Positions 1-64,000 of a stretch of DNA of 64,000 bases are shown one piece after another (the first letter of the stretch is position 1; the number at the start of each line of letters is the position of its first letter). The notes below the pieces were generated by a model. It did no database searches and had not been told where the DNA came from. It worked only from the letters and a program-made list of their open reading frames with translations. Source of the stretch: Nitrosomonadales bacterium (GTDB lineage: Bacteria > Pseudomonadota > Gammaproteobacteria > Burkholderiales > Gallionellaceae). The translations under genes and the position numbers were made by a program. The stretch lies in NCBI GenBank assembly GCA_016214695.1, contig JACRNY010000004.1, positions 248,001 to 312,000 of the forward strand, given 5' to 3'.

Positions 1-1691
1 TTTTCCGGATTGATCTTCATCTTGATCATGCGCGGCGCGAAGTCGGACACTTCCGGACGCACGGACGGCATCGCCTGCTTCATGATGCCGAGGATATGCA
101 GACGGCCTTCCTTGGCCTGGCTCAGCGCGACCTGCATGATCTCCTTGGTGATGCCGTTGATCTTGATGTCCATCTGCAAGGCAGTGATGCCCGTGTCGGA
201 ACCGGCCACCTTGAAGTCCATGTCGCCGAGGTGATCTTCGTCGCCCAGGATGTCGGTCAGCACGGCGAAACGGCCGCCGTCCTTGATCAGGCCCATCGCG
301 ATACCGGCCACATGTGTCTTCATCGGAACGCCCGCATCCATCAGCGACAGACAGCCGCCGCACACGGAAGCCATGGAGCTGGAACCGTTGGATTCAGTGA
401 TCTCGGACACCACGCGGATCGCGTAGCCGCATTCTTCTTCGCTCGGCAGCGCGGCTACCAGAGCGCGCTTGGCCAGACGGCCGTGGCCGATCTCGCGGCG
501 CTTCGGTGTACCGACGCGGCCTGTCTCACCGGTGGCATAGGGAGGGAAGTTGTAATGCAGCATGAAACGGTCGGAGTATTCGCCCTGCAATGCGTCGATG
601 GTCTGTGCGTCGCGCATGGAACCCAGTGTCGCCACCACGATGGCTTGTGTCTCGCCGCGGGTGAACAGCACGGAACCGTGGGTGCGCGGCAGTACGCCGG
701 TGCGGATGGTGATCGGGCGCACGGTGCGGGTGTCGCGACCGTCGATGCGCGGCTCGCCGCTGAGGATCTGGCCGCGAACGATCTTGGCTTCCAGCGCGCC
801 GAACAACTCGGCTTTCTGGTTGGCGGAGACGTTCTCGAATTCCGGTGTCGCCAGTGCTTCGAGTGTCTTGGTGCGGATGGCTTCAACCTGGTGGGTACGC
901 GCCTGTTTTTCACGCACGGCATAGGCAGCCTTCAGGTCGGCTTCGGCCAGCGCCGCGATCTTGGCGATCAGCGCCTCGTTCTTCGCTGCGGGCGTCCAGT
1001 CCCAATCGTCCTGACCGACCTCATTCGCCATTTCGATGATGGCGTTGATCACGGTCTGCATCTGCTCGTGGCCGTAAACGACCGCGCCCAGCATGACTTC
1101 TTCGGACAGCTGTTGTGCTTCCGATTCCACCATCAGCACTGCTTTGGAGGTACCGGCAACGACCAGATCCATCTGCGAAGTCACCAGCTCGTCCTTGGTC
1201 GGGTTCAGCAGGTACTGGCCGTTGGCATAACCCACGCGCGCCGCGCCGATGGGGCCGTCGAAGGGGATGCCGGAGATGGCCAGCGCGGCGGAAGCGCCGA
1301 TCATGGAGGGGATGTCGGAATCGATCTGCGGATCGGAGGACATCACGGTCGCCACGATCTGCACTTCGTTGTAGAAACTCTCGGGGAACAGCGGACGCAG
1401 CGGACGGTCGATCAGGCGCGAGGTCAGGATCTCCTTTTCGCTCGGGCGGCCTTCACGCTTGAAGAAGCTGCCGGGGATCTTGCCTGCGGCATAGGTGCGC
1501 TCCTGGTAATCCACGGTCAGCGGGAAAAAATCCTGGTCGGGTTTGGCATCCTTGCGGCCGACCACAGTGACCAGCACCACGGTGTCGTCCAGACTGACGA
1601 TGACTGCACCGCTGGATTGACGGGCGATCTCGCCGGTCTCCAGTGTCAATTGATGTTTGCCGTAGCTCAGGGTTTTTTTATAGTGACTCAA
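1..1691 (-). CDS. pnp: Polyribonucleotide nucleotidyltransferase (PNPase), 3' part cut off by the window edge
   Basis: PNPase is the phosphorolytic 3'-5' exoribonuclease of mRNA decay, a trimeric cytoplasmic enzyme. The frame is open to the left edge, so about 563 N-terminal codons of a protein usually near 700 residues are present. These cover the two RNase PH-type core domains; the C-terminal KH and S1 RNA-binding domains would lie outside. Family stretches read on the minus strand include [18 protein letters not shown] in the first core domain and [13 protein letters not shown] in the second. The start is a TTG at 1691, preceded by GGAGAG at good spacing; no ATG lies close by in frame. It follows rpsO with a terminator-like hairpin between them, the usual rpsO-pnp arrangement. 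Family identification is certain; the start is likely. Confidence 0.96.
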
Positions 1692-1749
1692 GATAGCTCT
1701 CTCCAAGTTTGTGCGCGTGACCGAGTTGCCAGCGTGTTGAAACGACATC

Positions 1750-1782
1750 CAAAACGAAGCGGGTCGCATTCGCGACCCGCTT
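1750..1782 (-). terminator. Intrinsic terminator / RNA hairpin between rpsO and pnp
   Basis: A perfect 11-bp inverted repeat (1757-1767 with 1772-1782, 4-base loop) reads on the minus strand as a G+C-rich stem followed by CG and TTTT. It lies just after the rpsO stop and before pnp, so it probably ends part of the rpsO transcript. In E. coli this interval also carries an RNase III site by which PNPase controls its own mRNA; whether that applies here is inference. Confidence 0.75.
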
Positions 1783-1792
1783 GCAAACCTTG

Positions 1793-2062
1793 TTACTTAC
1801 GCAGATCCAGACGCTTGATCAGCTCTTTGTAACCGTTCTCGTTCTTGCTCTTCAGGTAGTCGAGCAGCTTGCGGCGGCGGCTAACCAGGCGCAGCAGACC
1901 ACGACGGGAGTGGTGATCCTTGTTGTGCTCCTTGAAATGGTCGGTCAGGTAGTTGATACGAGCCGTCATCAGGGCAACTTGAACTTCGGGGGAGCCGGTA
2001 TCGCCCTTGGCGCGCTGGTAGTCAGTCACGATCTGCGATTTTTGTGCGGCGGTAATAGACAT
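1793..2062 (-). CDS. rpsO: 30S ribosomal protein S15
   Basis: Primary 16S rRNA-binding protein of the small-subunit platform. The product has 89 residues, the normal S15 length, and starts [16 protein letters not shown]. It contains the conserved [17 protein letters not shown] segment and the basic [19 protein letters not shown] region near residues 50-70. The ATG at 2062 is preceded by GGAGAGAG. It lies between truB and pnp in the canonical order, with its own candidate promoter overlapping the end of truB and a terminator downstream. Confidence 0.98.
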
Positions 2063-2092
2063 TGACTTCTCTCTCCAATAAAAAAGTGCGGC

Positions 2093-2122
2093 ATTCTACC
2101 TCTTAATAGGGTATCCGCTCAA
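2093..2122 (-). promoter_or_regulatory. Candidate sigma70 promoter for rpsO
   Basis: On the minus strand TTGAGC (2117-2122) and TAGAAT (2093-2098) are separated by 18 bases, about 30 bases upstream of the rpsO start. The -35 box overlaps the truB stop. E. coli rpsO also has its own promoter at this place. Prediction from sequence only. Confidence 0.5.
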
Positions 2123-3060
2123 GCTGAATTAGCCACGGCCGCCGCCCGGGCAACCGAAGACAACAAGCGGCTGGGCGCCAGCCTCCCCCCAGCCAGTTCG
2201 CCCAGGCCGATGAAGCGGCCTTCGGCATACAGACGCCGCTTGCCGTCAGGCAGACCGTCACTCATGCCCAGCCTTTGCCCCCGCGCCAGACGCACGGCCT
2301 GGACGGCATCCACCTCCAGACTGGGCAGATCCAGCACCAGGCTATCGAGCGGCATCAGGCAAGCATCGCGCTGCTTCTCATCCATGGATTCAATCTGTTG
2401 CAGGGTATAGGCGTCATCCAGCCTGAACTCGCCGATGCGGGTACGACGCAGAGCGGTAAGATGCCCGCCGCAACCCAGCAGCTCGGCGATATCTTCGGCG
2501 AGGGTGCGCACATAGGTGCCTTTGCTGCACAGCACGCTGAATTCCAGTTCATCGCCCTGCAAACGCTCCAGCTTCAGCTCGTGGATGAACACCTTGCGCA
2601 ATTCGCGCTCCACGGTCTCACCCTTGCGGATGTACTCATATAGCGGCTTGCCCTGATGCTTCAGGGCACTGTGCATGGGGGGCAACTGCTGCGTTTCGCC
2701 CATGAAACGCGCCAACGCGGCCAGCGCTTTGGCCTCATCGACGGCAACAGGACGGGTATCGATCACCTCCCCCTCGGCATCACCCGTGGTCGTGCGCTGC
2801 CCCAGGCGTATCGTTGCTCGATAAGCCTTGTCGGCATCCAGCAAGGCTGTGGTGAATTTGGTGGCTTCGCCGAAGCAGACCGGCAGCAGGCCGGTAGCCA
2901 GCGGATCGAGGGTACCAGTGTGCCCGGCTTTCTCGGCCTGGTAGAGACGGCGGACTTTTTGCAGCGCGGTGTTGGAGCTGAGTTCCAGCGGCTTGTCGAA
3001 CAGCAGCACACCATCCAGCGGTCTGGAGACACGCCTGAATTGCTCAGTCTTTTTTGTCAC
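2119..3060 (-). CDS. truB: tRNA pseudouridine(55) synthase
   Basis: TruB isomerises uridine 55 in the T-loop of tRNAs. The product has about 313 residues, the usual bacterial length. The N-terminal part reads [16 protein letters not shown] and carries the catalytic motif [12 protein letters not shown]; its Asp is residue 52 from the chosen start. A PUA-like C-terminal region follows ([17 protein letters not shown]). The start is uncertain: a GTG at 3060 (used here) or a TTG two codons earlier at 3066; neither has a strong ribosome binding site. The gene overlaps the end of rbfA, so translation is probably coupled. Confidence 0.95.
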
Positions 3061-3400
3061 TCGCAACCGCTTGATCGATCAACTGGGAAAGATGGGAACC
3101 GCGCTCGATGGAGGCGTCATACACGAAATGCAGTTGCGGCGTGATGCGCAGCTTCATGGCATGCGCCAGTTGGCTGCGCAGGAAACCGGCGGCACGCTCC
3201 AGCCCCTTGAACAACTCCGGGCTATCGCCGTCCAGCGAGGTGTAGAACACCTTGGCGTGGGCGTGGTCGTTGGTCACTTCCACGCCCGTCAGCGTGACCT
3301 TCTTCACACGCGGATCCTTCACCTCCAGGCGGACCAGTTCGGCCAATTCGCGCTGGATCTGCTCGGCGATGCGATCGGTGCGTGCGTAGTCTTTGGCCAT
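3044..3400 (-). CDS. rbfA: 30S ribosome-binding factor A
   Basis: RbfA is a small KH-fold factor that matures the 5' end of 16S rRNA and helps late 30S assembly and cold adaptation. The product has 118 residues, starting [16 protein letters not shown], with the typical segments [14 protein letters not shown] and the late [13 protein letters not shown] 30-codon extension upstream is open but overlaps infB and has no family similarity. The ATG at 3400 shares one base with the infB stop (TAATG), a translational coupling arrangement. It belongs to the nusA-infB-rbfA-truB cluster. Confidence 0.97.
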
Positions 3401-5988
3401 TAAAGCGCCCGCGCCACTTCGACGATCTCGAACACTTCCAGCTGGTCGCCCACTTCCAGATCGTTGAAACCCTTCAGCGACAAGCCGCACTCGAAGTTCG
3501 ATTTCACTTCCTTGGCGTCATCCTTGAAGCGCTTCAGCGAATCCAGCTCGCCGGTATGGATGACCACGTTGTTGCGCAACACGCGCACGCTGGAGGAACG
3601 CTTGATCATGCCCTCGGTGACATAGCAACCCGCGATCGTGCCGACCTTGGAGATGTGGAACACCTGGCGTATCTCGACCATGCCGATGATGCTTTCCTTC
3701 TTCTCCGGCGCCAGCATGCCGGACAAAGCCGCTTTGATCTCGTCCACCATCGCGTAGATGATGTTGTAGTAGCGGATATCCACGCCGGACGACTCGGCCA
3801 GACGGCGTGCAGTCGCATCGGCGCGCGAATTGAAGCCGATGATGATGGCCTTGGATGCCAATGCCAGGTTGACGTCGGACTCGGTGATGGCACCCACGCC
3901 GCTGTGGATCAGGCTGACCTTGACCTCTGCCGTGGAAAGTTTCTGCAAGGAACTGGCGATCGCCTCCAGCGAACCCTGCACATCGGCCTTCACGATCAGG
4001 GACAGGGTACGCACTTCGCCCTCCGCCATCTGCTCGAACATGTTCTCCAGCTTGGCAGCCTGCTGCTTGGCCAGCTTGACGTCGCGGAACTTGCCCTGGC
4101 GGAACAAGGCGATCTCGCGCGCCTTCTTCTCGTCGGCCAGCACCAGAAAATCCGCACCGGCTGTCGGCACTTCGGACAAGCCCTGGATCTCCACCGGGAT
4201 GGAAGGACCGGCTTCGTTCACCACTTTGCCGTTCTCGTCCAGCATCGCGCGCACACGGCCCGACACGGAACCGACCAGAATGGCGTCGCCGCGTTTCAGC
4301 GTGCCGGATTGCACCAGCAGTGTCGCCACGGCGCCCTTGCCCTTGTCCAGGCGCGCTTCCACCACCACACCCTTGGCGCTGGCGTTCTTCGGTGCCTTCA
4401 GTTCCAGCACTTCTGCCTGCAACAGGATGCCTTCCAGCAAGGTGTCGATACCCTGACCGGTCTTGGCGGACACTTCGACGAACATACAATCGCCACCCCA
4501 GTCTTCCGGCACCACACCTTCGGCCACCAGTTCCTGGCGCACGCGCTCGGAGTTGGCATCCGGTTTGTCGATCTTGGTGACCGCGACCACGATAGGCACT
4601 TCCGCCGCCTTGGCATGGTGGATCGCCTCCTTGGTCTGCGGCATCACGCCGTCGTCAGCCGCCACCACCAGAATGACGATGTCGGTCGCTTTCGCGCCGC
4701 GCGCACGCATCGCCGTAAAGGCTTCGTGGCCGGGTGTGTCGAGGAAGGTGATCATGCCGCGCGGGGTATCCACGTGATACGCACCGATGTGCTGCGTGAT
4801 ACCACCGGCTTCGCCGCTCGCCACACGGGTGCGGCGGATGTAGTCCAACAGGGATGTCTTGCCGTGGTCGACGTGGCCCATGACAGTCACCACCGGTGCG
4901 CGCGATTCCAGCACCACATCGCCATGATCGACGGCTTCCATCAGGAAAGCATCGGGATCATCCGGCTTGGCGGGCACTGCCTTGTGCCCCATCTCTTCGA
5001 CCACGATCATCGCGGTCTCCTGGTCCAGCACCTGGTTGATGGTGACCATGGAGCCCATCTTCATCAGAACCTTGATGATCTCGGCGGCCTTGATCGACAT
5101 CTTCTGCGCCAGTTCCGCCACGGTGATGGTCTCCGGAACCATCACTTCCTGCACGATAGGCTCGGTCGGCAGCGAGAATGCGTGCGCCGCTTCCGGTTTG
5201 CTGTGTTTGTCGTGGCGCGGTGCGCGGATCGCGCTGCCGCCGGTACGGCCGCCCAGTCCGGCACGCGTATCGGTCGTGCGCGAAGGAGGACGTTTCTTGT
5301 GTCCCGCCTCGTCCCACGGACTGTCCTTGGCTGCGGGTTTGTCGATCTTCTTGGCAGGGCGAGCTACCTTATCGCCCGGCTTGAGTGTGGGCTTGTGCAG
5401 CGTTCCATCCGGCGTTCCTGCAACAGGCGCGGGAGCGGCGGCTGGTGCAGCAACGGCTGGTTTGGCTTCGACCACAGGCTCCGGCGCGGGCGCCGGTTCT
5501 GCAGCGGCAGCTTTGCGCTTGCTGGTACGCGCCTGTTTCGCTTCCAGTTCTGCAGCCTGGCGTGCTGCCAGTTCTGCCTGCAGACGCGCCTCTTCTTCAC
5601 GCGCCTTCAGCTCCTGTTCATCCAGCACTTTCTTGACCGGCTTGCTCGGCTTGGTTTCTTCCGCCGCCGCTACCGGGGCCGCCTCTTCCACTGCCGCAGT
5701 CGGAGCCGCGACCGTGCGCTTCTTGCGCACTTCCACCTGGATGGTGCGCGACTTGCCGGTGCTATCCGCCTTCTTGATCGCAGTCGTCTCGCGACGTGTG
5801 AGCGTGATCTTGCTCTTGCCGGCACCGTGCGCACCGCGCAGATGTTCCAGCAGTTGCGATTTGTCCTGCTCCGATATGGTGTCGGTGTCTTTCTGTTTCG
5901 AGACCCCGGCCGCCTTCAGCTGCTCCAGCAGCAGTTCTACCGGCAGCCCAAGCTCACCCGCAAATTGCGCGACGTTCATTTTTCCCAT
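3400..5988 (-). CDS. infB: Translation initiation factor IF-2
   Basis: IF-2 is the GTPase that places initiator tRNA on the 30S subunit and promotes subunit joining. The product has 862 residues. It begins with an IF2_N domain ([18 protein letters not shown]), then an Ala/Glu/Lys/Pro-rich linker of low complexity, a second IF2_N-like segment ([20 protein letters not shown]), the G domain with [23 protein letters not shown] and TKID, and the C-terminal domains that bind fMet-tRNA. The ATG at 5988 follows AAGGGG at 5-base spacing; a second ATG lies three codons in. It stands between nusA and rbfA as in most proteobacteria. Confidence 0.98.
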
Positions 5989-6046
5989 TGCAACCCCTTA
6001 AACCTATACCAGACTACGGATACCCGTTACTGCTTGCACCTCAGGT

Positions 6047-7522
6047 TCACACGAACCATGGCGCGCGCGCCGTCATGATCAACTGATTGGCACGCTCGGC
6101 GTCCATCCCGGTCATCTCGACCAGTTCGTCGCCGTCCAGGTCGGCCAGCTGTTCCTGTGTGCCGATGCCCTTGCCGGCCAGCGTGCGCGCGGTCTCTTCG
6201 TCCATGCCTTCGATCTTCAGCAGGTCCTCGATGTTGTGCTCGACCTGTTCTTCGTTGGCGATGGCCGCGGTCAAAAGTGCGTTACGTGCACGGCTGCGCA
6301 GTTCATTCACGGTCGCCTCGTCGAAAGCTTCGATGGCCAGCATCTCTTCCAGTTCGACGTAAGCCACTTCTTCCAGCGTGTTGAAACCTTCCTGCACCAG
6401 GATGTCGGCAACTTCCTCGTCCACGTCCAGCTTGCTCACGAACAGGTCGCGGATCTTGGCGAACTCCGCCTCGTTCTTCTCGGCTGACTGCTCGACCGTC
6501 ATCAGGTTGATCTCCCAGCCGCTCAGTTCGCTGGCCAGACGCACGTTCTGGCCGCCGCGGCCGATGGCCTGCGCCAGGTTCTCTTCCTCGATCACCACGT
6601 CCATGCTGTGCTTGTCCTCGTCCACCACGATGCTGCTGACCTCGGCGGGCGCCAGCGCGTTGATGACGTAAGTGGCGGCGTCATCCGACCACAGGATGAT
6701 GTCCACGCGTTCGCCGGCCAGTTCGTTGGTCACGGCCTGCACGCGCGAACCGCGCATGCCGACGCAGGTGCCGATCGGGTCGAGGCGCTGATCATTGGTA
6801 CGCACCGCGATCTTGGCGCGCGAACCGGGATCGCGCGCTGCGCTGACGATCTCCAGGATGCCCTCTTCGATCTCCGGCACTTCCAGCTCGAACAGCTTCT
6901 TGAGGAATTCGGTGGTGATGCGCGACAGGATGATCTGCGGGCCGCGCACGGTGCGATCCACGCGCAACAGGTAGGCGCGCACGCGGTCGCCGATGCGCAG
7001 GTTCTCTTTCGGGATCATCTGGTCGCGCGGCAGCAAGGCCTCGATCTTGCCGAACTCGACGATGGCATTGCCGCGTTCGATGCGCTTGATCGTACCGGAC
7101 ACCAGGTGCTCGTTGCGCTCCATGAAGTCGGCGAGGATCTGTTCACGCTCGGCGTCACGAATCTTCTGGAAGATGACCTGCTTGGCGGCTTGTGCGCCGA
7201 TGCGGCCGAAATCGATGTTCTCCAGCGGCTCTTCGATGAATTCTTCCAGCTGGATGCTTGGCTGGCGCTTTTGCGCTTCTTCCAGTTTGATGTGCAGTTC
7301 GGGCGTCTCGAAGGTCTCGTCGTCCATCACCTGCCAGCGGCGGAAAGACTCGTATTCGCCGGTCTGGCGGTCGATGCTCACACGCACGTCCGCCTCTTCG
7401 TCCACGAAACGCTTCTTGGTGGCAGAGGCCAAAGCCGATTCCAGCGCACCGAACACGATCTCCTTGTCCACGTTCTTCTCACGCGCCAAGGCATCCACCA
7501 ACAACAGAACTTCACGACTCAT
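6047..7522 (-). CDS. nusA: Transcription termination/antitermination factor NusA
   Basis: NusA binds RNA polymerase and modulates pausing, termination and antitermination. The product has 491 residues: an N-terminal polymerase-binding domain ([18 protein letters not shown]), an S1 domain near 135-200, KH1/KH2 ([20 protein letters not shown] and [20 protein letters not shown]), and two C-terminal acidic helical repeats. The latter are found in proteobacterial NusA proteins. The ATG at 7522 follows GGAGAGAG. It is directly downstream of rimP and upstream of infB. Confidence 0.98.
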
Positions 7523-7538
7523 CGCTCTCTCCGACCAC

Positions 7539-7964
7539 TCAGAAAACAGGCACCAGGCGTGCCTTGTCCATATTGGACAGCTCGATTGTTACCGGGCTGC
7601 CATCCACATCCAACTGCAAAACCCCATCCTTCACCTCGCCGATGATGCCGACGAAGTTCTTGCGCCCTGCCAGCGGCACGCGCACCTTGATCTGCGCCTT
7701 CTGCCCGGCAAAACGTACGAAATCAGCTTCTTTCTTCAATACACGGTCCAGCCCCGGCGAAGACACTTCGAGGCGTTCGTATTCAACCCCCTCCACCGTG
7801 AACAGGCGTACCAGCTGATTGCTCACGCGCTCGCAATCTTCCACCGCGATTCCGTCCGGCTTGTCCATGAACACGCGCATCAGACCGCGCCCGGACATCT
7901 CCAGATCGACCAGCTCGTAACCCATACCGGCCAGCGTCGTCTCTACCAGCTTCGCCACATCCAT
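7539..7964 (-). CDS. rimP: Ribosome maturation factor RimP
   Basis: RimP assists 30S subunit assembly. The product has 141 residues with the family pattern [20 protein letters not shown] at the N-terminus and [16 protein letters not shown] in the middle. I chose the ATG at 7964 because the protein then begins MDVAKLVE, as relatives do. A GTG at 7976 is also in frame but sits against the T-tract of the upstream hairpin with no ribosome binding site. First gene of the rimP-nusA-infB operon; a hairpin with a T run lies directly upstream and may attenuate transcription. Confidence 0.95.
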
Positions 7965-7976
7965 ATCCGTACCCAC

Positions 7977-8001
7977 AAATAAAAAACGGGCTCGAAGCCC
8001 A
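7977..8001 (-). terminator. Attenuator-like hairpin in the rimP leader
   Basis: On the minus strand GGGCTTCGAGCCC (7988-8000) is followed at once by G and TTTTTT, a textbook intrinsic terminator. It lies between the operon promoter and the rimP start rather than after a gene. Leader attenuators ahead of rimP have been described in other Proteobacteria. A role in feedback control of nusA is inference. Confidence 0.6.
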
Positions 8002-8017
8002 TCTGAAAACGGCGCGC

Positions 8018-8046
8018 ATTATAACAAAGGGATGCACTAATGGAAA
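8018..8046 (-). promoter_or_regulatory. Candidate sigma70 promoter of the rimP-nusA-infB operon
   Basis: Minus-strand TATAAT (8018-8023) with TTTCCA 17 bases upstream (8041-8046). The -10 box is followed by GCGCGC, a G+C-rich discriminator of the type seen at growth-rate-controlled promoters. The start point would fall just upstream of the leader hairpin. Confidence 0.55.
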
Positions 8047-8052
8047 CAGCTA

Positions 8053-8081
8053 TTTAGAAAAGCCAGCCGAACGGCTGGCTT
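8053..8081 (-). terminator. Intrinsic terminator after mtnA
   Basis: A perfect 9-bp stem (8060-8068 with 8073-8081, loop of 4) reads on the minus strand as AAGCCAGCC-GTTC-GGCTGGCTT followed by TTCT. It lies 15 bases beyond the mtnA stop and closes the mtnP-to-mtnA operon. Confidence 0.75.
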
Positions 8082-8095
8082 GGCGCGATGCCCAG

Positions 8096-9133
8096 CTACA
8101 TGAAAAGCTTCCGGATTCCTTGCACATCCGGCTGCAGAACCACGCCCTTTTCCGTGATCAAGCCCGTCACCAGCTCCGCCGGAGTCACATCAAAAGCCGG
8201 ATTGCGTATCTTCACCCCCTCCGCCGCCCAGTGATAGTCGCGGAAGCCCTTCACCTCCTCCACCGAACGCTCCTCGATGGGAATGTCCTTGCCCGAGGCG
8301 ATATCGAGGTCGATGGTCGAGAGCGGGCACGCCACATAGAACGGGATGTTGTGCCGCTTCGCCAGCACCGCCACCATATAAGTACCGATCTTGTTCGCCA
8401 CATCGCCGTTGGCCGCCACCCGATCCGTACCCACCACCACCGCATCGATCTCGCCGTGCGCCATCAGGTGACCGGCCATGTTGTCGGTGATCAGCGTCAC
8501 CGGAATCTTCTCCTGCACCATCTCCCACGCCGTCAGCCGCGCGCCTTGCAGGAAAGGCCGGGTCTCGTCCGCAATCACGGAAATCTTCTTGCCCGCCTCC
8601 ACCGCCGAACGGAACACCCCCAGCGCCGTGCCCCACCCCGCCGTCGCCAGCGCACCCGCATTGCAATGCGTCAACACCCGCACCCCATCCTTGAGCAAAG
8701 CCGCGCCGTTCGCCCCCATCGCCTTGTTGATGCGAATGTCCTCGGCCAGTATCTCGTGCGCCTCGGCCAGCAGGCGCTGTGCGATCTGCTGCTGTGTTTG
8801 CGTCGCGACACCCTCCCAAACCTTGCGCATGCGCTGCAAGGCCCAGAACAGGTTTACCGCCGTCGGGCGGCTGGCCGCCAGCACTTTGAAGCCGGTATCC
8901 ATACCTGCCTTGAAATCATCCGCGGATTTCTCCTGCAGATGCAGCGCCTCCAGTGCCACGCCATACGCCGCCGCCACACCAATGGCCGGTGCACCGCGCA
9001 CCACCATGCTACGGATGCCTTCGGCCACCGAATGCGCGGTGTAGTAACTCAGGTATTCAAAGGCAGCCGGCAGGATGCGCTGGTCTATCATCTCCAGCCG
9101 GTTGTTGAACCAGCGTAGGGTTTCGATTTTCAT
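8096..9133 (-). CDS. mtnA: S-methyl-5-thioribose-1-phosphate isomerase
   Basis: MtnA, an eIF2B-like isomerase, converts 5-methylthioribose-1-phosphate (and, in DHAP-shunt organisms, 5-deoxyribose-1-phosphate) to the ribulose form. The product has 345 residues. It shows VVRGAPAIGVAAAYG near residues 45-60, the catalytic Cys segment LTHCNAGALATAGWGTALG, and the catalytic Asp segment GTDRVAANGDVANKIGTY. The ATG at 9133 follows GAAGAGAG; the frame could begin four codons earlier at a TTG. It is the last gene of an operon with mtnP, a class II aldolase and apt, which fits salvage of methylthioadenosine or 5'-deoxyadenosine. Confidence 0.95.
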   Translation of the reverse strand: MKIETLRWFNNRLEMIDQRILPAAFEYLSYYTAHSVAEGIRSMVVRGAPAIGVAAAYGVALEALHLQEKSADDFKAGMDTGFKVLAASRPTAVNLFWALQRMRKVWEGVATQTQQQIAQRLLAEAHEILAEDIRINKAMGANGAALLKDGVRVLTHCNAGALATAGWGTALGVFRSAVEAGKKISVIADETRPFLQGARLTAWEMVQEKIPVTLITDNMAGHLMAHGEIDAVVVGTDRVAANGDVANKIGTYMVAVLAKRHNIPFYVACPLSTIDLDIASGKDIPIEERSVEEVKGFRDYHWAAEGVKIRNPAFDVTPAELVTGLITEKGVVLQPDVQGIRKLFM

Positions 9134-9160
9134 GTCTCTCTTCAAAATATGGATGGTTGG

Positions 9161-9964
9161 TTAAGCAGCCACTTCACGCATAGAAACCAAAAACGCATCT
9201 TCAAGGAAGCTTATCGTTTCTGGCTGACCGTCCATTGATGCTCGAACGTGTTGAGTCGTGTATAGCTTTGCATTACTACTCCATTTCGCCTCATCACGCG
9301 TCACAGTTGCTAGCCATTTAACAGTACAAACATATTCGGATAGTTCTGGATCATTTTTATTTTCCGCAAGGCCAGGACAAATTAATTTGTTATCAAGCAA
9401 ACGTTTGCCACCAATTTCAACATCACGCACCATCTTGGCACACTCGGTGACCTTACCTATTCCAACAAATCCATGACGCTTAAGGTAAGCAGCAAATACA
9501 TCACCTTGCTTAAATCCGAGCATAGCGTCTCGCCAGCGGATTCCTTGGCCTGCAGAAATAAATCCCAATTTCACATAATCATCCCAGTTCCGATGAGGCC
9601 CTTCGCCAACGTTGTAATAGTAAAGGCCGTTACGATAATCAAAACCTGACAACTCTTTATGCAACGTATCGTGTGGTCGAAAATTATCTGCAAACGCCCC
9701 AGTTGCAATATTCTCGGTTAGTTTTCCCAATTTCCAGATTAGAGTCTTTTCAACAAGCAAAGCTTCTCGTTCAGTTAGATTTCGGGCAAGAACCCTAATG
9801 ATCGGAGCAAGACCTTCGCGCTTGATTGCAGCAATGCGTTTGGCTTTTGGTGAATCAGATAAATCAGAGAGATGAGCATCCTTGCGGGAGCCTTTACCTT
9901 TACCGTAATAAAACTCTTCAAAATTTCGTGGATCGATATATGCGTAAACGTAGTACTCAGACAT
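9161..9964 (-). CDS. GIY-YIG nuclease fused to a probable PUA/EVE-like domain
   Basis: A 267-residue cytoplasmic protein with no signal or membrane segment. Residues 1-95 form a GIY-YIG nuclease of the COG3680/LEM-3-like type: Y5-V-Y7, Y19-Y20-G21, R27, H31, the metal-binding E72 in LLVEKTLIWKLG, and N85. The rest begins YYYNVGEGPHRNWDDY and continues GFISAGQG, KQGDVFAAYLKRHGFVGIG, then AKLYTTQHVRASMDGQPET. That pattern resembles PUA-fold (EVE-like) modules found in nucleic-acid-targeting and defence proteins; the assignment is from memory of the family, not a search. All expected catalytic residues are present. The start follows GAGGGGGAT and lies one base after the apt stop (TGATATG). Base composition differs sharply from the neighbours: 20 of 60 bases in 9301-9360 and 23 of 60 in 9361-9420 are G or C. 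A recent gain is likely; a restriction-like role is inference. Confidence 0.85.
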   Translation of the reverse strand: MSEYYVYAYIDPRNFEEFYYGKGKGSRKDAHLSDLSDSPKAKRIAAIKREGLAPIIRVLARNLTEREALLVEKTLIWKLGKLTENIATGAFADNFRPHDTLHKELSGFDYRNGLYYYNVGEGPHRNWDDYVKLGFISAGQGIRWRDAMLGFKQGDVFAAYLKRHGFVGIGKVTECAKMVRDVEIGGKRLLDNKLICPGLAENKNDPELSEYVCTVKWLATVTRDEAKWSSNAKLYTTQHVRASMDGQPETISFLEDAFLVSMREVAA

Positions 9965-9965
9965 A

Positions 9966-10493
<528 letters not shown>

Positions 10494-10572
10494 GGTGGTT
10501 TCCTGTGTTTAAGTATTATTCTGATCTTTTCTAAATGCATCGCGCTTTGCCTACTTCTTTCGGCGCGCCGCT

Positions 10573-10624
10573 CGTTCCTTCGACAGGCTCAGGACGAACG
10601 GAGTTGTAGTGCTCAGGGCGAACC
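10573..10624. repeat. REP-like palindromic repeat, one full and one partial copy
   Basis: Between apt and the aldolase gene, CGTTCCTTCGACAGGCTCAG... ending in GACGAACGG (10573-10601) has complementary ends and can fold. A partial copy, GCTCAGGGCGAACC, follows at 10611-10624. The same core, TCGACAGGCTCA, occurs twice more at 11284-11357 on the other side of the aldolase gene. This core is common in intergenic REP-type repeats of many Proteobacteria. Confidence 0.75.
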
Positions 10625-10633
10625 GATTACTTA

Positions 10634-11272
10634 TTAGCTACGCTTCTTGTATTCGACAAACTTCGCTTTCACCTCGTGCATCTGCTGCGCAGTGAGTATC
10701 CTCGGCTCTCCCACCGACAATGCGCGCCAATAGATCTCGCACAGGTATTCGACCTCGTGCGCAACGGACAGCGCATCGTCGAGGTCTTTTCCCAGCGCGA
10801 TCATGCCGTGGTTGCCGAGCAGGCAGGCTTTACGGTCGCGCAGGGCTTCCAGCGCGAGATCGGAGAGATTCTGTTCGCCGAAGAGGGTGTACGGCGTGCA
10901 GCGGATGGTGTCGCCGCCCGCGATGGCGATGTGGTAGTGGACGGCGGGCACGTCCCTGCCCAGGCAGGCCATGGTGGTGGCGTAGGTGGAATGCATGTGC
11001 AGCACGGCGCCGATCTCGGGGCGGGCATTGAAGATGTCGCAGTGGAAGCGCCATTCGCTGGAGGGTTTACGGCCTTGCAGCACTTTCCCTTCCTTGTCGA
11101 TCAGCACCAGGTCTTGCTCGGTCATCTCGGCGACAGGCAAGGCGGAGGGGGTGATGAGGATGTCATTGCCGCAGCGCACCGAGGCGTTGCCTGCCGTGCC
11201 GCGATTGAGGCCGAGTTCGACCATGCGGAGGGAGGTTTTCAGCAGGGATGTGCGTAATTGTTGTTCGGTCAT
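10634..11272 (-). CDS. Class II aldolase of the fuculose-phosphate aldolase family, probable 5-deoxyribulose-1-phosphate / methylthioribulose-1-phosphate aldolase
   Basis: Zn-dependent class II (FucA/adducin family) aldolase of 212 residues. With the ATG at 11272, the zinc and catalytic residues fall at E73 (PSSEWRFH), H92 and H94 (AVLHMHST) and H155 (LLGNHGM), the same numbers as in E. coli FucA. This supports both family and start. A 20-codon upstream extension is open but comes from the REP-like repeat. Neighbours mtnP, mtnA and apt point to the Ald2-type enzyme of the DHAP shunt, which cleaves (5-methylthio- or 5-deoxy-)ribulose-1-phosphate to DHAP and an aldehyde. The alternative is MtnB dehydratase of the methionine salvage pathway, but the rest of that pathway (mtnC/D/K) is absent here. 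Substrate is inference. Confidence 0.85.
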   Translation of the reverse strand: MTEQQLRTSLLKTSLRMVELGLNRGTAGNASVRCGNDILITPSALPVAEMTEQDLVLIDKEGKVLQGRKPSSEWRFHCDIFNARPEIGAVLHMHSTYATTMACLGRDVPAVHYHIAIAGGDTIRCTPYTLFGEQNLSDLALEALRDRKACLLGNHGMIALGKDLDDALSVAHEVEYLCEIYWRALSVGEPRILTAQQMHEVKAKFVEYKKRS

Positions 11273-11283
11273 CTTTAAATATG

Positions 11284-11357
11284 CCGTTCGCCCTGAGCCT
11301 GTCGAAGGGCTGTCTTTCGGTTGTCCGTTCATGGTTCGACAGGCTCACCACGAACGG
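11284..11357. repeat. Inverted pair of REP-like palindromes
   Basis: 11284-11309 (CCGTTCGCCCTGAGCCTGTC...) and 11325-11357 (CCGTTCATGGTTCGACAGGC... ending CACGAACGG) carry the same core in opposite orientation. The second is itself palindromic, with CCGTTC..GAACGG ends. They fill the interval between mtnP and the aldolase start and would fold in the operon mRNA. Confidence 0.75.
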
Positions 11358-11386
11358 AAATCTCATGCGGCGTTGCTCTAAAACCT

Positions 11387-12256
11387 TTACAGCACCCGCC
11401 CCGCGATGGCCTGCAGCTTCTTTTTCATCACTTCATCGCGTGCCTCGGGCGCGGTGATGAGTGCGTATTGCAGCGCGCTGCGACAGCCGCACTCGCAAGC
11501 CTTGGCATCGTGGCCGACATGCGGCACGAGGTGTTTGACCAGTGTCTTGGCTTTGTCGGCGTTGGCCAGCAACACCTTGATGATCTGCTCCACGGTCACG
11601 TCGTCGTGGTCGGGATGCCAGCAGTCGTAGTCGGTGACCATGGCGACGGTGGCATAGCACAGCTCGGCTTCGCGGGCGAGTTTGGCTTCGGGCATGTTGG
11701 TCATGCCGATCACGTCGCAGCCCCATTGGCGGTACAGCTCGGATTCAGCGAGGCTGGAGAACTGCGGGCCTTCCATGACCAGGTAGGTGCCGCCGCGCAG
11801 GGCGTTGATGTTGGCTTCCTTGGCCGCTTTCTCGATATGGTCGCCGAGGCGTTTGCACACCGGATGCGCCATCGAGACATGCGCCACCAGACCGCTGCCA
11901 AAGAAGGATTTCTCTCTTGCGAAGGTACGGTCGATGAACTGGTCGACGATGACGAAGGTGCCGGGTGTCAGGTGTTCGCGCAGGGAGCCGACGGCGCTGA
12001 CCGAGATGACATCCGTCACCCCTACCCGTTTCAGCACGTCGATGTTGGCGCGGAAGTTGATCTCGGAGGGCGGTATCTTGTGGCCGCGTCCGTGACGCGG
12101 CAGAAAGGCCAGTTTGACGCCGTTGAGTTCGCCGAACAGCAGTTCGTCCGAGGGCTCACCGAAAGACGATTCGACCTTTTCCCAGCGCTTGTTCTCCAAC
12201 CCGGCGATGTCGTAGACGCCGCTGCCGCCGATGATGCCGATGCTTGCCTGCCCCAT
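11387..12256 (-). CDS. mtnP: S-methyl-5'-thioadenosine phosphorylase
   Basis: Purine nucleoside phosphorylase family enzyme that splits methylthioadenosine (often also 5'-deoxyadenosine) with phosphate to adenine and the ribose-1-phosphate. The product has 289 residues, starting MGQASIGIIGGSGVYDI. It has the phosphate-binding LPRHGRGHKIPPSEINFRAN, SAVGSLRE, the purine-site VMEGPQFSS and GMTNMPEAKLAREAE, and the TDYDCW segment. The ATG at 12256 follows GGGGGAGAG; an upstream extension in frame is unsupported. First gene of the salvage operon reading toward the aldolase, apt, the GIY-YIG gene and mtnA. A Cys-rich stretch (CECGC) lies near the C-terminus. Confidence 0.95.
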   Translation of the reverse strand: MGQASIGIIGGSGVYDIAGLENKRWEKVESSFGEPSDELLFGELNGVKLAFLPRHGRGHKIPPSEINFRANIDVLKRVGVTDVISVSAVGSLREHLTPGTFVIVDQFIDRTFAREKSFFGSGLVAHVSMAHPVCKRLGDHIEKAAKEANINALRGGTYLVMEGPQFSSLAESELYRQWGCDVIGMTNMPEAKLAREAELCYATVAMVTDYDCWHPDHDDVTVEQIIKVLLANADKAKTLVKHLVPHVGHDAKACECGCRSALQYALITAPEARDEVMKKKLQAIAGRVL

Positions 12257-12381
12257 GCTCTCCCCCTGTTTCGCAATGGGCATGGATTGAAACAGGAAAC
12301 CGCGTTTCGCTCAAGGTCAAGATGGACAAGAAACCCGCTCGGGCGTATCTTTTGCGCCATTCATTCCACGAGTCATACCCC

Positions 12382-14616
<2,235 letters not shown>

Positions 14617-14626
14617 GGAGTCCGCG

Positions 14627-15085
14627 ATGAATACGAAACTCATCTTCCCGCTTGCAGCCGCCCTGTTGCTGGCCGGCTGTGCCAGCGAAAAAGGCGGCGA
14701 CGTCTATACCCGTGACCAGGTGCGCCAGGTGCAGCATTTCAGGGTCGGTGTGGTCGAGAGCCTGCATAAGGTCCGTATCGAAGGCACCAAGAGTCAGGTC
14801 GGCACCACTGCCGGTACCATCGTCGGCGGCATCGCCGGCAGCGGCGCAGCGCAAGGCAAGACCGGCGAAGTCGCCGCCGTGCTCGGTGCGGTGGTCGGCG
14901 GTGTGGTCGGTGCGGCAGCCGAGGAAGGCTACACCCGCGAAGACGGCATCGAATATGCCATCAAACTGGAAGACGGCAGTTTCATCTCGGTGGTGCAAGC
15001 CGTCGGTGACAGTGAAGAGATCAAGGCGGGCGACAGGGTCCGCGTCATCGAGAGCGACGGCGTCGCCCGTGTGACGAAGTTCTGA
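14627..15085 (+). CDS. SlyB-type outer-membrane lipoprotein with glycine-zipper
   Basis: Small lipoprotein of 152 residues. The signal peptide ends in the lipobox LLAGC, lipidated Cys at about residue 19. Next comes a conserved stretch, then a glycine-rich hydrophobic segment (TTAGTIVGGIAGSGAAQG.. VLGAVVGGVVGAAAEE) that forms the 2TM glycine zipper of the SlyB/Pcp family, and a C-terminal beta-rich part (GDRVRVIESDGVARVTKF). The start follows AAGGAG at ideal spacing, 10 bases after the copA stop, so it is probably co-transcribed with copA. Members support outer-membrane integrity under stress. A terminator follows. Confidence 0.88.
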   Translation: MNTKLIFPLAAALLLAGCASEKGGDVYTRDQVRQVQHFRVGVVESLHKVRIEGTKSQVGTTAGTIVGGIAGSGAAQGKTGEVAAVLGAVVGGVVGAAAEEGYTREDGIEYAIKLEDGSFISVVQAVGDSEEIKAGDRVRVIESDGVARVTKF

Positions 15086-15111
15086 TCTTTGCACAAAGGT
15101 ATCAAATGAGA

Positions 15112-15140
15112 ACGGGGGCATCAGCCCCCGTTTCCTTTTC
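15112..15140 (+). terminator. Intrinsic terminator after the SlyB-type gene
   Basis: ACGGGGGC (15112-15119) pairs with GCCCCCGT (15124-15131) across a 4-base loop, followed by TTCCTTTT. It ends the copA-lipoprotein unit and lies just beyond the end of the convergent coiled-coil gene. Confidence 0.8.
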
Positions 15141-15156
15141 GCACCAGCCTGCAGCC

Positions 15157-17910
15157 TCAGAACTCTTTTTCGACTTCGCCCTGCTGCTTCTGCGCTGATT
15201 TGTCACCCAGGTCGGTAGCCAGCCTGAGGCTTGCCACCTTGGCCATCTCTTCCGTTTTCGGCTCAGGCGCGACCTGTACCGCCGCGACATTGCCGCTCGC
15301 CACGCTCTCCACCGCCGGCGTCTTGGAGTTGGAACCGTTCATCCAGAGTCCCACACTCAGCAGCAGCGAGGCTGCCAGGGCGACTTGCGAAAGCCTGTTG
15401 ATGCGATGGGTCTTGCGCAGTTTCTGCAACAGCTTGCCGGTCTCCAGTTGTGCTTTGGCATGGCGCAACTCTTCGCCGACTTCCTTGATCATGCTCCGCT
15501 CCAGTTCCTCGCCCGCTCTCACCGTGGCGATCAACTGCTCCTGCATCTCGGCATTCTCATTGGCGGCCTGCTGCGCCAGCAATTCTGCCAGACCGCGCTG
15601 GCGTGCAGCCTCAGTGGCATGCTGTTCGGCCGCGATACGTTCTTCAGCGGCTTCAGTGGCGCTGCGTTCCGCATCCAGCCGTTCCTTGCGGGCTTGAGCG
15701 AAGCGCTCTTCGGCCTCGAGATTGCGCTGCGCCTGCTCAAGCTGGGCAGTTTCCTCGCGCACCCGCTCTTCAGCCAGTTGTTTCGCCTGCTCTGCGATTG
15801 CCATGCGTTGACGCGCCAGCACCGCGGCACGCGCTTGTGCCTGGACAGTCTCTTCTTCTGTCTTGATCGCCTGCGCCAGGGCTTCAGCCTGGGCCTTGGA
15901 CATATTCAGCGCACGCAACTCCAACTCCTCTTTTGTCCGGGCTGCAGCGATGATTTCTTCGGCCAAAGCGACCTTGGCAGCGGCGATCTCCTGCGCACGC
16001 ACTTCTGCGGCGATGCATTCGTTATCGGCTTCGATGGCTTTCAGTTCGGTGTCCATACGCAGAGTGATCTGTTCGATGGCCTCATTCTCCGCATTTGCCA
16101 GGGCTTGCGCAACCTCTGCCGCTTCCGCATCCAAAACACGACGGCGCTGGGCCGCTTCAGAAGCCAGGCGATCCGCCTCGTTGCGCTGCTGCAAGGCGGC
16201 GATCGCGGCGGCCTCTTCTGCCAACCTTGCCTCCTCGGCAAGACACGATTCCGCCATCACTTGGGTACGCAGCTCGGTCTGCACCAGTGCCGCATTGATG
16301 GCATCCAGCTTCCTCTGCAACTCTTTTGACGCCTGCTCGTCGACAGCAGCCTGAGCACGTTCGGCAGCCAGCACCGCACTTTCCTGGGCTATCCGGTTCT
16401 GGGCGATGGTGCGCGCACGGTCGGCCATCTCTTGGCGCTGCTTGGCCTTCTCGATAGCTTCTTCTTCCGCCTGAATCTGTGTGCGGGCGGCATGCTCTGC
16501 ACGCTCATCGGCTTCGATACGCTGTTGCATCGCCGCGACCGCGCCAGTCTCTGCAGCCAGCCTGGCTTCTTCGGCAAGACACGATTCCGCCATCAGGCGG
16601 GCACGCTGCTCTGCCAGCGGCAGTGCGGCATTGATCGCTGCCAGCTTCTTCTCCAGCTCCCTTGTCGCCAGTTCTTCGGCCTCGGCATATGCATGCTCGG
16701 CCGCCAGGGTCGCGCTCTCCAACTCCGCCTTGCCCTGGGCGATACTGCGCGCGCACTCGGCCATCTCATAACGCTGGTTGGCCAGTTCTATGGCTTCGGC
16801 TTCGGCATGCACCTGCAGTTCGACGGCATGCGAGGCTCGCATATCGGCTTCGGCACGCTCTTGTGCCAGTTCCATCAATTCACGCTCGGCCTGTAGCCTG
16901 ACCTCGGCTGCACGCTTGGCCTGTTCCTCGGCGGCCAGCATGTCGCGGGCTTCCAGTTCGATCTGCTTGAGCACCGCATTCGCGGCCTCGCGCTCCCTGA
17001 GCGCCTGCTGCTCGGCTTCCACGCGGGAGTCCAGCAGCTTCAGCATCTCCTGCTCGGCCTGCAGTTTGCGTTCTGCGGCAAGCCGCTCGGCTTGCTCTTT
17101 CTCGGCCGCATGTCTGGCCATTTCCACCGACTTCAGTTCTGCAGCGACACGTGCAGATGCCTCGGCCTGTGCTGCCTGCTCGGCCCTGATGCGCAGCTCG
17201 GCCGCTTCCGCCAGTTTGCGTTCCTCGGCGACGCGCTCCGTCGCGGCACGCTCCGCTTCCAGCTCTGCAGCCACGCGGGCCTGCTTCTCGGCCAGCGCCA
17301 TCATCTCCGTGCGCACGCGGGCGTTCATCGCCTCCTGAGCGCTCTCCTCCGCGACCAGCTTGGCATTGACCATCGCCATCGCTTCTTTTTCGGCCTTGAG
17401 CTTGTCCTGCATACTCTGTTTCACCAGGCTCTCGGTATGCGCTTTCGCCTGTGCAAGCAAAGCCGCTTCACGATCCAGCTTCTCCCGCTGCTCTGCTTCT
17501 TCGCGCAAGCGCTGTTCGGCTGCCTGGCGCTGGTCGAGCTCTGCCCGGGCTTGTCTTTCTGCTTCCAGTTTTGCGCGCACAGACTCTGTCAGGCGCTCTT
17601 CTGCTTTCTTCTTGGCGGATGCGGATGCGAGCAGTTCACGCTCCAGCTCGGCGCGAACCTGCACCTCGTTGATGATCTGAGCCTCGGCACGGGTGCGCAC
17701 TTCGACCAGTTCGGCCAGTTCGCTCTCCTGTTTCGCCTTATCCTGCAGAACTGCCTGGACATGCGCCTCGGCGCGCGCGCGGGCTTGTGCTGCCAACTGC
17801 GCTTCGATCTCGGCTTCTATGCGGCTGCGCGATTCCAGTATCGCTTCGGACTCGACAGGATCCGCTTCGTCGCGGGAAGAAACCAGGCGTATTTTCTTTT
17901 GAGCTGACAT
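15157..17910 (-). CDS. Very long alanine/glutamate-rich coiled-coil protein with a C-terminal membrane anchor
   Basis: A 917-residue protein I do not recognise. There is no signal peptide. Residues about 25-840 are almost unbroken Ala/Glu/Arg/Gln-rich heptads without proline, so a long coiled coil is expected. A single hydrophobic helix (VALAASLLLSVGLWMNG, about 843-859) is followed by a 58-residue tail. The middle holds two copies plus the start of a third copy of a unit with segments such as MAESCLAEEARLA, KLxAINAAL and EMAxxAR. The identical MAESCLAEEARLA segments lie 336 bp apart, that is 112 residues or 16 heptads. The ATG at 17910 follows AAGAGGTG. The expected topology is a cytoplasmic rod anchored at the inner membrane with a periplasmic tail. 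It stands alone between convergent copA/slyB and the MASE1 gene. A structural or scaffold role is a guess. Confidence 0.85.
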   Translation of the reverse strand: MSAQKKIRLVSSRDEADPVESEAILESRSRIEAEIEAQLAAQARARAEAHVQAVLQDKAKQESELAELVEVRTRAEAQIINEVQVRAELERELLASASAKKKAEERLTESVRAKLEAERQARAELDQRQAAEQRLREEAEQREKLDREAALLAQAKAHTESLVKQSMQDKLKAEKEAMAMVNAKLVAEESAQEAMNARVRTEMMALAEKQARVAAELEAERAATERVAEERKLAEAAELRIRAEQAAQAEASARVAAELKSVEMARHAAEKEQAERLAAERKLQAEQEMLKLLDSRVEAEQQALREREAANAVLKQIELEARDMLAAEEQAKRAAEVRLQAERELMELAQERAEADMRASHAVELQVHAEAEAIELANQRYEMAECARSIAQGKAELESATLAAEHAYAEAEELATRELEKKLAAINAALPLAEQRARLMAESCLAEEARLAAETGAVAAMQQRIEADERAEHAARTQIQAEEEAIEKAKQRQEMADRARTIAQNRIAQESAVLAAERAQAAVDEQASKELQRKLDAINAALVQTELRTQVMAESCLAEEARLAEEAAAIAALQQRNEADRLASEAAQRRRVLDAEAAEVAQALANAENEAIEQITLRMDTELKAIEADNECIAAEVRAQEIAAAKVALAEEIIAAARTKEELELRALNMSKAQAEALAQAIKTEEETVQAQARAAVLARQRMAIAEQAKQLAEERVREETAQLEQAQRNLEAEERFAQARKERLDAERSATEAAEERIAAEQHATEAARQRGLAELLAQQAANENAEMQEQLIATVRAGEELERSMIKEVGEELRHAKAQLETGKLLQKLRKTHRINRLSQVALAASLLLSVGLWMNGSNSKTPAVESVASGNVAAVQVAPEPKTEEMAKVASLRLATDLGDKSAQKQQGEVEKEF

Positions 17911-18046
17911 GTTCCACCTCTTTGCGTAAGGATGCCAAAGGCACCGGCACGACGCTAAAGTATCAGTTTGATGACAGGCGCAAGCCTGGAATAAAGGCGG
18001 AAAAACGGGCTATTTCCGGGCTGTCGCCCGGAAAGCTGGGACTGGA

Positions 18047-21031
18047 TCAGAATTGATGCATGTTTAGCAGAGTTTCCAGCTCATGTGCGGGCAAGGGTCT
18101 TGAGAACAGAAAACCCTGCGCATAATCGCAACCTGCCCCCTTGAGCAGATCACGCTGTTGTTCGGTTTCCACCCCTTCGGCAATCACTTTCAGGCCGAGT
18201 TTGTGCGCCATGACGATGATCGCCTCGCATAGCGCCATATCGTCGGGATGATTCCCCAGGTTGTTGACGAAGGTCTGGTCGATCTTCAGATAATCGATGT
18301 CGAACTTCTTCAGGTAGGCCAGCGAGGAATAGCCGGTCCCGAAGTCGTCGATCGCGACCTGGATGCCCGCATCGCGCGAGGCGAGCAGCCCCTCCTTGAC
18401 GTTGCCGTTGTCATCCAGCAACACCCCCTCGGTGATCTCGACCACCAGGCTGCTGGCATGCAGGCCGTTCTGCTCAAGTTCCTGCAGCCACTCCTTCGCC
18501 TTCAGCGGATTGTCGTTGTGGAACTGCACCGGCGACTTGTTGACGCTGATCTGGAATCCTTTGTGGTGGCTCGCCCGGAATCGCTTCACCTGATTCATCG
18601 CCTGCCGCAGCACCCAGTCGCCGATCTCGACGATCAGTCCGGTCTCTTCCGCCAGCGGGATGAACTCGGCAGGATTGACCATGCCGCGCACGGGATGCAT
18701 CCAGCGGATCAGCGCCTCGGCCTTGTGTACATCACCGGTGGCCAGTTCGACGATGGGCTGGTAATAGACCACGAACTGGTTCGACGACAATGCGTCGCGC
18801 AGGTCGTTGACCATGCGCATGCGATGCTGCGCTTTCTCCTGCAGCGCCGGAGTGAAATAGCTGAAGCGGTTGCGCCCGAGGTTCTTGGCGACATACATGG
18901 CCTGATCGGCGTTCTTCATCAGGGTCTCCATGCTGCCCGCATCATCCGGATACAGCGTGATGCCGATACTGGCGGAGATGAAGGCTTTTTCCGCGCCCAG
19001 CAGGAACGGCGACGCCAGTTTGGCGATGATATGCGACGCGATGCGTTCGATACTTGCGGTGTCATCGATGTCGACAAGGATCACCACGAACTCGTCGCCG
19101 CCCATGCGCGCCACCGTGTCCGATTCGCGCACACAATGCAGGATGCGCTGTGCGGCATCGACCAGCAGGAGGTCGCCGGCATCATGCCCCATGGTGTCGT
19201 TGACCTCCTTGAAGTGGTCGAGGTCGATGAGCATGAGCGCGAAAGAGGAATGGTCCCGCTTCGACGCCCGGATCGTCTGCTCCAGCCGGTCGCGGAACAG
19301 GCGGCGATTGGGCAGTTGGGTGAGTGCATCGTAATGCGCCTGCCGCTGGATGGTCTCCTCGGCCTGTTTGCGTTCGGTGAGGTCGGTGTGCGTGCCGATC
19401 ATGCGTATCACTCGACCCGCCTCGTTGCGGTGCGAGACCATGCCGCGCGTGAGTATCCATTTCCAGCTGCCGTCCTTGCAGCGCACGCGATATTCGGCCG
19501 TGAACTTGTCCTGCTTCTTGTGGAAGAATTCGCCGACTTGGGACATCAGGCGCGCTACATCTTCAGGATGGACGCGCGCATTCCATTCCGACATGCTGTT
19601 GCCAATCTCATTGTCGGCAAAACCGAACATGCCCTTGCCCCCTTTGGAAAGCGAGACCTCATTGGCCTGCAGATCCCAGTCCCAGACGCAATCGCCGCCG
19701 CCTTCCAGGGCGAAGCTCCAGCGCGCCTCGCTTTCGCGCAAAGCCTCTTCTGCCAGGATGCGTTCGGTGACATCCACCGAGATGCCGATGGCGCCTACCA
19801 GCCCGCCTTTGGTATCGCGCAGTTTGGTCTTGGTGACCTCCAGTTGATGCAGCTTCCCATCCCCCAGCTTATGCGTCTCTATGGAAACGTAAGGTGCTTC
19901 CCGGGCAAAACAGGCGCTATCGGATGCCAGGCAGCTCGTTGCCATCTCCTCGCCCACCAGATCAGGCAGATTCTCTGTCTGCAGGAATGCGCTCTCCGGA
20001 ATGCCGACCGCATCGCAGAAGCGCTTGTTCACGAAACGATAGCGCCCATCGGTCCCGACCAGCCAGATCCCGACAGGGGCGTGGTCGAGGATCGCATGCA
20101 ACTTCGACTCGCTCTCGCGCAGGGCATCGGCATCGCGCCGATGCTGCTGTATGGTTGTTGCCAGCACGATGCCGACGAACGTCATGCTCATCATGTACAG
20201 CCAGAAATTGGACAGGCCGGTACCGATGTCATGGGCAAAGAACCCCACGCCGTCGAGCGCCCCCAGCACGCCTTGTATCGCCGCCAACAGCAGTATCAGC
20301 ATGACGCCGTGCCGCCCAAAACGCAGCGCTGCCCAGATGACCATGAGGAACATCAGGTAGCCGAGGGGAACTTCCGCCAGTGCCGGGGGGGTCCAGCCAT
20401 GAAAGGCGACCATGCCGAAAAGGATTGCCGTGACGACAAACAGCACCGTTTCCAGCCCCCTGCGCCAGCCTTTGATCCAGCCGGCAGGAAGCGTTCGCCA
20501 GACCAGCAGGAATGGCGTGACCAGGCCGATGCCGAACAGGTTGCCGCGCCACCAATACGACCATCCGCCGATGAGCGCCTCCGGAGGCAGGATGCCGGCG
20601 ACTGCCAGAGTGGCGACGCCCATGGTCGCTGCCAGCATCGCCACGATGGCTCCGACAAAGATCAACCAGAGATAGTCGCGCGGATATTGCAGGCCCTGAT
20701 CGAAACGAACTGCACGCGACAGCAATGCGATGGCCAGCAAAGGCTCGATCACATTGCTGGATGCGATGAAGAACGAGACGGGAAAGGAGCGGCCTGCTTC
20801 GAGATATGCCGCCATCGCCCCGATGAAGATAGCAAGCCAGTATCTCCGGCCTCCCAGCATCAGGGCAGCGAGACCCAGACCGCTGGGGAGCCAGACCGGG
20901 GAGATATTGCCATCGGTGGTGAGATAGCTGAGGACAAACTTGATGAGCAGTGCATAGAGCACTGCCAACAGCAACAGTTTCGGGATATCTGACCAGCGAT
21001 AGGTTGCGAAGGGATGCATACTGGAACTCAT
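18047..21031 (-). CDS. MASE1-PAS-PAS-GGDEF-EAL signalling protein
   Basis: Predicted cyclic-di-GMP enzyme of 994 residues. The N-terminal MASE1 domain has about eight membrane helices (to about residue 280). Two PAS/PAC modules follow, then a GGDEF domain with an intact MGGDEF site near residue 642-647 and an EAL domain (AEALIRW near 772; later TGYSSLAYLKKFDIDYLKID). Both catalytic signatures look complete, so the protein could make or break c-di-GMP, or use the GGDEF part to sense GTP. The ATG at 21031 was chosen over a TTG seven codons upstream. It lies 30 bases downstream of the guaA stop in the same direction. The signal detected is unknown. Confidence 0.93.
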   Translation of the reverse strand: MSSSMHPFATYRWSDIPKLLLLAVLYALLIKFVLSYLTTDGNISPVWLPSGLGLAALMLGGRRYWLAIFIGAMAAYLEAGRSFPVSFFIASSNVIEPLLAIALLSRAVRFDQGLQYPRDYLWLIFVGAIVAMLAATMGVATLAVAGILPPEALIGGWSYWWRGNLFGIGLVTPFLLVWRTLPAGWIKGWRRGLETVLFVVTAILFGMVAFHGWTPPALAEVPLGYLMFLMVIWAALRFGRHGVMLILLLAAIQGVLGALDGVGFFAHDIGTGLSNFWLYMMSMTFVGIVLATTIQQHRRDADALRESESKLHAILDHAPVGIWLVGTDGRYRFVNKRFCDAVGIPESAFLQTENLPDLVGEEMATSCLASDSACFAREAPYVSIETHKLGDGKLHQLEVTKTKLRDTKGGLVGAIGISVDVTERILAEEALRESEARWSFALEGGGDCVWDWDLQANEVSLSKGGKGMFGFADNEIGNSMSEWNARVHPEDVARLMSQVGEFFHKKQDKFTAEYRVRCKDGSWKWILTRGMVSHRNEAGRVIRMIGTHTDLTERKQAEETIQRQAHYDALTQLPNRRLFRDRLEQTIRASKRDHSSFALMLIDLDHFKEVNDTMGHDAGDLLLVDAAQRILHCVRESDTVARMGGDEFVVILVDIDDTASIERIASHIIAKLASPFLLGAEKAFISASIGITLYPDDAGSMETLMKNADQAMYVAKNLGRNRFSYFTPALQEKAQHRMRMVNDLRDALSSNQFVVYYQPIVELATGDVHKAEALIRWMHPVRGMVNPAEFIPLAEETGLIVEIGDWVLRQAMNQVKRFRASHHKGFQISVNKSPVQFHNDNPLKAKEWLQELEQNGLHASSLVVEITEGVLLDDNGNVKEGLLASRDAGIQVAIDDFGTGYSSLAYLKKFDIDYLKIDQTFVNNLGNHPDDMALCEAIIVMAHKLGLKVIAEGVETEQQRDLLKGAGCDYAQGFLFSRPLPAHELETLLNMHQF

Positions 21032-21061
21032 TGAATCATCACAACGCAACAATTGCCCCCA

Positions 21062-22642
21062 TCACTCCCACTCGATGGTGGCGGGCGGTTTTCCTGAGAT
21101 GTCGTAGACCACGCGGTTGATGCCGCGTACTTCGTTGATGATGCGGTTGGAGACCTTGCCCAGCAACTCGTACGGCAGGTGCGCCCAATGCGCGGTCATG
21201 AAGTCCTGCGTCTGTACCGCGCGCAAGGACACCACCCATTCATAGGTGCGGCCATCGCCCATCACGCCCACCGACTTCACCGGCAGGAACACGGTGAATG
21301 CCTGCGAGGTCTTGTCGTACCAGCTCTTGCCGTCGGCGTCCTTGGTGCTGCGCAGCTCTTCGATGAAGATGGCATCGGCACGGCGCAACAGTTCGGCATA
21401 TTCGCGCTTCACTTCGCCCAGGATGCGCACTCCCAGGCCGGGGCCGGGGAAAGGATGGCGGTAGATCATGTCGGCAGGCAGTCCCAGCGCCACGCCGAGT
21501 TCTCGCACCTCGTCCTTGAACAGTTCGCGCAGCGGCTCCAGCAGCTTGAGGTGCATGGATTCCGGCAAGCCTCCGACGTTGTGGTGCGACTTGATGGTGT
21601 GCGCCTTCTTGGTCTTGGCGCTGGCCGACTCGATCACGTCCGGATAGATGGTGCCCTGCGCCAGCCACTTGGCTTGCTTCAACCTGGCCGACTCGCGCTG
21701 GAACACTTCGACGAACTCGCGGCCGATGATCTTGCGCTTCTGCTCGGGATCGGTGACGCCGGTGAGGTGCTTCATGAACTCGTCGCTGGCATCGACGCGG
21801 ATGACCTTCATCTTCAGGTTCTGCGCAAAGGTCTCCATCACCTGATCGCCTTCGTGCAGGCGCAGCAGGCCATTATCCACGAACACGCAGGTCAGTTGAT
21901 CGCCGATGGCGCGGTGGATCAGCGCGGCCGCTACCGAGGAATCCACACCGCCGGAAAGACCGAGGATGACCTCCTCCTTGCCGACCTGCGCCTTGATCTT
22001 CGCCACCGCTTCGGCGATGTAGTCCGGCATATTCCAGTCCTGGCCGCAACCGCAGATGTCATGCACGAAACGGCCGATGATGGCCTTGCCCTGATAGGTG
22101 TGTGTCACTTCCGGGTGGAACTGCACGGCATAATAACCGCGCGATTCGTCCGCCATGGCGGCATAAGGTGTGGCCGGATTGGATGCGATAGCCGTAAAAC
22201 CGGGCGGCAGTGCCGTCACCTTGTCGCCGTGACTCATCCACACGTCGAGCAGGCCGTGGCCTGCCGCATTGCTCTTGTCCTGGATGCCGTCGAACAGTTT
22301 GGAATGCCCTTGCGCACGGATCTCGGCATAACCGAACTCGCGCACCTTGCCGCTTTCGACCTTGCCGCCGAGTTGTGCTGCCATGGTTTGCATGCCGTAG
22401 CAGATACCGAACACCGGCACGCCCAGTTCGAACACCACGTTCGGCGCTTTCGGTGTCTCTTCCTCATAAACGGAATTCGGTCCGCCCGACAGGATGATGC
22501 CTGCGGGAGCGAAGGCGCGGATGTCAGCTTCGCTCATGTCCCATGGATGCAGTTCGCAATAGACATGGGTCTCGCGCACGCGGCGGGCGATGAGCTGGGT
22601 GTACTGGGAACCGAAATCGAGGATGAGTATCTTTTTATGCAT
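21062..22642 (-). CDS. guaA: GMP synthase (glutamine-hydrolysing)
   Basis: Converts XMP to GMP using ATP and glutamine. The product has 526 residues, the normal length. The class I amidotransferase domain has the nucleophile C81 (FGICYGMQ) and the HPEVTHT site. The ATP pyrophosphatase domain has the P-loop-like [11 protein letters not shown], and the C-terminal dimerisation domain ends in PPATIEWE. It lies 41 bases downstream of guaB, but a strong terminator hairpin separates the two. Confidence 0.98.
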
Positions 22643-22656
22643 GGCCGGGTAATAAC

Positions 22657-22682
22657 GAAAAAGGCGGAGTGATCCGCCTTTT
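22657..22682 (-). terminator. Intrinsic terminator between guaB and guaA
   Basis: A perfect 10-bp stem AAAAGGCGGA/TCCGCCTTTT with loop of 4 (22659-22682) reads on the minus strand into TTTTTC. It begins one base after the guaB stop. It should reduce transcription into guaA. Confidence 0.75.
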
Positions 22683-22683
22683 C

Positions 22684-24144
22684 CTAGTCGATGTGATAGT
22701 TCGGGGCTTCTTTGGTGATCTGCACGTCATGCACATGCGATTCGCGGATACCGGCCGAGGTGATCTCGACGAATTCTGCTTTCGCATGCACGGTCGGAAT
22801 ATCCGGGCAGCCGAGGTAACCCATGCTGGCGCGCAAACCGCCGAGCAACTGGTGGATCACCGCCAGCACGCTGCCCTTGTAGGGAACACGGCCTTCCACA
22901 CCTTCCGGCACCAGCTTGTCGTTGTTACCTTCCGCGTCCTGGAAATAGCGATCCTTGGAGCCCTGTTGCATCGCACCCAGGCTGCCCATGCCGCGATAGG
23001 ATTTGTAGGAACGCCCCTGGAACAACTCGATCTCGCCGGGAGCCTCTTCGGTACCGGCGAACAGGCCCCCCAGCATGACGGAATTCGCGCCCGCTGCGAT
23101 GGCTTTGGAAATATCGCCGGAGAAGCGCACGCCGCCGTCGGCGATCAATGGCACATCCGAATCTGCCAGCGCTTCCGCCACATTGTGGATGGCGGAGATC
23201 TGCGGTACGCCGACACCGGCGACCATACGGGTGGTGCAGATGGAGCCTGGGCCGATACCGACCTTGACCGCATCTGCGCCGTGATCGACCAGCGCCTTGG
23301 CTGCCGCTGCGGTGGCGATGTTGCCGCCGATCACATCGACCTGGGGGAAATTCTTCTTGACCCACTGCACGCGGCTCAGCACGCCCTGCGAATGGCCGTG
23401 GGCGGTATCCACAACGATCACGTCCACCCCGGCCTCGACCAGCAATGTCACGCGCTCTTCCGTGCCCTCACCCACCCCGACGGCTGCGCCGACGCGCAAA
23501 CGTCCCAGTTCGTCCTTGCAGGCCAGTGGATGTTCGCTGGATTTGAGGATGTCTTTTACCGTGATGAGTCCGCACAACTCGTAAGCATCGTTCACCACCA
23601 GTACGCGCTCGATACGGTGCTTGTGCATCAGGCTGCGCGCTTCGTCGCGGTTGGCGTTTTCCTTGACGACGATCAGCCGCTCGCGCGGCGTCATGATATT
23701 GGTGATGGACTGATCGAGATTGCTCTCGAAGCGCAGGTCGCGGTTGGTCACGATGCCGACCACTTTCTTTCCTTCCACCACAGGAAGACCGGAAATCTTG
23801 TGCTGGCGGGTCAGATTGAGCACGTCGCGCACGGTCATGTTGGGAGCGATGGTAATCGGGTCTTTTACGACGCCGCTCTCGAAGCGCTTGACCTTGGCGA
23901 CTTGTGCCGCCTGCTCCTTGGCAGTCATATTCTTGTGCACGATGCCGATGCCGCCCTCCTGTGCCAGAGCGATCGCCAAGCGCGCCTCGGTAACAGTGTC
24001 CATCGCTGCCGAAAGCAGCGGGATGTTCAGGGTGATGTTGCGGGAAAGCTGGGTGCGCAGGCTGACATCGCGCGGAAGGACGTTGGAATGCGCCGGAAGC
24101 AGCAGCACATCGTCGAAGGTGAGGGATTTTTGTGTAATACGCAT
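22684..24144 (-). CDS. guaB: IMP dehydrogenase
   Basis: Oxidises IMP to XMP with NAD+, the rate-limiting step toward GMP. The product has 486 residues, starting [18 protein letters not shown]. The TIM-barrel is interrupted by two CBS domains (about residues 95-205; [25 protein letters not shown]). The IMP-binding loop [17 protein letters not shown] holds the catalytic Cys, and the flap contains GMGSLGAM. The ATG at 24144 follows GAGGA; an earlier GTG/ATG extension is not needed. A -10 box TATAATGCGCGC lies just upstream. guaA follows. Confidence 0.98.
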
Positions 24145-24169
24145 GGGAACGGTCCTCTGCAAAGCGCGC

Positions 24170-24198
24170 ATTATATCAAAACTTGCCCCGGGGTCGCG
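24170..24198 (-). promoter_or_regulatory. Candidate guaB promoter
   Basis: Minus-strand TATAAT (24170-24175) followed by GCGCGC. The -35 region 17 bases upstream (CGCGAC) is poor. The G+C-rich discriminator matches that seen ahead of rimP and dapC. Only the -10 box is convincing. Confidence 0.4.
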
Positions 24199-24210
24199 GG
24201 GCTATTCCCT

Positions 24211-24876
24211 TTACTTGCCCTTCCTGCCCATCACGTAGATCAGGTACTCGAAGAAGACCTCGCACCAGCTCTGGTCATTGTCCTTCAGCGTCATCAGCAG
24301 CTTGTTGACCTCGCTGATCGGCCAGTTGGGGTTGAAGCGCACCAGCATCTCCTGCGGATAGACCGGAAGCAGATTGCGCAAACTGTCACCCTGCTTGTTG
24401 ATCTCCTTGAGCATCAAGGCCAGATCCTTGTCGGAATCGATCTCGGCGGTGATGTCCCCGTAGGTTTTGGGGTGCTGCTTGGTGTACTCGATGAAATTGC
24501 TCAATACGTAGAAGAACTCGCTCTTGTTGTTCTCGCTGACTGAATCGCCCAGGACATACGGCATCACGGTCAACTCGAGCCAGTAGTATTTCAGCTTCGG
24601 ATTCATGCGTTTGCTAACGCCGATGTAACCTTTCCGCTCCTGGGCCCGGCTGATGCAGTCATCAAGTATCAGCTTGTCCGAGGCCCGGGTCACCAGATCG
24701 ACATCCTTGACCACGATCGGCTTCACCATAAAAAAATCGGGAAAGTCGTCGAACAACTTTCCCGAATTCTGATGGGCGCGGTAATAGGAACGGAACAAAC
24801 GGAGGACCAGATCCTGGTTCTTGTCTACCAGATAGTATTCCTGATTGACGCCGGCTGGCGGTTGTATTTGTGACAT
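24211..24876 (-). CDS. Conserved hypothetical protein, 221 residues
   Basis: I do not recognise a named domain. The product is a soluble protein with mixed charge, no signal peptide and no membrane helix. It is rich in aromatic residues (EYYLVDKNQDLVLRLFRSYY at the N-terminus, KYYWLELTVMPYVLGD in the middle, SWCEVFFEYLIYVMGRKGK at the end). Codon use looks like that of the neighbours and the frame has no overlapping rival, so it is a real gene. It is transcribed toward guaB and divergently from the DUF4124 gene. Function unknown. Confidence 0.8.
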   Translation of the reverse strand: MSQIQPPAGVNQEYYLVDKNQDLVLRLFRSYYRAHQNSGKLFDDFPDFFMVKPIVVKDVDLVTRASDKLILDDCISRAQERKGYIGVSKRMNPKLKYYWLELTVMPYVLGDSVSENNKSEFFYVLSNFIEYTKQHPKTYGDITAEIDSDKDLALMLKEINKQGDSLRNLLPVYPQEMLVRFNPNWPISEVNKLLMTLKDNDQSWCEVFFEYLIYVMGRKGK

Positions 24877-25014
24877 TTCGGCTTGCTACTCCGCTGGTTG
24901 TCGTTCCGGAGCCTCCCGATTCCGGAAGGCAGGCATTAAACTCGGGCGCTATCATAAATTGACGCGGGACAAATTAACAGCTAGTTTCGCACCCATCTTT
25001 TCCCGGAGGACTCT

Positions 25015-25467
25015 ATGAAACGATCATTTGCATTGGTTTCTCTCATGTTGATCAGCTTCAACGGCCACGCCGGCCTGAACAAGTGGGTCGATGCGGAAGG
25101 CAAAGTCCATTATTCCGACACCCCGCCTCCGGAAGTCAAGACACAGAGCGTGCGCAACATCTCCGGAAAAGGGCAAGCGGAAGCCCCCACCAGCTATTCG
25201 CAGAAAACCATCGCCGAGCGGGAAGCCGACTTGAAGAAAGCCAAGCTGGAAAAAGAAGATGCCGCGCAAAAGAGAGCCCGTGAAGACGCGAACGCAGAAA
25301 TAAAGAAACGCAACTGCGAGGCCGCGCGCAACAATGAACGGGCCATCGAGGAAGGTTCACGCATCACCAGCTATGATGAGAAAGGTGAGCGCATCTACCT
25401 TGATGACGATGCACGGGCACAGCGCCTGGAAGAGGCGCGCAAGGCCATCGCCGCAAACTGCAACTAG
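25015..25467 (+). CDS. DUF4124-domain secreted protein
   Basis: A 150-residue protein with a signal peptide (MKRSFALVSLMLISFNGHA, cleavage near residue 19-20). The DUF4124 core follows: LNKWVDAEGKVHYSDTPPP, the W-x-D-x-x-G-x-x-x-Y-S-D pattern typical of this domain. The C-terminal half is charged and helical (AEREADLKKAKLEKEDAA), with a pair of cysteines (C102, C149 by approximate count). Probably periplasmic. Function is not known for the family. The start follows CCGGAGGAC. Its stop codon overlaps that of smc on the opposite strand within the palindrome CTAG. Confidence 0.85.
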   Translation: MKRSFALVSLMLISFNGHAGLNKWVDAEGKVHYSDTPPPEVKTQSVRNISGKGQAEAPTSYSQKTIAEREADLKKAKLEKEDAAQKRAREDANAEIKKRNCEAARNNERAIEEGSRITSYDEKGERIYLDDDARAQRLEEARKAIAANCN

Positions 25468-28400
25468 GCTGTGACCACAGCGGCGTTGCCGCCGCTGTTC
25501 TCGCTCAGCTTCATCGCTTCCTCGATATCCACCGACACCACCTTGGAGACACCGCGTTCCTGCATGGTCACGCCGATCAGCTGCTGCGCCATCTCCATGG
25601 TGATCTTGTTGTGGCTGATGTAGACGAACTGCGTCTTGTCCGACATCTTCTGGATCAGCTTGCACAGCCGCTCGGTATTGGTATCGTCCAGCGGTGCATC
25701 GACCTCGTCCAGCACGCAGAACGGCGCCGGGTTGAGCTGGAACAGCGAGAACACCAGGGCGATGGCAGTCAGCGCTTTTTCGCCGCCCGACAGCAGATGG
25801 ATGGAGGCGTTCTTCTTGCCGGGCGGATGCGCCATCACCTGTACACCGCTGTCGAGGATCTCGTCGCCGGTCAGCACAAGCTTGGCATCGCCGCCGCCGA
25901 ACAGCACGGGGAACAGCTCGGACAGATGGCGATTCACTTCATCGTAGGTCGCCATCAACAGGTCGCGTGATTCCTTGTCGATACGGCGGATGGCGTCTTC
26001 CAGGGTCTCGATGGCCTCGTTCAGGTCTTTCGCCTGCGCGTCCAGATAGGTCTTGCGCTCCTGCGCCGACTGCAACTCTTCCAGGGCCGCCAGGTTCACC
26101 GCGCCCAGCGCGGTGATCTCGTTGCCCAAACGTGTCAGTTCATTCTGCAGTCCGCCCGCCTTGGCGCCTTCGATCAACGGCAGCAGCGGCTCTTCTTCCA
26201 CCCCCTGCAATTGCTCCGCCCATTGTTCGAATTGCAGACGCGCTTCCTGCTCCTTCAATGTGATCTCGCCGACCTTCTCGCGCAGCGGATGCAGCTTCTG
26301 CTCGCAGAGCATGCGTTCCTGTTCCATGCGGTTCAGGTTCAGCGTGGCGTTTTCCAGGTTGTTGCGCGCCTCGGCCAGCGCCTGCTCCTTCAGCTGTCGC
26401 TGCTCTAATACCGCCTGCAACTGCTGGTCGGTATCGCCATCGCTGAGATTGGCCTGTTCGTTGCGGCTGTGTGCCAGCGCTTCTTCAAGTTGTGTCAGCG
26501 TTTCACCGTGCTGCCTGAGGTTCTGCTCCAGGTCGGCAAGCTTCTCCGCGCAGGTCTTGGCGAAGAAACGCGCTTCCTGCAATTCGTGGTGCGCTTTTTG
26601 CGCCCGGTCGCGCTGCTCCCGCAGCAGATTGTCCTGCGTGCCGGATTGCTGCCGCGCCTGATCGCTTTCGATCTGCTGTTCGGCCAGCTTCTCGCGCTGG
26701 ATCGTCATCTGCTCGGCGATCTCTTCCATCTGGCGCTGCTCGTTGGCCACGCGTTCGGCCAGTTCCTCCAGTTCCTGGGCAATCTGCACATTGCGCTCCT
26801 GCGTGCGCTCGTTGGCCTGGGTCAGCTTCAATATCTGCATCTGCAGGCCATGCTGGCGCTGTTGCAGATCGCTGCTGGAACTGCGCAACGGTGCGATGCG
26901 CCCCTCGACCGAGTGATAGGCCTCTTCCGCTGCCACCGACTGCTGTTTGCCCTGCTCCAGCGCCGTGCTGCGCTGCTCCACTTCCTGCTGCAACTGTTCG
27001 ATCTCGCGCTGGCGCGCCAGCACGCCGTGCAACTGGCTGTCCGGCGCATGGAACAACACGCTGTGCGCACCCACCAGGTGGCCCTGCGCCGTCACCAGCC
27101 ATGAACCGGCCGGCAGGTTATTGCGCTGACCAAGTGCTTCGTTCAAGGTCGATACGGCATACACACCCGCCAGCCAGTCCCCGACCACAGGTGCCGCCTG
27201 TGCATCCTGGCAACGCACATAGTTCGCGAGCGGGGTCAGAGCGGACTGTGCCGCAGTCTTGCCGGAATGCGTACCGTCTGCCGCATACACCGCCAGTTTG
27301 GCGGGTGGCGCGTCGCTCCAGCTGGCCGCATCTTCCAGACGCGGCAACGCCAGCGCATTGATGCGTTCGCGCAGCACCGCTTCCAGCGCATCTTCCCAGC
27401 CCTGTTCGATACGAATGGACTGCCACAGGCGCGGCGCATCATCCAGCTGGTGCCGGCTCAGCCATGCCTTCAGGTTCTTGTCGTTGTCGAGCTGCGCCTG
27501 CAGTTGCTGCAGTGCGTTCAGGCGCGCTTCGGTCTGCGCCAGCAGGCGCGACAACTCCTGCACGGCATCGCGCTGCTTGCGACGTTCGGCATCGGCCAGC
27601 GGCAGGCGCTCCTGCAATTCGGCCAGCTGTTGCTGCTGCATCTCGTGCTCGGCCTGCATCTCGGCCAACTGCTGCTGCGACTGCTGCAACCCTTCATGAT
27701 CGGCTTGCGGCAGGTTGTCGCGCTCCAGCATCAGGCGCGAACGGCGGCTGTCCAGCTGCTGCACGTTGCCCTGCACATGCCCGCGCTGCGTTTCGTAGAT
27801 CTGCAACTGCTGCTGGATCAGCATCTGTTCGCGCTGCATCGCGTTGAGGCGCTCCTGCGCCACGCGCGCCGCATCCTCGACCTGCGGCAGGCTCTGTGCT
27901 TCCATTTCGCTGCGGTTCTCGCAGGTCGCCACGCGCACGGCGGCGTCTTCCTGCTGTTGCTGCCAGTGCGTGCGCAGGGTGCGCAGCCCCTGCAATTGCG
28001 TTTGCTGCTGCGCGATCTGGCGTTCGCCGTTCTGGATCTGTTGCGACAGGCGGTTGCGTTGTTCGACGATGAAGGCGATCTGCTGTTCCAGGCGCAACAC
28101 TTCGGCATTGCTCTCGTACAGCTCGCCCTGTCTGGCATGGAGCGCATCGGACAGACCGAAATGCTCGCTGCGCGCGCTTTCCAGCTTCGCCTCGACTTCG
28201 CGCAGTCTGGCGACCTCGGCTTCCAGGTCGTTCTTGGTCTTTTCCACCTGCTGCGCCAGACGCTCGCGCCGCGCTTCCGCTTCTTTCTTGTTCACCAGCC
28301 ACAGCAGTTTTTGCGTGGTCTCGCGCCGTGCTTCCAGCTCGCGATAGGTCTTGGCGACCTCGGCCTGCCCGCCCAGGTGCACCAGCTGTTTGTCGAGTTC

Positions 28401-28997
28401 CTGCAGGATATCGCTGACGCGCAGCAGGTTGTCGCGCGTATCGCCCAGACGCAGCTCGGTCTCGCGGCGACGGTCGCGGTATTTGGACACGCCTGCCGCT
28501 TCTTCCAGGAACACCCTCAACTCTTCCGGCTTCGCCTCGATGATGCGCGAGATCATGCCCTGTTCGATGATGGCGTAGGCGCGCGCACCGACGCCGGTGC
28601 CGAGGAAGATGTCGGTGATGTCCTTGCGGCGCACGTTCTGGTTGTTGATGTAATAGCTGGAATCGCCGTCGCGCTGCAGCACGCGCTTGATGGAGATCTC
28701 GGCGTAGGTCGCCCACTGGCCGCCGACCTTGCCGAGGGAATTGTCGAACACCAGTTCAACGCTGGCGCGGGCCACCGGTTTGCGCGTGCCGGCGCCGTTG
28801 AAGATCACGTCCTGCATGGATTCGCCGCGCAGGGCCGAGGCGCGCGACTCGCCCAGCACCCAGCGCAAAGCATCGATGACATTGGACTTGCCGCAGCCGT
28901 TGGGGCCGACGATACCCACAAGCTGCCCGGGCAGCGAGATATGGGTGGGATCAACGAAGGACTTGAAACCGGCTAACTTTATATGAGCGAGACGCAA
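25464..28997 (-). CDS. smc: Chromosome partition protein SMC
   Basis: Condensin ATPase that organises and segregates the chromosome. The product has 1177 residues, typical for SMC. The N-terminal head has Walker A GPNGCGKSNVIDALRWVLGE. Long coiled coils flank a hinge near residues 510-650 (WEDALEAVLRERINALALP). The C-terminal head has the signature LLSGGEKALTAIAL and Walker B FCVLDEVDAPLDD. The start codon is TTG at 28997, giving MRLAHIKLAGFKSFVDPT, the expected family N-terminus. ScpA/ScpB partners are not in the window. It is divergent from queF and overlaps the DUF4124 gene end by four bases. Confidence 0.97.
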   Translation of the reverse strand: MRLAHIKLAGFKSFVDPTHISLPGQLVGIVGPNGCGKSNVIDALRWVLGESRASALRGESMQDVIFNGAGTRKPVARASVELVFDNSLGKVGGQWATYAEISIKRVLQRDGDSSYYINNQNVRRKDITDIFLGTGVGARAYAIIEQGMISRIIEAKPEELRVFLEEAAGVSKYRDRRRETELRLGDTRDNLLRVSDILQELDKQLVHLGGQAEVAKTYRELEARRETTQKLLWLVNKKEAEARRERLAQQVEKTKNDLEAEVARLREVEAKLESARSEHFGLSDALHARQGELYESNAEVLRLEQQIAFIVEQRNRLSQQIQNGERQIAQQQTQLQGLRTLRTHWQQQQEDAAVRVATCENRSEMEAQSLPQVEDAARVAQERLNAMQREQMLIQQQLQIYETQRGHVQGNVQQLDSRRSRLMLERDNLPQADHEGLQQSQQQLAEMQAEHEMQQQQLAELQERLPLADAERRKQRDAVQELSRLLAQTEARLNALQQLQAQLDNDKNLKAWLSRHQLDDAPRLWQSIRIEQGWEDALEAVLRERINALALPRLEDAASWSDAPPAKLAVYAADGTHSGKTAAQSALTPLANYVRCQDAQAAPVVGDWLAGVYAVSTLNEALGQRNNLPAGSWLVTAQGHLVGAHSVLFHAPDSQLHGVLARQREIEQLQQEVEQRSTALEQGKQQSVAAEEAYHSVEGRIAPLRSSSSDLQQRQHGLQMQILKLTQANERTQERNVQIAQELEELAERVANEQRQMEEIAEQMTIQREKLAEQQIESDQARQQSGTQDNLLREQRDRAQKAHHELQEARFFAKTCAEKLADLEQNLRQHGETLTQLEEALAHSRNEQANLSDGDTDQQLQAVLEQRQLKEQALAEARNNLENATLNLNRMEQERMLCEQKLHPLREKVGEITLKEQEARLQFEQWAEQLQGVEEEPLLPLIEGAKAGGLQNELTRLGNEITALGAVNLAALEELQSAQERKTYLDAQAKDLNEAIETLEDAIRRIDKESRDLLMATYDEVNRHLSELFPVLFGGGDAKLVLTGDEILDSGVQVMAHPPGKKNASIHLLSGGEKALTAIALVFSLFQLNPAPFCVLDEVDAPLDDTNTERLCKLIQKMSDKTQFVYISHNKITMEMAQQLIGVTMQERGVSKVVSVDIEEAMKLSENSGGNAAVVTA

Positions 28998-29057
28998 TTT
29001 GACTCAGGCTGACGATATAATGCGAGGCATTCTAACTGAACCCGGGCACCTCACCAA

Positions 29058-29477
29058 ATGACCAGCCAACCCACTAAAACATTGGAGACTTTTCCCAACC
29101 CGCAGCCGAAACGCGACTACCACATCCACATGGAGATACCGGAATTCACCTGCCTGTGCCCCAAGACCGGCCAGCCGGACTTCGCCACCCTGATCCTGGA
29201 TTACATCGCCGACGAGAAATGCGTGGAATTGAAGAGTCTCAAGCTCTATATCTGGTCGTTCCGCAACGAAGGCCATTTCCATGAGGATGTGACCAATCGC
29301 GTGCTGGACGACCTGGTCGCCGCCACCCAGCCGCGTTTCATGCGCCTCACCGCGAAGTTCTACGTGCGCGGCGGCATCTTCACCAACGTGGCGGCCGAAC
29401 ACCGCAAACCCGGCTGGCAGCCCGCTCCGCTGGTGGATCTGACGCAGTTCTCGACACAATCCAACACGCGCGGCTAG
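29058..29477 (+). CDS. queF: NADPH-dependent 7-cyano-7-deazaguanine reductase
   Basis: QueF reduces preQ0 to preQ1 in queuosine biosynthesis. The product has 139 residues and belongs to the short, single-domain (YkvM-like) type. It has the TFPNP motif near residue 11 and the active-site segment [13 protein letters not shown]; the nucleophile is C34 and the acid is D41. [20 protein letters not shown] is the signature tunnelling-fold segment. Transcribed alone, divergent from smc. TATAAT at 29016-29021 is a possible -10 box, but no proper -35 was found. Confidence 0.96.
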
Positions 29478-29485
29478 CCTGCACG

Positions 29486-31195
29486 TCAGCCGCTCTGCGT
29501 CGAATCGTGGTGGGATGAGCGCACACAGTTGCGTCCCGCATGCTTTGCCGCATACAGCGCCCTGTCCACCTGCTGCAGCATCGCATCCAGCGTCTGCGGT
29601 GTTTCGGGATGATGGGCGCCGATGCTGGCAGTGAAAGAGAACGAAGTCGTACCCGTATCGATACGCAAAGACTGTATGGCCTCGCGGATCCGTTCTGCGA
29701 TCGGGATCAGTTCATCCCGATTGCATTCCGGCAGCAGCAGGATGAACTCTTCCCCGCCCCAACGGCCCACATGGTCGTAACTCCGCTTCATGGAGCGCAG
29801 CACATTTGCCGCCGCACACAAGGCGAGATCGCCGGCTTCGTGGCCATAGGTGTCGTTGATCTGCTTGAAGTGATCCAGATCCAGCAGCAACAGCCCCATC
29901 GAACCGCCCTGGCGAGCCTGACGCGCCACTTCTTTTTCAAGCTTGTCCATCATGCCGCGCCGATTGAGCAGACCTGTCAGGTAGTCGATCTCGGTCAGCC
30001 GTTGCAGATCCTCGGTACGTTCTTCCACCTTGCGTTCCAGTTCTTCATTGGTGTGGCGCACGAACTCGACCATGCGCCAGAAAGAACGGGAAAGGTCCGA
30101 TATCTCGCCTTTGCCCACGATAGGCGGCTCCGTCTCGTAGTTGCCTTGCTGGATCTGCTCGGTAGCCTTGGTCAGCCTGTGGATCGGACGCAATACCCAA
30201 TGATTCAACAGCAAACCCAGCAACAGCAGGCCCAGCAGAAATATGCTCCCGAACACCAGCGGCAACCAGGAGAAACCCTGGATCACCCGCAGGCTCTTCT
30301 CGTCCATCAGGGTCAGGTCGAACCATCCCACCTCGGGCAGATACGAGATGCCGAGCAGGCGCTTTTCCCCGCGATAGTCCACCCACAGGGTGGCTACCTC
30401 ACCCACATGCTGTTCCAGATAGGCTGCCGTCTGGCGCAACTTCTCGATATCGGCCGGGTTCTTCAGCAGCACATCGATCTTGATCCGCTCCCCCACCGTT
30501 TTCGCGATACTGGCATAGTCGATCAACGCGGGATCGGCCGAAAGCTGGATAGCCATGCTCTTGTCGACGAAGAAGGTTTCCACGCCCTTCTGATTGATGT
30601 CCACGCTTTCTTTCAGGAACTCGCTCAGATCGATGCCGGTACCGATCACGCCCAGCACCTCGTTGCCGTTCTTCAGCAACACATTGATCCATACCTTCAC
30701 CACGCCCAGATGGACATCCGGATCGAGATTGACCTGATAGTCCGTGCCTTCCTTGAGCGTCGCATAGAACCAGTAATCGTTCTTTTCGCGCGGTGAGAGG
30801 GTATAGCGGAACTGTTTATCCGAGTACTGCCCGGCCGCGTCGTTGAAGTAATAATTCCCGCTGCGAGCGAATGCCGCGAAATAACTGTGGTCGCGAAAGA
30901 GGTAACGATAACGTTCCATCACCCTGGTCGCCCGGCTTCTCACCCCCGCATCATCCTCGTGCAATGCCATCTCGATCAGAGCCGGCTCGAGCGCCATCTG
31001 CCGCGCCAGCTTGATCTCGCGGATCAACGGCGACAAGGTCCGGTGTTTGTCGAACATCACTTGCCGCTCGGCGAACTGCCGTCCCCATAGCTGATTGATC
31101 TCGTGGACCATATCCCTGAACACCAGCCATGAGATCACGCTGTAACTCAGGAAGATGGCCGACATCAGCAGATAGAACCTCGTACCCAGCTTCAT
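29486..31195 (-). CDS. Membrane diguanylate cyclase with Cache-type sensor, HAMP and GGDEF
   Basis: Predicted c-di-GMP synthase of 569 residues. A membrane helix at 8-26 is followed by a periplasmic sensor of about 300 residues that looks like a double Cache domain (GNYYFNDAAGQYSDKQFRYT, VWINVLLKNGNEVLGVIGTGIDLS). Then come a second helix (FGSIFLLGLLLLGLLLNHW), HAMP (RPIHRLTKATEQIQQGNYE), a short coil and a GGDEF domain with an intact GGEEF site near residue 479. The ATG at 31195 overlaps the stop of the upstream HD-GYP gene (ATGA), so the two are translationally coupled. Last gene of the signalling cluster. Confidence 0.93.
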   Translation of the reverse strand: MKLGTRFYLLMSAIFLSYSVISWLVFRDMVHEINQLWGRQFAERQVMFDKHRTLSPLIREIKLARQMALEPALIEMALHEDDAGVRSRATRVMERYRYLFRDHSYFAAFARSGNYYFNDAAGQYSDKQFRYTLSPREKNDYWFYATLKEGTDYQVNLDPDVHLGVVKVWINVLLKNGNEVLGVIGTGIDLSEFLKESVDINQKGVETFFVDKSMAIQLSADPALIDYASIAKTVGERIKIDVLLKNPADIEKLRQTAAYLEQHVGEVATLWVDYRGEKRLLGISYLPEVGWFDLTLMDEKSLRVIQGFSWLPLVFGSIFLLGLLLLGLLLNHWVLRPIHRLTKATEQIQQGNYETEPPIVGKGEISDLSRSFWRMVEFVRHTNEELERKVEERTEDLQRLTEIDYLTGLLNRRGMMDKLEKEVARQARQGGSMGLLLLDLDHFKQINDTYGHEAGDLALCAAANVLRSMKRSYDHVGRWGGEEFILLLPECNRDELIPIAERIREAIQSLRIDTGTTSFSFTASIGAHHPETPQTLDAMLQQVDRALYAAKHAGRNCVRSSHHDSTQSG

Positions 31196-32436
31196 TTCAT
31201 CGCACTCCCAAATGGATTCACCGCCGCATTCCAGCATGCCTCCAGGTTCTGCTCGACCATGGCGACGATCTGTTCATCCAGCTTGCCGGCATCCGCCTGG
31301 ACCTTGAGCAACATCATGATGACCTGCTGTTCCAGCGGACCGCGATACGGCCGGCGTTGCGCCAGTGCCTGGAACACATCCGATACGGCGACGATACGAG
31401 CCTCGAAGGAGAGGTCGGCGCCCATGATGCGGTTCGGATATCCGGTGCCATCCATGCGTTCATGATGCTGCAGCGCCCACAGGCTGACCTGCTCCAGACC
31501 GCGGATGTTCTTCAGGATGCTGTAGGTGTCGAAACAGTGCCTGCGCATGATGATGGTCTCAGCTTCATTCAGCTTGTCGGGCTTCTCCAGCAATTCATCC
31601 GGCACGCGCAGCTTGCCGATATCGTGCAGCAAACCGACCAGCTCCAGCATCTCGCAGGTCGCTTCCGGCAACTCGAACAAAGTCCCAAGATAGCGCGCCA
31701 GGTTGGCCACGCCATCGGAATGTTGCTTGGTGAATGGGCTTTTCGCGTCGACGATGCTGGAGAAGACGTGGACCAGACTGCGCAACTCTTCGAACTCCAT
31801 CGTCCTTTCGGGATAATGCGATAGCCAGGTCGCCAGATAAGCGTTGACGTTATCGCTCTCCAGCGTGAACCAGAAGGCTTCCGATGAGGAGATGTCCATG
31901 AAGGCATCGACCAGTTGCGGGCAGAACCAGTCGTCGCGGCGGTCGTATATCTTGCGCCGGATCTCGTCCTTGCCCAGCAGGATGTCCTGCTGGCCCGCCA
32001 TCCAGCCCAGCGAGAGCACATCGACACGGTCGACCAGGTAGATACAGTTGGCCCGCAGCTTTACTTCCTGCGGCAGATCGAGGTCCTTGAGTACGGACCA
32101 GTGGGTATGGTGATGCAATATCGTGTCCGCCAGCGCTTCCAGCAAGGGACTGCTGGCCAGCATTTCCGCCCCCAGCCTGCAGTGCTCCGCCTCGCTTTCC
32201 CATTCCATCTGTGCCAGTTTCGCGTGCACCATGGTCTTGGACACGCCGCTGTCATGCAGGATCGCTGCCTGGAACAGGTCGTCGAGCCGGGGGCCGCTCC
32301 AGCCCAGCTGCTTGCCGCACTCGGTCGCCATATAGGCGACACGCTTGCCGTGATGGATATGCGTGACCCCGACCAGGTCGAGCGCATCGGAGAGCGAATA
32401 GATCGCCTCATGCAGGTTGAGGTTATAAATAGACAT
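31192..32436 (-). CDS. HD-GYP domain protein, probable c-di-GMP phosphodiesterase
   Basis: A soluble 414-residue protein. The C-terminal half is a complete HD-GYP module: H271-D272 (LLHDIGKLRVPD), H300, then H324-H325-ERMDG and GTGYP ending at 334. The N-terminal half has a second HD-like stretch with H28-H29 and H61-D62 (AILHDSGVSK) and HHHTHW near 108-112, so it may be a duplicated and partly degenerate HD domain. HD-GYP enzymes hydrolyse c-di-GMP to pGpG or GMP. The stop overlaps the start of the diguanylate cyclase gene downstream. Confidence 0.92.
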   Translation of the reverse strand: MSIYNLNLHEAIYSLSDALDLVGVTHIHHGKRVAYMATECGKQLGWSGPRLDDLFQAAILHDSGVSKTMVHAKLAQMEWESEAEHCRLGAEMLASSPLLEALADTILHHHTHWSVLKDLDLPQEVKLRANCIYLVDRVDVLSLGWMAGQQDILLGKDEIRRKIYDRRDDWFCPQLVDAFMDISSSEAFWFTLESDNVNAYLATWLSHYPERTMEFEELRSLVHVFSSIVDAKSPFTKQHSDGVANLARYLGTLFELPEATCEMLELVGLLHDIGKLRVPDELLEKPDKLNEAETIIMRRHCFDTYSILKNIRGLEQVSLWALQHHERMDGTGYPNRIMGADLSFEARIVAVSDVFQALAQRRPYRGPLEQQVIMMLLKVQADAGKLDEQIVAMVEQNLEACWNAAVNPFGSAMK

Positions 32437-32482
32437 CTTTCTTATCCACCATTCGTTTCACGGGCTGACACCTGCCGGATGC

Positions 32483-34584
32483 CTAGCTATTCAACTGCGC
32501 CTCGAATTCATCGATCGGCACCGGCCTGCCGAACAGGTAGCCCTGAAAGGCATGGCAGCCACGCAGATCGAGGAACTCGCGTTGTGCCTGGGTCTCCACC
32601 CCTTCCGCGATGACGAGCAAGCCCATCACCTCACTCATCGCGATGATGGTCTGCACGATCGCCGCATCGTTGGGGTCGCTGGCGATGTCGCGCACGAAGG
32701 ATTGATCGATCTTGATCTGGTCCAGCGGCAGGCGCTTGAGATATTGCAGCGAAGAATAGCCGGTGCCGAAGTCGTCCATCGAGAAACTCACCCCCAGCAA
32801 CCCGGTTTGGCACCGCTTTCAACCAGTTTATGCTGGACTTGTTTGACAAAGTCTTGCCGCCTGAACTGCCTGGCGCTGACATTCACCGCCAGCGACAGAT
32901 TGCGCGTCGACTCCCTGCCCTGCCAAAGTTTGAGCTGGGCGCATGCTATCTGCAACACCCACAATCCGATCGGCACGATGAGCCCGGTCTCCTCGGCCAG
33001 CGGGATGAATTGTGCGGGAGAGATCAGGCCGCGTTCGGGATGCTGCCAGCGCAACAGCACTTCCGCCCCCAGGGGACGGCCCCTGCTATCCACCTGTATC
33101 TGGTAATGCAGGCGGAACTGCCCCAGTTCGAGCGCATGGCGCAGATCCTCTTCCAGCTCGGCACGCGCCTCGATGGCGGCCTGCATCACCGGATCGTAGA
33201 AACGAATGGTATTGCGACCCGCCGTCTTGGCCTGATACATCGCCGTATCGGCGAATTTCAGCACATCATCCAGCGTCTGCTGGTGCCCGCGGAACAACAC
33301 GACGCCGATGCTCGGTGTCGTATGGTGCATATGGTTGGATAACTGATATGGCTGACTCAGGGCATCGCGGATCTTTTCGGCAACCAGATCGGCCTGCGCC
33401 GCCGCCTCGCCCGAGGTCGTGCTCAGGTTCTCCACCACCACGACGAACTCGTCCCCTCCCAGTCGCGCCACTGTGTCGCCATCGCGCACGCTGGCATTGA
33501 GGCGCTGCGCCACCTCGACCAGCAACTGGTCGCCGATGTCGTGCCCTTTGGTGTCGTTCAGTGTCTTGAAATTATCCAGGTCGAGGAACAATACCGCACC
33601 ATGCTGTCCGCTGCGCGCCCCGAAAGAGAAGGCCTGCTGCAGACGTTCGACCAGCAGACGGCGATTGGGCAGCTGGGTCAAGGAATCGTAGAACGCCAAT
33701 TGGTGTATCTGCGCTTCGGCCTCTTTGCGTTTGGTGATATCCGAGGAGGTCCCGACGTAGTGCAGCAGCTTGCCGCTGCTGTCGCGTATCTGGTTGATGC
33801 TCAACCAGCTCGGGAAGACCTCGCCGTTCTTGCGACGGTTCCATATCTCCCCCTCCCAATGGCCGGAATCATTGATGCTGCGCCACATCTCGTCATAGAA
33901 CAGCTTGTCATGACGCCCGGAGGCCAGGCAATGCGGATTCAACCCGTACACTTCAGCCAGGGTGTAGCCGGTGATGCGCGTGAACGCCGGATTGACCTCG
34001 ACGATATTGCCCCTGTCGTCGGTGATCATCACGCTGGAATAGCTGCTTTCGAACACTTGCGCCAGCATGTCGCGTTGCGTCACCAATCCTCTGGTATAGG
34101 CATCGTTGCTGCGGCAAAGGACGATGGCCTTGGCCAGATGCGACAGCACCGGCTGCAACATCGTGGTCAACGGCAGATCGGTCTCGGGGATCTCGGCGGC
34201 AAGCAGCACGATCACGCCGCAATTCTCGAGGGGAAGCCTGAGATAAGCCTTGTATTGAGTGTGCGTGCAGCGCAGTGCGGAAAGCAGCGCAGCCTCTTCG
34301 TCCACACGGACAGCATCCTGACAGAGCAGAGCGCATGGCAGATGGATGGGCTTGCCGATCTCGCCGATGAGATCGAAATCGCCGACCGCCGCATCGAGAC
34401 GCACCTCGATCTGCCCATTGGACTTATCACATGCGGAAACGTCGAGGCAGACGAACCCTGCCGAGAACGACGTGTGGTAGAGCAAGCGCTGCAGCGTGCG
34501 CGTCAGCAGCGATTTGAGGCTGATCTCGCTGCCGATGGTGACGACGAGGTCATACAGCACCGGCAGGACATCCTTGCGCACCAT
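32483..34584 (-). pseudogene. GAF-like/PAS/GGDEF/EAL gene broken by a deletion inside the EAL domain
   Basis: The 5' frame (34584 to 32788) gives 598 residues: an N-terminal region of about 170 residues that may be GAF-like, a PAS domain (FESSYSSVMITDDRGNIVEV), a GGDEF domain with an intact LGGDEF site, and the first half of an EAL domain (GAEVLLRWQHPERG, NVSARQF). It ends abruptly in SGAKPGCWG-stop. The rest of the EAL domain continues in another frame (32800 to 32483) from [16 protein letters not shown]. Between KPG and LGVSF about 27 residues normally found in EAL domains, including the metal-binding ELTES-type motif, are missing. The cause is therefore a frame-disrupting deletion rather than a one-base slip. 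The truncated product could still act as a diguanylate cyclase. The start lies one base after the FIST gene stop. Confidence 0.85.
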
Positions 34585-34585
34585 G

Positions 34586-35740
34586 CTACCAGCGCGCCGC
34601 GACTAAAGTGGCATTGTGGAAGAGAGGGTAACCGTGCACCGTCGAACCGCCGATCTCGCCAAGCGACAGCGCACCGGCTATTTGCGCCGCCTGAGCCAAT
34701 CCCGCGAACGCCTCCAGCTCGGCGGTCGCCATCTCCACACCCAGATGCAAGCGGCGTCCGGCGCAATAGAACAGCATCAGTTCGGCATCGCTGATATCCC
34801 CGTTCAGCGTTTTCAGACCTTCGGTCAGGTTGTGCAAAGTCTCGACCGTACGCACGGTCGGCGCTTTCAGCAGTGTGAGCACCGAGTTGGCCGGTACTTC
34901 GCCCACGCAGAACAACGAGCCGTCCTCCGCCAGCATGACGGGGATGCGCACCACCACGTGATGATTGGCGCGCACGATTCCGAACGGGAAGTGCACGCCA
35001 TATTGATAGAAATTCTCGGCCGTGACCTCTTCGCCGTAATGCTCGCGCACCAGTTCCTGGTAAACCTTGAATGCCGGTTGCCAGTCGATCTGCGAGATGC
35101 AGTTGCCATTGGTGGAGGTCGCATAGGAAGTGTGCGGATTGGTATGGTAGCCATGTTCCAGGATGGCGCCCTTGTGCGAAGTCAGCAACATCAGCAGCAC
35201 GCCGTTCTGCACCACGCGCACGCCATCGAACAGGCATGGCATCGGCTGGAACGTCTCGCTGCCCGCATTCGCCCCCGCGTAATGGACCCGATTGGCCAGA
35301 TGCAGATACAGGTCGTCGAGCAGCGTGCCGATGTTCGGCACCATGGCATCGAACAGCATGAACAACGTCACGTCGGGATTGTGATCGATCTGCTCACGAA
35401 GCTCGCCGGCTATCTTTTCGGCGACCTGGGACGCTTCGACAACATCCGTGGGCAGATTATCGTAGAGCTTGAAATACGGCATCTCCCGGAAGCACAGCAG
35501 CCAGACACCGCTGGTGCGGAAATGGCCGTCCTGGATCAGGGCCGGGAAGATGGCGCCGACCAGCGGGACGCCGCGCCCGGAACAGGCCGCCTGCACCAAC
35601 CCCACCTTGTCCTTCTCCGCCTCCGGCAATAATGCACAGACCCCCAGCTTGGGATGGCGCGCCTGCAATTCCGCCAGTTTCCCGTCCAACTCGGCTGCCT
35701 CGATCACAGGCAGGTAATGCATCATGCTCCCCTTGCTCAT
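34586..35740 (-). CDS. FIST-domain sensory protein
   Basis: A 384-residue cytoplasmic protein with FIST N (about 25-215) and FIST C (about 225-365) domains, proposed to bind small ligands such as amino acids. Recognisable parts are VGAIFPALIQDGHFRTSGVWLL, then ILEHGYHTN and, near the end, ALSLGEIGGSTV, the G-E-I/F-G pattern of FIST C. The ATG at 35740 follows GGGAGACGAG; a TTG four codons upstream is less likely. It is the first gene of the cluster FIST - GGDEF/EAL - HD-GYP - GGDEF, which suggests it feeds a signal to the c-di-GMP enzymes downstream. Confidence 0.88.
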   Translation of the reverse strand: MSKGSMMHYLPVIEAAELDGKLAELQARHPKLGVCALLPEAEKDKVGLVQAACSGRGVPLVGAIFPALIQDGHFRTSGVWLLCFREMPYFKLYDNLPTDVVEASQVAEKIAGELREQIDHNPDVTLFMLFDAMVPNIGTLLDDLYLHLANRVHYAGANAGSETFQPMPCLFDGVRVVQNGVLLMLLTSHKGAILEHGYHTNPHTSYATSTNGNCISQIDWQPAFKVYQELVREHYGEEVTAENFYQYGVHFPFGIVRANHHVVVRIPVMLAEDGSLFCVGEVPANSVLTLLKAPTVRTVETLHNLTEGLKTLNGDISDAELMLFYCAGRRLHLGVEMATAELEAFAGLAQAAQIAGALSLGEIGGSTVHGYPLFHNATLVAARW

Positions 35741-35805
35741 CTCGTCTCCCAACGATTCCGGTTACAGCTTGTTTTTCTGGTTAATCGGTCCTGTGCAATG
35801 ATGCT

Positions 35806-36591
35806 TTAGCCAACTCCGTCGAATATCCACGCATCCATCGAAAGTATACCGAATGTCGTCACTGCGTTCATGTGATGTGCATCCTCCAGTTTCGATGCGG
35901 CCCCCATCGCCACGAACAAGGGAAGCAAATGTTCGTCGCTAGGATGGTTCTGTACGGCATGCGGGGCAAGTGCACGGTAAGCGCAAAGCGCATCGACATC
36001 CCCCGCCCCTATCCTGGACGCGATCCAGTCGCGGAACTCGGTCACCCAGTCGGGCACCGGCTCCCCCTGCGGGTGTCGCATCACCGCGCGCAGATTATGC
36101 GTGATGGCCCCGCTGCCGACGATCAGCACCCCCTGCTCGCGCAAGGGGCGCAACGCACGCCCCACGGCGAGATGCCAGGCCGGGTCGCGCTGCGGTTGCA
36201 GGGAGAGTTGCGCGACGGGGATATCCGCCTGCGGATACATGATACTCAACGGCACCCAGGCGCCGTGATCCAGTCCATGGGTATCATCCAGCTGCACCGC
36301 GATGCACGAGCGCTGCAACAACTCCGCGGCGGCTTCCGCCATCTGCGGAGCGCCGGGAGCCGGATAGCGCAAACGGTAAAGTTCTTCGGGGAATCCGCTG
36401 AAATCGTGGATGGTGTCGGGGCGCACAGCGCGGCTTATGGTCGCGATCTGCGATTCCCAATGCGCGGAGATGACCAGGATGGCGGAAGGCCTGGGCAAGC
36501 GATCGCCCAGATCGCGCCAGGCTGCACCCGTCTCGCCTGCGTCGAGCGGCAAGGTGGGGGCGCCATGCGAAAGGAACAGGACAGGCATCAT
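35806..36591 (-). CDS. DODA-type extradiol aromatic ring-opening dioxygenase
   Basis: A 261-residue member of the class III extradiol dioxygenase family close to YgiD/4,5-DOPA dioxygenase. The metal and catalytic histidines are in FLSHGAPTLPLD (H9), ISAHWES, THGLDHGAWVPL and HPSDEHLLPLFVA. The native substrate is unknown for most bacterial members. It is divergent from the aldo/keto reductase gene. The start MMPVLFLSHG is normal for the family. Confidence 0.92.
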   Translation of the reverse strand: MMPVLFLSHGAPTLPLDAGETGAAWRDLGDRLPRPSAILVISAHWESQIATISRAVRPDTIHDFSGFPEELYRLRYPAPGAPQMAEAAAELLQRSCIAVQLDDTHGLDHGAWVPLSIMYPQADIPVAQLSLQPQRDPAWHLAVGRALRPLREQGVLIVGSGAITHNLRAVMRHPQGEPVPDWVTEFRDWIASRIGAGDVDALCAYRALAPHAVQNHPSDEHLLPLFVAMGAASKLEDAHHMNAVTTFGILSMDAWIFDGVG

Positions 36592-36653
36592 GATGGGCAG
36601 ATGCTAGCATGCGGAAGAGATAAAATACCCTCGTCAAAACCCCTGGGGGAATC

Positions 36654-37688
36654 ATGGAATATCGACGATTGGGTGGTAGCGATATGCAGGTATCGGCGCT
36701 GTCGCTCGGCACCATGACCTTCGGCGAACAGAACAGCGAAGCCGAGGCGCATGCACAGCTGGATTATGCCGTCGCACACGGCGTCAATTTCATCGACACC
36801 GCCGAGATGTACCCTGTCGCTCCGCGTGCCGAGACCGTGCATCGCACCGAAAGCCATATCGGTACATGGCTCAGGCATCAGCAGCGCGACAAGCTCATCG
36901 TCGCCACCAAGATCGCCGGCCCCGCGCGCGGCTTCAACTGGATACGCGGTACGCCGCGCATCAACCGTGAACACATCGCCGCCGCCATCGACGCCAGCCT
37001 GCGCCGGCTGCAGACCGACTATGTGGACCTGTACCAGATCCACTGGCCGGATCGTTATGTGCCGATGTTCGGATCGACCAGTTACGATGTCAGCCAGGAG
37101 CGCGATGCCGTGCCCATCGCCGAGCAATTGCAGGCACTGGCCGAACTGGTCAAGGCAGGCAAGGTGCGCCACATCGGCCTTTCCAATGAAACCCCCTGGG
37201 GTGTCGGCGAGTTCGTGCGTTGCGCCGAGCAGCTTGGCTTGCCCAGGATCGTCAGTGTGCAGAATGCCTATAACCTGATGAACCGCACCTTCGAGAACGG
37301 CCTCGCCGAGGTATGCCATCACGGCAACGTCGGCCTGTTGGCCTATAGCCCGCTGGCCTTTGGCTGGCTCAGCGGCAAATATATCAACGACCCGAACGCC
37401 CAAGGCCGCATAACCCTCTTCCCCAACTTCGGCCAGCGCTACGCCAAGATCAATGTGCCGCCTGCCACCAGAGAGTACATGCGCATCGCGCAGGAGGCCG
37501 GACTCACCCCGGCGACGATGGCGCTCGCCTACGCCAGAACGCGCTGGTTCGTCAGCAGCGTCATCCTCGGCGCAACGACGCTGGAACAGCTGAAGGAGGA
37601 TCTGGGCAGTGCCGAGATTTCGTTATCCAGGGAGGTGCTGGAAAAGATCGAGGCGGTGCACAGGATGTACCCGAATCCGGCACCGTGA
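36654..37688 (+). CDS. Aldo/keto reductase, Tas-like
   Basis: NADP(H)-dependent aldo/keto reductase of 344 residues. It has SLGTMTFGEQNSEAEA at the N-terminus, the catalytic Asp/Tyr segment NFIDTAEMYPV, the catalytic-Lys strand LIVATKIAGPARG and the catalytic-His strand YLDLYQIHWPD-like VDLYQIHWPDR. The C-terminal cofactor segment VSSVILGATTLEQLKEDL is also present. Resemblance is strongest to E. coli Tas. The start follows GGGGGAA. Physiological substrate unknown. Confidence 0.93.
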   Translation: MEYRRLGGSDMQVSALSLGTMTFGEQNSEAEAHAQLDYAVAHGVNFIDTAEMYPVAPRAETVHRTESHIGTWLRHQQRDKLIVATKIAGPARGFNWIRGTPRINREHIAAAIDASLRRLQTDYVDLYQIHWPDRYVPMFGSTSYDVSQERDAVPIAEQLQALAELVKAGKVRHIGLSNETPWGVGEFVRCAEQLGLPRIVSVQNAYNLMNRTFENGLAEVCHHGNVGLLAYSPLAFGWLSGKYINDPNAQGRITLFPNFGQRYAKINVPPATREYMRIAQEAGLTPATMALAYARTRWFVSSVILGATTLEQLKEDLGSAEISLSREVLEKIEAVHRMYPNPAP

Positions 37689-37807
37689 AACCCGCGGGGA
37701 GCGTGTGATGCTCCTGCAGGATGAACCTCCTTCCCGTTACATTTCCCTCCAGGCACAAGGTTAAGCTATCATACGCCCGCTGATATCAGTCACTTAGGGA
37801 GGGGTAC

Positions 37808-38200
37808 ATGGTTAAGAAGATCGTTGCGGCATTGCTCATCGTCATCGCAGGTGGCGCCTGGGGCTATCTGGATTACATGAACAAGCAGGAGATAAAGGCC
37901 GCCGAAGAGATGCGCCAGGCAATGGCGGAAGCGCGTGCACAGGCACTGGCAAGGGAAAAGGCCGCCGCCGAAGCCAAAGCGAAATTCGAAGCAATGATCC
38001 TCGCCGAGCTGACAGCTTGCAAACAGACTGCGGAAAAAGCCAAAACGGATTTCCTGGAAGCCAACAAGAAACCGGTGAAACGCAAACCCGGCCAATTCAC
38101 CGTCCCTGCCGCAATCCAGGAAGAAGCCAACAAGACAGTGGAAGCAGCCAACGCGGCATGCCAGTCTGCGTACGACACACGCCTGGCAAGCGGTTCTTGA
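37808..38200 (+). CDS. Small membrane-anchored hypothetical protein
   Basis: A 130-residue protein with a single N-terminal membrane helix (IVAALLIVIAGGAWGYLDYM), then a charged helical region with an Ala/Glu/Lys-rich coiled-coil appearance (EEMRQAMAEARAQALAREKA). Two cysteines lie near residues 76 and 118. The helix may be an uncleaved anchor, leaving the rest in the periplasm. No known domain recognised. The start follows GGGAGGGG. Confidence 0.75.
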   Translation: MVKKIVAALLIVIAGGAWGYLDYMNKQEIKAAEEMRQAMAEARAQALAREKAAAEAKAKFEAMILAELTACKQTAEKAKTDFLEANKKPVKRKPGQFTVPAAIQEEANKTVEAANAACQSAYDTRLASGS

Positions 38201-38210
38201 TAATATCTGC

Positions 38211-38441
38211 TCAGCGTTCTTCGTCTTTTGGCAGCAGGCAAGCCGGTTCCTTGCAGCCGAAGACGGAGAAGTAACGCCACCATATCACCAGCAGGATCGG
38301 GAACAGCAGCAGCCATAGCCAGTTGCCGTCATCCGCCAGAGACAACTCTCCCCGCCACCAGGCGACCGTCACCTTGACGGAAGCGACCAGCAATCCCAGC
38401 AACACCACCAGCAATAACGGCCGCAGCAATGCCTGTTTCAT
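38211..38441 (-). CDS. Small two-helix membrane protein
   Basis: A 76-residue protein with two hydrophobic helices (PLLLVVLLGLLVASVKVTV and WLWLLLFPILLVIWW) and a short C-terminal tail with two cysteines (FGCKEPACLL). No family recognised. The ATG at 38441 overlaps the end of zapE in the same direction; AGGG precedes it. Probably the last gene of the purT-VOC-zapE unit. Confidence 0.65.
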   Translation of the reverse strand: MKQALLRPLLLVVLLGLLVASVKVTVAWWRGELSLADDGNWLWLLLFPILLVIWWRYFSVFGCKEPACLLPKDEER

Positions 38442-38449
38442 ATCCCTGT

Positions 38450-39598
38450 TCAACGCAGCACCTTATGTTCAGTCAACGACACGCCGCGGCTGTGATGAGG
38501 CAACTCCAGATAACGCCGCGTCTGCATCTCGGTCAGCCGGCTGGCGATACGCTGCGCCTCGCTGTCGCGTTCCCCATCGCGATATAACTCATCCAGTCCG
38601 GTTTCGAACGAAGCCACCAGCTTGACGTGATTGTCATACAGCACATCGATCAGCCAGGTGAAACGCCTTGCAGCAGCGCCATTGTCTGCAGACATCTGCG
38701 GGATGGCTGATATGAACACCGTCGGATAGCGATGGGCGATCTCCAGATAATCCGACTGGTCGTGATTGCCGCCGCAGATCACGTTGAAATCGAACCAGAC
38801 GACCTCGCGCGAGTGCCGCAGGACGGGGATGCCGATGTTGCGCACCCGAATGGAATCGGTTTCGGCATGCATGCCGGCAGTGAGGCGCTGGTACAGCGAC
38901 AGCATGTGCCGCGCGGTCGCGGGATCGCCGGCCTGCATGAACAAGGGATCGCGTGCCATCTGCAGCATGCGGTAGTCGGTGTCGCTGTCGAGATGGATGA
39001 CTTTCAGTTCGCGCTGGAGCAAAGCGATGGCCGGCAGAAAATTCTGCCGCTGCAAACCGTTGGGGTACAAACCGTCCGGCGGATAGTTGGACGTGGTGAG
39101 CAGCACCACACCGCGTTCGAGCAGCGCCTGCAGCAGACGTCCAAGTATCATCGCGTCGGCGATGTCGTCCACATGGAACTCATCCAGACACAGTAGGCGG
39201 GTGGAACGTTCGATCTGGTCGGCCAGCGCGATCAGCGGGTCGCGCTCATGCGCGAGCCGCTTCATCTCCTGATGCACTTCGACCATGAAATTATGGAAAT
39301 GGATGCGGCGTTTGCGACGGTACGGCAGGCAATGATAGAAGCCGTCCATCAGGAAAGTCTTGCCACGCCCGACTCCGCCCCAGATGTACAGCCCCTTCGG
39401 CACATCCGGACTCAGCAGGCTGCGCCCGAGGAACTGGTTGCGCCTGGCCTTGAACTCGACCAGTTGTTGCCACAGCGTCTCCAGTTCATCGATGGCCGCG
39501 ATCTGCCGCACATCGCAAACGAAGCCGGCCTTGTCGCAAGCATTCTGATACCAGGCTTTCGGGCTCATTTCCGTGTCCTGTACGGGGCGTTGCGTCAT
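38450..39598 (-). CDS. zapE: Cell division protein ZapE (AFG1-family ATPase)
   Basis: A 382-residue P-loop ATPase of the AFG1/ZapE family, which binds FtsZ at the constricting ring in E. coli. Walker A is GGVGRGKT (K80), Walker B LLCLDEFHVDD, and the sensor stretch is VVLLTTSNYPPDGLYPNGLQR. The ATG at 39598 shares its A with the TGA of the upstream VOC gene (TGATG). A later ATG (MSPKAWY) 10 codons in is the alternative start. Confidence 0.94.
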   Translation of the reverse strand: MTQRPVQDTEMSPKAWYQNACDKAGFVCDVRQIAAIDELETLWQQLVEFKARRNQFLGRSLLSPDVPKGLYIWGGVGRGKTFLMDGFYHCLPYRRKRRIHFHNFMVEVHQEMKRLAHERDPLIALADQIERSTRLLCLDEFHVDDIADAMILGRLLQALLERGVVLLTTSNYPPDGLYPNGLQRQNFLPAIALLQRELKVIHLDSDTDYRMLQMARDPLFMQAGDPATARHMLSLYQRLTAGMHAETDSIRVRNIGIPVLRHSREVVWFDFNVICGGNHDQSDYLEIAHRYPTVFISAIPQMSADNGAAARRFTWLIDVLYDNHVKLVASFETGLDELYRDGERDSEAQRIASRLTEMQTRRYLELPHHSRGVSLTEHKVLR

Positions 39599-39969
39599 CA
39601 GGCGACCTCGATGAATTCCAGCGCATTCATGTCCGGATCGCGGCAAAAGATGGCGCGACGCCCGGATCTGCTTTGCGTATAAGCGATGCCAGCCGCATCC
39701 AGGCGTGCCTGCAAGCTGCTCAGGTCTCGCACCGCCAGTGCCACATGCCGGTCACGCCCGCCATGCGCAGGCCGCTGCAAACCGGCTTCCGGGTCGGGCA
39801 ACTGCATCAGGTGTATCTGCTGTCCCGGTGCGATGTCATACCATATCCCGGCAAAACCAAGATCGGGACGCTTGCTGTCCGGGCGCAGCCCCAGTGTGTC
39901 TTCATAGAACACGCGTGACCTGGCCAAGTCGCCGCTCAGAAAGGTCGCGTGGTGGATGCCGCTGATCAT
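39598..39969 (-). CDS. VOC (glyoxalase/bleomycin-resistance) superfamily protein
   Basis: A 123-residue single-module vicinal-oxygen-chelate protein. It begins [28 protein letters not shown], ends FCRDPDMNALEFIEV, and has the central DRHVALAV, giving the usual His/His/Glu metal set (H6 or H7, H75, E120 approximate). Such proteins include dioxygenases, glyoxalases and epimerases; the substrate cannot be told. It starts within the purT stop (TGATG) and ends within the zapE start. Confidence 0.88.
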   Translation of the reverse strand: MISGIHHATFLSGDLARSRVFYEDTLGLRPDSKRPDLGFAGIWYDIAPGQQIHLMQLPDPEAGLQRPAHGGRDRHVALAVRDLSSLQARLDAAGIAYTQSRSGRRAIFCRDPDMNALEFIEVA

Positions 39970-41174
39970 CAGATTTTGACTGGCACGACCTTGCTGGCCG
40001 CCAGCTTGGCGCGCGCCCTCGCCTCATCGGTATCCTTGCCATTGGCCAGTGCCACGCCCATACGGCGACGCTTGAACGACTCCGGCTTGCCGAAGAGGCG
40101 GATATCGGATTCCGGCACGCGCAGCGCCTCGTCCACGCCCTTGAAGGAAATACCCTTCTCGTCCATCTGTCCGTAGATGACGGCGGAAGCGCCGGTCGCA
40201 CGCAGCGAAGTATCGACCGGCAGGCCGAGGATAGCCCTGGCATGCAGTTCGAACTCGTTGAAGCGCTGGGAACACATGGTGACCATGCCGGTGTCGTGCG
40301 GACGCGGGCTGACTTCGGAGAACCACACCATGTCGCCCTTCACGAACAGCTCGACGCCGAACAGCCCCTGCCCGCCCAGATCGTCGGTGACTTTCTTCGC
40401 GATCTCGCGCGAACGCTGCAAGGCCTTTTCCGTCATCGCCATCGGTTGCCAGCTCTCGACGTAATCGCCATGCACCTGCACGTGGCCGATGGGATCGCAG
40501 AAATGCGTTTCGATCTTGCCGTCGCGGCCCAGCGCACGCACGGTAAGCTGGGTGATCTCATAATCGAAATCGATGAAACCCTCGACGATGACCCTGCCCT
40601 GATTCACGCGCGAACCGCTGGCGGCGTAGTCCCATGCGGTCTTCACATCGGCGGGGCCATCGAGCTTGGACTGGCCCTTGCCGGAAGAAGACATCACCGG
40701 TTTGACGATACAGGGATAACCGATGCCGCCATCGATGGCAGCCTGCAGCTCATTCAGGCTGTCGGCGAACTTGTACGGCGAGGTCGGCAATCCCAGCGTC
40801 TCGGCCGCCAGGCGTCGGATGCCTTCGCGGTTCATGGTGAGCTGGGCGGCGCGCGCGGTGGGGATGACGCGCTGCCCTTCCCGCTCCAGTTGCACCAGCA
40901 TGTCGGTGGCGATGGCCTCGATCTCTGGCACGACCAGGTCGGGTCTTTCCTTTTCGATCAGCGCGCGCAAGGCTGCGCCGTCGGCCATGTTGATGACATG
41001 GGCGCGGTGCGCCACCTGATGACCGGGGGCGTTCTCATAGCGGTCGACCGCGATGACTTCCACGCCGAGTCGTTGCAGCGCGATGATGACCTCCTTGCCG
41101 AGTTCGCCGCTGCCGAGCAGCATGACCTTGGTGGCGGAGGGACTGAGCGGGGTGCCGAGGGTGAGCGGTTTCAT
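39969..41174 (-). CDS. purT: Formate-dependent phosphoribosylglycinamide formyltransferase
   Basis: PurT makes formyl-GAR from GAR, formate and ATP, an alternative to folate-dependent PurN. The product has 401 residues with an ATP-grasp fold. It shows [21 protein letters not shown] at the N-terminus, [10 protein letters not shown], the ATP-grasp loop [14 protein letters not shown], and [24 protein letters not shown] toward the C-terminus. The ATG at 41174 heads a coupled unit with the VOC gene and zapE. Confidence 0.97.
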
Positions 41175-41292
41175 GGGATGTGCAGGGGAAAAGTTGAGAT
41201 GCCAAAATTATACACAGGGGAGTAACATAGCTCTGCCATTCTGATCTTTGAATTTCCGGTTATTTCTTCTGAACTTTCTAGGGAGCGCTACC

Positions 41293-42342
41293 ATGACGAA
41301 CATCGTGCAATTGCTGGGTGAAGAGGCCGACCATCTGTTGAAGCATCGCTGTGCCGGGATACCGAAGGAAGCCATTCACCTGCCCGGCCCGGACTATGTG
41401 GACCGTGTGGTGGCGATCAAGGACCGCAAGACCGCGGTGCTGCGCAGTCTGCAGACCCTTTACGGCCACGGCCGCCTCGCCAACACCGGCTATCTTTCCA
41501 TCCTGCCGGTGGATCAGGGCGTGGAACACTCCGGTGGAGCCTCTTTCGCGCCCAACCCCATCTATTTCGACCCGGAGAACATCACCCGCCTCGCCATCGA
41601 AGCCGGCTGCAACGGCGTGGCCTCCACGCTGGGCGTTCTTGCTTCCGTCGCGCGCAAATATGCGCACAAGGTCCCGTTCATCGTGAAGATCAACCACAAC
41701 GAACTGCTCACCTATCCCAACGAATTCGACCAGACGCTGTTCGCCAGCGTGGACCAGGCCTTCGACATGGGCGCGGTGGCCGTGGGCGCGACGGTGTTCT
41801 TCGGCTCGGACCAGTCGCGCCGCCAGATCATCGAGGTCTCCGAAGCGTTCCAGCACGCGCACGAGCTCGGCTTGGCGACGATACTCTGGGCCTACCTGCG
41901 CAATCCCGCATTCAAGACTGCCGACAAGGACTACCATGTCGCCGCCGACCTGACCGGTCAGGCCAATCACCTCGCCGTCACCATCAACGCCGACATCGTG
42001 AAACAGAAGATGGCCGAGAACAACGGCGGCTACAACGCCATCAAGTTCGGCAAGACCAGTTCAAAAGTCTATAGCGACCTCACTACCGATCACCCCATCG
42101 ATCTGGTGCGCTATCAGGTGGCCAACTGCTATATGGGGCGCGCGGGATTGATCAACTCGGGCGGCGAATCAGGCAAGGACGACCTGCACCAGGCCGTGCG
42201 CACCGCGGTCATCAACAAGCGCGCGGGCGGCATGGGACTCATCCTCGGACGCAAGGCCTTCCAGAAGCCGATGCCGGACGGCGTGGCGCTGATCAATGCG
42301 GTACAGGATGTCTACCTGGATACGAAGGTGACAGTAGCCTGA
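41293..42342 (+). CDS. Class I fructose-bisphosphate aldolase (DhnA/FbaB type)
   Basis: Schiff-base aldolase of 349 residues of the archaeal-type class I family (DhnA/FbaB). Family segments: [48 protein letters not shown] and the probable Schiff-base lysine in [10 protein letters not shown]. The real start is the ATG at 41293 after AGGGAGCG; the frame extends 15 codons upstream without support. Works in glycolysis/gluconeogenesis. A palindrome follows the stop. Confidence 0.94.
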
Positions 42343-42359
42343 AGTGATGTGGTAGTTCC

Positions 42360-42388
42360 GGTCTGATCCGCTGATGCGGGATCAGACC
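42360..42388. terminator. Possible hairpin between convergent aldolase and HD genes
   Basis: GGTCTGATCC (42360-42369) pairs perfectly with GGATCAGACC (42379-42388). There is no clear T run on either strand, and the hairpin includes the stop of the HD gene, so termination is uncertain. Confidence 0.4.
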
Positions 42389-43308
42389 GACGCGGTCAAG
42401 CGGCGCGACATCTCGGCGACGCCGTGGCGCTTGAGCATGCCGTATAACTCCTCCTCGTCGTGCGCCACGACCTTGGCCAGATAGGCCATGTTCTTCTCGA
42501 TGGATTCCAGGTAGTAGTTGTTGCCGACGCCCATCGTTTCCCTGAAATGGTATTCGAGTTTTTTGTAGATGCCGCCCAGCGCCCCGTCCAGTTTCTCGCG
42601 TGTCGTCTCGTAGAAACGGTTGGTCTGGCGCAGCAGATCGTAGGTGTTCTCGTAGCTGCCGAAATTCGCTTCCTTGAATTCGAGATACAGGAACAGGAGT
42701 TTTTCCAGGTAGATGCGATCGGCCATTTGCCCGGTGATATCCGCGGTCGCCACGATGCGCCCCAGCATGCGCGAGCGTTCGTCACTGAAGCATATCTGCG
42801 CGAACGGGCGGTTGTGCTCGGTCCCCAGCATCATCGCAGTCACCGCGACCGGGATACGCTCGGGTAGTTTGTGCGAGAAAAAATATTCCAGCATGAATTC
42901 GATGCCGCGCTGGACATGTGTCTGGGTATGCTGGGCACCCGTGCCGCTCTCCTCGCCCTTGCGCTGCGCATAACCGACGTCATGCATCAGTATGGCGATC
43001 ACGATCAGCGAGATCTCCTCGTCAGTCAGTCGATCACCCGACACATGCACGCCATGCATCAGACGGACTCCGCATAGCAGCACCTCCAGCGTGTGCGGCA
43101 GATCGTGGTACAGCGTCTTGATGGGGGAGTAGCCGGGGTAGTCGCCATGGAACAGACGCATGACATCCTGGTAGACCAGCTGAATGAGGGTGAAATCGTA
43201 GTCGGGACTCATCCGGCGGATGAGGTCGTTCACCTTCGCCCAAACGACCTGTTGGTCTTCGTTATCGAACAGCTCGTTGATTTGGGCCTGAGTCGGGGTG
43301 TTTTTCAT
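42382..43308 (-). CDS. HD-domain phosphohydrolase-like protein
   Basis: A 308-residue soluble protein with an HD metal site. It has TLYHDLPHTLEVLLCG near residues 65-80, then IVIAILMHDVGYAQR with the H-D pair near 109-110, and a later conserved His (GTEHNRPF). The arrangement resembles eukaryotic-type cyclic-nucleotide PDEase/HD families rather than HD-GYP, as no GYP motif is present. Substrate unknown. Given the c-di-GMP genes nearby, a nucleotide second messenger is possible but not shown. Confidence 0.85.
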   Translation of the reverse strand: MKNTPTQAQINELFDNEDQQVVWAKVNDLIRRMSPDYDFTLIQLVYQDVMRLFHGDYPGYSPIKTLYHDLPHTLEVLLCGVRLMHGVHVSGDRLTDEEISLIVIAILMHDVGYAQRKGEESGTGAQHTQTHVQRGIEFMLEYFFSHKLPERIPVAVTAMMLGTEHNRPFAQICFSDERSRMLGRIVATADITGQMADRIYLEKLLFLYLEFKEANFGSYENTYDLLRQTNRFYETTREKLDGALGGIYKKLEYHFRETMGVGNNYYLESIEKNMAYLAKVVAHDEEELYGMLKRHGVAEMSRRLTASV

Positions 43309-43467
43309 GTTTTAAGAATTCGCACACGAGTCCTGTTTCGGTCTTGACCTCTGCAAAAGCGGACGCAGTCTACCCCAGCCAGTCGCTGTAACACAATTTA
43401 AATACTGTGCCGTTCGTCGGAAAAACCGAATGGCACCAAGCATTAAGGGGGAACTGTCAAACTGCCG

Positions 43468-43496
43468 TTGACGCTGGGATACTGCCCAAGCAGAAT
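43468..43496 (+). promoter_or_regulatory. Candidate sigma70 promoter for the TlpA-like gene
   Basis: TTGACG (43468-43473) and CAGAAT (43491-43496) with 17-base spacing, about 20 bases before the start codon at 43517. The 5' leader would be short and no clear ribosome binding site is visible. Confidence 0.5.
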
Positions 43497-43516
43497 AGCC
43501 GCGACCATATCCTTCC

Positions 43517-44389
43517 ATGAAAAGCATTGTGACCGATCGTCTGCGTTTCCCCTTCCGGCATCTTCTTGGCCTCTTCGTTTTCTTCAGCCAGGCAGTGCTC
43601 GCTGCCGGCCTGAACGACATCGGGGCGATCCCGCATCTCGATGTCGCCGGCAAGGAGGGTTACCGCGCCTTTCTCGCTGCAGGCCGACACCGCGCCTTTG
43701 CCATCGCCCCCGGCGGCGCCTGGACCTGGAACGGCGGCGGCTCCTCTGCGGAATCGGTCACGGAAGATGCCCTGCAAACCTGCGAATTCGACAGCGGGCA
43801 GAGATGCATCCTTTATGCGCTCGATGACAGGGTGGTGTTCGACAAGCGGGCCTGGGCCCGGCTTTGGGGTCCCTATCCCGGTCGTACCGAAGCGGACCGT
43901 GCGCCTGCCGGACTGAAACGCGGGGAGCGCTTCTATGATCTGGCTTTCAGAGATTCGAACGGCAAGGCCATGAAACTCTCAGACCTGCGCGGCAAGGTGG
44001 TCATACTGCATTTCTGGGGATCCTGGTGTCCGCCCTGCCGGCGCGAGATGCCAGAGATGCAGCAATTGCATCAGGCACTGGGAAAGTCATCCGATATCCG
44101 GATGGTCATGCTGCAGGTGCGGGAAGATTTTGCCACTGCGCGCAAATGGGTGCGGCAACAACATCTGAAAGTACCGTTGTACGATTCGGGCGTGAGCAGG
44201 AAGACCAGCGATGCGTTGCCACTCGCCAATGGCAAGACCATCCACGACCGCTACATCGCCGAAGTGTTCCCCACGACCTATATCCTGGACAAACACGGCA
44301 TCGTCGTATTCTCCAACATCGGACCGATCTCACGCTGGAATGAATACCTGCCGCTGTTGCGCGACGTGGCGGCGCGCTCGGGCAAATAA
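43517..44389 (+). CDS. TlpA/ResA-type periplasmic thioredoxin with an extra N-terminal module
   Basis: A 290-residue exported thiol-disulfide protein. The signal peptide or anchor spans about residues 12-30. Residues 45-112 (YRAFLAAGRHRAFAIAPGGA, DSGQRCILYALDDRVVF) look like a small domain with two cysteines (C89, C97) similar to modules seen in other secreted proteins. From residue 138 a thioredoxin fold carries the active site W170-C171-P-P-C174 and the cis-Pro region VFPTTYILDKHGIV. Likely reduces or repairs apocytochrome or other periplasmic disulfides; it lies beside a c-type cytochrome gene set, though convergently. Confidence 0.9.
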   Translation: MKSIVTDRLRFPFRHLLGLFVFFSQAVLAAGLNDIGAIPHLDVAGKEGYRAFLAAGRHRAFAIAPGGAWTWNGGGSSAESVTEDALQTCEFDSGQRCILYALDDRVVFDKRAWARLWGPYPGRTEADRAPAGLKRGERFYDLAFRDSNGKAMKLSDLRGKVVILHFWGSWCPPCRREMPEMQQLHQALGKSSDIRMVMLQVREDFATARKWVRQQHLKVPLYDSGVSRKTSDALPLANGKTIHDRYIAEVFPTTYILDKHGIVVFSNIGPISRWNEYLPLLRDVAARSGK

Positions 44390-44404
44390 CCGTTCCGCTG
44401 GAAT

Positions 44405-44434
44405 AAAAAAGGCCGCCAGTCTGGCGGCCTTTTT
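44405..44434. terminator. Bidirectional intrinsic terminator
   Basis: AAAAAAGGCCGCCAG (44405-44419) pairs with CTGGCGGCCTTTTT (44421-44434) around one to three bases, with A and T runs on both sides. It separates the convergent TlpA-like and cytochrome b genes and can stop both. Confidence 0.85.
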
Positions 44435-44453
44435 GCGGACTTCGGCAACAAAC

Positions 44454-45056
44454 TCAATCCACCTCTTCCCAACCGGTGATCATCGCCTTGATGTGCGAGG
44501 TCGGCGTATGCCCCGTGGTGGTCAGATAGACGTGGGCGATGAAGAACGCCAGCATCATGAACGCGCCCGCGGTGTGAAAGAAAGCCACCCATTCCAGCGA
44601 CAGATAACTGTCGACGCCCCATGCCTTCCAGTCGCCGAAGAACAGGTAGAACCAGCCGGTGAACCAGAGCAAGGGGCCGATGAACAGCAGCACCCCGAGA
44701 TAGGCCAGGCGCTGCAAGGGATTGTGTTTCTTCAGCGTGGTCGGACGGAACGGATGCGGCGCGCCCCTGAAGATGCCGACCGAGTAGAACCCGATCATCG
44801 CGAAGACCTTCTCCCGCGTGGGGATGTACTGCTTCCATTCGCCCGTGGTGAAGTGCCAGAAGATCGCGAACACCCACAGGCTGATCAGTGACCATGCCGC
44901 GACGGTGTGCAGCGACACCGCCTTGCCGAAACCGAACAACTCGTAGGATCCATGCACTTCGAAGCCGGTGATCATCATGAAGATGATGAGCAAGGCCTGC
45001 GACCAATGCCAGAAACGTTCGAAGCGCTTGAAGACGTAGATTTTTTCGACTGTCAT
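44454..45056 (-). CDS. Membrane cytochrome b subunit (cytochrome b561 / thiosulfate-reductase type)
   Basis: A 200-residue integral membrane protein with four or five helices. It has conserved histidines for two b haems: RFWHWSQALLI, VSLHTVAAWSL, FAIFWHFTTGEW and, near the C-terminus, FHTAGAFMMLAFFIAHVYL. The family passes electrons between the quinone pool and a periplasmic multihaem or molybdo-enzyme. It starts 4 bases downstream of the octahaem cytochrome gene stop, so the two products very probably form one complex. Confidence 0.9.
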   Translation of the reverse strand: MTVEKIYVFKRFERFWHWSQALLIIFMMITGFEVHGSYELFGFGKAVSLHTVAAWSLISLWVFAIFWHFTTGEWKQYIPTREKVFAMIGFYSVGIFRGAPHPFRPTTLKKHNPLQRLAYLGVLLFIGPLLWFTGWFYLFFGDWKAWGVDSYLSLEWVAFFHTAGAFMMLAFFIAHVYLTTTGHTPTSHIKAMITGWEEVD

Positions 45057-45060
45057 GTCT

Positions 45061-46683
45061 TTACCCTTCTTTCTTTGCAGTAAGGATGCGGATGCCGCCG
45101 TGGACCAGCACGCCGATCAGCGTGAGCAACGCCAGTGTCCAGCCCAGGGTGTCGAGTACCTTGTTCCCGTCGCGCGAAGGCAGATACACGCCCTGGATAT
45201 CTTTCAGCCTGCCGTTCTTGCTATGGCACTGTTCGCAGCGCAGCGCATCGTCCTTGGGCGCGACCATGTGCGTGATCGGCCAGGTCTGTTCCGTTTCGAC
45301 GAAGCCGTACTCTCCGCTGTAGGGCAGGCCACCCGCCTTCATGCCAGCCTTGATCGCCTTCTGCCAGTCGTAGTTGTGCCATAGCGCGGTGTCGTCCTCG
45401 CCGCCGGTGTGCTGCAGGGTCAGCGTCAGATTGACCTTGTCGTAGGGTTGTTTGCCGCGATGTACGTTGGTGGGCCAGATGCGCGACTCGGGGTCGTTGG
45501 GACCGCCCCCCACCTCGTTGATCTTCACGACCTTGGTCGGGTCGATCTTGTCGCCGATCACCTGGAATCTCGATTGCCCGTTGAACCAGCGGTATTCCGG
45601 GATGACGTAGGATTCCCACACCCAGGTACCTTTCTTGGAGTCGAAGGCACGCCGCCCGGCGCTGTCCTTGCGCACCATCGGCTTGCCGTCCGGCCCCATG
45701 GTAGTGGCAGTCGACCAGTCCCAGCTTCGTTCGGTGCCGATGTCATCGCGCGCGAACTCGGGGATGTGACAGGTTTGGCAGGCGATCTTGTCGGTGTGCT
45801 GATTGAGTCTGGCCATGCGCTGCGGATGCGGCTTGTTGCCGTGGCAGGATTGGCAGGCGGCAGGCGAATCGTCCGCCTTGCCGCGGATATGCGGCGCGCC
45901 CTTCACCGCGGCGGAGATGTTGTAGCGGCTGCCGGAGACCTGATGGCTCGATGTGGAATGGCAAGTGGCGCACGAGAAGTTCAGCCCCTTCTCGTCCATG
46001 TGCACATCCAGATATCTGGACGGGTGTTGCAGGGAACTGCTCAGGTCGCCGTGCTTCGCACCATTGGCACCGCCACCGAAGAAGTGACAGGCACCGCAAT
46101 TGGTGCGGCCGGGCTTGCCTATGCTCTGCGCGACCTTGCGCAGATCGACTGCCTCGACGATCTTGCCGGAGCCTTTCGGAAACTCGGTGCGCTTGTACAC
46201 CGGATGGCCGGCATCACCCGGCAGCTTGCGGTAGGTGCCGGTCGTATCGTGACACACCAGACAGTCCACGTTCTTCTCGACCTTGAAGTCGAAACTGCTG
46301 TCCTTCCAGCCGTAACCCGCATGGCATGCCATGCAGTCCTTCTCGTTGGAAGTGGGATTGGTGCAGTAGTTGTTGATGATGTTCTTCTTGCCGCGCTTCT
46401 GCCCGGTCTTGGGATCGGTCGACTCCCAGGTCCAGTGTTTGGTGTGCTGCACCTGTTTGGCAGCCTCGGTGTGGCAGATCAGACAGGCTGCGGTGACTTC
46501 CGGGCCGGTCCTGAAATTCTTCTGCAACTCCTTGAACTTGTGGTGATCGGCCGTGGAAACTTTTTTGGACGCTGACGGTGCAGCTGGCGCGGCCTCCGGT
46601 TTTGCTTGTGCAGCGAATGCGCTCGCCGTCAGCATGGCGAAAACGGCCAATGCCGACAGCACGGTTCTGTATATGGGAAGCAT
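45061..46683 (-). CDS. Octahaem c-type cytochrome, tetrathionate-reductase (OTR) family
   Basis: An exported 540-residue multihaem protein. The signal peptide occupies residues 1-25. Exactly eight CXXCH sites begin at C67, C117, C141, C196, C238, C277, C302 and C483; many free histidines can serve as distal ligands. A C-terminal membrane helix (LGWTLALLTLIGVLVHGGIRI, about 513-533) anchors it. In the Shewanella OTR family member an active-site haem has lysine as ligand; K153, shortly after the third haem motif, is a candidate. Family enzymes reduce tetrathionate, nitrite or hydroxylamine in vitro; the physiological substrate here is unknown. The ATG at 46683 follows GAGAGGAC. Encoded between the DUF302 and cytochrome b genes. 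Confidence 0.93.
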   Translation of the reverse strand: MLPIYRTVLSALAVFAMLTASAFAAQAKPEAAPAAPSASKKVSTADHHKFKELQKNFRTGPEVTAACLICHTEAAKQVQHTKHWTWESTDPKTGQKRGKKNIINNYCTNPTSNEKDCMACHAGYGWKDSSFDFKVEKNVDCLVCHDTTGTYRKLPGDAGHPVYKRTEFPKGSGKIVEAVDLRKVAQSIGKPGRTNCGACHFFGGGANGAKHGDLSSSLQHPSRYLDVHMDEKGLNFSCATCHSTSSHQVSGSRYNISAAVKGAPHIRGKADDSPAACQSCHGNKPHPQRMARLNQHTDKIACQTCHIPEFARDDIGTERSWDWSTATTMGPDGKPMVRKDSAGRRAFDSKKGTWVWESYVIPEYRWFNGQSRFQVIGDKIDPTKVVKINEVGGGPNDPESRIWPTNVHRGKQPYDKVNLTLTLQHTGGEDDTALWHNYDWQKAIKAGMKAGGLPYSGEYGFVETEQTWPITHMVAPKDDALRCEQCHSKNGRLKDIQGVYLPSRDGNKVLDTLGWTLALLTLIGVLVHGGIRILTAKKEG

Positions 46684-46732
46684 GATGTCCTCTCGTTCGA
46701 TCTTGCTGTAAAGGAATGGCGCGTGAAGCGGC

Positions 46733-47281
46733 TCAGCAGCCGCCCGCAGCCGAAGCGCCGGAACCGCCGCCCGTCGCACCGGGTGTGCCCTTGATCATTT
46801 CAGGCGCCGGTTTGCTGGCATCGAACTGGATGAACTTGGCCTGGTCTTCGGCGACATGCCCCATGATCTCGCCGACCTTGGGACCGAACATCTTGCCCAT
46901 CAGCCCGGCGTTCATCAGGCCAATATAGGTTTTGCCGTCGTTCTTCTTGTAGACCGACACCTTGCACGGCATGAGGATGGAGAGGAAGCGGACGTCATCG
47001 TCCTGCAGGATAGGAGCGGAGTATTTCGTGCTGCATGCTTCGATCATCATCACCGGCAGCGTGTTGCCGCCCGCCGCCTCGACCGCTTTGCCGGGATTGC
47101 GCAAACCGGAAAGCGCCCAGCCGTTGCCGACGTTCTGTATGTTCTGCTGTATACGTGCGACCGTTTCTTCGACGCCGAAGGGACTGGGTACTTCCCTGAA
47201 CATCAAGCTGCTCATGAGGCTGTAGGCAAGCACCCCGACCACGACCACGCCTGCAACAAAACCACCGATTACCTTAAGCAT
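46733..47281 (-). CDS. DUF302-domain membrane-anchored protein
   Basis: A 182-residue protein with an N-terminal membrane helix (VIGGFVAGVVVVGVLAYSLM) and a DUF302 domain (about 38-150; VEETVARIQQNIQNVG, ILMPCKVSVYKKNDGKTYIG). Two cysteines lie in the domain (MIEACSTKY and LMPCKV). The C-terminal tail is low-complexity Gly/Ala/Ser and ends in a final Cys (GGSGASAAGGC). It is 49 bases upstream of the octahaem cytochrome gene and in the same direction. DUF302 proteins often accompany sulfur- or redox-related operons; function unproven. Confidence 0.85.
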   Translation of the reverse strand: MLKVIGGFVAGVVVVGVLAYSLMSSLMFREVPSPFGVEETVARIQQNIQNVGNGWALSGLRNPGKAVEAAGGNTLPVMMIEACSTKYSAPILQDDDVRFLSILMPCKVSVYKKNDGKTYIGLMNAGLMGKMFGPKVGEIMGHVAEDQAKFIQFDASKPAPEMIKGTPGATGGGSGASAAGGC

Positions 47282-47488
47282 TTTCGACTCCTCCCGAATG
47301 ATCTCTGTTAAACGAAGCCCCCTGGAACGAATACAAACGAAACTGCGGACATTTAAGCATATCCGGATGATTCTGAATTACGGCAAATCAATTTTATTTG
47401 GCGGTCATTTCCGAGCGTTGCCATCCGGAATACTCCAGTCAGCGCTGCGGGTAAGCCGATGCGGCCCGTTTCGCTCCCACACAACCGG

Positions 47489-48364
47489 TTACGGAACGTG
47501 CAGTCGTCCCGACAACAGGCTCGCCGAAACGATCAGCATCGCCCCGATCCAGTCGCGCAGTTCCATCGCTTCACCGGCAAGAAGATACGAAGTGACGGCA
47601 GCGACCACCAGTTCGAACAGGAACAGCACCACCGCACGGTTGGCGGAAAGATGGGTGACGCCGTATTGCACGGCGAAACTGGTGGCGCAGAGCACCAGCC
47701 CCATCAGCGCCAGCATGAACCAGGATTGCATATCGATCGCCGCGATCTGTACCGCTACCCCGCCCTGCCACAGCAGGAACGGCAAAGTCAGCGCGGCCGT
47801 GCCCAGCCACAGGCTGAACGATTTGGCCTGCACGGAAAGATGCGCGGCGCGGCGCGAGATGACGTTGGACAGGGCGAAACCCATGCCTGCCGAAAGCCCA
47901 AGCCACTCGGACAGGTTCTGCGGCAAGGGCATGCCCATCGCCGGCTCCCACAACATGACGACCGCGCCACTCAACGACAGCAGCACGACAAAGTAACCAT
48001 AGCGATTGAGACGCTCGGCCAATATCCAGTACGAGAACAGGATGGTCCACACCGGCGCGAGGTAGAACAGCAGCAACACGCGCATCACCTCGCCGCCCAA
48101 CATACCCAGCACATAGCCCAGATTGGCCCAGCCCGCGCTCAGGATCAGCAGCAGTGCCCACCAGTTGAAGGTCGCGCGTTCGCGCCACACGCGCGGCAGC
48201 ATGAAAGCACCGCACAGCATCGCCAGCAGATAGGTGATGAAGGTCGCCATCGCGCCCGACACGCCGACATCCTGCAAGGCCCTATACGGATACCAGATGA
48301 GGCCCCATACCAGTGCGCCGCTCAATACGCCGACCACCGGCATGACATTTTGTTTTGATGGCAC
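47489..48364 (-). CDS. EamA/DMT-family transporter
   Basis: A 291-residue inner-membrane protein with about ten helices in two EamA repeats, typical of drug/metabolite transporters. The first repeat ends in WTILFSYWILAERLNRYGYF, the second in VVAAVTSYLLAGEAMELRDWIGAML, the conserved E-x-hydrophobic loop of the family. The start is a GTG at 48364 (MPSKQNVMPVVG); an ATG seven codons later is possible. It is divergent from dapC, whose promoter overlaps its 5' end. Substrate unknown. Confidence 0.9.
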   Translation of the reverse strand: MPSKQNVMPVVGVLSGALVWGLIWYPYRALQDVGVSGAMATFITYLLAMLCGAFMLPRVWRERATFNWWALLLILSAGWANLGYVLGMLGGEVMRVLLLFYLAPVWTILFSYWILAERLNRYGYFVVLLSLSGAVVMLWEPAMGMPLPQNLSEWLGLSAGMGFALSNVISRRAAHLSVQAKSFSLWLGTAALTLPFLLWQGGVAVQIAAIDMQSWFMLALMGLVLCATSFAVQYGVTHLSANRAVVLFLFELVVAAVTSYLLAGEAMELRDWIGAMLIVSASLLSGRLHVP

Positions 48365-48382
48365 TCGCCCGACCCTTATAAT
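48355..48382 (+). promoter_or_regulatory. Candidate sigma70 promoter for dapC
   Basis: TTGATG (48355-48360), 16-base spacer, perfect TATAAT (48377-48382), then GCGCGC. The dapC start is 34 bases beyond the -10 box. It probably drives the dapC-dapD unit and overlaps the start of the divergent transporter gene. Confidence 0.65.
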
Positions 48383-48415
48383 GCGCGCTGATTTTCAGCA
48401 CGTTGTGAAACCGCA

Positions 48416-49606
48416 ATGAACCGTGATCTAGACAAGCTGCAGCCCTACCCATTCCAGAAACTCGCCAGACTGTTCGGCGAGGTCACGCCGAATGCGGCCA
48501 TGAAGCCGATCAGTCTGCACATCGGCGAACCCAAGCATGAGACGCCCCGCTTCATCAAGGACGCACTGGTCGCCGGACTCGACGGGCTGGCGAATTATCC
48601 CACAACCATCGGCAGCGACGCGCTGCGCAAGTCCATCGCCGACTGGCTGGTGCGCCGCTACAGCATCCCGGCACTGGATGCAAAGGCCCAGGTATTACCG
48701 GTGAACGGCAGTCGCGAAGCCTTGTTCGCTTTCGCCCAGGCAGTGATCGACCGCAGCCGGAAAGACCCGGCCGTGGTCTGTCCCAATCCGTTCTACCAGA
48801 TCTATGAAGGCGCCACGCTGCTCGCCGGCGCGACGCCTTGTTTCCTCAACACCCTGCCGGAAGACGGTTTCGCGCTGAACTTCGCGCAGTTGCCGGAAGA
48901 GACCTGGCAGCGCACCCAGCTCATCTATGTCTGCTCGCCTGGCAATCCCAATGGCCGCGTCATGCCGCTGGCCGAGTGGAAGACCCTGTTCGAGATGAGT
49001 GATCGTTACGGCTTCGTCATCGCTGCGGACGAATGTTATTCCGAGATCTATTTCGGCGACGACCAGCCCCTCGGCGCATTGCAGGCCGCACAGCAACTGG
49101 GACGCGGTGATTACAAGAATCTGGTGGTGTTCTCCAGTCTGTCCAAACGCTCCAACGTACCCGGGCTGCGTTCCGGCTTCGTCGCGGGCGATGCGAAGAT
49201 CCTGGAGAAGTTCGCGCTGTACCGCACCTATCACGGCTGCGCCATGAACCCGGCCGTGCAGGCCGCCACCATCGCGGCCTGGAACGACGAGGCGCATGTC
49301 GCCGCGAACCGCCACTTTTACACCGAAAAGTTCGCCAAGGTCATCGCCCTGCTCGCGCCGGTGCTGCCGGTGACCAAGCCCGATGCAGGCTTCTACCTGT
49401 GGATCAGAACACCCACCGCCGATACGGCTTTCGCGCAACAGTTGTATCGCGACTATAATGTGTCCGTGTTGCCCGGCAGCTTCCTGGCGCGCGAAGCGCA
49501 CGGGGTCAATCCCGGTGCGAACTTCATCCGGCTGGCGCTGGTCGCCAACCTGGACGAGACGCTGGAAGCGGCACGACGCATCGCCGAATTCACACAAAAA
49601 CGATAA
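48416..49606 (+). CDS. dapC: Succinyldiaminopimelate transaminase
   Basis: PLP-dependent class I/II aminotransferase of 396 residues in the succinylase branch of lysine/meso-diaminopimelate synthesis. N-terminus [20 protein letters not shown], substrate segment [13 protein letters not shown], NPxG motif [20 protein letters not shown], and PLP lysine K244 in [17 protein letters not shown]. Directly followed by dapD, whose enzyme makes the preceding pathway intermediate. The downstream dapE completes the branch within the window. Confidence 0.95.
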
Positions 49607-49640
49607 CCATTTCAATCAACGAACCAGACTGGGACACACC

Positions 49641-50462
<822 letters not shown>

Positions 50463-50473
50463 AACACGTTCAT

Positions 50474-50668
50474 GTGCTCCTGAAAATCAAAATTACCAAG
50501 CCAGACAAGGCGTGCGACACAACAAAGGGTATGACAACCTGTTGCGGTGTAGACTCATGCCGCATATGCGGCGTGATGTCGAAACCAATAATCGCAGCGC
50601 CGCATATGGCAAATATGTAAGCAAGATTTTTGGAGCACAACGCCGTATGGCGACGCAATTTTGGTTTT
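50474..50668. repeat. MITE-like inverted-repeat element between dapD and pilU
   Basis: The interval is A+T-richer than its surroundings and carries nested inverted repeats. GTGCTCCTGAAAATC (50474-50488) matches the complement of GATTTTTGGAGCAC (50625-50638). AAAATCAAAATT (50483-50494) matches the complement of AATTTTGGTTTT (50657-50668) with one mismatch. A perfect palindrome GCCGCATATGCGGC lies at 50559-50572, with partial repeats of it at 50597-50610 and 50642-50652. No protein of its own is credible. It looks like a small non-autonomous or REP-type element, possibly two partial copies in opposite orientation. Confidence 0.6.
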
Positions 50669-50677
50669 AAGGGGTGC

Positions 50678-51846
50678 ATGATGATCATTACGCCGCTGCT
50701 GCAACTCGCCGCCGACAAGAAGGCTTCCGACCTTTTCCTGTCGGTCGGTGCCCCGATCAACATCAAGATCGACGGCATCGTGATGCCGGTCAACGCGCAG
50801 ATCCTCGACGAGGCGACGGTCAAGCGCATCGCCTACGAGATGATGACCGAGGCGCAGATCACCGAATTCGAGCTGCACATGGAGATGAACTTCTCCTTCC
50901 GTGTGCCCGGCATCGGCAACTTCCGCGTCAACGTGTTCCGCCAGCGCAGCAGCGTCGCCGTGGTGATCCGTTACGTGCGCGGCGATGTGCTCAACGTGGA
51001 AGAACTCAACCTGCCGCTGGTGCTGAAAGAACTGGTCATGGACAAGCGCGGGCTGGTGCTGATGGTCGGCGCCACGGGCTCGGGCAAATCGACCACGCTG
51101 GCGGCGATGATCCAGCACCGCAACGAGACGCAAAGCGGCCACATCCTCACCATCGAAGATCCGCTGGAATACATGTTCCGGCACAGCAAATCCATCGTGA
51201 ACCAGCGCGAGGTCGGCACCGATACGGCCGACTACGGTGCGGCACTGGTCAGTGCCATGCGCGAAGCGCCGGACGTGCTGATGATCGGCGAGATCCGCGA
51301 CCGCGAGACGCTGAAGCATGCGCTGATCTTCGCGCAGACCGGTCACCTGTGCCTGTCCACCCTGCATGCCAACAACAGTTACCACGCGCTCAACCGCATG
51401 GTGAACTTCTTCCCCTACGATGCGCGCAACAGCATCCTGTCCGACCTGTCGCTGTGCCTGCGCGCCGTCATCTCGCAGCGCCTGATCCGCAACACCCAGG
51501 GCAAGCTGGTACCGGCCGTCGAAGTGCTGCTGAATTCCGCCCTGATCGCAGAACTCATCAAGAGCGACCAGATCGACCAGATACGCGACGCCATCGAGCA
51601 AAGCGTGTCACCCGGCTCGCAGACTTTCGAGCAGGCCCTGTACAAGTTGTTCAAGGCCGGCCTCATCACCAAGGAAGACGCATTGCGCAACGCCGACTCG
51701 GCCAGCAACCTGTCGTCGCTGATCGACTACTCGCAGACCAGCAAGATGAAGGCATTCGACCCGAATGCTCCGCAGCCCGCCCACCCCGCCGCCAGCGGTG
51801 CCAAGTTCGACGGTATCAAGCTGAACATCGAACTGCCGCCAACCAC

Positions 51847-51850
<4 letters not shown>
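50678..51850 (+). CDS. pilU: Type IV pilus retraction-type ATPase PilU
   Basis: A 390-residue hexameric secretion ATPase of the PilT/PilU family, giving twitching-motility force at the pilus base. Walker A is GATGSGKST (K137), the Asp box ILTIEDPLEYMF, Walker B-type APDVLMIGEIRD, and the His box HLCLSTLHANNSYHA. The C-terminal extension after about residue 340 is more like PilU than PilT. Two adjacent ATGs (50678 and 50681) follow AAGGGG. No other pilus gene is in the window. The stop overlaps the next gene start (ATGA). Confidence 0.9.
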
Positions 51851-53339
<1,489 letters not shown>

Positions 53340-53343
53340 GGCG

Positions 53344-53541
53344 ATGAGTTTCTATATCGTCATGCTCCTGATCATCATCGTGCTGTGGCTCATGTTCGGC
53401 ACGCGCAGGGACAGACGGCGCACAAACAACGATAACGGCAGTACTGGTGGCCCGAGCGATTCGGGCAATGGATACTCCTCATCGCACTGTGACAACAGCA
53501 GTTGCGATGGCGGAGGAGACGGCGGAGGCGGCGGGGATTAA
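53344..53541 (+). CDS. Short membrane protein with Gly/Asp/Ser-rich tail
   Basis: A 65-residue product. One hydrophobic helix (FYIVMLLIIIVLWLMFG) is followed by an Arg-rich stop (TRRDRRR) and a tail of Asn, Asp, Ser and Gly with two cysteines (HCDNSSCDGGGDGGGGGD). The frame fills exactly the space between the dapE stop and the prmB ATG (TAA then ATG without gap), which favours a real gene. No family recognised. Topology by the positive-inside rule puts the tail in the cytoplasm. Confidence 0.6.
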   Translation: MSFYIVMLLIIIVLWLMFGTRRDRRRTNNDNGSTGGPSDSGNGYSSSHCDNSSCDGGGDGGGGGD

Positions 53542-54447
53542 ATGGACATCAATCACTATTCCGAGGCAAGCGCCTCGCTCAAGACGGTACGCGACTGCCT
53601 GCGCTTCGCGGTGAGCCGCTTCAATGAAGCCGAGCTGTTCTTCGGCCACGGCAGCGAGAACGCCTTCGACGAGGCGGCCTACCTCATCCTGCATACCCTG
53701 CATCTGCCACTGGACCGGCTGGATCCCTTCCTCGATGCCAGCCTCACGCAATCGGAGATCTATGATGTGCTGGACGTCATCGAGCGCCGTGCCGAGCAAC
53801 GCATCCCCGCCGCCTATCTGACCAACCAGGCCTGGCTGGGAGATTTCTCCTTCTACGTGGACGAACGCGTGCTGGTGCCGCGCTCGTTCATCGCCGAACT
53901 GCTGCGCGACCAGCTCGCCCCGTGGATAAACGATGCGGAGCGCGTGCACAATGTGCTGGACATGTGCACTGGCAGCGGTTGCCTCGCCATCCTGGCAGCG
54001 CATGCCTTCCCGGCAGCGCATGTCGATGCCGTCGACCTTTCTGCCGACGCACTGGATGTCGCACAGTACAACGTGACAGACTACGCGCTTGAGGATCGCA
54101 TCTCGCTGATAGAGTCGGACCTGTTCGCCCAGCTCCAGGGTAAAAAATATGACCTCATCATCAGCAACCCGCCTTATGTCGATGCTCCCTCGGTCGCTGC
54201 CTTGCCGCAGGAGTACAAATACGAACCCCAACTCGCGCTGGGCAGCGGCAGCGACGGATTGAATGCGACCCGCATCATCCTCGAACATGCCGCGGAGCAC
54301 CTGAGCAGCAACGGCATCCTGGTGGTCGAGATCGGCCACAACCGCGACGCGCTCGAGGCCGCTTACCCCAATCTGCCGTTCACCTGGATGAACGTCAGCG
54401 CCGGAGATGAGTTCGTGTTCATGCTGCACCGGAACGATCTGATGTAA
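53542..54447 (+). CDS. prmB: 50S ribosomal protein L3 N5-glutamine methyltransferase
   Basis: SAM-dependent methyltransferase of the HemK/PrmB family, 301 residues. An N-terminal helical domain (about 1-100) precedes the Rossmann domain, with VLDMCTGSGCLAILAAHAFP as SAM motif I and the catalytic NPPY (IISNPPYVDAPSVA). The N-terminal type (FAVSRFNEAELFFGHGSENA) and ALGSGSDGLNATRII fit PrmB, which methylates L3, rather than PrmC, which methylates release factors. The stop overlaps the hpnC start by one base (TAATG). Confidence 0.93.
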   Translation: MDINHYSEASASLKTVRDCLRFAVSRFNEAELFFGHGSENAFDEAAYLILHTLHLPLDRLDPFLDASLTQSEIYDVLDVIERRAEQRIPAAYLTNQAWLGDFSFYVDERVLVPRSFIAELLRDQLAPWINDAERVHNVLDMCTGSGCLAILAAHAFPAAHVDAVDLSADALDVAQYNVTDYALEDRISLIESDLFAQLQGKKYDLIISNPPYVDAPSVAALPQEYKYEPQLALGSGSDGLNATRIILEHAAEHLSSNGILVVEIGHNRDALEAAYPNLPFTWMNVSAGDEFVFMLHRNDLM

Positions 54448-55262
54448 TGCCGGTCGACCATTACGAGAACTTCCCCGTCGCCTCCATCCTGATGCCGAAA
54501 CGGCTGCGCAAGCCGGTGGCAGCCATCTATCACTTTGCCCGCGCCGCCGATGACATCGCCGACGAGGGTGATTTGCCCGATACGGAGCGCCTGCAACAAC
54601 TCGACGAGTTTCGCGATGAGCTGACGCACATCGCGAACGGCGAGACGCCGCTGTCACCGCTGTTCAAACACCTCGCCGCCGAGATCGGCGCGCACCACCT
54701 GCCCCTACAGCCCTTCCACGACCTGCTCGATGCCTTCTCGCAGGATGTGGTGAAGAAACGCTACGCCAACTACGAAGAGCTGCTGGACTATTGCCGCCGC
54801 TCGGCCAATCCTGTGGGCAATCTGCTGCTGCATCTGTACGAGGATGCGACGCCGGTCAACATCGCCTACTCCGATGCGATCTGTACGGCATTGCAACTCA
54901 TCAACTTCTGGCAGGATGTGGCCGGGGACTGGGGCATCGGCCGTGTCTATCTGCCGCAGGACGAGATGGCGCGCTTCGGCGTGAGCGAGGCGCAGATCGC
55001 ACAGGGGATCTGCAACGACAAATGGCGCGCCCTGCTGAAGTTCCAGGTGGATCGTGCCCGCGCGCTGATGCTGCAGGGCGCACCGCTCGGCTCGATACTG
55101 GGCGGGCGCATCGGCCTGGAGATGCGCATGATCATCGCCGGCGGGCTGCGCATCCTGGACAAGCTGGAAGCCGCCGATTACGACATGTTCAGACAGCGAC
55201 CGGTCTTGCGTCCGGTCGACTGGGTTATCATGCTGGCAAAAAGCGCCCCTATGCGTTTCTGA
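54447..55262 (+). CDS. hpnC: Squalene synthase-like protein HpnC (hydroxysqualene synthase)
   Basis: Trans-isoprenyl diphosphate synthase family, 271 residues. HpnC hydrolyses presqualene diphosphate to hydroxysqualene in the bacterial three-enzyme squalene route. The two Mg-binding Asp motifs are D35-D36-I-A-D39 and Q156-D157-V-A-G-D161. N-terminus HYENFPVASILMPKRLR is typical of HpnC. It starts at the prmB stop and is followed one base later by hpnD. Confidence 0.94.
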   Translation: MPVDHYENFPVASILMPKRLRKPVAAIYHFARAADDIADEGDLPDTERLQQLDEFRDELTHIANGETPLSPLFKHLAAEIGAHHLPLQPFHDLLDAFSQDVVKKRYANYEELLDYCRRSANPVGNLLLHLYEDATPVNIAYSDAICTALQLINFWQDVAGDWGIGRVYLPQDEMARFGVSEAQIAQGICNDKWRALLKFQVDRARALMLQGAPLGSILGGRIGLEMRMIIAGGLRILDKLEAADYDMFRQRPVLRPVDWVIMLAKSAPMRF

Positions 55263-55263
55263 T

Positions 55264-56097
55264 ATGACTCCCGACCAATATTGCCAGGACAAGGCCGCTT
55301 CCAGCGGCTCCAGCTTCACCAGCAGCTTCCGCTTTCTGCCGAGGGACAAGCGCCGCGCCATGACGACCTTGTATGCCTTCTGCCGCGAGGTGGACGATGT
55401 GGTGGACGAGTGTTCGGATGCTAGCGTGGCGCGCACTACGCTCAACTGGTGGCGCAGCGAGGTCGCGGCCATCTATGGCGGGCAGCCCACCCACCCGGTC
55501 TGTCTGGCGCTGGTGGGCGTCGTTAGACAATTCAAGCTGCCGCAGGAGCACCTGCAGGAGATCATCGACGGCATGGAAATGGATCTCGACCAGCCGCGCT
55601 ACGCCGATTTCAAGTCTCTGCAACTGTATTGCTACCGCGTCGCCTCGGTGGTCGGCCTTCTGTCGGCGGAGATCTTCGGCTACAGTGACCGCCAGACGCT
55701 CAAATACGCGCACGACCTCGGTATCGCCTTCCAGCTCACCAACATCATCCGCGACGTTGGCGAAGACGCGCGGCGCAACCGCATCTACCTGCCGATGGAC
55801 GAGATGCAGCAGTTCGGTGTGACTGCGGCGGACATCCTCAATGCGCGCGAAAGCGAAAACTTCCACAAGCTGATGGCGTTCCAGATCGAACGCGCACGGC
55901 AGTATTACCGGCAGGCATTCGACCATCTGCCGGATGAGGATCGCAAGGCCCAGCGCGCCGGACTGATCATGGCCGCGATCTACCAAGCTGTGCTGGACGA
56001 GGTCGAAGCCAGCGGCTGCCATGTGCTCAGGGAACGCGTCTCGCTGACGATGCGTTACAAACTGTGGCTGGCGTTCAAGGCATGGCTCAGGAATTGA
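55264..56097 (+). CDS. hpnD: Presqualene diphosphate synthase HpnD
   Basis: Condenses two farnesyl diphosphates to presqualene diphosphate; 277 residues. Mg-binding motifs D44-D45-V-V-D48 and D164-V-G-E-D168; conserved SFRFLPRDKRRAMTTLYAFCR and RIYLPMDEMQQFGV. Encoded directly after hpnC and overlapping the start of hpnE by 16 bases, the normal hpnCDE order. Confidence 0.95.
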   Translation: MTPDQYCQDKAASSGSSFTSSFRFLPRDKRRAMTTLYAFCREVDDVVDECSDASVARTTLNWWRSEVAAIYGGQPTHPVCLALVGVVRQFKLPQEHLQEIIDGMEMDLDQPRYADFKSLQLYCYRVASVVGLLSAEIFGYSDRQTLKYAHDLGIAFQLTNIIRDVGEDARRNRIYLPMDEMQQFGVTAADILNARESENFHKLMAFQIERARQYYRQAFDHLPDEDRKAQRAGLIMAAIYQAVLDEVEASGCHVLRERVSLTMRYKLWLAFKAWLRN

Positions 56098-57383
56098 AGG
56101 TCGGCATCGTCGGCGGCGGATATGCCGGCATGGCAGCGGCAGCCGAACTCGCTTCCCGCGATATCCCCGTCACCGTGTTTGAAAGCGCCAAACAGCTTGG
56201 CGGCCGCGCCCGCGGCGTGCAATACAACGACACCCAGCTCGACAACGGTCAGCATCTGTTGCTCGGCTGTTACCGCGAGACCCTGCGCCTGATCGAACTG
56301 GTCGGCGGCGATGTCGAGCAGGATTTCCTGCGCCTGCCGCTGCAGCTCGATCTGCATGGTCACTTCTCGCTGCGCGCTCCGCGCCTGCCCGCCCCGCTCC
56401 ATTTGCTCGTCGCCTTGCTCGCTGCACAAGGATTAAGCTGGGGTGAACGCATCAAGGCAGCGCGCTTCATGCTCGCCCTGCGCGGCATGCGATTCAGGCT
56501 GGACCATGACATGACCGTTGCCGAATTGCTCAGGCAACACGGGCAGGATGCCGACCTCGCGCTCAAGCTGTGGGAACCGCTGTGCATCGCGGCATTGAAC
56601 ACCCCGCTGCAGAAAGCTTCCGCACAGGTATTGTTGAACGTATTGCGCGACGCGCTTAATCGCAAACGCGCCGATAGCGACATGCTGTTGCCGCGCATCG
56701 ACTTCACCACCCTTTTCCCGCAACGCGCCGCAGAATATATCGAGCGGCATGGCGGCAAGGTCCATCTTTCAAATGGAGCGGGCGCCATCATCCCCAGGGA
56801 TTCCGGCATCGAGATCGTCTCCGCACATGGCGGTGAAACCTTCAGCCATGTCATCTGCGCCGCATCACCGACCGTCGCTGCCGATCTGTTGCGTACGATC
56901 GACGCTCTCGCGGAAACGGTCAACCACATCGACAGGCTGGAACAGCAACCGATCTACACCGTCTACCTGCAATACCCCGCTCATGTAAGCTTGCCTCATG
57001 CCATGATCGGCCTGCATCGTTGCATCAGCCAATGGCTGTTCGACAAAGGGCAGATCGGCGGGCAGCACGGCCTGCTTGCCGCAGTGATCAGCGCAGAAGG
57101 AGTCCATCAGGAATTGCCCCAGGAAGAATTGGCGCAAAAGGTCATCGCGGAGTTGCAACGGGAATTCGGCATCGATACGGCGCCGCTGTGGTTCAAGGTC
57201 ATCGCCGAGAAGCGCGCCACCTTCTGCTGTTCACCCGGCCTGCGACGTCCGTCGCAGCAGACCGCCATTCCCGGCTTGTTGCTCGCCGGCGACTACACGG
57301 CGGGGGATTATCCGGCGACGCTGGAAGGTACCGTGCTCAGCGGAACACACTGCGCCCGGCTTTGCCTGCCCGGACGAAAATAG
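56082..57383 (+). CDS. hpnE: Hydroxysqualene dehydroxylase HpnE
   Basis: FAD-dependent amine-oxidase-like reductase of 433 residues that turns hydroxysqualene into squalene, the hopanoid precursor. The N-terminal dinucleotide fold is VGIVGGGYAGMAAAAEL (residues about 7-23), followed by GGRARGVQ. The C-terminal FAD segment is GLLLAGDYTAGDYPATLEGTVLSG. The ATG at 56082 lies inside hpnD. Squalene-hopene cyclase (hpnF/shc) is not in this window. The 3' end overlaps the convergent DUF3025 gene by 76 bases. Confidence 0.94.
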   Translation: MAQELKVGIVGGGYAGMAAAAELASRDIPVTVFESAKQLGGRARGVQYNDTQLDNGQHLLLGCYRETLRLIELVGGDVEQDFLRLPLQLDLHGHFSLRAPRLPAPLHLLVALLAAQGLSWGERIKAARFMLALRGMRFRLDHDMTVAELLRQHGQDADLALKLWEPLCIAALNTPLQKASAQVLLNVLRDALNRKRADSDMLLPRIDFTTLFPQRAAEYIERHGGKVHLSNGAGAIIPRDSGIEIVSAHGGETFSHVICAASPTVAADLLRTIDALAETVNHIDRLEQQPIYTVYLQYPAHVSLPHAMIGLHRCISQWLFDKGQIGGQHGLLAAVISAEGVHQELPQEELAQKVIAELQREFGIDTAPLWFKVIAEKRATFCCSPGLRRPSQQTAIPGLLLAGDYTAGDYPATLEGTVLSGTHCARLCLPGRK

Positions 57384-58186
57384 CGGCTGTTCTCGTAGTA
57401 ACTCTCGCATTCGTTGTCTTTGCTCCATCCCGGCACGCCGAGTAACGGCACCGGCGTCAACTCGCGCGTACTGCTGCAGTGCTCCGGCACACAGAGGTAT
57501 TCGGCCAGTCGCTCGTCCAGATGGGCAAGCCGCTGCTGCAGCGGCCAGGCAAAAAAATCCTGTCTCACCGGCAACAACAGCCCCTGCCCCGTCATTCCGA
57601 CGTAGGGCTGCAAGGCCTTTTCATACAGGCCGTGGCCGAACAGATAGAAATCCATGCTGTTTCGCACATCCGCACGTCGCTGCCAAAACAGCTCTTTCCA
57701 GCGAAAATCGCGCAACAGTCCGGCCAGTTCAGCATCTGCACACGGCACGATGACTCCAGATTCATCCAACAGGGTATTGGTGTCACGAACCGCGCCGCGC
57801 TGGCTGTGCGTCGTTTCGCCCCGCTCCATTGTCAGCGCGCGATAGTGGCGCACGTTGATCGCTGCCTTGGCCTTGGGAAAAGTGAGCCATACCAGGGCAT
57901 TCAGCAGATCGTGCCAGTTGTCCGGCCGGGTCGCCACTTCACCGCTCAGATAGCAGCGCGGCTCGTATTGCGCCTCGAAAGACAGCTTGCCGTATTCCTG
58001 TGGCACAAACCGCAGGGCTTTCCCGTTCTGCACTCTGATCACCGGCTGTCTGCCAGCCAGCAGTTCGTTGCATTCCGACAGTGTCGGGAAGCCTTCTGCA
58101 TCGAGGCGCTCGATGATCTGGTGCAGCGGGCAGAACGAATGCAACTCCAGTAGCGACTCTTTGTTCCATTCCGGTATCGTTTTCAT
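57308..58186 (-). CDS. DUF3025-family protein
   Basis: A soluble 292-residue protein of the DUF3025 family, common in Beta- and Gammaproteobacteria. Characteristic parts are LNALVWLTFPKAKAAIN near residue 95-110, TQRGAVRDTNTLLDESGV-like SQRGAVRDTNTLLDESG, MDFYLFGHGLYEKALQPYVGMTGQG, and VPLLGVPGW near the C-terminus. Function unknown. The last 25 codons overlap hpnE on the opposite strand, and the overlapping tail (SRYFRPGRQ onward) is past the usual family end. Confidence 0.85.
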   Translation of the reverse strand: MKTIPEWNKESLLELHSFCPLHQIIERLDAEGFPTLSECNELLAGRQPVIRVQNGKALRFVPQEYGKLSFEAQYEPRCYLSGEVATRPDNWHDLLNALVWLTFPKAKAAINVRHYRALTMERGETTHSQRGAVRDTNTLLDESGVIVPCADAELAGLLRDFRWKELFWQRRADVRNSMDFYLFGHGLYEKALQPYVGMTGQGLLLPVRQDFFAWPLQQRLAHLDERLAEYLCVPEHCSSTRELTPVPLLGVPGWSKDNECESYYENSRYFRPGRQSRAQCVPLSTVPSSVAG

Positions 58187-58296
58187 GCCGCCAGTTTATC
58201 CGAATCGCACGCCGCAACACATTCTTCGCGGCTTGTGGTAACTTGCGAATCATTCATGGAATGGTGCTGCGTTATGGACCAGCCCGAGGAGAGAAA

Positions 58297-58794
58297 ATGA
58301 ACGAGTTAGATGCCATTCAAGCGAGTCTCGCCAGTTTCACCAAGCGCCTCGACGAAGTCTCCAGCGACCGCTTGAACGAGTTGCGCAAATGTTCCTTCTT
58401 CGACCCTATCCCCAGCGAGTGGCTGAAACCCGTTGCCGAGCAATCCGGGATCAGGACTTTCGCTGCGGGCGACTGCCTCACTGAGGAAGGGGATGATATG
58501 GATGCGTTCTATGTCATTCTGTTCGGCACAGCCACGGTGTATTACAGCCGCAAAGTGGTCGGCACGATACGCAGCGGCGAGTGCATCGGCGAAGGGATGT
58601 TCTTCGCCAACGAGAACATCTCGCGTTCGGCAACAGTCATCGCTGATGGACAGCTGATCGCTGCCGAATTCAGGAAGGACGGTATCGATCGCCTGAGCGG
58701 CGAGGCGAAAGCCTATATGGACAAGGCCCTGCTGCTGGCCATGTTCAAGAAACTGCAGGGAGCGAATCGCAAGATCGAAGAGTTGTTGCGTTAA
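58297..58794 (+). CDS. Cyclic-nucleotide-binding (Crp-like sensor) domain protein
   Basis: A 165-residue protein holding a single cNMP-binding beta-roll (about 35-130). FFDPIPSEWLKPVAEQSGIR opens it, then FAAGDCLTEEGDDMDAFYVILFGTATV and the phosphate-cassette region GECIGEGMFFANENISRSATV. There is no DNA-binding helix-turn-helix; a helical tail follows. The usual Arg of a cAMP cassette is at R128-like SRSATV, but ligand specificity cannot be told. The ATG at 58297 follows GAGGAGAG. It lies upstream of the orphan parA gene. Confidence 0.85.
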   Translation: MNELDAIQASLASFTKRLDEVSSDRLNELRKCSFFDPIPSEWLKPVAEQSGIRTFAAGDCLTEEGDDMDAFYVILFGTATVYYSRKVVGTIRSGECIGEGMFFANENISRSATVIADGQLIAAEFRKDGIDRLSGEAKAYMDKALLLAMFKKLQGANRKIEELLR

Positions 58795-58949
58795 AAGGAA
58801 AGGTAGTCGGACCTTGCGAAGGCGACACCAAGCTGATGCTGTATACCTGTAACTGATCATGGCTCCGGCTCGCCCACCCCGCGGCGGGCCGCTGTAGATA
58901 CCCTTATTTCCTCATATCCCATGGCGATTTCGGCTAGAATCCGAGGCGT

Positions 58950-59717
58950 ATGAGTATCATCGCTGTGTTCAATCAAAAGGGCGGAGTCGGTAAGACCACT
59001 ACCGCAGTCAATCTCGCTGCAGCACTGTCGCGGAGCGGTCGCACGACCTATGGTATCGACCTCGACCCGCAGGCCCAATTCACCTCCATCGCCAACGTCA
59101 CCGTAAAATCGGGAAGCGACACCGTGCTGGGCTTGTTCCAGCATAACCGCCCGCTGCAGGGGCTGGTGCTGGAGTCCCCCAGCAACATCAAGGTCATTCC
59201 GTCGCATACCGAGCTATCCAAGGTCGATGCCTTGTATGGCAAGGGGTTCAATGTCGTCAACAAGCTCAACAATGCACTCCAGGCCGAACGCTTTGGCGGC
59301 AAAGACACCCCGGTTGTGATCGACTGCAGCCCGCTGGTCGGCGTGCTGTCGCTGAATGCGATTTTTGCCTGCAGCGGGCTGATCGTACCGATCTCGGCCG
59401 ACCACCTCTCCACCAAGGGTGCGATACAGATCGAAAAGACGCTGAGTGCGCTGGAGCAGGTACTCAAGCGCCGTGTTCCCCGCCGCTACCTGATCACACG
59501 CTTCGACGGACGCCGCCGTATGGCCTGGGATGTGCTGAAAATCGTGGAAGAGCATTTCGGGGTCGATGTGTGCAAGACCCGCATCTCGGAGAACGTCAGT
59601 CTGGCCGAAAGTCCGGCATTGAATAAAACGGTATATGAGCATGCGCCGGACAGCCGCGGCGCGCACGATTACGATGATCTGCTCAAGGAGTTGATGTCCG
59701 ACGGATTCATCGAGTGA
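58950..59717 (+). CDS. ParA-family ATPase without a ParB partner
   Basis: A 255-residue deviant-Walker-A ATPase: QKGGVGKTTTAVNLAAAL at residues 9-26, DLDPQAQ near 37-43, and VVIDCSPLVGVLSLNA as the Walker B region. Such proteins position plasmids, chromosomes, chemoreceptors, carboxysomes or other cargo. There is no parB, parS-like repeat or cheA nearby, so it is an orphan whose cargo is unknown. It overlaps nothing and ends 4 bases before the convergent 71-residue gene. Confidence 0.9.
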   Translation: MSIIAVFNQKGGVGKTTTAVNLAAALSRSGRTTYGIDLDPQAQFTSIANVTVKSGSDTVLGLFQHNRPLQGLVLESPSNIKVIPSHTELSKVDALYGKGFNVVNKLNNALQAERFGGKDTPVVIDCSPLVGVLSLNAIFACSGLIVPISADHLSTKGAIQIEKTLSALEQVLKRRVPRRYLITRFDGRRRMAWDVLKIVEEHFGVDVCKTRISENVSLAESPALNKTVYEHAPDSRGAHDYDDLLKELMSDGFIE

Positions 59718-59721
59718 CGGG

Positions 59722-59937
59722 TCAGCGGGATATCAGCGAGAGGATATCCTCGACCGACATGGTCTGCTGCCCACCCCGGCTTTCGTCCGACTGTTTGGCA
59801 TTGCAACTGACGATCTCGCAATAACGGTACATCTGCCGCAGTTTGCGCTCCGCCTCAGCTTCATCCTTGCCGGCGATCACGATGCTTTCCACTTTCTGGC
59901 CATCGCGCGTCAGTATCGAGAAATCAAACTTCTGCAT
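59722..59937 (-). CDS. Small conserved-looking hypothetical protein
   Basis: A 71-residue soluble protein, MQKFDFSILTRDGQKVESIV at the start and EDILSLISR at the end. The pattern of a strand, then KDEAEAERKLRQMYRYCEI, suggests a small alpha/beta fold. It has two cysteines. It lies between rlmB and the convergent parA, downstream of rlmB in the same direction (18 bases). The same strand as rlmB suggests co-transcription. Function unknown. Confidence 0.65.
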   Translation of the reverse strand: MQKFDFSILTRDGQKVESIVIAGKDEAEAERKLRQMYRYCEIVSCNAKQSDESRGGQQTMSVEDILSLISR

Positions 59938-59955
59938 CTCTACCCTCCTGCCGTT

Positions 59956-60702
59956 CTATTGTTTTGTAGCCGCCCTCTGCCTTCTTGCTTCATATAGACA
60001 TACGCCGGTACTGACAGACACGTTCAAGCTTTCCACACTACCCTGCATCGGGATACGCACCAGCTGATCGCAGGTTTCTTTGGTCAGGCGGCGCAGTCCC
60101 TCCCCCTCCGCTCCCAGCACCCATGCCACCGCGCCTTTGTGCTGCACATCATACAGATTTGTCTCGGCTTCGCCATCCATGCCGATCACCCAGATGTCCC
60201 GCTCCTGCAACTCGCGCAGGGTGCGCGCCAGATTGGTGACGGTGATATAGGGTACGGTCTGGGCGGCGCCGCAGGCGACCTTTTCCACCGTGGCATTGAT
60301 ACCCACGGCGCGGTCCTTGGGCGCGATCACCGCATGTACGCCAAAAGCATCGGCACTGCGCAGGCAGGCGCCCAGGTTGTGCGGATCCTGCACACCGTCC
60401 AGCACCAGCAACAGGGCCGGTTCGGTCAGTGTGTCCAGCACGTCGTCCAGATGCTGCACCTTCTGCGTCGCATTGACCCGTGCCGCCACACCCTGATGGC
60501 GTGCATTGCCGGCCATGCCGTCCAGGCGCTTGCTGTCGACCTGGATGACGCGTACGCCGTTGCTCTCTGCCAGTTTCAGCAGGTCGCGGGCGCGCGGGTC
60601 CTTGCGCTGCGGATCGACGAACACTTCCAGCACACTGTCGGCATTCTGGCGGATACGGGCGGTGACGGCATGGAAACCGTGGATGATGCGCGACTCAGCC
60701 AT
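59956..60702 (-). CDS. rlmB: 23S rRNA (guanosine-2251-2'-O-)-methyltransferase
   Basis: SPOUT-class methyltransferase of 248 residues that methylates Gm2251 in the peptidyl-transferase P loop. The N-terminal substrate-binding domain is [20 protein letters not shown]. The knotted SAM domain has [39 protein letters not shown] and [20 protein letters not shown], all hallmark motifs. The ATG at 60702 overlaps the last 8 bases of rnr; a 39-codon upstream extension is only a shadow inside rnr. The rnr-rlmB order is as in E. coli. Confidence 0.96.
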
Positions 60703-63007
60703 GGCGCTTGCCTGCCTTTCCGGTGCCTTTGCCGCCGGCCTTTCCTGTCTTCTCCGGTTTATGCGCCTTCCTGGGCAGTGGCGCCGCTCCCCAGGCGCCG
60801 ACATCGATAGGACCCGCACCTTCGACCACCACCTTCGTGGTCTCGCCTTCCAGCACGAAATCGATCTTGGTGCTTTCCATGTCGACGCGCACCACCTTCA
60901 CTCGTACGCGGTCGCCGAGGCGGTAGCGCTTGCCGGTGCGCTCGCCCAGCATCTGGTGCTTGGCGGCATCGAAGTGGTAGTAATCGGCGCCGAGTTCGGA
61001 AACGTGTACCAGACCTTCGACGTAAAGATCGTCCAGCGCCACGAACAGACCGAAACCGGTGACCGAGGAGATGGTGCCATCGAATACACTGCCCAGATGG
61101 TCGCGCATGTAGAAGCACTTGAGCCAGGCTTCCACATCGCGGGTGGCATCGTCGGCACGACGTTCGGTCATCGAGCAATGCACGCCAAGCTCGGCCCATT
61201 TCAGCTGCGGCTTGTATTGCTTTCCTTCCAGCACGGCCTTGATGGCACGGTGCACCAGCAGGTCGGGATAACGGCGGATGGGCGAGGTGAAGTGCGCATA
61301 GGCTTCGTAGCCCAGGCCGAAGTGCCCCAGGTTCTCCGGCGCATACACCGCCTGGCGCAGCGAGCGCAGCATCACGGTCTGCAGCAGGCCGGCATCGGGA
61401 CGGCCCTTGATCTGCTTGAGCAGCTTGGAATAATCCGCGGCCTGCGGATCGTCACCGCCGCCCAGTTGCAGGCCGAACTCCTTGAAGAACTCGCGCACCG
61501 CTTCCAGTTTCTCCGGCGTCGGACCTTCGTGTACGCGGTACAACACCGGATGCTCATGCTCCTTCAGGAAAGCCGCCGCGCACACGTTGGCCGCGAGCAT
61601 GCATTCCTCGATCAGCTTGTGCGCGTCGTTACGGATCACCGGCACGATCTTCTCGATCTTGCCGTTTTCATTGAAGATCATCTGCGTCTCGACCGTCTCG
61701 AAATCGATGGCACCGCGCTTGGCGCGCGCCTGCAGCAAGGTCTGGAACAGCTTGTACAGGTTGTTGATATGCGGCAATACGGCCGCATACTCGCGCGCAT
61801 TGTCGCCCTGCGGATTCTCCAGCATATCAGCGACCTTGGTGTAGGTCAGGCGCGCGTGCGAGAACATCACCGAGGGATAGAAGCGGTACTTGCCGATCTC
61901 GCCCTCTGCGCTGATCTGCATGTCACACACCATGCATAACCGCTCGACATTGGGGTTGAGCGAACACAGACCATTGGACAGTTCTTCCGGCAGCATCGGG
62001 ATCACACGGCGCGGGAAATACACCGAGTTGCCGCGATTGATCGCTTCCTTGTCCAGCGCATCGCCCGCTTTCACATAAGCGCTCACGTCGGCGATGGCGA
62101 CCACGAGGCGGAAGCCTTGGCTGTTAGGCTCGCAATACACCGCATCGTCGAAATCGCGCGCGGTCTCGCCGTCTATGGTCACCAGCGGCAGCTTGGCCAC
62201 GCTTTCGCGTCCGGCATAGTCGGCCGGTCTGACTTCCGGCGAGAAAGCCTTGGCTTGTTTCTCGGCGTCGTGCGGAAACTCGTTGGGCAAGTCGTGCTTG
62301 CGCAGTGCGATCTCGATCTCCATGCCCGGATCGGCATAGTTGCCCAGCACTTCGACGATGCGGCCGATGGGCTGCGCATGCTTGGACGGCTGCTGCATGA
62401 TCTCCAGCATCACCACCTGACCGGCCTTGGCTCCGCCTGAGGCTCCCGGTGCGACCAGGAAATCCTGGCTGATGCGGCGGTTCTCGGCCACCACGAACTG
62501 GATGCCGTGTTCTTCGTACAGGCGCCCGACCACGCGTGTATTGGCATTTTCCAGCACTTCCACGATCTTGGCCTCGCGCCGACCGCGCCGGTCTTCGCCG
62601 CCGACTCGTGCCATCACGGTATCGCCGTGCAGCACCTTGTGCATCTCCTTCTCGCTCAGGACGAGGTCGGGGCTGCCGTCGTCCGGGATCAGGAAACCGA
62701 AGCCGTCCGGATGCCCCTGCACCTTACCCTTGACGAGGTCGAGCTTGTCCACCTGACAGATGGCGCCCTTGCGGTTGCGCATGATCTGGCCGTCACGCTC
62801 CATGGCGCGCAGACGCCGGCTGAACAGCTCTTCTTCGTGGCCCTCGATATCAAGCAGGCCGCAAAGCTCGTCCTGCTCCACCGGCACCCCCCTTTCGGCC
62901 AGCAACTGCAGGATGTACTCGCGGCTGGGCAAGGGATTTTCGTATTGCTCGCGCTCCCGTTCCAGGAAGGGGTCGAGTTCGCGGATATTTTTTTTCTTCT
63001 TCATCAT
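60695..63007 (-). CDS. rnr: Ribonuclease R
   Basis: Processive 3'-5' exoribonuclease of the RNB family that degrades structured RNA. The product has 770 residues: an N-terminal winged-helix region ([21 protein letters not shown]), cold-shock domains, the RNB catalytic core with the Asp cluster in [16 protein letters not shown] and ADVSAYV, and a C-terminal S1 domain ([20 protein letters not shown]). A Lys/Gly-rich tail follows. The ATG at 63007 is preceded by TAGGA; a GTG two codons earlier and a second ATG are alternatives. Divergent from tRNA-Leu. Confidence 0.97.
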
Positions 63008-63053
63008 TGACACAAATTCCTATAGCAATTAAAGTGCGCACCCTCGAAGCAAT

Positions 63054-63140
63054 GCCCAGATGGCGGAATTGGTAGACGCACTAGGTTCAGGTCCTAGCGG
63101 TGGCAACACTGTGGAGGTTCGAGTCCTCTTCTGGGCACCA
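63054..63140 (+). tRNA. tRNA-Leu, anticodon CAG
   Basis: An 87-base class II tRNA with encoded CCA. The acceptor stem GCCCAGA/TCTGGGC is perfect. The anticodon stem CTAGG/CCTAG encloses the loop TTCAGGT, so the anticodon is CAG, reading the CUG codon dominant in this G+C-rich genome. A long variable arm and the T-loop GGTTCGAGTCC complete it. A terminator follows 12 bases after the end. Confidence 0.95.
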
Positions 63141-63152
63141 ATATCAAACAAG

Positions 63153-63178
63153 ACGGTTCGCGCAAGCGAGCCGTTTTT
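63153..63178 (+). terminator. Intrinsic terminator after tRNA-Leu
   Basis: ACGGTTCGC (63153-63161) pairs with GCGAGCCGT (63166-63174), one G-U pair, loop GCAA, followed by TTTT. Ends the tRNA transcript. Confidence 0.8.
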
Positions 63179-63199
63179 GTTTATATCTACGTTTTCCAA

Positions 63200-63231
63200 A
63201 TAAAAACACGCACCGCCTTGGCGATGCGTGC
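63200..63231 (-). terminator. Intrinsic terminator after purA
   Basis: On the minus strand GCACGCATCGCC pairs with GGCGGTGCGTGT around a two-base AA turn (63206-63231) and runs into TTTTATTT. It lies 26 bases beyond the purA stop. Confidence 0.8.
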
Positions 63232-63256
63232 TCGTTTCTACCGTTTGAATCACCGC

Positions 63257-64000
63257 TCAGACCTTGAACGGGTGACGCAACACGATGGTTTCGTCGCGAT
63301 CCGGACCGGTGGAGACCATATCCACCGGCACTTCGCATATCTCGGCGATACGCTTGAGGTAGTTGCGCGCTTCTACAGGCAGGTCCTCGTAGCGCTTCAC
63401 GCCGACCGTACTGCCGCTCCAGCCCGGCATGTCTTCATACACCGGTTCGCACCCCACCAACGATTCGGCCCCGACCGGCAGGATATCGCTGAACTGGCCG
63501 TCGATCTTGTAGCCTACACCGATGCGCACCTTCTCCATGCCGTCCATGACGTCCAGTTTGGTAACACACAGACCGGACACACCGTTGATCTGGATGGAGC
63601 GCTTGAGCGCGGCCGCATCGAACCAGCCGCAGCGGCGCGCGCGACCGGTGGTGGAGCCGAACTCATGCCCCTTCTCGGCCAGCATCTTGCCGATCGGATC
63701 CTGTTTCTGCTCGGCATCGTACAGCTCGGTCGGGAACGGGCCGGAGCCGACGCGGGTGGTGTAGGCCTTGGTGATACCCAGCACGTAATGCAGGCTCTGC
63801 GGGCCGATGCCGCTACCGGCGCAAGCCGCGCCGGAGATGCAGTTGCTGGAGGTCACAAACGGATAGGTACCGTGATCGATGTCCAGCAGGGTGCCCTGCG
63901 CGCCCTCGAACAGCAGGTTCTGGCCAGCCTTGTTGGCCTCGTACAGCGCGCGCGGCACATCCAGCACCAGCGGTTTCAGGCGCTCGGCCAGCGCCAGCGT
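63257..64000 (-). CDS. purA: Adenylosuccinate synthetase, 5' part cut off by the window edge
   Basis: PurA makes adenylosuccinate from IMP, aspartate and GTP. The frame is open through the right edge; about 247 C-terminal residues of a protein near 430 are present. Clear motifs are [34 protein letters not shown]-like [21 protein letters not shown] and TGPDRDETI near the C-terminus. The first 12 codons in view ([12 protein letters not shown]) continue the gene, so the ATG at 63967 is internal. Ends with a terminator facing tRNA-Leu. Confidence 0.96.

Follow-up and report, generated by a model that had tools for sequence, protein, structure and literature searches.

The minus-strand gene at positions 9161–9964 of the 64,000-nucleotide stretch of DNA analyzed in this study (the window) encodes a protein that we read, with a probability of about 0.7, as a horizontally acquired single-protein type IV-like restriction endonuclease located in an exchange slot between apt and mtnA. 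In the proposed mechanism, a modified base in phage or plasmid DNA entering the cell would be flipped out and bound by the EVE/YTH-type domain at the C terminus, after which the N-terminal GIY-YIG domain, of the kind present in CMoRE (PD-T4-3) and probably acting as a dimer or tetramer, would cleave the DNA. Expression of the gene would come from the operon, with translation starting from the end of apt. Strains and genera would differ in the cargo of the slot through replacement, the simplest route for which is homologous recombination in the core genes on either side. The evidence comprises the predicted folds of the two domains, the invariant catalytic residues, the sporadic distribution of the gene, the variable slot and the recurrence of cargo across genera, whereas we infer the DNA target and its cleavage, the oligomeric state, a role against phages, operon-driven expression and the route of recombination. 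The apt-mtnA site is the larger result: the enzyme is a variation on a known kind, and no description of the slot, or of the EVE-type GIY-YIG family by sequence, was found in the literature searched, which was mostly open-access. The features referred to below are as follows.

9161–9964, minus strand: predicted GIY-YIG/EVE-like single-gene modification-dependent endonuclease, 267 amino acids (ATG at 9962–9964, stop codon at 9161–9163)
9677–9964, minus strand: GIY-YIG nuclease domain, residues 1–96 (GIYxY-YIG motif Y5/Y7/Y19, R27, H31, E72, N85)
9179–9631, minus strand: predicted EVE/YTH-type PUA-like domain, residues 112–262, common to PADLOC PDC-S11
9134–9965, no strand: apt-mtnA exchange slot, 832 bp in the window, from the apt stop codon to the mtnA start codon
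9966–10493, minus strand: apt, the upstream flank of the slot, with Shine-Dalgarno-like GAGGGGGAT in its last codons, directly before the stop
8096–9133, minus strand: mtnA, the downstream flank of the slot
10634–12283, minus strand: class II aldolase and mtnP, upstream in the apt-mtnA operon and used for control junctions

The open reading frame contains no internal stop codon and has a G+C content of 0.43, as compared with 0.62 in the flanking 5 kb in each direction and 0.60 across the window, so that the original prediction of a real, A+T-rich gene is sound. The presence of relatives in 51 loci also shows that it is more than a chance reading frame. Its insertion between apt and mtnA is gap-free, as had been claimed, with one base separating the apt stop codon from its start (TGA-T-ATG), and it is a single-copy gene in its own 2.66 Mb genome. 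The operon had been described as one of purine salvage. The assignment to salvage stands, but the gene order mtnP-class II aldolase-apt-mtnA, in which the gene names are presumed family assignments, looks like a pathway for 5'-methylthioadenosine/5'-deoxynucleoside salvage rather than purine salvage alone. Elsewhere in the window (15157–17910, minus strand) there is a protein of 917 residues that, by eye, consists mostly of Ala/Glu/Arg-rich repeats with a hydrophobic stretch near the end and is probably a coiled coil.

Judged from its sequence, the N-terminal half is a LEM-3/CMoRE-type GIY-YIG nuclease. In an alignment of 46 sequences, comprising the window gene and 45 homologues, the eight GIY-YIG motif residues tested are invariant, and Y5, Y7, Y19, R27, H31, E72 and N85, which the original prediction had listed as retained, are each present in 46/46. 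The three tyrosines of the GIYxY-YIG motif were aligned to the structure of CMoRE (9u75), a DNA restriction endonuclease that is the closest solved relative of this half, and the catalytic Arg and Glu of the fold are retained as in CMoRE. The family profile matches 9u75 at positions 5–98 only. The run of four acidic loop residues that is a trait of CMoRE is absent from all 46 members (the longest acidic run is one residue in 27, two in 17 and three in 2), and the loop is shorter than in 9u75; the negatively charged loop is present in "most," not all, CMoREs in the accessible part of the published account (PMC12923530). Whole-chain structural alignment to CMoRE extends to residue 247 with an rmsd of 11.4 and first hinted at a shared sensor; CMoRE is absent among the 50 matches listed for the C-domain alone. 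All 46 family members match Pfam LEM-3_GIY-YIG, which would suit a DNA-repair nuclease that recognizes damaged bases, like UvrC or LEM-3/ANKLE1, and has no part in defence. The restriction enzyme as closest solved relative, the low G+C of the gene, its location in an exchange slot and its sporadic presence, with one full-length copy in 158 genomes of the host family, make a repair function very improbable.

The C-terminal half is predicted to adopt an EVE/YTH-type PUA fold, in agreement with the original proposal of a PUA/EVE-like domain, and the strings NVGEG.HR.W, GFISAG, GD..AYL and LYTTQHVRAS cited in that proposal were all found. The structural model has a pLDDT of 94, and its best solved matches include the EVE reader of VcaM4I, a restriction enzyme. 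Residues N118, W127, D129, F135, D155, Y160 and W217 are invariant. The link to EVE at the sequence level is weak: hhalign gives a probability of 42% over 45 columns (E 2.6e-4), pairing W127 and Y160 with the conserved Trp and Tyr of EVE, and Pfam EVE is matched weakly by 2 of 46 members (best E 0.075). This weak link, together with the missing acidic run and the shorter loop of the nuclease half, counts against the type IV-like reading. The C-terminal ~150 residues are homologous to the PADLOC candidate PDC-S11 (5e-30), whose profile is matched at positions 206–355 of 358 only; its N-terminal part is unmatched, the corresponding part of the window protein being GIY-YIG. From the annotations of the plasmid relatives of the C-domain, 4 of the 20 plasmid matches listed being annotated with NucS/DUF91-type nucleases, the N-terminal half of PDC-S11 is probably, by analogy, a nuclease of that type.

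YTH domains make up most of the listed VIA and Foldseek matches of the C-domain, and the fold is as close to YTH m6A-RNA readers as to EVE. The protein might thus read and cut modified RNA, for example as an abortive-infection effector. We regard this as quite unlikely, since the nuclease half is closest to the DNA endonuclease CMoRE, relatives of the C-domain are annotated with NucS/DUF91-type nucleases in the plasmid matches noted above, and VcaM4I reads DNA with the same EVE-type fold, as stated in the available portion of PMC7897488. For the preferred reading as a type IV-like enzyme acting on DNA, no methyltransferase was found in the slot and no match to the PF00145 cytosine-5 methyltransferase family in the genome of origin. 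These two negative results are consistent with, and no more than consistent with, the predicted type IV activity. The PF00145 result fits a putative reader of 5mC/5hmC, and YTH-like reading of 6mA is equally open.

The 51 loci with relatives (genome_contigs) encode proteins of 46–70% identity, which match over most of their length in 50 loci and over 52 residues in one. Homologous pairs with computable dS (8 of the 22 listed, from nine homologues excluding the window gene) have dN/dS values of 0.04–0.11, indicating that the homologues are under purifying selection. In the homologue tree, which has 50 rows (the window gene and 49 loci, many of them metagenome bins, with L035 and L052 left out), five changes are needed for Pseudomonadota, and the window gene is nearest to sequences from Nitrospira and Pyrinomonadaceae. 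The host family has the full gene in 1 of 158 genomes and short or partial matches in three others; matches in the order are found in 15 of 399 genomes, over the whole length in its own genome only. A full-length relative with 61% identity, reached via PDC-S11, is present in one genome of the same class. A DNA-level search of E. coli gave no match. The distribution and base composition indicate that the gene reached its genome horizontally, upholding the foreign origin proposed at the outset. Vertical membership of the operon is ruled out by the distribution in the family and the variable junction. Neither of the outcomes that had been named as contrary to the prediction was observed: the gene is no conserved member of the operon, and its C-domain is predicted to be PUA-like.

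An origin from phage was also considered and rejected: none of 50,697 phage records covers 80% of the query, and none of four pattern matches in viral_contigs encodes a relative. Partial matches, to 31–43% of the query, occur in 6 of the 50,697 records, one of them a "putative homing nuclease." This annotation, and the position of the gene exactly at a conserved gene boundary, would be expected of a homing nuclease of the GIY-YIG type, a selfish element spreading through cleavage of empty apt-mtnA sites. The slot hosts many unrelated genes, however, homologues elsewhere adjoin other genes, no phage record reaches the 80% coverage, and homing enzymes are not normally known to have a base-reader domain; we consider homing to be a very poor explanation.

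The neighbours of the homologues, scanned at homologue loci only and for 149 of 182 called neighbour ORFs, are mixed and include, among the first 25 families listed per library, both defence genes (Old, GajA-like, AbiEii, SduA, reverse transcriptase) and ordinary genes. A codirectional upstream ORF lies within 50 bp in 12 of the 45 homologues that have a called upstream ORF. In three loci from Anaerolineales/Chloroflexota (L026, L027 and L046, at position ~8000) the homologue lies within a xanthine-dehydrogenase-like (molybdopterin-dehydrogenase) operon, between the FAD subunit and the molybdenum/iron-sulfur subunit, and overlaps, or is separated from, the downstream gene by a few bases. The flanks were identified with Pfam on both sides in L026 and on the upstream side in L046; L027 is similar to these in lengths and spacing. 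By these assignments, this is a second housekeeping operon that hosts homologues of the gene. In L031 (6946–7983), a MrcB_N plus HNH protein ends at the start of the homologue, placing two restriction-type genes side by side.

In the survey of the genus, apt was found in 31 of 34 genomes, the locus was obtained from 30, and mtnA lies downstream in 28. Ten of these 28 resolved junctions are empty, the apt stop and mtnA start being −1 to 3 bases apart, so that the two genes overlap or nearly touch. The other 18 are occupied by 371–2814 bp, mostly of different genes, which bears out the expectation of variable presence at this junction among relatives. In the 28 loci with both ends, the end of apt and the start of mtnA are conserved right up to the junction. 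The inserts have a G+C content of 0.38–0.50 (mean 0.44) as compared with 0.54–0.63 (mean 0.59) for the adjoining apt, the value being lower in 18/18, and in all 18 the longest called ORF is codirectional with the operon. On a tree of the apt and mtnA ends, at least 8 changes of occupancy are needed, and a value as low was obtained in 243 of 500 shuffles, so that occupancy of the slot does not follow descent.

Five control junctions in the same genomes contain inserts of more than 350 bp in 2 of 113 cases (mtnP-aldolase 0/26, aldolase-apt 1/29, mtnA-rimP 1/24, rimP-nusA 0/18, nusA-infB 0/16). Fisher's test of the slot against these controls gives 9e-14, a value that is descriptive only because the genomes are related and the 350 bp cut-off was set after the insert lengths were known. 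With a cut-off of 250 bp, the counts are 18/28 for apt-mtnA and 6/113 for the controls, of which mtnA-rimP contributes 5/24. The sole insert above 250 bp at the aldolase-apt junction (n = 29) is one of 783 bp in G129 (L107).

A total of 34 slot ORFs were called in the genus, of which four, in antisense orientation, are probably spurious; 20 were scanned with Pfam and 20 with PADLOC, plus the window gene. The defence-type cargo comprises (i) GIY-YIG-EVE in the window genome, (ii) Mrr in G148, (iii) an HNH protein like type IV enzymes in G154, (iv) AbiEii with a helix-turn-helix partner in G131 and an 82%-identical copy in G135, (v) DUF2971/PDC-S31 in G138, (vi) a RiboL-PSP HEPN protein in G147, and (vii) RES in G125. 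We take the HEPN and RES cargo to be of toxin-type families. With these included, 8 of the 18 occupied slots have a defence-type match; by PADLOC alone the number is 6/18, G135 being counted through its similarity to G131 and the weak PADLOC matches of the Sel1-repeat protein being excluded. Three nuclease types, GIY-YIG-EVE, Mrr and HNH, match modification-dependent families. The other 10 occupied slots lack a defence-type match and contain DUF4424 (in G136 and, judged from DNA similarity, in G145), an Exo_endo_phos protein (in G144), and proteins for which Pfam gave nothing above the cut-off, such as, by eye, a membrane protein and a lipoprotein. None of this cargo has the look of defence genes. 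No integrase match was found among the 20 slot ORFs scanned with Pfam.

The comparison was extended to all 67 genomes of the family outside the genus with an apt match and at least 90% completeness, the cargo scans with family libraries covering the genus only. Junctions of at least 250 bp are found in 12 of 40 resolved in g6, which has a diverged mtnA type, in both of those resolved in g13 (2/2, of 4), in 1/2 in g15, in the one resolved in g5 (1/1, of 2; no codirectional ORF), in 0/13 in g12, and in none of four single genomes of other genera. Some of the g6 fillings look like remnants, because 5 of the 12 have no codirectional ORF of 60 amino acids and the longest ORF in G068 is antisense. 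Four kinds of cargo recur across genera in the slot: the AbiEii pair is common to g1 and g13 (82–85% DNA identity), Mrr to g1 and g6 (80% identity at the protein level), a family of 175–180 residues to g13 and g6 (61%), and the GIY-YIG/EVE gene itself to the genus and g6. The last is a remnant in G016 (g6), in which 23 of the final residues of the gene, 74% identical, lie between apt and mtnA behind a palindromic repeat.

In G139, G124 and, by eye, G016, which represent two genera (loci L088:2029–2172, L098 and L156:5900–6045), the apt stop is immediately followed by an imperfect palindromic repeat of 144–147 bp. It looked like a possible cassette end, but relatives of it are scattered through 33 of 34 genomes of the genus, so that we do not regard it as the mobilizer. 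Such dispersed repeats at the site, the 10 of 18 slots without a defence-type match and the unfilled junctions of g12 would all be compatible with apt-mtnA as an ordinary neutral junction that tolerates insertions, the restriction gene being a chance passenger, and the controls are five junctions only. The near absence of inserts from these controls at both cut-offs, and the reappearance of cargo kinds at this junction in different genera, render a neutral junction unlikely, if less so than the other alternatives.

With respect to a genuine exchange slot, four occupied slots contain extra copies of the apt 3' end (~60–180 bases), which either precede the cargo or separate its units. Those of G135 (L114), G154 (L104/L115) and G115 (L123) were found by protein, and that of G125 (L116) is a 59-base DNA match to the G135 and G154 copies. 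The extra ends are consistent with recombination through apt as a possible route. Just before the apt stop, GAGGG is present in 26/28 genomes of the genus; it is Shine-Dalgarno-like and would serve an ORF close behind. The GIY-YIG/EVE gene, one base after the apt stop, can therefore be cotranscribed and translated from this end of apt. In 11 of the 18 occupied slots the main cargo ORF begins no more than 30 bp behind the end of apt or overlaps it. In the other 7/18 it starts 51–361 bp after apt, out of reach of the apt end, and a palindrome upstream of the AbiEii cargo could provide that cargo with a separate operator, so that use of the apt end by the cargo, which we infer, is not general. 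These distant starts and the palindrome, along with the mixed neighbours of the homologues, the slots filled by other than defence genes and the g6 fillings without an ORF, weigh against the proposed reading of enzyme and slot.

A broader interpretation, which we offer tentatively and with the odds somewhat against it, is that apt-mtnA is a built-in cassette site for swapping small defence genes and that GIY-YIG/EVE is a modular family with an exchangeable EVE-type reader. The apt end would give a ribosome-binding site to cargo starting close behind it, and arriving units would carry in a copy of the apt 3' end or leave one behind, as in the four slots described. Strains would exchange small defence genes within a housekeeping operon, apparently with no dedicated integrase, and one EVE-type reader would be exchanged between GIY-YIG and NucS-like nucleases. 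Enzymes of new base specificity could come from this widespread family, in which an EVE/YTH-kind reader is paired with a nuclease of CMoRE type. The slot points to a compact form of defence-gene turnover, involving one or a few genes inside a core operon that possibly supplies their expression, and genes of this kind, being surrounded by housekeeping genes, may escape searches based on islands.

The designation of the gene as an undescribed system, made in the original prediction, was overstated, because its nuclease half is related to PD-T4-3/CMoRE, characterized according to the available part of PMC12923530, its C-domain falls within PADLOC PDC-S11, and EVE-GIY-YIG fusions were noted in 2020 in the portion seen of PMC7641849. 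The fusions of that EVE survey have the same kind of domain pair, the comparison being by description only. CMoRE (PD-T4-3) of E. coli is, like the window protein, a single protein with an N-terminal GIYxY-YIG domain and conserved catalytic Tyr, Arg and Glu, and its C-terminal domain has been proposed as a modified-base sensor (PMC12923530, in part), as proposed here. The sequence common to the two proteins is about 90 residues. The sensor of CMoRE has no homologue according to its authors in that part of the paper, whereas the C-domain of the window protein is predicted to be EVE/YTH-type; the CMoRE loop is acidic, whereas in the window family it is shorter and has no run of four acidic residues. 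The EVE-HNH type IV enzyme VcaM4I, as far as described in PMC7897488, also combines a nuclease with an EVE reader, of the same fold as the window C-domain, but the nuclease is HNH, the reader is N-terminal, and identity over the aligned part is 6–7%. The single-gene candidate PDC-S11 has the same C-domain and a different N-terminal half, and no function is assigned to it in the consulted passages of the two papers in which it is named. The slot resembles the core defence hotspots of P. aeruginosa, as presented in part of PMC10250203, in having variable, defence-rich cargo between conserved genes, and differs from them in its size of 1–3 genes and 0.4–2.8 kb and in its position exactly between two codons of an operon.
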